NCBI RefSeq assembly: GCF_000423525.1 | Contig: NZ_AUID01000025.1 | Coordinates: 1-33,044, forward strand | Origin: Proteocatella sphenisci DSM 23131 | GTDB taxonomy: Bacteria; Bacillota; Clostridia; Peptostreptococcales; Filifactoraceae | Reading direction: 5' to 3' | DNA: 33,044 nt | Shown: positions 1-33,044 of the stretch, in pieces | How the letters are laid out: every line of letters begins with the position of its first letter | Numbering within the stretch: the stretch's first letter is position 1 | The notes under the pieces: generated by a model | Databases searched by the model: none | Seen by the model: only the letters and a program-made list of their open reading frames with translations | Told to the model about the DNA's origin: nothing | Program-made: the position numbers and the translations under genes

Positions 1-236
1 TCAACAGCTCTAATTCCTCTCATATTTGCGTAAAGCAATACTGCAAATAACATAATAGGGTTATAGCCTTTTCTTCCCTTGTTTGAGTATCTAGCCAGTA
101 AGCTAGAAAAATCGAAATCCTCCAATACATTTATTAGGGTATAGACTGGATCGTCAGCAGGTAAACCTATTGTGTAAAGATTAAAATTAATAACCTGTTG
201 TCCTTTTTCAAAAAATTGGTTATAATATTGTTTCAT
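1..236 (-). CDS. Transposase N-terminus, IS1182-like (partial)
   Basis: An open frame of 78 codons starts at the ATG at 236 and runs off the left edge. The product begins MKQYYNQFFEKGQQ, contains LPADDPVYTLINVLEDFDFS and then YSNKGRKGYNPIMLFAVLLY. This is the layout of the N-terminal domain (DUF772-like) of IS1182/IS4-group DDE transposases, in which the GR-Y-P-ML segment is conserved. The catalytic DDE residues would lie beyond the window, so it cannot be said whether the element is intact. It is not part of the neighbouring operon; a hairpin at 314-340 separates them. Confidence 0.75.
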   Translation of the reverse strand, partial: MKQYYNQFFEKGQQVINFNLYTIGLPADDPVYTLINVLEDFDFSSLLARYSNKGRKGYNPIMLFAVLLYANMRGIRAV

Positions 237-313
237 GGGTAGTTATATTATAAAATATAACGGGAAAAGATGGCAATATTATTTTGTCATTTTTTTTTGC
301 TTTTTTTTGCATT

Positions 314-340
314 AAAAAAAGCGAACTAGTCGCTTTTTTA
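314..340 (-). terminator. Hairpin terminator, probably bidirectional
   Basis: A 10-bp stem (AAAAAAGCGA/TCGCTTTTTT) with a 5-nt loop is flanked by A and T tracts on both sides. It lies between the BTAD regulator (stop at 374) and the transposase start (236). It would end the regulator transcript, or shield the transposase from it if it belongs to the insertion sequence. Confidence 0.75.
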
Positions 341-373
341 TTTGGGGGCTATTTCCCGACAGCCCCTTTAATA

Positions 374-1522
374 TTATTTAAGAAGTTCTATAATTTCTTT
401 TATTTCACTGTCACTTCCGCTTATGTAGTCGAAAAAATTTTTAGATCTGAAATCCAGTTTTTCTTTGTTATAAAGATATATTCTTATAGTTATTTTCTCC
501 ATGAGCTTTTTTATTATATCTCTGACGGATATGAAAATTCTTACATCATTCAAAGTGCAAAAAAATCCCTCCTCTTTTTCTCCTGTAGCTATTATAGAAG
601 AAAAAATCCTTAAATCAGAATCTTTAACAGCTTTTAATCCTTTTTCTCTGTCAATTTTAATTAATGATTCCATAAGCTGACTCATGGCAAGATACTCTAT
701 GTTCTTGTTGCAGTATTTATTCACATATATCTCTCTCAAGACTTGTCTGTGCTCTGTAATTTCAGTGTTGTCGTTTAGAAGTTTTAGATAAAGGTCCTTC
801 AATTTTTTCTTGGCGCCAATATTAAGCTCCGACCTGAGTATATCATCACACTTTTTATACTGAGATATAGCCATATGTCTTTCTCCAAGTTTTATATATT
901 CAGTCATCAGATTATAATGACTTTCCTCGTCATATGGATTATGAAGAAGTATTTCTTCAAGTATTCCTACTTTTTCTTCATGCAGATGAGTATCCTTGAG
1001 ATTTATATAAATCTGATTAAGGCAAAGCGCATGGAGTTTCTGGTACTTGACTCTGTTTCCCAAAGTCCACTCATACCATTCATCTGCATCTTTTATGTTT
1101 AGTTGTTCTAAAAAATCACCTCGAAAAGCTTCTTTCATTCTAGTTAATTCATCCTGACTCATAGCTAAAAGTGACTTTTCTTCAAGTTTTTTTATTTTGA
1201 TAACATCAGAAGAAAACCTGTATTCCGGATTTATATAGCAGCACTCCTTGTTAGCTAGCACAAGACTTCTTCCCTCGTCATCTTTAGGAATTACTTTTTT
1301 TATATTCCAGAGATTATGCCTGAGATTGTTTCCTGAATTTTCGTATTTTTCTGACCATAGCAAGTCTGATATCTTATCTTTAGTTATCTTTTTGTTATAG
1401 TTTTCTACCAGATACATTACTATTGCTACAGACTTAGAGCTAAGCCTGGCACTTATATCCTCATTCTTATAGTATATTCCCGCATTACCAAGAAGATTTA
1501 TAATTAGCATGTCTTGTATCAT
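374..1522 (-). CDS. SARP/BTAD-type transcriptional regulator
   Basis: The 382-residue protein has an N-terminal winged-helix domain (about residues 5-90, including SSKSVAIVMYLVEN and ITKDKISDLLWSE) followed by a helical, TPR-like bacterial transcriptional activator domain (about 95-250, including DEWYEWTLGNRVKYQ and HNPYDEESHYNLMTEYIKLG). This is the DnrI/AfsR-type arrangement. Residues about 255-382 form an extension I do not recognise; no ATPase domain is present. The start ATG overlaps the stop of the upstream amidohydrolase by 4 bp (ATGA), so the two are translationally coupled and it probably controls that gene or its pathway. The ligand or signal is unknown. The stop lies 8 bp from a possible insertion-sequence end, so the extreme C-terminus could have been altered by the insertion. 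Confidence 0.8.
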   Translation of the reverse strand: MIQDMLIINLLGNAGIYYKNEDISARLSSKSVAIVMYLVENYNKKITKDKISDLLWSEKYENSGNNLRHNLWNIKKVIPKDDEGRSLVLANKECCYINPEYRFSSDVIKIKKLEEKSLLAMSQDELTRMKEAFRGDFLEQLNIKDADEWYEWTLGNRVKYQKLHALCLNQIYINLKDTHLHEEKVGILEEILLHNPYDEESHYNLMTEYIKLGERHMAISQYKKCDDILRSELNIGAKKKLKDLYLKLLNDNTEITEHRQVLREIYVNKYCNKNIEYLAMSQLMESLIKIDREKGLKAVKDSDLRIFSSIIATGEKEEGFFCTLNDVRIFISVRDIIKKLMEKITIRIYLYNKEKLDFRSKNFFDYISGSDSEIKEIIELLK

Positions 1523-3078
1523 ATAATCTCATCTCCATTTCTGGAATAAGTTATCTTGCCATCTTTAACTGTAATATCAACTAGTATATCCTTAATGTTT
1601 GGTGAACCGGCAAGTTCTATATCTGTGTCAAGTATGACCAGATCTGCCTTTTTCCCTTCAGATATGCTGCCTCTTTCATCTTCAGTATTTGTAGCATAAG
1701 CTGCATTGATGGTGAACATCTTTATTGCTTCTTTGAGGGTAACTGCATGATTTTTTTTGGGATGGTTCACTGCAGAATATATCCCTAAAATTGGGTCTAT
1801 CGGAGTGAGCGCACTGTCTGATCCCGCGCATATTACGATTCCTTCATCAAGTATCTGCCTGAACATATTGGTATTGTAGTGCCTGTCACCAAGAGATTCC
1901 TCGTAAAGCTCATTATACCCCTCATAGAGTCCTTTTTGAGTATTGCCCAGCAGAGTTTCAAATGCAGGTTGCATAGAAAGCACCAGCCCCAGTTTTTTTG
2001 TCCTTGTGATCTGATCTTGGCTCAAAAGTTCTGCGTGTTCTACTCTGTGTCTCAAATCCGTTCCCGGACACTTTGACTGAGCATATTCATGGGCCAGGAG
2101 AACTTGTTCAAAAGCCCTGTCTCCTACAGCGTGCAGACCTGTCTGAAGTGAATTTTTGTAACAGTCAAGTACAAGTCTGTTGAGTTCCTCCTGACTGAAA
2201 TAAAGATCTCCATTTCCATCTACGTCAGCATAATTTTCAAAAAGAGCAGCGTTTCTCGAAGTAAACGAACCGTCAACTCCAATATCTCCGCCTATCCTTT
2301 TCATTTTCCTCACCTTAATTTCATCAGTGTCAGTTATGCTGTAATATAGCTCTATCTTTACGGGAAGTTTTTTGGAAAACCTCAAAAACTTCTGATAATT
2401 TTCTCTTTCTCTTATCAGATTTGCCTCAATTGCCACAATAGTAGTAAGTCCTTTGGAGAGAACTTTTGTATTTATATATTCCTTTATCATGTTGCATTTT
2501 TCTTCAAAAGTATACAGATTCATTATCTTGTTTTTTGCATACGAATTTGCCTCATGTTCAAGGACTCCTGTAATAATCCCATTTTCATCTATCTGTATTC
2601 CATTCATACTAAATGGAACTTTTATAAGTTCCAGAGCTCTTGAATTCACTATACTTTTTTGAAGGTCACGACTAGCTATCCAAATAGGATAATGCGGACA
2701 CATTTTATCAAGTTCTCTTCTAGTTGGCAGTCTTCTTTCCTCAAGAGTATGATAGTGAAGAGAAAGACCCATTATGATCTTTTTATCCGGCCTTGCATCC
2801 CTAAGTTCCCATAGTTTTTTCTCTATGTACTCAAAATTAACAGCTTCGCTGAAATCTATGTTGTTTTCATTTATTACAGTTTCATCCAGGTGTACATGGC
2901 TGTCATAAAATCCCGGCAAAAGACTCCTGCCTTTTAAATCTATAACTTCTTCATTGGTGTCTGAGTACTTTTCATATCCAGTTCCATATCCCAGGTCTGC
3001 AATTTTCTTGCCCTCAACCCTAAGCCAACTGTAGTTTTCTCCTTCAAAATTCATTATACTTCCATTTATAAATATCAA
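1519..3078 (-). CDS. YtcJ-like amidohydrolase (amidohydrolase family 3)
   Basis: About 519 residues. It is a metal-dependent hydrolase of the amidohydrolase superfamily, YtcJ/N-substituted formamide deformylase group. Visible landmarks are LPGFYDSHVHLDE with the metal-binding HxH near residues 61-63, HAVGDRAFEQVL, RHRVEHAELLS, and GSDSALTPIDP carrying the late metal/catalytic Asp. The real substrate cannot be read from the sequence. The start is chosen as the TTG at 3078: the purine-rich AGAGGTG lies 6 nt before it. The in-frame GTG at 3087 is itself part of that ribosome binding site and has none of its own. No signal peptide is seen, so it is cytoplasmic. It is the first gene of an operon with the BTAD regulator and has its own promoter at 3111-3139. 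Confidence 0.85.
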   Translation of the reverse strand: MIFINGSIMNFEGENYSWLRVEGKKIADLGYGTGYEKYSDTNEEVIDLKGRSLLPGFYDSHVHLDETVINENNIDFSEAVNFEYIEKKLWELRDARPDKKIIMGLSLHYHTLEERRLPTRRELDKMCPHYPIWIASRDLQKSIVNSRALELIKVPFSMNGIQIDENGIITGVLEHEANSYAKNKIMNLYTFEEKCNMIKEYINTKVLSKGLTTIVAIEANLIRERENYQKFLRFSKKLPVKIELYYSITDTDEIKVRKMKRIGGDIGVDGSFTSRNAALFENYADVDGNGDLYFSQEELNRLVLDCYKNSLQTGLHAVGDRAFEQVLLAHEYAQSKCPGTDLRHRVEHAELLSQDQITRTKKLGLVLSMQPAFETLLGNTQKGLYEGYNELYEESLGDRHYNTNMFRQILDEGIVICAGSDSALTPIDPILGIYSAVNHPKKNHAVTLKEAIKMFTINAAYATNTEDERGSISEGKKADLVILDTDIELAGSPNIKDILVDITVKDGKITYSRNGDEII

Positions 3079-3110
3079 GTTTTTCACCTCTTACATATTT
3101 TTGTATCTTA

Positions 3111-3139
3111 ATTATATCATAATACGCAAAAAGCATGAA
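3111..3139 (-). promoter_or_regulatory. Extended -10 promoter of the amidohydrolase operon
   Basis: TATAAT (3111-3116) is preceded by TGA, an extended -10. It stands 17 bp from a weak -35 (TTCATG, 3134-3139), which lies within the downstream arm of the rocB terminator. Transcription would start near 3104, about 26 nt before the TTG start. Confidence 0.6.
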
Positions 3140-3165
3140 GAACTTTACAGTTTTTCATGCTTTTT
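3127..3165 (-). terminator. Terminator of the AGCS symporter-rocB operon
   Basis: A 12-bp stem (AAAAAGCATGAA/TTCATGCTTTTT) with a short loop and a T-rich 3' arm lies 28 bp after the rocB stop. Confidence 0.8.
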
Positions 3166-3193
3166 GACAAATCAGCAATTATAAATTCATAAA

Positions 3194-4837
3194 CTATTTC
3201 TTTAAAAGATTCATTATAGTCTTATATACAAGTTCAGGAGCCACATTGAAGCTATAGTTCTTTTCAATTCTCTCCGTAAACTTATGTGCATCTTTTCCAA
3301 AACTTCCTATATCCAGAACTGGAAGGTCAAGTTTTTGCATATCTTCTAGTGGAAGATTGTATTTGCTTCCAAACCCAGGCATATTGTCCTTAAGTGCTGC
3401 TATTATAGCAGGGTCCTTTGGAGCTGCTCCATAGCTTAAATCCGAAATATATGGGAAGAATTTCTTATAAACAAGTTTATAGTCAGTCTTTGTAGAATCT
3501 ACAGCATCCGCAACGGCATCTATAAGATTCTTTTCTTTTTCTTCTTTTCCTTCCACATATATATGAGGATAATAAGGTGGAGAAAAATATACCACAACTA
3601 CAGGTTCTCTGTCAGACCAGAGAGAATGCAGCTTCTCTACCATTTTTAATGAAAAAGTTCTTGGATCAAGATCTTCATCTTTCATAAGCTCTTTGTTATA
3701 TGCATCTATTTTATCTTTTACTTTAGGATCTTCTTTTTCAACTAAGGCAAATAGCTCTTCATATGTCATAGTTCTAGCTTTCCATGGTAGCATTTCATGA
3801 TTTCTCCCTGCCATTTCACAAAAAGTTTTGTACCTGTCATTGAGTGTGTCTACCGCACTTTGGAATGCTTCGTTTGCTGCATTCTTCATTTTTACAAGCA
3901 CTTCATCTGGTGTAGAGCAGTGAGTAGCATAGTTGAAAAATAAGGTTGCAGATTTTGCAATCTGAACTGAATACTCAGGTTTAAGATCTCTTTGATGAAG
4001 AGTGATAGGTGGAAGTGAAACTTCTCCCTCTGCCACGTCACAAAATTCTGGGTTAAGGTTTATCCTGCTTGTGATATGTGATGCAATCTGATTTGGATCT
4101 ATTCCCTTAAATGATTCTCCAACATGAGTTTCTTTTCCAACCACATAAAATGACGGCATTAATTTTCCTACTGTGCCTATATATACATATTTGTTTTCGT
4201 CGCCATAATACTCAGAAGTCATATAGTCAGTATCTAGGAGGGCAAGGTATTCCAAACCTTCTCTTTCTTTAATCTCAACTAATTTAGGAACTACAGAAAG
4301 CATTCCACCAGAGTTTCCTTCTTCATCACAAACCGCTGCAAAAATCAGGTTTCCCTCAAAATTGTCTATATCTGCTCCTATCTCTTCCATGAGAGCCATT
4401 ATTATAGCATCGCCTGTTTTCATATCAAAGAGTCCTCTGCCAAAGAGATAATCGCCTGAGTTTAGGTCTTTTGTTGCTTCTTCGCTTAGGGTTACTCCCT
4501 TGAGTTTTTCCATTAGCTCATATGGCTTGTTTGCATATTCCTGAAGGTTTCCGTAGTCAGATATTCCCACTGTATCTGTATGACCTATCATGACAACAGT
4601 TTTTTTGCTGTTGCCTTTTTTCCCTCTCATCATTGCTACGACGCTTTTTCTACCCAGTTTGTCTCCAGTTTCTACAAAGAAAATGTCTTGTGGATGTTCT
4701 TTGTAGTATGGCATTTTTGAAAAAATCTCATGTACCTTATTAACCGAATCCAGTTCTCCAGGTGTCTCAACGACACTTAACTCATTAGTAAGTTCTATGG
4801 CGATTTCTTCAATTCGCTTTGCTATATTTTTGTTCAT
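3194..4837 (-). CDS. rocB: RocB-like M20 family metallopeptidase
   Basis: The 547-residue length matches the long RocB-type branch of the M20 dinuclear zinc peptidases rather than the roughly 400-residue deacylases. Motifs are in the expected order: VVMIGHTDTVG (metal ligand His86 and Asp88), FGRGLFDMKTG (bridging Asp138), AVCDEEGNSGG (catalytic Glu172 and ligand Glu173) and ALLDTDYM. RocB is linked to arginine utilisation in Bacillus, but its reaction is not firmly established, so treat the activity as an uncharacterised amide or peptide hydrolase. GGGAGG precedes the ATG at a good distance. It follows the amino acid symporter by 48 bp in the same operon, which suggests that the symporter imports, and this enzyme processes, an amino acid or small peptide. 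It is cytoplasmic. Confidence 0.85.
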   Translation of the reverse strand: MNKNIAKRIEEIAIELTNELSVVETPGELDSVNKVHEIFSKMPYYKEHPQDIFFVETGDKLGRKSVVAMMRGKKGNSKKTVVMIGHTDTVGISDYGNLQEYANKPYELMEKLKGVTLSEEATKDLNSGDYLFGRGLFDMKTGDAIIMALMEEIGADIDNFEGNLIFAAVCDEEGNSGGMLSVVPKLVEIKEREGLEYLALLDTDYMTSEYYGDENKYVYIGTVGKLMPSFYVVGKETHVGESFKGIDPNQIASHITSRINLNPEFCDVAEGEVSLPPITLHQRDLKPEYSVQIAKSATLFFNYATHCSTPDEVLVKMKNAANEAFQSAVDTLNDRYKTFCEMAGRNHEMLPWKARTMTYEELFALVEKEDPKVKDKIDAYNKELMKDEDLDPRTFSLKMVEKLHSLWSDREPVVVVYFSPPYYPHIYVEGKEEKEKNLIDAVADAVDSTKTDYKLVYKKFFPYISDLSYGAAPKDPAIIAALKDNMPGFGSKYNLPLEDMQKLDLPVLDIGSFGKDAHKFTERIEKNYSFNVAPELVYKTIMNLLKK

Positions 4838-4885
4838 TTTCGTGCCTCCCTTAACTATACCTGTAAAAAATTAATATCTTTGAGT

Positions 4886-6268
4886 TTATTCTGCTTTTCT
4901 TTCCTTAACTTTTGCTTTAGGATAATACTTTGGATTGCCAAAGAAATCATCAAGAGATTCTTTGATCTCTTTTCTAAGCATAACCAGTCCAATCATATTA
5001 GGAATTATAACAAGCGCAAGCAAAAGATCAAGGAACTGATAAAGGAACTCTATACCGCCTATTGCTCCAAATACTATTGCTGAAACATTTACAATTTTCA
5101 TTACCTTACCAACTTTTGTTCCAAAAAGAAATTCTGCCTGTTTTTCTCCGTAGAATACAAGCACTATAATAGTCGAAAGTACAAACATCATTATGAAGAA
5201 GGTAACCATTCCTCCTCCAAAAGAATTTCCAAATACTGATTGGAATGCACGGGCTGGAATTGAAGCCGCTTCTGCTGCAGGTACAGTCTCCCAAAGGCCT
5301 GTAGTAAGAACTACAAATGCTGTCATTGTACATATTAACATTGTATCTACAATTATCTCAAAAATTCCCCAAAAAGCCTGTCTTACCGGGTGATCTGTAA
5401 CCGCTGCGCAATGAGCCATAGGTGCAGTTCCCATTCCAGCCTCGTTAGAATATGTTCCTCTTGCAGATCCCCATCTTAAAGCTCCTGCTATTGTAGATCC
5501 CGCAAATCCTCCAGTAGCTGCAATTGGTGTAAATGCAGATTTAAATATCAGTACTATAACTCCTGGAAGTTCCGTTATGTTGACAATTATTATTACAAGC
5601 GCTCCAACAAGGTATAAAATAGCCATAATTGGAACCATTTTTTCAGTAACCTTTGTTATTCTCTGTATTCCACCATAAACTACAACAAGTACTATCACTG
5701 TCATTATTGCAGCAGAAACCATACTTGAAATCCCTATAGTTCCAGCAGTTTGTATAAAAGATACTGACTGGGTTGCAATAGATGGAACTATCTCTATCAT
5801 TAAAAAGAAGGCAAAGCATCCTCCAAGAAATTTGCTTTTAAGACCCTTGCTCAGGTAATACATTGGTCCCCCAACAAATTCTCCTTCAGCATTTTTTTCT
5901 CTGTATTTGATTCCTAAAAGTATCTCAGAAAACTTTGATGCCGATCCCAGAAGTGCAAATACCCACATCCAAAATATCGCTCCTGGTCCTCCAAATGCGA
6001 TTGCTACCGGTACCCCTACAATGTTTGACGCTCCTACAGTAGATGCAAGGGCTGCCGTTGCTGCCTGAAATGGAGATACCGTACCTTCTCCTTCTGGTTT
6101 TGAAAATATCTTACCAAAAGTCTGTCCAAGTATAAATGGCAGATATTTAAATTGAAAGAACCCGAGGTATATGCTCAAAAACAATCCCCCACCACCAAGA
6201 AGTACAAGCAGCGGAACTCCCCAAAGCCAGTTTGATACCGATGAAACTAATCCCAAAAATGTTTCCAT
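4886..6268 (-). CDS. AGCS family alanine/glycine:cation symporter
   Basis: A 460-residue membrane protein with about 10-11 hydrophobic segments. It shows the AGCS (sodium:alanine symporter) hallmarks: SPFQAATAALASTVGASNIV near residue 65, GGPGAIFWMWVFALLG, EFVGGPMYYLSKGL, and GTYSNEAGMGTAPMAHCAA near residue 270. The family imports small neutral amino acids (alanine, glycine) with sodium or protons; the exact substrate cannot be read here. The ATG at 6268 has an AGGAGGA site 9 nt upstream. It is the first gene of the operon with the RocB-like peptidase. The long leader contains a palindrome resembling a CRP/FNR box at 6427-6440. Confidence 0.9.
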   Translation of the reverse strand: METFLGLVSSVSNWLWGVPLLVLLGGGGLFLSIYLGFFQFKYLPFILGQTFGKIFSKPEGEGTVSPFQAATAALASTVGASNIVGVPVAIAFGGPGAIFWMWVFALLGSASKFSEILLGIKYREKNAEGEFVGGPMYYLSKGLKSKFLGGCFAFFLMIEIVPSIATQSVSFIQTAGTIGISSMVSAAIMTVIVLVVVYGGIQRITKVTEKMVPIMAILYLVGALVIIIVNITELPGVIVLIFKSAFTPIAATGGFAGSTIAGALRWGSARGTYSNEAGMGTAPMAHCAAVTDHPVRQAFWGIFEIIVDTMLICTMTAFVVLTTGLWETVPAAEAASIPARAFQSVFGNSFGGGMVTFFIMMFVLSTIIVLVFYGEKQAEFLFGTKVGKVMKIVNVSAIVFGAIGGIEFLYQFLDLLLALVIIPNMIGLVMLRKEIKESLDDFFGNPKYYPKAKVKERKAE

Positions 6269-6426
6269 AATAATAATTCCTCCTGTTATATGTATTTTAT
6301 AATTACCCTTATATTACACGGAAAACGTTTTTTAATTGTTTTTAATTTTTCTTATGTCTGAAAATTTACACTAATTTATAAATTTGTTTTTTAAAAAAAA
6401 TAAAATAGTTATTTTTTTAACACTTT

Positions 6427-6440
6427 TTGACGTAGATCAA
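6427..6440 (-). promoter_or_regulatory. Possible CRP/FNR-family operator
   Basis: TTGAC-GTAG-ATCAA is a palindrome with one mismatch to the FNR consensus TTGAT-N4-ATCAA. It lies about 160 bp upstream of the symporter start. A weak -10-like TATTTT at 6401-6406 would place its centre close to -41, as for a class II activated promoter. This is based on the match alone. Confidence 0.35.
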
Positions 6441-6515
6441 GTAAAAGACCGCCTTTGGTCTTGTATTTTTAATACTTATTCAAAATAAATGTTTATTTTG
6501 TTTTGAATAAGTATT
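6441..6515. repeat. Two further inverted repeats beside the terminator
   Basis: One is a 6-bp hairpin (AAGACC/GGTCTT, 6445-6462) followed on the plus strand by GTATTTTT. The other is a 15-bp perfect inverted repeat at 6471-6485/6501-6515 (AATACTTATTCAAAA and its complement), whose interior holds a nested 9-bp inverted repeat. With the terminator at 6525-6577 they fill the intergenic space between the MATE gene and the symporter leader. Their function is unknown. Confidence 0.6.
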
Positions 6516-6524
6516 GTTTTCTAT

Positions 6525-6577
6525 AATAAAAGTCACATTATTTTTAAAAATGTTTTAAAAATAATGTGACTTTTATT
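6525..6577 (-). terminator. Long perfect hairpin, terminator after the MATE gene
   Basis: The 25-bp arms (6525-6549 and 6553-6577) are perfectly complementary with only three bases between them, and the distal arm ends T-rich on the minus strand. It lies 19 bp after the MATE stop. The stem is unusually long for an intrinsic terminator. Confidence 0.7.
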
Positions 6578-6595
6578 GATATTTTTAAATTATTA

Positions 6596-7954
6596 TCACA
6601 ATGCTATATTTTTTACCCATTTGTTTTTCAAAACTCTTGGTACTCCAAAAAGCATCTTTATTATTTCTTCCATGCTTCCAGCAAGTATGACTATTTCTAT
6701 AGGCCACCCAAAGTATAGAGCTCCGGCAAACGATATGGGAACTGCTATAAGCCATAGCGGAATAATTTCAAGCATCAATCCAGCAATAGTATCTCCACCA
6801 GACCTTAGTATCCCAATTACGTTGGTCCAGTTGAAGGTGATGAATGGACTAAATATTGCCTTTACAATCAGAATTCTTTTTATTCCCTCTATGCTTTCGG
6901 GTTCTAGCTTAAATACCAAAGGAACAAGCGGAATAAAGAGCAGTATGGCTCCCGAGGTTATTATTCCAAGCATAAATGCAATCACCATAATCCTTCTGGA
7001 ATAAAATATGGCTACGTCCATGGAACCTTCCCCCAGTTTGTTACCGAGTATGGTTGATGAAGAACTGGCTATTCCAAATGCCAGCACCATCATAAGGTCA
7101 TTTATTGTAGATGCAATCTGGGAAACTGCAACAGCTTGAGTCCCAAGTTTTGCATATGCAACCGAAAGCATTACCGTTCCAAGTCCCCAAAGCCCTTCGT
7201 TAAATATAACAGGCAATGCAATTTTAAAATATCTTTTCAAAAATGCCAGTTCAATATTTTTAAAATCCGCAATTTTAGCCTTTAGTACAAACCTGCTTCC
7301 AAAATATACTGAATAAATCATGAACCCAGCTTCTATAAACCTTGATGTGGTTGTAGCAATAGCTGCTCCCTCTACCCCAAGCTGAGGCATTCCAAAATTC
7401 CCAAATATAAGCCCATAATTTAGAAATGTGTTTACTAAAAGTGCCACTATACTGACATACATAGGATATAGGGAGTCTCTTATACTCCTCATTGAAACTA
7501 TATATGCATATGAGATTGCATGCATTCCAAATCCCCATCCCAGATACCTGAGATACTTTATTCCAAGCTCTATCACTAAAGAATCATTGCTGAAAATGCC
7601 CATATACCACCTTGGGAAAACCAGGGCCACCGTCATAAATACTGCCGATGACATAATCCCCAGTATAAGCTGTATCGCCATGGTTGTTCTCATCTTGTCG
7701 AAGCTTCTGCTCCCATAATACTGGGCCATGAATATACCCGCACCGCTGTAAAATCCAAACGTTATGAGTACAAAAAGGAACTGGAGCCGCCCTGCAATTC
7801 CAACTGCTGCCACAGAAGCTTCCCCAAGTGAACTTACCATAACAGTATCTACTATTGTAAGAGCGTTCCCTATAAGGTTTTGTATAACTATTGGAATAGC
7901 AACTGTAAACATAGTTTTATAAAGTTCTTTAGCTCTTTGATCTTTGATTGTCAT
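6596..7954 (-). CDS. MATE family multidrug/cation efflux transporter
   Basis: About 452 residues with 12 predicted membrane segments. Typical MATE features are FTVAIPIVIQNLIGNALTIV and VDTVMVSSLGEASVAAVGIA in the first helices, and in the second half the repeat-related KIALPVIFNEGLWGLGTVML. The family exports drugs or metabolites in exchange for sodium or protons; the substrate is unknown. The start is the ATG at 7954, preceded by AAGAGGA at a good distance. The frame stays open 48 nt further up, but those codons lie deeper in recD2 and lack a ribosome binding site. It overlaps the end of recD2 by 26 bp and is the last gene of the operon. Confidence 0.88.
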   Translation of the reverse strand: MTIKDQRAKELYKTMFTVAIPIVIQNLIGNALTIVDTVMVSSLGEASVAAVGIAGRLQFLFVLITFGFYSGAGIFMAQYYGSRSFDKMRTTMAIQLILGIMSSAVFMTVALVFPRWYMGIFSNDSLVIELGIKYLRYLGWGFGMHAISYAYIVSMRSIRDSLYPMYVSIVALLVNTFLNYGLIFGNFGMPQLGVEGAAIATTTSRFIEAGFMIYSVYFGSRFVLKAKIADFKNIELAFLKRYFKIALPVIFNEGLWGLGTVMLSVAYAKLGTQAVAVSQIASTINDLMMVLAFGIASSSSTILGNKLGEGSMDVAIFYSRRIMVIAFMLGIITSGAILLFIPLVPLVFKLEPESIEGIKRILIVKAIFSPFITFNWTNVIGILRSGGDTIAGLMLEIIPLWLIAVPISFAGALYFGWPIEIVILAGSMEEIIKMLFGVPRVLKNKWVKNIAL

Positions 7955-10220
7955 ATGTTTCCTCTTGTATTTCATTAAAAGCTGGCTTCTCGCTTTTTTC
8001 ATTTAGAAGTTCGCTTATGGATACAATCCTTTCTGATAATGATGAATTTCTTTCTATTAGACTGGTATTTGAAATCATTTTATTTATATGATACATGGAT
8101 CCTACAATTACAACTGCCTTCTTTGCTCTTGTAAGCGCTGTATAGAGTATATTTCGGCTTTGTATTACAGATGGCATGGAAAGTATAGGAATTATAACTA
8201 TATCAAATTCACTTCCCTGACTCTTGTGAACAGTTACAGCATAAGCATGATCTATATTGTCAGCTTCTGAAAATTCATACCTGCTCCTTCTTCCATCTTC
8301 AAAACTTATATAAAACTGCTTGGCTCTTGTATCAACTGCGTCTATATAACCTATGTCTCCGTTAAATACTCCTTTTCCAGATTCAACGCCTGCATATCCT
8401 GTGTATTCTTTTTCATAATTATTCTTTATCTGCATTACCTTATCTCTGGTTCTGAATACTCTCTCTGCATGTTTAAACTCCGAAACTTCTTTTTTAGGAG
8501 GATTTACCGCTTCTTGGATTCTTTTGTTTAGCTCATTTACCCCAGACTCTGACTTTTTTATCGGGGTGAGTATCTGTATCTCTTCTGATTTAACTCCAAA
8601 GTATTCTGGCAGCCTCTTTGATATGAGTTCTACTATAAGGTCTGCCGCCTCACTGTGATTGTTCCTGGCCATGAAAAAAAAGTCATCCGAACCTTTGACA
8701 AGCTCTAATCCCTGGCCCTGATTTACCCTGTGTGCATTGATTATTATGTTGCTTTCTTTTGACTGACGAAATATTTCCTGCAAAGTAACCGTCTTTATTT
8801 TCCCGCATTCTATAAAATCCCAGAGCACTTTTCCTGGTCCCACAGAAGGAAGCTGGTCCTTGTCACCAACCATTATAACTACGGTTCCAGGTTTTATGGC
8901 GCACAAAAGTGCTTTTATAAGGAACAAGTCTACCATGGACATCTCGTCTACTATAAGTACATCTGTGTCAATGGGATTACTTTCATCTCTGTTATAAAAA
9001 CCTTCCTGCTCGCTTTCATCTGCATAACCTACTTCAAGCAGACGATGTATGGTGCTTGCTTTTCTTCCACTTGATTCTGCAAGACGTTTTGCGGCTCTTC
9101 CTGTAGGTGCGCACAGGGTTACTTTTTTTCCAATCTGCTCATAGCATTCTATAATAAAGCTGACTATAGTGGTTTTTCCTGTACCTGGTCCACCTGTAAG
9201 AACCATTAAACCATTCTCCAGTGCATTAAGTACCGCCACCTTTTGCCTTTCTGCAAGTTTTTTACCAAGGCGATCCTGAGTTTCTCTTATCATGGTCTCC
9301 GCGCTTCTTTGAGTGAAATCCATTTTGGTCTGCTGGTTGATCAGATCTACTGTCATTTTAGCAACTGCATTCTCAACTTTATAAAAGTTATAAAGATACA
9401 TACGTTTTACGCCGTCTTTGTTTTCAAGTACACTCTGGCCACTTATACAAAGCTCATAGATTCCCTGCTCAAACTTTTCAATCCCACAACCCAGCAGGCG
9501 TAGCGATTTGTCCTGAAGGTCTTCAAGATACATAAATACATTACCCTGATAGCAGAATTCTTCAAGTACATATTTTATTCCCTGGCCTACCCTGTGTATA
9601 GAATCTCTTGCAAAACCTACTTTTCTTGCAATCTCATCCGCTTTAATAAATCCTATCCCTTTGATTTTTGAACATATCTCATAGGGATTTGATTTGATAA
9701 CGCTTATAGTTTCGTCCCCAAAAGCTTTATAAAGCTTCATTGCTATATTAGGAGATATATCAAATTCTGCCAGGGATACAATGATGCTCCTGAGTCTGAC
9801 CTTTGATTTGTAACTCTCTATTATTTTTATCTGTTTTTTCTTCCCTATGCCTTCAACTTCCAAAAGCCGCTGAGGATTATTGTCCATTATTTCAAGCGTA
9901 TCGTCTCCAAAGAGATCCACTATACGCCCTGCCATTTTAGGCCCTATTTCATCTATTATTCCAGAAGAAAGATAGGCGAGGATACTCTTTTTGTTTCCCA
10001 GATTTGGTATCTCATAACTCTTTACATCAAGTTGCATTCCATATGAGGGGTGGAGCTTCTGATTCCCACTTATCTTGAAATAATCCGATTCTTCAATTGA
10101 AATAAAGGTTCCGACAAAGGTTATTATTTCATTTTCAACCGTCTCCATGACTCCAACTGTATAACCATTTTCATCATTTCTGTATATTATTTCAACAACC
10201 TTACCTTCAAAACTCTCCAT
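7929..10220 (-). CDS. recD2: RecD2 (YrrC) family SF1B DNA helicase
   Basis: The 763-residue protein has the stand-alone RecD2 layout. An N-terminal OB-like and helix-hairpin-helix region (about 1-290, with EVEGIGKKK and IKGIGFIKADEIARKVG) is absent from E. coli RecD. The SF1B core follows: Walker A GGPGTGKT at 343-350, DEMSMVD (motif II), GDKDQLPSVGPG (motif III), EIFRQ (motif IV), and a C-terminal AVTVHKSQGSEFD with LYTALTRAKKAV (motifs V-VI). The family unwinds DNA 5' to 3' and works in DNA repair outside RecBCD. The ATG at 10220 is preceded by GAGGAG. It sits between mgsA (15 bp upstream) and MATE (overlapping). Confidence 0.93.
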   Translation of the reverse strand: MESFEGKVVEIIYRNDENGYTVGVMETVENEIITFVGTFISIEESDYFKISGNQKLHPSYGMQLDVKSYEIPNLGNKKSILAYLSSGIIDEIGPKMAGRIVDLFGDDTLEIMDNNPQRLLEVEGIGKKKQIKIIESYKSKVRLRSIIVSLAEFDISPNIAMKLYKAFGDETISVIKSNPYEICSKIKGIGFIKADEIARKVGFARDSIHRVGQGIKYVLEEFCYQGNVFMYLEDLQDKSLRLLGCGIEKFEQGIYELCISGQSVLENKDGVKRMYLYNFYKVENAVAKMTVDLINQQTKMDFTQRSAETMIRETQDRLGKKLAERQKVAVLNALENGLMVLTGGPGTGKTTIVSFIIECYEQIGKKVTLCAPTGRAAKRLAESSGRKASTIHRLLEVGYADESEQEGFYNRDESNPIDTDVLIVDEMSMVDLFLIKALLCAIKPGTVVIMVGDKDQLPSVGPGKVLWDFIECGKIKTVTLQEIFRQSKESNIIINAHRVNQGQGLELVKGSDDFFFMARNNHSEAADLIVELISKRLPEYFGVKSEEIQILTPIKKSESGVNELNKRIQEAVNPPKKEVSEFKHAERVFRTRDKVMQIKNNYEKEYTGYAGVESGKGVFNGDIGYIDAVDTRAKQFYISFEDGRRSRYEFSEADNIDHAYAVTVHKSQGSEFDIVIIPILSMPSVIQSRNILYTALTRAKKAVVIVGSMYHINKMISNTSLIERNSSLSERIVSISELLNEKSEKPAFNEIQEETYDNQRSKS

Positions 10221-10235
10221 TTTTTCTCCTCAAAT

Positions 10236-10718
10236 TTATTTATACATGCCCAAAAAATCAGCTCTGTGACGCAAGTTTTCCTTATAATCTAAAACCGTAT
10301 GTCTGTAGGGCAGATCCATGAACTTGGAAGTAATTATAAAATCAGCAGTGGAACGATTGTTTGCTATAGGTATATCATAAACCTGACTTATCCTCAGCAG
10401 AGCTTTTACATCCGGATCATGCGGCTGGGCCGTAAGTGGGTCAGACAAAAATACTACCAGGTCTATTTCTCCTTCGACTATCTTGGCACCTATCTGCTGG
10501 TCTCCTCCAAGTGGTCCACTGTTATATGCAAGCACTCTCAATCCTGTTTTTTCACAAACCAGCCTTGCCGTAGTACCTGTCCCGCAAAGATCATGCTTCA
10601 TAAGTATTTCTTTGTGGTCATTGCACCACTGTATTAACTCTGCTTTTTTAGCATCATGAGCTATAAGCGCTATATTTTTTTTCTTTTCTATCGTAACTTC
10701 TATATATGATCTTTCCAA
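10236..10718 (-). CDS. mgsA: Methylglyoxal synthase
   Basis: A 160-residue cytoplasmic enzyme converting dihydroxyacetone phosphate to methylglyoxal and phosphate, an overflow route when phosphosugars accumulate. Conserved segments are NIALIAHDAKK (catalytic His region), GTGTTARLV (phosphate binding), SGPLGGDQQIGA, FLSDPLTAQPHDPDVKALLR and ADFIITS. The start is TTG at 10718 with AGGAGGA 8 nt upstream; no ATG lies nearby in frame. It is encoded between the patatin-like gene and recD2, in the same apparent operon as a fructose-type PTS permease, a source of triose phosphates. The family is usually inhibited by phosphate; nothing in the sequence argues for or against that here. Confidence 0.93.
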   Translation of the reverse strand: MERSYIEVTIEKKKNIALIAHDAKKAELIQWCNDHKEILMKHDLCGTGTTARLVCEKTGLRVLAYNSGPLGGDQQIGAKIVEGEIDLVVFLSDPLTAQPHDPDVKALLRISQVYDIPIANNRSTADFIITSKFMDLPYRHTVLDYKENLRHRADFLGMYK

Positions 10719-10770
10719 AATAGATTCCTCCTTGTTGATTCTAATCCGCTACGCTTTATTATTTCCATAT

Positions 10771-11622
10771 TTAAAGCGACATATACTCTCTTATTTCTTC
10801 AATTCTTAGCATTGTAGAATTATAACCATCATTATACATCTTGCCGAGTTTTTCCGTGTCTTTTTCAAGTCTGCCTATCCCCTGTGTAGAGTTTGGTCTT
10901 ATAACCTTGATAATTCCTTCACTCTCAAGTTTATTCACAAAATCAACTTGTTCATTATAGACATCAGGCCGTCTTTTGAGTGTCTCACGAAATTCCCTGT
11001 GTTTCCTGAATTTGTTTTCAATTATGCGGCTCCCTTTTTCAGGCCCTTTTTTATATCCTTCTTCACGGCTTAGTATAACCAGCACCTTGTCGCATCCATC
11101 TTCTATTGCTTTTTTAACAGGAATGGGATCACTTACTCCCCCATCAAGATAAGCTACTCCATTTATTTTCTTTACAGGAAACATTAGCGGAAGCGAACAG
11201 CTTGCTATAATTATGTCCATCATGCTCTCATCTGCACATACATCCAGATATTGCGGTTTTCCTGTTTCAAGATTGCTTACGACAGCTTTTACTTGTCCCT
11301 TGAAATCTTTGTATGCTTTAAAATCAAAGGGATTGTGCACTATGGGGATTTGCCTGAACGCAAAGTCTATTCCATAGTAACTCCTGTTTTTGGGATTGAA
11401 AAAATTCCGGGTTCCCATGTACCTCGGATCATTTGCATAGCCTATAAGTATGTCTTTTCCTCTTCCTCGCTGCCTGGAAAGATATGAAACTCCATTTGCT
11501 ATACCCGCAGAAACTCCAATAAAATAATCCACTTCAATGCCTCCATCAAGCAAAGCATCAAAGACCCCACAGGTGAACACGGCTCTCATCGCTCCACCTT
11601 CAACTACAAGACCTCTCTTCAT
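10771..11622 (-). CDS. Patatin-like phospholipase family protein
   Basis: The 283-residue protein has the patatin Ser-Asp dyad: oxyanion segment VVEGGAMRAVF near residue 8, nucleophile elbow GVSAG with Ser38, and LDGGVSDPIP with Asp160. Length and sequence fit the bacterial YjjU-like patatin group, acyl hydrolases whose physiological lipid is usually unknown. No signal peptide is seen. The ATG overlaps the end of the PTS gene by 23 bp, and an AAGAAGG site lies upstream, so it is co-transcribed with it. Membrane lipid turnover is a plausible role, but this is family-level inference. Confidence 0.85.
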   Translation of the reverse strand: MKRGLVVEGGAMRAVFTCGVFDALLDGGIEVDYFIGVSAGIANGVSYLSRQRGRGKDILIGYANDPRYMGTRNFFNPKNRSYYGIDFAFRQIPIVHNPFDFKAYKDFKGQVKAVVSNLETGKPQYLDVCADESMMDIIIASCSLPLMFPVKKINGVAYLDGGVSDPIPVKKAIEDGCDKVLVILSREEGYKKGPEKGSRIIENKFRKHREFRETLKRRPDVYNEQVDFVNKLESEGIIKVIRPNSTQGIGRLEKDTEKLGKMYNDGYNSTMLRIEEIREYMSL

Positions 11623-13492
11623 TTTTAAAAACCTTCTTCCTTTTTTTTAATGTGACAATCAGCAAAGCGCCTACAAGAGACCCTGCTCCTATAGCTATCA
11701 AATATCCAAGACGTTCTCCCATTATGGGCACTACAAATATTCCCCCATGCGGAGCTCTGAGTGTGCATCCAAAGGCCATGGAAATCCCTCCGGCTAAAGC
11801 TGCCCCCAGGGTAGATGGAACAATTATCCTCAATGGGTCAGCTGCCGCAAAGGGTATTGCTCCTTCTGTTATAAAAGATAAGCCCATTATATAATTTGTA
11901 AAACCTGCTTCTCTTTCATCATCAGTAAAACCCTTTTTATAAAGTGTTACAGCAAGTGCAATTGCAAGTGGTGGGACCATTCCTCCCGCCATAACAGACG
12001 CCATCACTTCATAGTTCCCAGACTCTATAGAAGCAATGCCAAATACATAAGCCGCTTTGTTTACTGGCCCTCCCATATCAACAGCCATCATGGCCGCAAC
12101 CAGAATTCCCATCAATATTCTGCTCTGCGAAGGCATGGAAGTTAAGAATGAGCTTAATTCTCTGTTGACCAGCCCAAGTGGCGGGTTTACTATAAAAACC
12201 ATAATGCCTGATGTAATGAGTATTGAAAAAACAGGGTATATAAGCACTGTCTTCATACCCTCAATCAATTTTGGTGCCCCAGATAATATTTGCTTAAGCC
12301 ACTGAGTTATATATCCCGCCAAAAAACCTGCTGCAATAGCTCCCAGAAACCCCGATCCTGCCTGCGATGCAATCATTCCACCTGTGAATCCTGCTGCCAG
12401 AGATGGCCTGTCACCAATACTAAAGGCTATATATCCCGAAAATACAGGCAGCATAAAACTAAACGCCATATCCCCTGTGCTTTTTAAAAAATTGGATATT
12501 TCTGTGTTCGAACCAAGCCCCTTAAGACTCAGGCTGTAATCATCAAGAAGAAATGACAGCGCTATAAGTATTCCTCCTCCTATTACAAAGGGAAGCATAT
12601 AGGAAATACCATTCATAAGATGCATGTATATCTGCCCAGAAATCTTTTTTGAATCATATTTGTCCTTATTGTCTGCAAGCGCTCTGTCTATTAGTTCTCC
12701 AGCCTTGTGTATAGCTTCTCCAGAAGAAGCCATTACAAGTTTCTTACCTTTAAATCTATTCGTATCTATTTTAGTATCGGCCGCTACTATTACGGCCTTT
12801 GCATTTTTGATATCTTCTTTTGTGAGTAAATCCTTGACTCCACACGAACCATTGGTTTCTACCTTTAATCTCATTCCTCTTTTTTCCGCTTCCAAAGCAA
12901 GTTTCTCAGCAGCCATATACGTGTGCGCTATCCCCGTCGGACACGCGGTAACTGCTATAAGTTCATAATAATCCTGTTCCGCTTGGCTTTCACCTTTATT
13001 GCTTTGATATTCATCACTGTATTCATAAGGAAATTTTTTGCGCTCCTGAGCATCTATATTAGCTATAAATTCTTCTTTTGTTTGTGAATTTATGAGTTTG
13101 TGCCTGAAATCTTCATCAATGAGCATTGTGGAAAGCTTTGAAAGAAGACTCAGATGCTCTGCATCCTCCTTATCTGGTGAGGCTATCATGAAAATTAAAT
13201 ACGTAGGCTCTCCATCGATAGCTTCATACTCCATGCCATCTCTGCATACAGCCGCCGCCAACTCAGTTTTTCTTACTGATGGAGATTTTCCATGAGGTAT
13301 AGCTACCCCATCTCCAATACCAGTTGTTATGAGTGCTTCTCTTGTAAGGACAGCTTTTGTGAATTCTTCTGTATCTGTAATGCTTCCCGTAGACTCTATC
13401 ATAAAGATCAGACTTTTTATTGTTTCATGCTTTGATAATGGCATCAGATTTATATCTATGCTCTCTTTTTTTAACAGATCAGTAATTTTCAC
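11600..13492 (-). CDS. fruA: Fructose-type PTS permease EIIABC
   Basis: The 630-residue protein holds three phosphotransferase units in the order EIIA, EIIB, EIIC. EIIA: about residues 1-145, phosphoryl-accepting His67 in GVAIPHGKS. EIIB: about 175-275, active Cys184 in TACPTGIAHTYMAAE. EIIC: about 290-620, multiple membrane helices. This is the FruA layout, which imports fructose or a related hexose and releases it phosphorylated. No fruK or DeoR-type repressor accompanies it here, so substrate and regulation remain open. The start chosen is the GTG at 13492, with AGGAGG 7 nt upstream. The open frame reaches 13525 but without a ribosome binding site, and the family alignment begins at KITDLL. 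It is first in the operon with the patatin-like gene, mgsA, recD2 and MATE. Confidence 0.92.
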   Translation of the reverse strand: MKITDLLKKESIDINLMPLSKHETIKSLIFMIESTGSITDTEEFTKAVLTREALITTGIGDGVAIPHGKSPSVRKTELAAAVCRDGMEYEAIDGEPTYLIFMIASPDKEDAEHLSLLSKLSTMLIDEDFRHKLINSQTKEEFIANIDAQERKKFPYEYSDEYQSNKGESQAEQDYYELIAVTACPTGIAHTYMAAEKLALEAEKRGMRLKVETNGSCGVKDLLTKEDIKNAKAVIVAADTKIDTNRFKGKKLVMASSGEAIHKAGELIDRALADNKDKYDSKKISGQIYMHLMNGISYMLPFVIGGGILIALSFLLDDYSLSLKGLGSNTEISNFLKSTGDMAFSFMLPVFSGYIAFSIGDRPSLAAGFTGGMIASQAGSGFLGAIAAGFLAGYITQWLKQILSGAPKLIEGMKTVLIYPVFSILITSGIMVFIVNPPLGLVNRELSSFLTSMPSQSRILMGILVAAMMAVDMGGPVNKAAYVFGIASIESGNYEVMASVMAGGMVPPLAIALAVTLYKKGFTDDEREAGFTNYIMGLSFITEGAIPFAAADPLRIIVPSTLGAALAGGISMAFGCTLRAPHGGIFVVPIMGERLGYLIAIGAGSLVGALLIVTLKKRKKVFKNEERSCS

Positions 13493-13536
13493 AGCCTTCC
13501 TCCTTCTTTTATTATTATATTTCAATCCTATACTAT

Positions 13537-13565
13537 ATCATACCATTAATAATTATTTCCTTGAA
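13537..13565 (-). promoter_or_regulatory. Probable promoter of the PTS-mgsA-recD2 operon
   Basis: TATGAT (13537-13542) lies 17 bp from a weak -35, TTCAAG (13560-13565). A second candidate -10, TATAGT preceded by TGA, overlaps just downstream. Confidence 0.45.
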
Positions 13566-13577
13566 TATAATTTTTTA

Positions 13578-13607
13578 CAAAAAAACAGAGCATATTCTCA
13601 GCTCCGT
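13578..13607 (-). terminator. Terminator of the thrC-thrB operon
   Basis: A 7-bp stem (ACGGAGC/GCTCTGT, one G-U pair) with a 9-nt loop is followed by seven T on the minus strand, about 30 bp after the thrB stop. Confidence 0.75.
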
Positions 13608-13636
13608 TAAAATACCAGTTTTTACCCATACTCTCA

Positions 13637-14566
13637 TTAGCTTTCCTTTATCCTTGTCCCTTGAAAATCAATCTTCAGCTCATATGCCTTCCAACCCCGT
13701 TTGAGTCTGGAAAGCTTTTTTTGATATATTTCAAGAGTATTGCTTAGATTTTGATCTATTACCATTACAGTAGGCCCTGCCCCGCTCAAAAAAGTAGCTG
13801 TAGCAGACATTCCTTTACATATATTCACGACTTCTTCATACTCATCAATTATTTTTGATCTGTATTTTTGGTGTAGTCTGTCACTGACCGCTGTTTTTAA
13901 AATATCAAATTCGCTGTTTACAAATGCTGCTATCATAAGTGATACATGACTTACATTATAGACAGCATCTTTAAAGTCCACATTTTGAGGCAATACTGAC
14001 CTCGAATATTCAGTAGATAGACTGAAATCAGGTACAAATGCAAAAAACCTGAGGTCTTTGCTCACAGGAATATTTGACATGAATACTTGTCCATCCTTTT
14101 GTATGGCTGCCGTAAAGCCTCCCATCAGTGCAGGTGTGACATTATCCGGGTGACCTTCTATTAAATTACACACTTCCAAAACCTCAGTGTCAGAATATGG
14201 TTTTCCAGATAACTCATAAGCTGCTTTTACGGCTGCCACTATACAGGCCGCACTGCTTCCCAAGCCTCTGCAAACAGGTACTTCACTCTTTATTCCTATC
14301 TTGAGTTTTTGTGGAAACACTCCACTTATATGATTCACTGCTCTTACGAACGACTTGTATACGAGATTTTCCCTGTTTGCATATCTGCTTTCAAATCCTG
14401 TAAGCTCCAGTTCTATGTTGTCAGGATTATTGTATGGCGCCATTCCGCTCTTTTCAAAACTCACATCAGTATATATGTTTAGCGCCATCCCCAAAGAGTC
14501 AAATCCAGGTCCAATATTTGCACATGTAGCTGGAACCCTGAGCACAATTTCTTTATTGTCTTTCAT
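13637..14566 (-). CDS. thrB: Homoserine kinase
   Basis: The 309-residue cytoplasmic GHMP-family kinase phosphorylates homoserine to O-phosphohomoserine for threonine synthesis. Motif 1 is VPATCANIGPGFDSLGMALN near residue 11, the ATP-binding GLGSSAA is at 101-107, and the C-terminal GHMP motif FLSGAGPTVMV is present. The ATG at 14566 has a GGGGGAA site upstream and follows thrC by 18 bp, so the two form a threonine-specific operon. The homoserine it needs is made by hom in the SAM-controlled operon at 21565-26976, unless another copy exists elsewhere. Confidence 0.95.
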   Translation of the reverse strand: MKDNKEIVLRVPATCANIGPGFDSLGMALNIYTDVSFEKSGMAPYNNPDNIELELTGFESRYANRENLVYKSFVRAVNHISGVFPQKLKIGIKSEVPVCRGLGSSAACIVAAVKAAYELSGKPYSDTEVLEVCNLIEGHPDNVTPALMGGFTAAIQKDGQVFMSNIPVSKDLRFFAFVPDFSLSTEYSRSVLPQNVDFKDAVYNVSHVSLMIAAFVNSEFDILKTAVSDRLHQKYRSKIIDEYEEVVNICKGMSATATFLSGAGPTVMVIDQNLSNTLEIYQKKLSRLKRGWKAYELKIDFQGTRIKES

Positions 14567-14584
14567 ATCATTCCCCCGTCTTTT

Positions 14585-16072
14585 TTATTGTCTTTTTAAT
14601 AGTGCAGTCACGACTTCTTTTATATCACTTCTCTCTGCCATAAGATTGTGAATAACTTCCTTGCCCTCAAGTTCTCTTAGCGGCCCAGGAATTTCAACTC
14701 CAGTTTTAGAGCTCAAAAGATCCAAAATTTCAAATTCAGACAGACCTGAAATATCCAGCCCCAGTGCTTCGCATACACTTGGTGCAAATTTGAAAGGGCT
14801 TGCTGTCGAGAGCACTATAGTCTTGCCAGGTAAATGAATTTCTTCGGCGGCGCTATAGGCTACTGAACTGTGGGTATCCATGAGATATCCGTACTTTTTA
14901 TATGTCTTATGAATGGTTTCTTGTGATAAAGCGTGACTTGAGCTGAACCCAATAAATATTTCCAGTTCTTTTTTTATCTTTTCATTAAATTTTTCATCAT
15001 CTCCGAAAATGCAATAAAAGCCTTGTTTTTCAAGCTGGTCCATCCACTTTGATACCATATTTGTGCTCGCCGATATATGATAAAGGAGTCTCTCCAGATT
15101 GCTTGAAATCAGTATGTCCATAGAAGGTGATGCGGTAAGAAGAAGTTGCCTTTTTTTGTTGTAGATGCCTGTTTGGAAAAAATCAGTCAAAACATCATTT
15201 TCATTTGAGGCACAAATCAGCCTGTATACAGGCAGCCCCATCTTTTTTGCGTAATATCCGGCAAGTATGTCCCCAAAATTTCCTGTAGGTACACAAAAGC
15301 TTACTTTTTCTCCCTCTTTTATCTCGCCTCTTGCAACAAGTTCTGTGTATGAATAAAAATAGTATGCAATCTGCGGAATGAGCCTTCCAATATTTATAGA
15401 ATTTGCGGATGAGAAATCCAAATTGTCTTTCATAAGTAATTCTCTAAGTTTTTTATCTGCAAACAAGTCTTTTACAGCGCTTTGAGCATCATCAAAATTC
15501 CCATTTATGCCTATCACATTTACGTTACTTCCCTCTTGTGTTATCATTTGTCTCTTTTGTATATCACTTACTCCATTTTGAGGATAAAGCACAACTATTT
15601 GTATATCTTTTTCATATGTATCTTTATTTGAAAAAGCTTCCAGTGCCGCTTTTCCCGTGTCTCCTGATGTCGCAGCCAGTATGACAGTATTGTTTGAATC
15701 AATTTCTATTTCTTTTGATTTTCTGACAAGATGCGGTAATACAGAAAGTGCAAAGTCCTTGAAAGCACAAGTTGGGCCATGATATAGCTCCACAACATTA
15801 AAATCGCCCGCCTTCTTGATAATAACTGGAGGATTCTCGCTAAATTTGCTGTATGCCATTTCTACCTGCTCTGAAATACCTATTTCTGGAAAAAAACTAC
15901 TTAAGACTTTGTTGCACACGTCGCTATAATTATCCATTTCCATGCATTCTTTGTATATATTCTCAAACTTTTCAGGAACGTAAAGCCCCCCATCACTTGC
16001 AATTCCATGTATTATAGCTTTTGATCCACTTACTCTTTCTTTGTCATTTCTTGTGCTGAAAAATTGAGCCAT
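14585..16072 (-). CDS. thrC: Threonine synthase
   Basis: The 495-residue PLP enzyme converts O-phosphohomoserine to threonine. The PLP lysine is Lys105 in HGPTCAFKDFALS, and the cofactor phosphate loop is AATSGDTGKAA. The N-terminal STRND and SDGGLYVPE are typical of the long E. coli/yeast-type threonine synthases, and the length fits them. GGAGAAG precedes the ATG at 16072. It is the first gene of thrC-thrB. The leader is only about 50 nt and shows no T-box or attenuator, so no threonine-responsive RNA control is visible. Confidence 0.95.
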   Translation of the reverse strand: MAQFFSTRNDKERVSGSKAIIHGIASDGGLYVPEKFENIYKECMEMDNYSDVCNKVLSSFFPEIGISEQVEMAYSKFSENPPVIIKKAGDFNVVELYHGPTCAFKDFALSVLPHLVRKSKEIEIDSNNTVILAATSGDTGKAALEAFSNKDTYEKDIQIVVLYPQNGVSDIQKRQMITQEGSNVNVIGINGNFDDAQSAVKDLFADKKLRELLMKDNLDFSSANSINIGRLIPQIAYYFYSYTELVARGEIKEGEKVSFCVPTGNFGDILAGYYAKKMGLPVYRLICASNENDVLTDFFQTGIYNKKRQLLLTASPSMDILISSNLERLLYHISASTNMVSKWMDQLEKQGFYCIFGDDEKFNEKIKKELEIFIGFSSSHALSQETIHKTYKKYGYLMDTHSSVAYSAAEEIHLPGKTIVLSTASPFKFAPSVCEALGLDISGLSEFEILDLLSSKTGVEIPGPLRELEGKEVIHNLMAERSDIKEVVTALLKRQ

Positions 16073-16130
16073 GTCGCTTCTCCTTTTTGTCCGTCCTTTG
16101 GATACACGTGTTCATATGAGTGTAATTTTT

Positions 16131-16159
16131 ATTTTATCACACAAAATATCCTTTTTCAA
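16131..16159 (-). promoter_or_regulatory. Strong sigma-A promoter of thrC-thrB
   Basis: TTGAAA (16154-16159), a 17-bp spacer and TAAAAT (16131-16136) preceded by TGA (extended -10). Transcription would start near 16124. Confidence 0.8.
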
Positions 16160-16168
16160 GCCCCACAC

Positions 16169-16200
16169 AAAAAAACAAATCACCTCTATCAGATGATTTG
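16169..16200 (-). terminator. Terminator of the two-component operon
   Basis: A 9-bp stem (CAAATCATC/GGTGATTTG, one G-U pair) is followed by a run of seven T on the minus strand, starting 6 bp after the response regulator stop. Confidence 0.8.
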
Positions 16201-16205
16201 CTTAC

Positions 16206-17570
16206 TTAATGTTTTATATTGATCTCATACTCTTTTACCTTATTATATAGCTGCCTGCTCGAAATTTGAAGAGTTTTGGCAGAAATTTCCATATTAAAGT
16301 CATTTTTATCAAGAACCTCTTTTATATACTTTCTTTCCGCTATAGTTCTCGCTTCTTTCAGACTTAGATTTGAGTTTTTTTCATATTCATTTGAATCCAA
16401 AAATATATTATATTGGGTAGCGTCTTCAAGTGATATGCTGTCATCTTCAGCCATTACAGTAAGTCTTTCTATTATGTTTTTCAGTTCTCTTATATTACCC
16501 GGATAATCATACGAAAGTAAGACTTTCATAAGATTATCATCGATATGTCTTATGTCTTTTTTCAGTTCCCTGCTGCTTTGCTCCATGAAAAATTCAATTA
16601 GAAGAGGCAAATCTTCTTTTCGTTCTCTAAGAGGGGGTATTTCTATGGTTACAGTACTTATTCTGTAATAGAGGTCTTCTCTGAATTTTTTCTCTGCTAT
16701 ATCTCTTGAAATATTGCGATTAGTAGCGCATATAAGTCTAAAATCTACTTTTATAGGTTCATTGCTTCCTATTCTCTCGATTTCTTTGTTTTCTATACTT
16801 CTAAGTATTTTCGCCTGAGAGACGAGGGGTATATCACCTATCTCATCCAAAAATAAAGTACCTCCATCCGCTGATTCAAACCGGCCCTTCCTCATACCCT
16901 CAGAACCAGTGAACGACCCCTTTTCATGACCGTATAACTCTGATTCAATAAGGGTTTCAGGAAGAGCATGGCAGTTAACTGAAACAAGTACATTTTCACG
17001 TCTACTGCTTTTCATATGGATGTATTTGGTAAGGATTTCTTTGCCCGACCCTGATTCCCCAAGTATAAGGACATTTACATCTGTTGATGCTACTTTTTCT
17101 GCAAGTTTTAAGACATTTGAATATTTTTCACTTTTGGTACTGAGCATGGCATCAAACCCATATATCTGGCTCCTGAGCATCTCGTTTTCTTTACTGAGCT
17201 TGTTAATTTCTACAATTTTTTCTATTTCAAAAATCAGCTCCTGAGGGTTATTACTTTTTATGAAATATGAAAATGCGCCTTCTTTTATAGCTTCTACTGC
17301 ATTTTCAATACTGCCATAGGCTGTTATTATTATACATCTGGACTTTATCTTGTTTTCCTTAATATATTTTATAAGGTCCATTCCGTTCATGCCATCCATC
17401 ATAAGATCGGTAATTACAATATCATATTCTTCTGACTTCATTGCCCTTACAGCCTCTAAACCATTTTGTGCACAATCTGCTTTATATCCTCTCTTCTTCA
17501 GTATTGCGCGAAGTAGTTCCCTGAAATTCTTTTCATCATCAACTATAAGTATTTTTGTTTCACTTTTCAT
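16206..17570 (-). CDS. NtrC-family sigma-54-dependent response regulator
   Basis: The 454-residue protein has an N-terminal receiver domain (acidic pocket DD at 11-12, phospho-acceptor Asp55 in VITDLMMDG), a central AAA+ domain (Walker A GESGSGK at 171-177, Walker B LFLDEI at 239-244, arginine-finger region PPLRERKEDLPLL) and a C-terminal Fis-type helix-turn-helix (ISAKTLQISSRQLYNKVKEY). It would activate sigma-54 promoters. Two oddities: the sigma-54-contacting loop reads GSFTGS (218-223) instead of GAFTGA, and the receiver has KSNN where KP is usual. It overlaps the histidine kinase stop by 4 bp (ATGA). The likely target is the -24/-12 promoter of the adjacent antiporter gene at 21155-21173. 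Confidence 0.93.
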   Translation of the reverse strand: MKSETKILIVDDEKNFRELLRAILKKRGYKADCAQNGLEAVRAMKSEEYDIVITDLMMDGMNGMDLIKYIKENKIKSRCIIITAYGSIENAVEAIKEGAFSYFIKSNNPQELIFEIEKIVEINKLSKENEMLRSQIYGFDAMLSTKSEKYSNVLKLAEKVASTDVNVLILGESGSGKEILTKYIHMKSSRRENVLVSVNCHALPETLIESELYGHEKGSFTGSEGMRKGRFESADGGTLFLDEIGDIPLVSQAKILRSIENKEIERIGSNEPIKVDFRLICATNRNISRDIAEKKFREDLYYRISTVTIEIPPLRERKEDLPLLIEFFMEQSSRELKKDIRHIDDNLMKVLLSYDYPGNIRELKNIIERLTVMAEDDSISLEDATQYNIFLDSNEYEKNSNLSLKEARTIAERKYIKEVLDKNDFNMEISAKTLQISSRQLYNKVKEYEINIKH

Positions 17571-19612
17571 TTTAAATCATCTCCGTCTTCTTTGAAAGCT
17601 GGAAGTTTAAGTGTAAATACTGTTTTCTCTTCCATACTTTCAACCGCAATTTCTGATCCAATTTTTACACTTTCTGTATACGCTATATAAAGTCCAAGTC
17701 CCGTTCCTTTTCCAATATCTTTTGTTGTAAAAAATGGCTCGTATATCTTTTCAATGTCTTTTTTTGAAATTCCTCCTCCGTTATCTTCCACTTTCATTAT
17801 AATAAACAAGCCCTGCCGGTGTCCCGATATAGCTATGTATCCATCTTCTCCTATTGCATCTACTGCATTTTGAATAAGATTCATAAGTATATGACTCAGC
17901 GAAGTCCGGTTGGTATTTATATAAAGACTTTGATCTATATCCACCTTGAATACTATCTTGTTTTTCTTTGTAGATACAGAGTAAAGATTTATTACTTCAT
18001 CTACCATATCTGATAAATTCATAAATTCATCTTTACTCTGATTTATTCTGGAAAAATTAAGCAAATTATCAATAATTTTACCTGCCCTCTCTATCGAGCT
18101 GTCTATAGAGTCTATTGCCATTTCTCGCATCTGCTGATCCCCCCAATCCTCATTCATGAGAAATGTGGAGTTTCTTATTATACCCAGGGGATTTCTCAGC
18201 TCATGAGCTACTCCCGCTGCGAGCTGGCCAACTGCTGACATCTTATTTTCCTGTGTCAGCTTGTCTTGATTAATCTTTCGCACCGTTACATCTTCAATCA
18301 TTATAGCAAGGCGCCCCACTACATTTTGTTCATGTTCTAGTATAAATATCTTTATATTATATATGCCACTTTGAATTTTCAATTCATAATTATTTGAAAA
18401 TGAGTCATACCCATCCAAGGCTCCCTTGTTGAGTATTTTAAATATTATCCCGGTAAATTCTCTTTCAAAGTCTTTAATGACGGGCATTCTTGTAAAATCA
18501 CTTCCAATAAGCTCTTTCTCTTTTTTCCCAGTATATATTTTATATGATTTGTTTACGCTTATTACAGTCCCTTCTGCATCAAGTATTACAATCATATTAT
18601 TTATGCCGTTAAAGGTGACTTCGAGCTCCCTCTTAGTGCTTTCTAGTTGTTTTGTTCTTGTATCCACAAGGTTTTTCAGGCTCTTATTCCACATATAAGC
18701 GGTATATGCACTTAGAATCCCCAGAAAAATTGATATCATAAATATAAGTCTGAGTTTTTCTGTATTTCTTTTTGCACTTCTTTCTGCATAAAGCATCCAC
18801 TTTTCATTAATCTTGTCTATAGTTCCATTTTTTCTTAAGGTGAAAATAGCCTTGTTAAGCACCGCAACTATGTCTGAATTAGCCTTTGGTACCCCAAGTA
18901 CACATTCTTCTTCGTATATGGGCTTAGTTAATATATGATAATCATCCATATATTTAAGTTCTTTCATAAAATATCTTATAACAGGTTCATCTCCCGCAAC
19001 TGCCTGTACTTTTCCCTGCTCAAGAAGACGAATCGCTTCTTTAAGATCTTTTGAGTATATTATATTCTCTTTTTTTACCCTTTTGGATATAAACTCTACT
19101 GAATAATCCGACTTTTGAACTGCCACCTTCATATCTTCCCAGTTGTCTTGTTTTATAAGGTTTTCATACTCTTTTCTCGCTACAGCTACTCCTCTTATAG
19201 TGTATATAGGATCGGTAAAGGCAAAGTACTTGCCCCTTTCTTCAGATGGAATCATGTCACATATATCAGTCTCACCTTTTTTTAAAGCCTCTATTGCATG
19301 GTCCCATACCATGGGTCTTGATATTATGTTTTCCCCTAGTTGTATGGATATTGCACTCATATGATCCACAGCAAGTCCCAGATACTGTCCACTTTCCTGG
19401 TAATATGCACCCATGGGAGGGTCATTCATATTTCCTCCGTATATTATCGGAGAATACTTATTGAGTATCTCCTTGTCGTTTTCTGTAAAATCTCGTGAAT
19501 AATTTATATATTCTATTATGTTTACATTATATTCTAATACCAGCAATTGATTTATACCAAAAATAATTATCAAGGCAGCCAGAATAAAATATGTGTACCA
19601 CTTATTTTTCAT
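17567..19612 (-). CDS. Histidine kinase with extracellular SBP_3 sensor
   Basis: In the 681-residue protein a first membrane segment (about 7-28) is followed by an extracellular region like family 3 solute-binding proteins (about 48-275, with GLAVDHMSAISIQLG and ALKKGETDICDMIPS), as in amino acid receptors. A second membrane segment lies at about 286-308, then a PAS domain (about 325-440, with ILDAEGTVISVNKSYKIYTG). HisKA carries the phospho-His in GVAHELRNPLGIIRN. The ATPase domain has NLIQNAVDAIG, VEDNGGGIS, EPFFTTKDIGKGTGLGLYI. It probably senses an external amino acid or similar small anion and phosphorylates the response regulator encoded next. AGGAG precedes the ATG. Confidence 0.92.
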   Translation of the reverse strand: MKNKWYTYFILAALIIIFGINQLLVLEYNVNIIEYINYSRDFTENDKEILNKYSPIIYGGNMNDPPMGAYYQESGQYLGLAVDHMSAISIQLGENIISRPMVWDHAIEALKKGETDICDMIPSEERGKYFAFTDPIYTIRGVAVARKEYENLIKQDNWEDMKVAVQKSDYSVEFISKRVKKENIIYSKDLKEAIRLLEQGKVQAVAGDEPVIRYFMKELKYMDDYHILTKPIYEEECVLGVPKANSDIVAVLNKAIFTLRKNGTIDKINEKWMLYAERSAKRNTEKLRLIFMISIFLGILSAYTAYMWNKSLKNLVDTRTKQLESTKRELEVTFNGINNMIVILDAEGTVISVNKSYKIYTGKKEKELIGSDFTRMPVIKDFEREFTGIIFKILNKGALDGYDSFSNNYELKIQSGIYNIKIFILEHEQNVVGRLAIMIEDVTVRKINQDKLTQENKMSAVGQLAAGVAHELRNPLGIIRNSTFLMNEDWGDQQMREMAIDSIDSSIERAGKIIDNLLNFSRINQSKDEFMNLSDMVDEVINLYSVSTKKNKIVFKVDIDQSLYINTNRTSLSHILMNLIQNAVDAIGEDGYIAISGHRQGLFIIMKVEDNGGGISKKDIEKIYEPFFTTKDIGKGTGLGLYIAYTESVKIGSEIAVESMEEKTVFTLKLPAFKEDGDDLK

Positions 19613-19622
19613 TTTTTACTCC

Positions 19623-19657
19623 TAAAAAAATTGAGAGAGCATTCCGCTCTCTCAATT
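19623..19657 (-). terminator. Terminator of the NhaC gene
   Basis: AATTGAGAGAGC pairs with GCTCTCTCAATT around a 5-nt loop, followed by a T-tract on the minus strand. The -10 box of the kinase promoter overlaps the first arm. Confidence 0.85.
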
Positions 19658-19683
19658 ATATCATTTTATGAAATTTTTTTCAA
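19655..19683 (-). promoter_or_regulatory. Sigma-A promoter of the two-component system
   Basis: TTGAAA (19678-19683), a 17-bp spacer and a perfect TATAAT (19655-19660) with an upstream TGA. Predicted +1 is near 19648, inside the first arm of the NhaC terminator, so its RNA lacks most of that arm and should not form the terminator. Confidence 0.8.
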
Positions 19684-19686
19684 TTT

Positions 19687-21102
19687 TTATTCTGCAAGCT
19701 TAAGATTATCTCTTTCTTCTATTTCTTCTGGTGTCATTTTTGCTACAGTTACTCCAACATAGCTCAGAGCTATTACTACTATAGGAGTCACATAGTTAAA
19801 TACTGCCCACGGAGCATATGCGAACGTAGATACTCCAAGTACCCCCATAAGGAAGGCTCCACATGTATTCCACGGTACCAGAGCCGAAACTATGGTTCCT
19901 GAAGATTCAAGTGCGTTAGAAAGTGTTTTTGGATGAAGTCCACGATCCCTGTAAGTCTGAGCATACATTCTTCCTGGAAGTACAACCGCTATATACTGTT
20001 CTGGCATAGTCATGTTGCTTAAAAGACATGTAGACATTGTAAGGCCAATAAGTCCCTGATCTGATTTTACATGCTTTACCAGTTTTTCAACTATTACTTC
20101 AAGCTGACCAGTTCTTTCCATTATTCCACCAAACATCATTGCAAATATTGTGAGTGATATTGAATAGAACATGTTTGAAAGCCCTCCTGATGAAAGCAGT
20201 GAATCTATTACTTCAACACCAGTCGTACTCTCGTATCCATTGTATCCCACGTTTAATATATCTCCAAAATTCGCCCCCTGGATTATCATTCCAAGAATAG
20301 CACCAGAAATTATTCCCAGAAAAATTCCTGGTATTGCTGGCATTTTCTTTGCTATAGAAAAGATTACTATAACAGGTGGCAAAAGAAGTAGTGGAGAAAG
20401 GTTAAAGTTGTCTGAAAGTCCCTGCTTTATAATTTCTATTGCCCCAAAATCTACATTATCTGCTCCAAATCTCATACCTACAAATCCAAAGAAAATAAGA
20501 GTTATTGCATATGCTGTAAGCGTAGGTTTCATCATGAATTTTACATGAGTAAATACATCTGTTCCAGCCATTGCAGGTGCAAGATTTGTAGTATCTGAAA
20601 GAGGTGACATCTTGTCTCCAAAATAAGAACCCGAAATGATAGCTCCAGCTGCTATAGGAGCTGGTATTCCAAGACCTGTAGCTACTCCCATAAGTGCAAC
20701 ACCTATCGTCCCTGCCGTTCCCCATGAAGTTCCAGTTGCCAAAGATGTTATAGAGCATATTATAACTGCCGCAACAAGGAATATCTGAGGAGAAAGTACT
20801 TTAAGTCCGTAGTATATCATCGTCGGCACGACTCCAGCTTGCAGCCATACTCCAATAAGCACTCCTATTATTGCAAGTATTATTATTGCCTGCATAGCTT
20901 GAAGTATACCCTGGAACATACTATCTTCTATTTCTTTCCATTTAAATCCCATTTTAATTGCAATAACTGATGCAAAAGCTGTACCTATCAACATAGGTAT
21001 ATGAGGATTAGCGCCATACACTGCTATTCCCACTCCCATACAAAGTATCAGAAATGTAAAAGATAAAATTGCTTCATAAAGATACGGTTTTCTTGCTTCC
21101 AT
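19687..21102 (-). CDS. nhaC: NhaC family Na+/H+ antiporter
   Basis: About 471 residues with around 11-12 membrane segments. The conserved NhaC region is visible: TSWGTAGTIGVALMGVATGL, PIAAGAIISGSYFGDKMSPL followed by SDTTNLAPAMAG. The second half has NMTMPEQYIAVVLPGRMYA. The family exchanges protons for sodium, but some members carry organic solutes such as malate/lactate, so the substrate is open. The start is the ATG at 21102 with AGGAGGA 5 nt upstream; the frame stays open to 21144 but without a site. It has a sigma-54 promoter 50-70 bp upstream, and the sensor kinase and sigma-54 activator lie directly downstream. This makes a three-gene module in which the antiporter is probably induced by the kinase's external ligand. 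Confidence 0.88.
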   Translation of the reverse strand: MEARKPYLYEAILSFTFLILCMGVGIAVYGANPHIPMLIGTAFASVIAIKMGFKWKEIEDSMFQGILQAMQAIIILAIIGVLIGVWLQAGVVPTMIYYGLKVLSPQIFLVAAVIICSITSLATGTSWGTAGTIGVALMGVATGLGIPAPIAAGAIISGSYFGDKMSPLSDTTNLAPAMAGTDVFTHVKFMMKPTLTAYAITLIFFGFVGMRFGADNVDFGAIEIIKQGLSDNFNLSPLLLLPPVIVIFSIAKKMPAIPGIFLGIISGAILGMIIQGANFGDILNVGYNGYESTTGVEVIDSLLSSGGLSNMFYSISLTIFAMMFGGIMERTGQLEVIVEKLVKHVKSDQGLIGLTMSTCLLSNMTMPEQYIAVVLPGRMYAQTYRDRGLHPKTLSNALESSGTIVSALVPWNTCGAFLMGVLGVSTFAYAPWAVFNYVTPIVVIALSYVGVTVAKMTPEEIEERDNLKLAE

Positions 21103-21154
21103 GATTCCTCCTGAATTCTTATGTAACGTAAAAAATATTAACATGTCCTTTAAT

Positions 21155-21173
21155 AAAGCAATATTCGTGCCAA
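21155..21173 (-). promoter_or_regulatory. Sigma-54 (-24/-12) promoter of nhaC
   Basis: TTGGCACG-AATA-TTGCTTT on the minus strand matches the sigma-54 consensus (TTGGCACG-N4-TTGCWW) at every defined position, with GG and GC correctly spaced. Predicted +1 is near 21147, about 45 nt before the nhaC ATG. Confidence 0.88.
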
Positions 21174-21483
21174 CATCGTCGTTTAAATAGTATCAATATC
21201 AGCATCCCAGCTTTTTCAGTAACTTTGGCATTTTTATGATTTTTATATGTTTTTTTTGCACCCCCCTTTAAACTTCATCTGGATTTCATTGGTATACTAC
21301 GTTTTCCGAAATTGAAATTTATTTCTTTGTTTTTTGAATCATTTTTCAATTACTCCCTATTATGGACTTTTATATACTGAAAATTCAATTTTGTGACTAT
21401 AATTACATAAAATAGAGCCTTGTTTTTTTATATTTCAACTTAAAATAGATAATATTTTAACATATCATCCATGATTATTCACT
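21174..21483 (-). promoter_or_regulatory. AT-rich upstream region, possible enhancer sites
   Basis: This roughly 310-bp gap between the nhaC promoter and the asd terminator holds no gene. Several TTGAA/TTCAA motifs recur, including an inverted pair AATTGAAA (21310-21317) and TTTCAATT (21344-21351), a nested TTGAA-N6-TTCAA (21334-21349), and TGAAAATTCA (21379-21388). They lie about 170-240 bp upstream of the predicted start, a usual distance for sigma-54 activator binding. In DNA this AT-rich such motifs also arise by chance. Confidence 0.3.
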
Positions 21484-21524
21484 AAAAAACACCTCCAGCA
21501 TGAAATGTATCATTTGGAGGTGTT
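21484..21524 (-). terminator. Terminator of the methionine operon (after asd)
   Basis: A 10-bp stem (AACACCTCCA/TGGAGGTGTT) with a smaller inner helix is followed by six T on the minus strand, about 40 bp after the asd stop. Confidence 0.85.
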
Positions 21525-21564
21525 AAGTATTAAGCTTTATATTAAATATATTATTAAAATATAT

Positions 21565-22641
21565 TTAATCCAGATATCCCATGTTTTTTATAAGCTCCGC
21601 AGTCAAAAGTGCTCCGCCTGCTGCACCCCTTAGAGTATTGTGAGAAAGACATACAAACTTATAATCAAATATTGTATCTTCCCTCAGCCTGCCTATAGTC
21701 ACAGCCATCCCCTTTTCTAGATCTGCATCAAGCAAGGGTTGAGGCCGGTTGTCTTCTTCCATATAATTCAGGAATTTTTTTGGAGCCAGCGGAAGGTTCA
21801 TATCTGCTATTGCAGTCTTGTAATTTTCCCATCTTTCCAGAATCTGTTCTTTAGACGGTTTTTTTGCAAATTTTACCGCCACGGTTGCCATGTGTCCATC
21901 GAGCACCGATACCCTTATGCACTGAGCACTTATAACCGGTTTTAAGGCATTTACAATCTTTCCATCTTTTACCTGCGCCCATATCTTAAGAGGTTCTTTT
22001 TCACTTTTTTCTTCTTCTCCTCCAATATAGGGTATAACGTTTCCTATCATTTCTGGCCACTGGTCAAATGTCTTTCCACTTCCAGATATAGCCTGATAAG
22101 TACTTACCATAACCTGGTCTGGTTCAAATTCTTTGAGCGCATCAAGTGCTGGTACATAGCTCTGTATTGAGCAATTTGGCTTTGCAACTATAAAACCTTT
22201 TTTTGTTCCCAGCCTCTTTTTTTGTACATCCAAAATGTGCAGCTGATCCTTGTTTATCTCTGGGATAAGCATTGGTACATCAGGTGTCCATCTATTTGCA
22301 GAGTTGTTTGATACAACAATTATCTCTTTTCTCGCATAGGCTTCCTCAATTTTAACTATTGCCTCCGAGTCAAGATCCAGTGCACAAAGTACTAATTCTA
22401 CATCTTTGCCCACGGTTTCAAAGTCGCTTACATCCTCCACCACCATATCTTTTACATATTCTGGTATTTTTTTATCCAGCTTCCATTTGCCTTCTACAGC
22501 ATCTGAATATTTTTTCCCTTTAGAATTAGGACTTGCTGCAAGGACTTTTACCTTGAAATAGGGATGGTCTTCAAGCAGAGTCAAAAATCTCTGCCCTACC
22601 ATTCCTGTTGCTCCAAGTACGGCTATATTGGTTTTTTTCAT
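21565..22641 (-). CDS. asd: Aspartate-semialdehyde dehydrogenase
   Basis: The 358-residue enzyme reduces aspartyl phosphate to aspartate semialdehyde with NADPH. It has the N-terminal nucleotide loop VLGATGMVGQRFL (8-20), SNNSANRW, the catalytic Cys157 in VAKPNCSIQSY, and the catalytic base region in the C-terminal half (SVLDGHMATVAVKF). SIQSY after the cysteine and the roughly 355-residue length place it in the archaeal/fungal-type Asd branch rather than the E. coli-type. The ATG has AAAGGGG upstream. It follows hom by 45 bp without a terminator and is the last gene of the SAM-regulated operon, which then contains all steps from aspartate to homocysteine. The product also feeds lysine/diaminopimelate synthesis. 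Confidence 0.94.
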   Translation of the reverse strand: MKKTNIAVLGATGMVGQRFLTLLEDHPYFKVKVLAASPNSKGKKYSDAVEGKWKLDKKIPEYVKDMVVEDVSDFETVGKDVELVLCALDLDSEAIVKIEEAYARKEIIVVSNNSANRWTPDVPMLIPEINKDQLHILDVQKKRLGTKKGFIVAKPNCSIQSYVPALDALKEFEPDQVMVSTYQAISGSGKTFDQWPEMIGNVIPYIGGEEEKSEKEPLKIWAQVKDGKIVNALKPVISAQCIRVSVLDGHMATVAVKFAKKPSKEQILERWENYKTAIADMNLPLAPKKFLNYMEEDNRPQPLLDADLEKGMAVTIGRLREDTIFDYKFVCLSHNTLRGAAGGALLTAELIKNMGYLD

Positions 22642-22686
22642 CGTCTTTACCCCTTTATATAAAGTTTACACTATCATAATTAGTAA

Positions 22687-23664
22687 TTACAGTTTTTCTG
22701 CAATGGCAAATATGTCGCTGACTACAGCACTTGCTGTAGGTCTTGAACCGGCTCCCGCTCCCTGGAGCATTATCTCGCCTGCGTTGTCACAGGTTATATA
22801 TACTGCGTTCATGGCCCCGTCAACGTTTGCAAGAGAGTGGTCCTTACTTATTTCTAAAGGAGAAACTGATACCCTGACTCCATCTCTACATTTTTCAGCC
22901 TGGGCTATAAATTTTATGGTATTGGCATTTTCTCTGGCTTTATTTATATCTGAAATGCTAACTCCTCTTATACCGGTTCTTTTTATATCATTTAAATCTG
23001 GCATGATATTAAATGCCAGTTTTGAAAGTATTGCAATCTTGTACATGGCATCATAGCCTTCAACGTCAGATGTAGGGTCTGCTTCTGCAAATCCAAGTTC
23101 TTGTGCCTTTTTAAGGGCAGATTCAAAGCTCTGGTTTTCATTCATCATCTTGCTGAGTATATAATTTGTAGTTCCGTTGATAATCCCTGATATCTTTTGT
23201 ATCTCATTTGCCACGAGTGAATCCTCAATCACTCTTATTACAGGAATAGTTCCTGCAACGCTGGCCTCATACATAAAAGACACGCCTTTTTCTCTTGCCT
23301 TGTCTTCTATTGATCCTCCAGACATGGCTATAGCCATCTTGTTTGCAGTTACAACATGTTTTCCGGCTTCAATTGCCTGCTCCATATATTTTGAAGCTGG
23401 CTCCTGGCCACCTATTAACTCTACTACTATCTGGATCTGCGGGTCATTTATTATCTGTGCATAATCATCTGTCAGAATTGCTTTGTCTACTCCATAGTCC
23501 TTGTCTGTATTTCTCACAAGAATTTTCTTGATTTCTATTACTTTTTTCTCACCTGTTTTTTCAAAAAGCTTCTGACTTAGCTGGTCTTTTTTCTCTTCTA
23601 ATATATTCTTTACTCCGCTTCCTACGGTTCCAAGTCCGAGCAAAGCTATCTTAACAGTCTTCAT
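22687..23664 (-). CDS. hom: Homoserine dehydrogenase without ACT domain
   Basis: About 325 residues. It reduces aspartate semialdehyde to homoserine. The N-terminal dinucleotide fold has ALLGLGTVGSGV and VTANKMAIA. The catalytic half has IINGTTNYILSKM and GFAEADPTSDVEGYDA. The protein stops at GSRPTASAVVSDIFAIAEKL, where most bacterial enzymes (about 400-430 residues) continue into a regulatory ACT domain, so threonine feedback through that domain is absent. The start chosen is the ATG at 23664, with GGAGGAGAG just upstream. The in-frame ATG at 23679 lies on that binding site and inside the upstream gene. Only 1 bp separates it from the stop of the metA-aspartokinase fusion. Confidence 0.93.
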   Translation of the reverse strand: MKTVKIALLGLGTVGSGVKNILEEKKDQLSQKLFEKTGEKKVIEIKKILVRNTDKDYGVDKAILTDDYAQIINDPQIQIVVELIGGQEPASKYMEQAIEAGKHVVTANKMAIAMSGGSIEDKAREKGVSFMYEASVAGTIPVIRVIEDSLVANEIQKISGIINGTTNYILSKMMNENQSFESALKKAQELGFAEADPTSDVEGYDAMYKIAILSKLAFNIMPDLNDIKRTGIRGVSISDINKARENANTIKFIAQAEKCRDGVRVSVSPLEISKDHSLANVDGAMNAVYITCDNAGEIMLQGAGAGSRPTASAVVSDIFAIAEKL

Positions 23665-23665
23665 T

Positions 23666-25468
23666 TTACTCTCCTCCATTTATTATCGTCCCTGTATCTT
23701 GTGGTTTGTTGGTATTTTTAATATTTATTGGTATCTCGGCTTTGGCTACAGGCCTTATTGCATCTGGGTGATATACCTGGGCGCCGTTTTTTGTTATATC
23801 CAAAAGCTGGTCGTAAGTCAGGGTATCTATGGTCATGGCATCTTTTTGCTTTTTAGGGTCTGCTGTCATTACTCCGCTTACATCTGTCCAGTTTTCATAC
23901 ATGAATGCACTTATTCCATTGGCTATTATGGAGCCGCTTATATCAGACCCTCCTCTTTCAAAGGTCTTTATGCTTCCCTTATGGTTGGACCCATAAAAAC
24001 CAGGAATTACAACTTTATCTTCTGGAGATATCTTTCTTCTTATTTCTGAATAGGTCTTTCCTTCATCGAGCTTTCCTTCTTCATCAAAAAATATAAGGTC
24101 TTTTGAATCAATAAAATCATAGCCTAGATAATCAGCCATTATCACCGCGCTCAGATATTCTCCCCTGCTTATAACAAAATCTCTGTCACTTGAATCTCTG
24201 AGCTGATCTGTAACTTCCTTTATCTCCCGTTTTGATTTACTGGTAACTCCAAGCTCATCGCATATTTCTTCAAATCTTTCTTCTATCTGGCAGATTACCT
24301 TCTCTTTTTCTTTTATAAGTAAAACTTCTTTTTTCTTAAGCTCTCTTATCTGGTCTCTTACCCTTTCTTTCACAGTCTGTATATTATGGGTATACCCCAG
24401 CATATCTGTCACCTTTACGTCTCCATCATACCTCTTGCCCGGAGCCGATACCACTATATAGTTTCTGTCATTTTGCGAAAGTATTATATCTTTTACCTTG
24501 TTAAACTGTGATGCATCAGAAAGTGAAGTCCCGCCAAACTTTGCGACTATTTTTTTGCTTATGTTATCTATATCATAAGGCGTCTCCTGATATACGCAGT
24601 AATTGAGCCAGTTGCTGAAAAACAGGTTTCCGTGAGACTTCCATCTGACCATTATTTCTTTTTCGGAATCATCATTTCTATAATAGTTTGCAGGTAGCTC
24701 CGTTTCTTTCCCGTTTGCAAGGTCTCTTTTGTATTCTTTGTCGATTGTATCTTCGTCGTACTCACTGTGTCCTGATACAAATATCAATCTGTTATCTCTG
24801 GTCGCCGCCAGGTGTACGCCTGCATCATCTGATCTTGCTATTATATCCAGGTCTTCTATTTTTTTAATATCTTCTTCTTTGCAATAGGTGTATCTCGACT
24901 GAGGAGCATAGAAATATTTATCAAACCCTCTTGTCAGGACATTATCTGCAATTACTTCATTTTCGAATATGCCCGACAGTTTTTTGTCCATTTGATGTTT
25001 TTCTACTCCGTAATAGTGGTAAAGAGCGGCCTGAGATGCCCAGCATATGAACATGGTCGAATAGACGTGTTCTCTTGCATAGTCCATTATTTCCTTGAGT
25101 TCTTCCCAGTAACTGACCTGAGTGTAGTCAAGTTTTTCGACTGGAGCCCCTGTAACTATCATTGCATCATATTTACTGTCTTTTATCTCATCAAATGTCT
25201 TGTAAAACTTCTCCAGATGTTCCCTGCTTGTGTTTTTACTCTCATGAGAGCTGGTTCTTATCAGGTCTACATTAACTTGGAGGGCTGTATTTGAAAGCAT
25301 CCTAAGGAGCTGTGTCTCTGTTTCTATCTTGGTGGGCATAAGATTTATTATCGCTACTCGCAGCGGCCTTATGTCTTGAGTCTGAGCCCTGGTTTCATTC
25401 ATTACGAAAATCTTTTCTTTTGTCAGAATCTCTTTTGCTGGCAAATCATATGGTATTAATACTGGCAC
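23666..25468 (-). CDS. metA/lysC: Fusion: homoserine O-acyltransferase + aspartate kinase
   Basis: One uninterrupted 600-residue frame. Residues 1-about 300 are MetA: nucleophile Cys142 in FICWASQAALYHYYG, and His234 and Glu236 in VSGHSEYDED. Position 111 is Glu (GAPVEKLDY), the residue that marks acetyl-CoA use, where E. coli succinyltransferase has Gly. Residues about 305-600 are an aspartate kinase catalytic domain: KFGGTS at 310-315, VVSAPGKR, FVISRGEYLSA, TFERGGSDISGSIIA and TDVSGVMTADPK. The protein ends at NTNKPQDTGTIINGGE, exactly where aspartate kinases normally enter their two ACT domains, so lysine/threonine feedback sites are missing. The start is GTG at 25468, with AGAGGTG upstream. 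It is second in the metY operon. The protein would carry out the first step of the aspartate pathway and the committed step to methionine. Confidence 0.93.
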   Translation of the reverse strand: MPVLIPYDLPAKEILTKEKIFVMNETRAQTQDIRPLRVAIINLMPTKIETETQLLRMLSNTALQVNVDLIRTSSHESKNTSREHLEKFYKTFDEIKDSKYDAMIVTGAPVEKLDYTQVSYWEELKEIMDYAREHVYSTMFICWASQAALYHYYGVEKHQMDKKLSGIFENEVIADNVLTRGFDKYFYAPQSRYTYCKEEDIKKIEDLDIIARSDDAGVHLAATRDNRLIFVSGHSEYDEDTIDKEYKRDLANGKETELPANYYRNDDSEKEIMVRWKSHGNLFFSNWLNYCVYQETPYDIDNISKKIVAKFGGTSLSDASQFNKVKDIILSQNDRNYIVVSAPGKRYDGDVKVTDMLGYTHNIQTVKERVRDQIRELKKKEVLLIKEKEKVICQIEERFEEICDELGVTSKSKREIKEVTDQLRDSSDRDFVISRGEYLSAVIMADYLGYDFIDSKDLIFFDEEGKLDEGKTYSEIRRKISPEDKVVIPGFYGSNHKGSIKTFERGGSDISGSIIANGISAFMYENWTDVSGVMTADPKKQKDAMTIDTLTYDQLLDITKNGAQVYHPDAIRPVAKAEIPINIKNTNKPQDTGTIINGGE

Positions 25469-25490
25469 GTCTCTTCACCTCTTCTATTTG

Positions 25491-26765
25491 TTATGCTTTT
25501 AATGCCTGATCCAGGTCTTGGAGTATGTCGTCTATATTTTCAATACCTACTGAAAGCCTTATCATGTCAGGCTTTATTCCTGCCTGAAGCTGTTGGTCCT
25601 GTGAAAGCTGTCTGTGAGTCATGCTCGCCGGATGAAGCACGTGGGTTCTTATGTCTCCTACGTGTACTACCAGGCTGGCAAGTTTAAGGTTGTTTATGAA
25701 TTTTTTTCCAGATTCGACTCCGCCCTTTACTCCAAAAGATATTATTCCACTGGCTCCCTCAGAAAGATATTTTTTAGCAAGCTCATAACTTTGTGATGAT
25801 TCCAAAAGTGGATAATTTACCCATGAAACATTTGGATGATTTTCAAGGAATTTAGCTGCTGCAAGTGCATTACTGGAGTGCCTTTGCATTCTTAATGCAA
25901 GCGTCTCGACTCCAAGGTTTGTAAGGAATGCATTAAATGGACTCATAGTGCTTCCCATATCTCTTAAAAATGCTACTCTTGCTTTTGTTATATAGGCGGC
26001 CTCTCCAAATTTTTCTGTGTAGCTGATTCCATGATAACTTGGGTCTGCTTGTGTAAGATGAGGGAATTTTTTGCTTGATTTCCAGTCAAATTTTCCACTG
26101 TCTACTATTATTCCACCTACACTGGTTGCGTGACCATCAATATATTTTGTAGTCGAATGCGTAATTATATCAGCTCCAAATTCAAAAGGTCTGCAAAGAT
26201 ATGGAGTTGCAAATGTATTATCCACTACCAGCGGTATCTTATTGTCATGAGCTATTTTTGCAATTCTTTCGATGTCTAGAACATCAACGCCTGGATTTCC
26301 TATTGTCTCTCCAAATATCAGCTTTGTATTTAGTTTTATTTGAGACTGGATTTCTTTTTCATCCGCTCTGTGATCTACGAAGGTAACCTCTATTCCCATT
26401 TTTTTCAAAGTAGAAGTAAACAGCGTAAATGTTCCTCCATAAAGATTTGACATTGCAAGCAAGTGTTCTCCCGCATTACATATAGTTAAAACAGATATAA
26501 GCGTTGCGGCTTGTCCAGATGAAGTAGCCAGGGCCCCAACTCCGCCTTCCATTTCAGCAATTTTATTTTCAAAAGCCTCCACGGTAGGGTTACTTATTCT
26601 TGAATACATATGACCTGCCGCCTCAAGATCAAACAATTTTCCTACTTCATCTGCGTCATCGTATTTATAGGTTGTTGACTGAAATATTGGCAGTATTCTC
26701 GGTTCTCCATTTTTAGGTTTATATCCGCTTTGTATACATTGTGTCTCTCTTGCATATTTTTTCAT
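25491..26765 (-). CDS. metY: O-acetylhomoserine sulfhydrylase
   Basis: About 424 residues, a Cys/Met-metabolism PLP enzyme that makes homocysteine from O-acetylhomoserine and sulfide. The PLP lysine is in [18 protein letters not shown] (residue 207 from the chosen start). Also seen are [35 protein letters not shown] and the C-terminal [13 protein letters not shown]. Its length and the long insertion after TKYIDGH match MetY rather than MetB/MetC. The start is taken as the ATG at 26765. A GTG at 26777 is also in frame but is part of the AAAGGTG binding site. It is the first gene after the SAM riboswitch. Its pairing with an acetyl-type MetA 22 bp downstream is consistent with direct sulfhydrylation. 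Confidence 0.93.
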
Positions 26766-26829
26766 TTTAGTTTTCACCTTTCTGTAATTAATAATTATGT
26801 TTTATATTTAGTGCAGCTAAAATATGGTA

Positions 26830-26859
26830 TAAAAAAGCCACACTCTTGTAAGTGTGGCT
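26830..26859 (-). terminator. Riboswitch-controlled terminator
   Basis: AGCCACACT/AGTGTGGCT, 9 bp with a 6-nt loop, is followed by TTTTTT on the minus strand. It lies between the SAM aptamer and metY. The first arm can pair instead with AGTGTAGC at the 3' edge of the aptamer, giving an antiterminator. Confidence 0.9.
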
Positions 26860-26883
26860 ATAGTAAATTTCTATTAGGCTACA

Positions 26884-26976
26884 CTCATCTTTCAGACATT
26901 TCTGTCTGCTGGAATTAGCACTAGCTTTCGCTTTGCCGGGTTTCTAAGGGCCAGTCCCTCCACCACTCTCGATAAG
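26884..26976 (-). promoter_or_regulatory. SAM-I (S-box) riboswitch aptamer
   Basis: On the minus strand CTTATC (26971-26976) opens P1 and pairs with GATGAG (26884-26889). Between them are the S-box core segments GAGAGTGGTGGAGGGA, CTGGCCC, AGAAACCCGGCAA and a P4-like hairpin CAGACAGAAATGTCTG. With the terminator at 26830-26859 and the alternative antiterminator, this is a transcriptional OFF switch: SAM binding stabilises P1 and releases the terminator. It controls metY, metA/lysC, hom and asd. Confidence 0.96.
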
Positions 26977-27026
26977 TTTGTTTGTTCTTGATATTCAATT
27001 GTATTTTCTGGAGCATCGTTTTGTAT

Positions 27027-27055
27027 ATAATACTATACTTCCATAAATAATGCAA
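27027..27055 (-). promoter_or_regulatory. Promoter of the methionine operon
   Basis: TTGCAT (27050-27055), a 17-bp spacer and TATTAT (27027-27032). Transcription would start near 27020, about 45 nt before the aptamer. Confidence 0.7.
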
Positions 27056-27095
27056 ACAATTTTTTGAAGATTTTTTTATATTTTTTGAATTATTG

Positions 27096-29135
27096 TTAAA
27101 TTTCGATATCTTTTGCATATATAAAATCGTATCCAGAATTGTTATCACCCTTGAAATAAACGATTGCCCATTTGTTAGAATCTGGTATAACAAAACTATT
27201 ATAGCTTATATTATAACTTGAAATAAATTCAGTAAAAAAATCTTTAATTTCATCTTTTTCTCTGAGAATTTTTACTGGTTCTTTTGACTCATATGTCTGC
27301 GCATAATTTATCTCTTCCTTAGCGTCTTCTTTATATTCATATAATTCTATATATTCCACCGAATCAGGATTTATGCGTTCTTCTATTGTGTAACCCAAAG
27401 ATGAAAGTATTTTAAGGGTATTCTCATATTCCTTAAATACAGGAACGTCTATTCTTTGTTCCTCATAATCCGTGAATGTAATTATTGCCACAGGGCTGTT
27501 TTTTCTCAAATCAGCTGCTTTAATCTTTAAGAAGTCATATTGAGCTGCATTTAAAATCACTCTCATCTTCTCATTGCCTTTTATTTCTGATGCATATGAG
27601 TTTTTATTATCTGGATTCACAAATCCGGGAAACTCAACCGAAGCTTTTTGTATCTCCTCTGATTTAAGATTCATAAGCGGATAATACCTGTATTTAAATT
27701 CATGCGTATCAAACACATTAGAAAAAATAGAAAGTGCCTTGTTCAAAGGTGGATACTTGTAATATCTAATAATGTTTTTCCCATCCTTAAGATTGAATTT
27801 TACAGCCACCTGAAAATGTTCAATTGATACAAAGCTACTGCTTGATTTGTAATTTTTCTGATTTTGTACAGAAATATCTGCAATTTCAATAATAGCTTTG
27901 ATCGTATCTGGATTTGAAAGCCTTACGCTTTCCATTTTATCAATTTCGTCATAATCATGTGAGTTATAACTTGTGTAAGGGTCAACGCTAAAGGGATTTA
28001 TAGAAACTGATTCCACATCACTAAATTCTGGTATCTTTTTGTCATAACCTGCCAAATCATAGTCCAGGGCCGTAAAACCAAGTGCGAACACAAGCATAAA
28101 AATGCTCAATTTTCCTTTATTTTTAAATATATTCTTCATGTCAAAACTAAGAAGGCACTCTAATATACAATGTCCTATAAAAGCACTGAAAATCAGTCCA
28201 AATATCATCCAGCTGTTACTCTGACCCACTTCATAAAATATGAGTCCTCCCGCCATAGTGCCTGCAATAAGTACTAGATATTTTACAATTTCCTCAAGCT
28301 TTTTATTTATTATAGCTTTGCCAGCTGATTCTGAAGGCCTCCTATTGAAAATATATATATTTAGAATAATTATAGCAATCAAAGCTACAACTTCACCAAG
28401 CAAATTTAAATTTAAATTTAATGTTTCAGAAAACAAATTCGTCACTGGCGATAGATTCATAAGTAATTTATCTGTAAAAATAGCATTTGCGTAAAATGTT
28501 TTAAAAAAGAATTTCATGTATTGACTAAACAATACTGCAATCATCTGAATATATTCCAAAATAACGAATGTTATAAGTACGTGAATCAGACTCGTTCCCG
28601 CTATAAGCCCTGCCAGTATACTAACTGAAAATATCGAATTAAAGTAGAGTATGTTAATCATAAAAGTCTTTAACATATCCATATAATCTATCTCTGCTCC
28701 AAAGCCAACAACTGAAATCACCACGCAGGCAAGAATGATATTGACTATATAAATAATTCCAAAGCTTATGTTTCCAGCAAAAAAATTACTTACAAAAATT
28801 CTGATCCTGCTAATGGGTAGAGAGTGATACAGATCAACCTGTTTTTTTGAATGAATATAGGAGAAAAATGTCCACCCCATTACCAATGCTGCCATGATAA
28901 GCGTAAGCTTGAAAAAAGCATTGCCTTGTCCAAGTATTCTTGAAATATTTTCGCCTGCATTATCCTGAGTGATATACTTGTTAGCTACATCAGAAATATA
29001 TCTTTGGAATATAAGCGCCGATTGTATGGGAAGCGTGAACAGGCAACTTACAAAAAACAATGCACTTACCCATATATTTTGAAAAAGCCTGTCTTTTATC
29101 ATCCGGATACTAAAGCATAATCGATTTGATATCAT
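27096..29135 (-). CDS. ABC transporter permease, large extracellular C-terminus
   Basis: The 679-residue membrane protein has about eight hydrophobic segments in its first 360 residues, including WVSALFFVSCLFTLPIQSAL, LTLIMAALVMGWTFFSYIH and IYIVNIILACVVISVVGF. The loop SKKQVDLYHSLPISR after the second helix is typical of ABC-2-like permeases next to antibiotic- or peptide-type ATPases. Residues about 365-679 are hydrophilic and predicted outside the cell; I do not recognise the fold, though it resembles the DUF6449 arrangement. The ATG at 29135 has GGAGGTGG upstream. It overlaps the ATPase gene by 26 bp. No accompanying regulator or substrate gene is present, so the cargo is unknown. Confidence 0.8.
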   Translation of the reverse strand: MISNRLCFSIRMIKDRLFQNIWVSALFFVSCLFTLPIQSALIFQRYISDVANKYITQDNAGENISRILGQGNAFFKLTLIMAALVMGWTFFSYIHSKKQVDLYHSLPISRIRIFVSNFFAGNISFGIIYIVNIILACVVISVVGFGAEIDYMDMLKTFMINILYFNSIFSVSILAGLIAGTSLIHVLITFVILEYIQMIAVLFSQYMKFFFKTFYANAIFTDKLLMNLSPVTNLFSETLNLNLNLLGEVVALIAIIILNIYIFNRRPSESAGKAIINKKLEEIVKYLVLIAGTMAGGLIFYEVGQSNSWMIFGLIFSAFIGHCILECLLSFDMKNIFKNKGKLSIFMLVFALGFTALDYDLAGYDKKIPEFSDVESVSINPFSVDPYTSYNSHDYDEIDKMESVRLSNPDTIKAIIEIADISVQNQKNYKSSSSFVSIEHFQVAVKFNLKDGKNIIRYYKYPPLNKALSIFSNVFDTHEFKYRYYPLMNLKSEEIQKASVEFPGFVNPDNKNSYASEIKGNEKMRVILNAAQYDFLKIKAADLRKNSPVAIITFTDYEEQRIDVPVFKEYENTLKILSSLGYTIEERINPDSVEYIELYEYKEDAKEEINYAQTYESKEPVKILREKDEIKDFFTEFISSYNISYNSFVIPDSNKWAIVYFKGDNNSGYDFIYAKDIEI

Positions 29136-30015
29136 AGCCGGCCACCTCCGTTTCTGTTATGAATATTTCTTCAAGAGACAATGGCAGCACCTCATAAAAA
29201 AGAGGCTTCATGCTTTCAATCTTTCTTACCAGATTATCATTATTCTCCTTAGAAACAATGGTATAAAGTGATGCTCTTCTGTCAAGTTTGATTATGTTTA
29301 TTCCATTGTCTGCAAAGTCCTGTTTTTGAAGGTCCTTGTTAAATACGCATTGAACTTTTTTAAGTTCAAGTTTCATTTCAATAATATCCTTTGACAGAAG
29401 CACTCCCCCTTTATGAAGCAGTCCTATATGGTCACATATGTCTTCGAGTTCCCTCAGGTTGTGTGATGCTATAATGGGAGTTATACCCCTGCTCTTTATA
29501 TCTTCTCTCAGGAGATTTTTAACCGCTTGTCTTGCAACTGGATCTAATCCATCAAAGGTTTCATCACAAAGAATGTAATCCGTTTTGCAGCACAGCCCTA
29601 AAATTACAGACAGCTGCTTCTTCATTCCCTTTGAAAAAGTATCTATCTTTCTTCTTGGATCAAGTTCAAAATCATTCATAAGCCTTATAAACCTATTTTT
29701 AGAAAATTCCTTATAGAATGTAGAATAAAAACCTGCCATCTCAACAGGAGTTGAGTTTTTTATAAAATACTGTTCATCCGATATGTAAAAAACCTTTTGC
29801 TTTATCCTTGCATTTTCATAAATCGGATGTTCTTCAAGCAGGATTTGCCCATCATCTGGACTTATTATCCCACTTATTATTCGCATAAGTGTAGACTTTC
29901 CAGCTCCATTAGAGCCTACAAGCCCAAATATAGATTTAGATTTTATGTTCATAGTAATATTGTCCAAAGCTTTTATATCATCGAATTTTTTTGATACATT
30001 GTTTATTTCAATCAA
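29110..30015 (-). CDS. ABC transporter ATP-binding protein
   Basis: About 301 residues: Walker A LVGSNGAGKST near residue 35, the signature FSKGMKKQL (a degenerate LSGGQ, common in drug/peptide exporters), Walker B YILCDETFDGLDP with the catalytic Glu, and the switch histidine in IIASHNLRELEDICD. A C-terminal domain of about 85 residues follows. The start is taken as the TTG at 30015, giving MIEINNVSKKF, with AAAGGGG 10 nt upstream. The upstream TTG at 30024 is only 1 nt from that site. It forms a two-gene operon with the permease. Confidence 0.88.
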   Translation of the reverse strand: MIEINNVSKKFDDIKALDNITMNIKSKSIFGLVGSNGAGKSTLMRIISGIISPDDGQILLEEHPIYENARIKQKVFYISDEQYFIKNSTPVEMAGFYSTFYKEFSKNRFIRLMNDFELDPRRKIDTFSKGMKKQLSVILGLCCKTDYILCDETFDGLDPVARQAVKNLLREDIKSRGITPIIASHNLRELEDICDHIGLLHKGGVLLSKDIIEMKLELKKVQCVFNKDLQKQDFADNGINIIKLDRRASLYTIVSKENNDNLVRKIESMKPLFYEVLPLSLEEIFITETEVAGYDIKSIML

Positions 30016-30051
30016 ATTTTCCAAACCCCTTTCAAATTGTTATACATTGTA

Positions 30052-30062
30052 ATTATAACATA
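30052..30062 (-). promoter_or_regulatory. Extended -10 element of the ABC operon
   Basis: A perfect TATAAT (30052-30057) is preceded by TGT. No convincing -35 lies 17 bp upstream; a TTGAAA nearby is too close (9 bp). Confidence 0.45.
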
Positions 30063-30089
30063 ATAATTTCAACTATATGAATAATCTAC

Positions 30090-30136
30090 AAAAAAAGGAA
30101 TACTCTTTTTCATTTATCCGAAAAGAATATTCCTTT
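30090..30136 (-). terminator. Terminator of the nitronate monooxygenase-like gene
   Basis: AAAGGAATATTCTTTT pairs with AAAAGAGTATTCCTTT (one G-U pair), followed by a T-tract on the minus strand. Confidence 0.85.
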
Positions 30137-30152
30137 AATTTATCCAATATTT

Positions 30153-31235
30153 TTATAATGCAGCTATATACTCCGCTTCAAGTGAATCTACAAGTTCTTT
30201 AACACTTGTTATCTTATCCACCCTCCATGCATTCCCACCAGCAAATGCAAATCCATTTTCAAGTTTTCCCTTGTATGCGTTTATAAGTGCCAGTGCAATA
30301 CAATAATCGCTCTGTTCTCCCTTGCATGTTACTATGCAATTATAAGGACACTTTGCAGGCGTTTTATTACCCTTTTTAACCTCTTCTATAAAATTGTTGT
30401 GTACAGCTCTTCCTGGTAGCCCAACTGGGCTCTGTATAAGGCGTATATCCGATTTTTGTGCATTCACATACATTTCCTTGAATTTTATGTCTGCATCACA
30501 TTCATGAGTTGCCACAAATCTTGTTCCCATCTGAACACCATCAGCCCCAAGGTCCAGAATTTTCTTTATATCAGAACCAGAGTAAATTCCTCCTCCAGCT
30601 ATAAGTGGTATTTTTTGTCCAAGAGATTTCTCCAGTTTTTTAAGTTCTTCAACGACTGGAACAATCAGGTTTTCAAGACTGAATTCGCCGTCTTCTACCT
30701 GATCTTTAGAAAATCCCAAGTGTCCTCCCGCCATAGGCCCCTCAAGTACAAAGCCATCTGGAATATAATTATATTTATCTATCCATTTTTTAGTTATTAC
30801 CTTGAGGGCTCTTACAGAAGATACTATAGGTATGAGCTTAGTCTTTGAAGAAGCGGTTTTTAACGATGGAAGATTCAGTGGCAGACCTGCCCCCGCAAAT
30901 ATTATATCTATGCCTTCTTCTATTGCTGATTTTGCAAGTTCATCAAAATTTCTTGCCGCCACCATTATGTTTACGCCTATTATTCCATTAGTCAGCTCTC
31001 TCGCCCTTTTTATGATTTTTCTAAGAGCTCTGTTGTTTGCACTTATATAATCTGTCCCAAAATCAGGTTGATCCATGCCTATTCCAGCTGCTGAAATAAC
31101 TCCGATTCCACCCTCATTGGCAACTGCCGAAGCCAGCCCCGAAAGTGAGATCCCTATACCCATTCCACCTTGAACAATTGGAGTTTCTGCAACAAGATCT
31201 CCTATTTTTAATGATTTACCATTCCATTTATGCAT
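30153..31235 (-). CDS. Nitronate monooxygenase/FabK-like flavoprotein
   Basis: A 360-residue FMN-binding TIM-barrel protein of the 2-nitropropane dioxygenase/enoyl-ACP reductase II superfamily. Landmarks are PIVQGGMGIGIS near residue 19, GVNIMVAAR, FAGAGLPL, GPMAGGHLGFS with the usual His172, and the phosphate-binding IAGGGIYSG plus GADGVQMGTRF. A late cysteine cluster Cys296-X3-Cys300-X3-Cys304-X7-Cys312 is present, as in a subgroup of these proteins, and could bind metal or Fe-S; this is inference. True nitronate oxidation cannot be told from another flavin reductase role. The ATG at 31235 has GAGGAG upstream. It is a single-gene unit between two terminators. Confidence 0.85.
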   Translation of the reverse strand: MHKWNGKSLKIGDLVAETPIVQGGMGIGISLSGLASAVANEGGIGVISAAGIGMDQPDFGTDYISANNRALRKIIKRARELTNGIIGVNIMVAARNFDELAKSAIEEGIDIIFAGAGLPLNLPSLKTASSKTKLIPIVSSVRALKVITKKWIDKYNYIPDGFVLEGPMAGGHLGFSKDQVEDGEFSLENLIVPVVEELKKLEKSLGQKIPLIAGGGIYSGSDIKKILDLGADGVQMGTRFVATHECDADIKFKEMYVNAQKSDIRLIQSPVGLPGRAVHNNFIEEVKKGNKTPAKCPYNCIVTCKGEQSDYCIALALINAYKGKLENGFAFAGGNAWRVDKITSVKELVDSLEAEYIAAL

Positions 31236-31356
31236 TCTATTCTCCTCATATAAGACTTTACAGTGAATAAAGCCAGTTTTTATCAGACTCTTTATGCGTG
31301 TCTGTTTAAAAGCTTTGACTATGATGCTTTACGTTCAATATTTAGTTAACATATCC

Positions 31357-31385
31357 AGTATAACACAATTGAAATCTCACTTCAA
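31357..31385 (-). promoter_or_regulatory. Promoter of the nitronate monooxygenase-like gene
   Basis: TTGAAG (31380-31385), a 17-bp spacer and TATACT (31357-31362) with an upstream TGT. The leader would be about 115 nt and contains small complementary segments (CAGAC/GTCTG) but no recognised riboswitch. Confidence 0.7.
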
Positions 31386-31393
31386 TATTAAAT

Positions 31394-31424
31394 AAAAAAA
31401 CCGCCATATGTTTTTATGACGGTT
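31394..31424 (-). terminator. Terminator of the DUF4236 gene
   Basis: AACCGTCAT/ATGGCGGTT, 9 bp with one G-T pair and an 8-nt loop, is followed by seven T on the minus strand. Confidence 0.85.
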
Positions 31425-31435
31425 AATATTATGGG

Positions 31436-32491
31436 TTAAATCCTATCAACAGGACTGAATCCATATGCTTTTGTAAACTTCATATTATGATTGAATCCTT
31501 TAAGTATTTCCAATGGATCTTTATTTTTCATCTCTGCTTTTTCAAGTTTATCTCTTTCAAATTCAACAGAGAGTACAGTGACCCTTTCTTTCTTTGTTAT
31601 AACTTCATTTATATAATCATCTACTATGTGAACTACTGTTTTTTCTATCGGAAGCAGTGCAAACATGTCCTTAGCTATCCTTATTGCAGAAGCTGCAATA
31701 TATAACCTTATAATCTCATTATGCTGAGATCTTTTGAAATTATTCTTTTGAAGTTTACCATTGCTCGAAAGAGATAATTCAAAAAATGGAACAGTATTTG
31801 AAGAGTCAGCCACATATTCTACGTGAATAGTATCTGAAGAATTTGAGCCAAATTCAAAATCTACGCCAAATTCCAGTAGATCATCAAGGGGTCTCATTTC
31901 ATTTATAACCTCAAAATATGCATCTATATTCCCCCTTAGCACCTCACCAGCCAAGTCTACAAGAGTTCTCCATCCATTATATGTCTCTTCATCTTTTTCC
32001 ATAGCTTTTCTTAAATCATTCTTCATATTTGATAGTTTTTTTTCAAGCTTTGTTTTGAATATCTTTTCACTCGCAGTAGGTATATAATTATCTATTTGTT
32101 CCTTTACTTCCAATGCATTTGGCCCAAGTGCATTTATATTAAACGGCTCGGGGCTCTTATATACATAGTTCCAGTCAATGCTTTCATCAGAATTTCTATG
32201 TATTTCTGTAATCATATCCATAACTTTTTTATATTCATTTATTGCAGTTTTAGCATCACCCTTGTATTCTTCGATATTTCCATTTATTATTTCTTTAGAA
32301 AATTCCTTATGCAAAAACGATGTATCTTCTGTATGCAATTCTAATTCATTATCATTAAACTGGAGTTTTCTATTGCTGATTATTGTTTTTCTCAGACCTG
32401 TATTTCCAAAATTAAAATCCTGAGCAATTTTTCCAATATCAGACTTTACTCCTTTTGAAATCGTAAAGCTTTTTCTGAACCTCAATCCCAT
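31436..32491 (-). CDS. DUF4236 domain protein with long unknown C-terminus
   Basis: 351 residues. The first about 50 (MGLRFRKSFTISKGVKSDIG, then NFGNTGLRKTII) match the DUF4236 pattern MGFRFRKS...G...N.S..G..., a short beta-rich domain of unknown function. The remainder is hydrophilic and rich in helix-forming residues, with no membrane segment, signal peptide or catalytic motif I recognise. AAAGG lies before the ATG at 32491. It starts just after the rRNA operon terminator and ends in its own terminator, so it is monocistronic or expressed by read-through from the rRNA operon; no clear promoter was seen in the 40 bp upstream. Confidence 0.75.
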   Translation of the reverse strand: MGLRFRKSFTISKGVKSDIGKIAQDFNFGNTGLRKTIISNRKLQFNDNELELHTEDTSFLHKEFSKEIINGNIEEYKGDAKTAINEYKKVMDMITEIHRNSDESIDWNYVYKSPEPFNINALGPNALEVKEQIDNYIPTASEKIFKTKLEKKLSNMKNDLRKAMEKDEETYNGWRTLVDLAGEVLRGNIDAYFEVINEMRPLDDLLEFGVDFEFGSNSSDTIHVEYVADSSNTVPFFELSLSSNGKLQKNNFKRSQHNEIIRLYIAASAIRIAKDMFALLPIEKTVVHIVDDYINEVITKKERVTVLSVEFERDKLEKAEMKNKDPLEILKGFNHNMKFTKAYGFSPVDRI

Positions 32492-32530
32492 CCTTTTAAT
32501 TTCCTTTCAAGCATTTTCTTGTTCATGATT

Positions 32531-32567
32531 AAAAAAAGCACTTGAGATATTCTCAGGTGCTTTTTTT
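32531..32567 (-). terminator. Terminator of the rRNA operon
   Basis: A 17-bp stem with one G-T pair (AAAAAAAGCACCTGAGA and its partner) encloses a 3-nt loop, with T-tracts on both strands. It directly follows the 5S gene. Confidence 0.9.
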
Positions 32568-32570
32568 AAT

Positions 32571-32683
<113 letters not shown>

Positions 32684-32773
32684 ATTTTTAATATAAAATT
32701 ATATTAGATGGATGTACCATCAAAACTGCAAACCAATGTAAAGTTTTCACTTTTTCATTCCAGGTAAAAATTA

Positions 32774-33044
32774 TGGTCAAGTCCTCGATCTATTAGTACT
32801 CATAAGCTACATACATTACTGCACTTACACCTTGAGCCTATCAACCACGTAGTCTTCATGGGATCTTACTCCTTACGGATGGGAAATCTTATCTTAAGGG
32901 TGGCTTCGTGCTTAGATGCCTTCAGCACTTATCCATTCCGCACATAGCTATCCAGCTGTGCCACTGGCGTGACAACTGGTGCACCAGCGGTGCGTCCAAC
33001 CCGGTCCTCTCGTACTAAGGTCAGCTCCTCTCAAATTTCCTACG
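32774..33044 (-). rRNA. rrl: 23S ribosomal RNA, 3' end (partial)
   Basis: The last about 270 nt of 23S on the minus strand. The sarcin-ricin loop region (AGTACGAGAGGACCGGG) is at about 33000-33016, and the typical 3' end CGAGGACTTGACC is near 32774. The rest of the gene lies outside the window. The spacer to 5S is about 90 nt and holds no tRNA. Confidence 0.95.

Follow-up and report, generated by a model that had tools for sequence, protein, structure and literature searches.

A homoserine O-acyltransferase fused to an ACT-less aspartate kinase in a predicted methionine operon of Proteocatella sphenisci and its relatives

Aspartokinase is a classic example of an enzyme under feedback control through ACT domains. 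On a contig of Proteocatella sphenisci DSM 23131 (NZ_AUID01000025.1; the whole stretch of 33,044 nucleotides is called the window here), an aspartokinase without these domains shares one chain with the homoserine O-acyltransferase MetA, and the question arises what such a chain is for and whether it is a protein of the organism at all. A sequence-only reading had described the frame as a complete MetA joined to the catalytic domain of an aspartate kinase, coupling two steps that are not adjacent in the pathway. Both statements held: MetA and aspartokinase lie in one chain, and the uninterrupted frame of 600 codons contains two full-length Pfam domains, HTS (model positions 1-298 of 298; 441.5 bits, cut-off 27) and AA_kinase (1-234 of 234; 115.5 bits), separated by a short linker (Table 1). 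The frame runs from a GTG at 25468 to a TAA at 23668-23666 and has no internal stop; an AGAGGTG stretch upstream of the start was noticed by eye. Pfam detected no ACT domain in the 600 residues, and the frame stops after the kinase domain. With a thin alignment of six rows, structure prediction reached a mean pLDDT of 59.4; the model was good in the kinase half only and too poor for a judgement on how the two domains pack.

Table 1. Features of the fusion gene and its operon in the window
Feature	Position	Strand	Description and evidence
SAM-I (S-box) riboswitch aptamer, operon head	26882..26978	minus	Rfam RF00162, 74.5 bits (gathering 44.4), model 1-108 of 108
metY, O-acetylhomoserine sulfhydrylase	25491..26777	minus	428 aa; NCBIfam TIGR01326, 618.4 bits, cut-off 495.1
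metA::ask fusion gene	23666..25468	minus	600 aa, GTG start; one open frame, two complete Pfam domains
MetA (homoserine O-acyltransferase) half, residues 2-298	24575..25465	minus	Pfam HTS; residues; solved chains 2h2w, 2ghr
Linker, residues 299-304	24557..24574	minus	Short gap between both Pfam matches
Aspartate kinase catalytic half, residues 305-585, no ACT	23714..24556	minus	Pfam AA_kinase, 3tvi alignment, motifs
hom, homoserine dehydrogenase	22687..23679	minus	330 aa; Pfam NAD_binding_3 and Homoserine_dh only
asd, aspartate-semialdehyde dehydrogenase	21565..22641	minus	358 aa; NCBIfam TIGR00978, 355.5 bits, cut-off 301.2

The trivial explanation of such a gene is an assembly or frameshift artefact, and a stop or frameshift near residue 300 had been named as the observation that would speak against the fusion. 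Homologues, however, read through the same junction. The protein of genome G001 is 57% identical and spans it (query 12-597), the spacing between the motif TPY or TPF and KFGG is 14 residues in all 23 intact ACT-less fusions examined (of 36 found), and the junction recurs in many independent assemblies, some of the fusions being placed on long contigs (G744:C1, 813 kb; G710:C1, 1.9 Mb). Because the homologues run through this junction, chance read-through and assembly error were ruled out, and we give the artefact practically no weight.

Mapping chains with MetA followed by a kinase across taxa, as the sequence-only reading had proposed, revealed a recurrent arrangement. In four families, 36 genomes in all were found to carry the ACT-less form: the window's own family contributes 2 of its 11 genomes, family f42 contributes 29 of 120, family f2 four (among the matches listed from 393 genomes of the order) and family f121 one (among 348 genomes of the phylum). 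A longer form, MetA::kinase::ACT with 751-824 aa, occurs in at least 44 genomes of family f10. Its ACT label comes from Pfam in three rows, the domain being present in 3 of 3 scanned, and from BLAST to an ACT reference in the remaining rows of the 44; Pfam found no ACT in 8 of 8 scanned relatives of the ACT-less form. Of the 36 ACT-less fusions, 23 entered the trees, residue comparisons, linker measurements and gene tallies, and 15 the Rfam scans. Two damaged genes were seen as well, a split fusion of family f10 with frames of 457 and 317 aa (G291, L078:5108-7389, minus), which was excluded from the kinase counts and retained in the MetA rows, and a broken fusion gene with fragmented frames (G860, L194, about 1367-3040, plus). 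Two candidates were dismissed: the long frame of G480 (652 aa open) looks like a MetA frame overlapping metY, the search having named no second domain, and G462 has a plain MetA.

The entire N-terminal half resembles stand-alone MetA (HTS; NF047918). The best solved relatives, 2h2w and 2ghr, are stand-alone chains, those matched being 301-312 aa long, whereas the fusion carries the kinase at its C-terminus. Cys142, His234 and Glu236, singled out already from the letters, were recovered on the alignment; we take them to be the catalytic Cys, His and Glu of MetA. Together with Glu111 they are present in all 109 MetA rows aligned, and a Glu at position 111 is presumably the mark of the acetyl-CoA-type MetA. 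The NCBIfam model MetA_acetyl (NF047918) scored 458.4 bits on the fused chain, 2 bits short of its cut-off of 460.5. Glu111 and the neighbouring metY, coding for an O-acetylhomoserine sulfhydrylase, predict a preference of the MetA half for acetyl-CoA.

For the second half the best solved relative was the aspartokinase 3tvi (446 aa). The match covers residues 5-276 of 3tvi, which is the catalytic part, and as it stops at residue 276, only this part is kept in the fusion. The earlier statement that the kinase half ends where its ACT domains would start is borne out by this match and by the missing Pfam ACT; KFGGTS begins at Lys310 on the alignment, as had been read. The best NCBIfam kinase match of the fusion was NF006540/PRK09034, while the general aspartokinase model TIGR00657 reached 170.1 bits against a cut-off of 208.7 and matched over model positions 2-284 of 442 only. 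The fusion shares catalytic domain and motifs with the clostridial-type aspartokinases (NF006540/PRK09034; 3tvi), but is without their ACT domains and diverged in the stretch 556-567. In all 23 ACT-less fusions examined the motif columns KFGG, SAPG, SRGE, RGGSD, TDV and DP are identical. Of 85 columns near-invariant among 17 stand-alone ACT kinases (at least 16 of 17), the window kinase agrees in 70; five distant kinase rows (407-409 aa) were omitted from this residue comparison and from the quick tree described below. Fifteen near-invariant columns are kept in less than half of the 23 ACT-less fusions, and eight of these fifteen fall in 556-567, where 2 of 10 near-invariant columns survive. 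The stretch may have served ACT-dependent control; against this counts that the f10 fusions, which kept ACT, are relaxed as well at 559, 560, 561 and 566 (kept in 26, 23, 27 and 19 of 44).

The loss of ACT and the altered stretch 556-567 would fit an allosteric relay, in which methionine or SAM acting at MetA turns the fused kinase down in place of ACT and feedback from the methionine branch reaches the first step; the one linker spacing in 23 of 23 fusions may then reflect a geometric constraint. The partial relaxation of 556-567 in the f10 fusions argues against such a relay, and the ACT-less kinase lineage exists also without MetA, as separate genes in family f7 (L069, L079) and with homoserine dehydrogenase in G006. 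MetA is thus not needed to replace ACT, and we consider the relay unlikely.

Behind the SAM-I riboswitch, metY, metA::ask, hom and asd follow on one strand, the fusion being the second of four genes, and the frame of hom overlaps the 3' end of metA::ask. Homoserine dehydrogenase is not part of the fusion chain but encoded by this separate gene, and its product had no Pfam ACT match. By this content the steps from aspartate to homocysteine are all present in one run, and by the riboswitch upstream the operon is predicted to belong to the methionine (S-box) regulon.

We regard the fusion as probably a bifunctional, methionine-dedicated aspartate kinase/homoserine O-acetyltransferase that is freed from feedback by lysine and threonine. 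The kinase half would make aspartyl phosphate, which Asd and Hom of the same operon would convert to homoserine; the MetA half would acetylate homoserine, and MetY would then form homocysteine. Methionine status would set the output, by the SAM riboswitch in the window and by methionine T-boxes in relatives, and the fusion would keep both enzymes at a 1:1 ratio. Since the ACT sensor is absent, lysine and threonine should no longer shut the kinase off; this insensitivity and the two enzyme activities are predictions from sequence. ACT domains also help aspartokinases to dimerise, hence their loss could harm the kinase activity. Channelling between the halves is unlikely, because two enzymes act between the kinase and the MetA steps.

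The dedication to methionine is not strict in the genome that contains the window (2.41 Mb in 45 contigs). A second, ACT-bearing aspartokinase is located on another contig, and a dapB match is present. The hom gene of the operon is the sole Homoserine_dh match in the assembly, thus the operon should also feed threonine. Elsewhere on the contig of the operon were found a threonine synthase gene, thrC (14762-15808, minus; 243.9 bits, TIGR00260 cut-off 167.1), and, at the contig end, the 5S rRNA together with the end of the 23S rRNA (32568-33044, minus).

Methionine-type leaders were detected with Rfam at 14 of the 15 ACT-less loci scanned, two SAM-I riboswitches (window and L053) and twelve T-boxes. 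Six T-boxes exceeded the gathering score of 93 bits (L063, L065, L066, L123, L124, L129) and six were below it (L121, L122, L125-L128; 77-91 bits, E 2e-18 to 6e-15); at L064, no Rfam match was obtained in the roughly 290 bases available before the contig end. An ATG stands in the sequence GAA-N-ATGG, which we take to be the place of the T-box specifier codon, in all 13 T-boxes aligned, those of twelve fusion loci and of the unfused-metA locus L154. The T-box lies immediately 5' of the fusion gene in L123, L125, L126 and L127. Directly upstream on the same strand is metY in 10 of the 15 loci, and hom and/or asd follow directly downstream in 6 of 15; both numbers may be too low owing to the homology cut-off. 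Leaders were also present at 6 of 9 scanned loci with an unfused metA (SAM in L054, L061, L062, L069 and L079; T-box in L154), while Rfam revealed neither a SAM nor a T-box leader in L055, L151 and L152. Such leaders do not distinguish the fusion from an unfused metA; what the fusion adds is a kinase behind them. In family f10 none of the 9 loci scanned had a SAM or T-box leader above the gathering score, so that RNA control by methionine is not a property of all MetA::kinase fusions; one scanned locus of family f50 likewise had neither of them over the gathering scores.

The history of the fusion was followed in trees of both halves. In a quick kinase tree a single branch (SH-aLRT 100) split 26 ACT-less from 61 ACT-bearing kinases; a careful tree with the five distant kinases added gave the same split at 86/85, with the root not fixed among these. 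The 26 comprise 23 MetA-fused kinases, two free-standing ones of family f7 and one joined to homoserine dehydrogenase (G006). In the MetA tree, the ACT-less fusions are distant from those of f10, which form a group with a MetA::homoserine dehydrogenase fusion (97/94). A single origin of all MetA::kinase fusions, enforced as one MetA clade, was rejected (AU p 6e-44), therefore such a fusion arose at least twice. One MetA clade of the ACT-less fusions together with G031, G002, G082 and G864, a group named post hoc, was weakly rejected (AU p 0.03). The constant 14-residue spacing suggests a single ACT-less fusion event, yet the MetA halves do not fall cleanly together; the ACT-less fusion may have had one origin, with MetA replacement, or several origins.

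Unfused MetAs of three genomes, G031, G082 and G002, form a group with the MetA of the window (100/89). That of G031 (L061:4096-5067, plus) is 80% identical to it and has the C-terminus KKVVDKFEGRSLSDAT followed by a stop. Eleven of these 16 residues match the start of the window's kinase (score 52; none of 20000 shuffles scored as high), and this resemblance makes it probable that a fusion gene in G031 lost its kinase half. The MetA tail of G002, NKVFK, was inspected as a possible kinase remnant.

In family f7 (L069, L079), metY, metA, an ACT-less ask and hom are separate genes in this order. Between metA and ask-hom lies a 34-codon frame rich in Thr and Met, MINVNTTTTMTTSMPTMDTMCTTVTMTGNFKQPK (L069:6961-7065, plus, with its counterpart in L079); 3' of it, inspection by eye showed a hairpin resembling a terminator, with a run of T, near 7242-7272 of L069. 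Frame and hairpin are a candidate threonine/methionine attenuation leader. In G006 the ACT-less kinase is joined to an ACT-less homoserine dehydrogenase (L055:5537-7219, minus; 560 aa) and its first part is missing; the 7.3 kb contig also holds a separate kinase-start fragment after metA. A MetA::homoserine dehydrogenase fusion, which unites enzymes adjacent in the pathway, was found in genus g196 in 2 of the 11 f50 genomes, with 763 aa in G630 (L130:4635-6926, minus) and split over contigs in G430 (pieces in L190-L192).

Adjacent methionine genes may simply become joined by loss of a stop, with co-expression as the only consequence and no benefit from the one chain. The separate genes of f7 resemble a layout shortly before the fusion, MetA was fused to homoserine dehydrogenase too (G630, G430), and the kinase half could be lost again (G031), all of which agrees with a neutral event; the occurrence of the ACT-less form in four families (36 genomes), its uniform linker spacing among the 23 fusions examined, and the second MetA::kinase origin in f10 (AU p 6e-44 against one clade) do not. 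We hold a neutral operon fusion to be possible, though doubtful.

The kinase half could also be a decaying or catalytically dead appendage of a chain in which MetA alone matters, as its loss in G031, with the tail KKVVDKFEGRSLSDAT, and the broken gene of G860 might indicate. The identity of the catalytic motifs in all 23 intact ACT-less fusions contradicts this, and so do five of the 23 genomes, G033, G145, G868, G815 and G939, in which no aspartokinase besides the fused one scored over the cut-off. Motif conservation and sole-kinase genomes together disfavour a dead kinase half, which we judge very unlikely. In none of these five genomes was a dapB match obtained; dapB was missing also in 7 of the other 18. 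The simultaneous lack of dapB and thrC over the cut-off was observed in four of the five (G033, G145, G868, G815) versus none of the 18 others (Fisher p 0.0006, ignoring kinship, G033 and G145 sharing a genus), whereas G939 has thrC. The fusion gene is followed by hom and asd in three of these genomes (G033, G145, G868), and as dapB and thrC were not found, methionine is suggested as the only product of the pathway. No homoserine dehydrogenase match was obtained in G939 (93% complete) and G815 (81% complete), so the pathway looks incomplete there, unless the assemblies are.

Fusions of aspartokinase are well known. ThrA and MetL are bifunctional aspartokinase-homoserine dehydrogenases (NCBIfam PRK09436, PRK09466), MetL being a methionine-repressed form. 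Like these, metA::ask joins an aspartokinase to another enzyme of the pathway, but the kinase is C-terminal, the partner is an acyltransferase and the regulatory domain is absent. The aspartokinase/diaminopimelate decarboxylase (PRK08961) likewise combines the first step with a later branch step, that of the lysine branch and not, as here, of the methionine branch. The f10 form has the same order of MetA and kinase, but a separate origin on the MetA tree; it kept ACT and has a TPY/TPF to KFGG spacing of 26-28 residues (measurable in 32 of 44, the other 12 rows having no TPY/TPF motif) versus 14 in the ACT-less form. No description of a MetA::aspartokinase fusion appeared among the papers listed by searches of open PMC full text, though domain-architecture databases may list it. 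The parts are known; what appears new is the type of aspartokinase fusion and, as predicted from the genes, an ACT-less, methionine-linked lineage of aspartokinases.

For annotation, such chains may carry the name of one half only. The fusion offers a direct test of the purpose of joining non-adjacent enzymes. If the relay were true, the acyltransferase would take the seat of the regulator and pass methionine or SAM status straight to the first step of the pathway. As the probable bifunctional, methionine-dedicated enzyme, the fusion bears on methionine production, where release from feedback is a usual aim: an aspartokinase that is ACT-less, tied to methionine through both RNA switches and fusion, and sometimes the only one found in its genome would be a natural feedback-free kinase.
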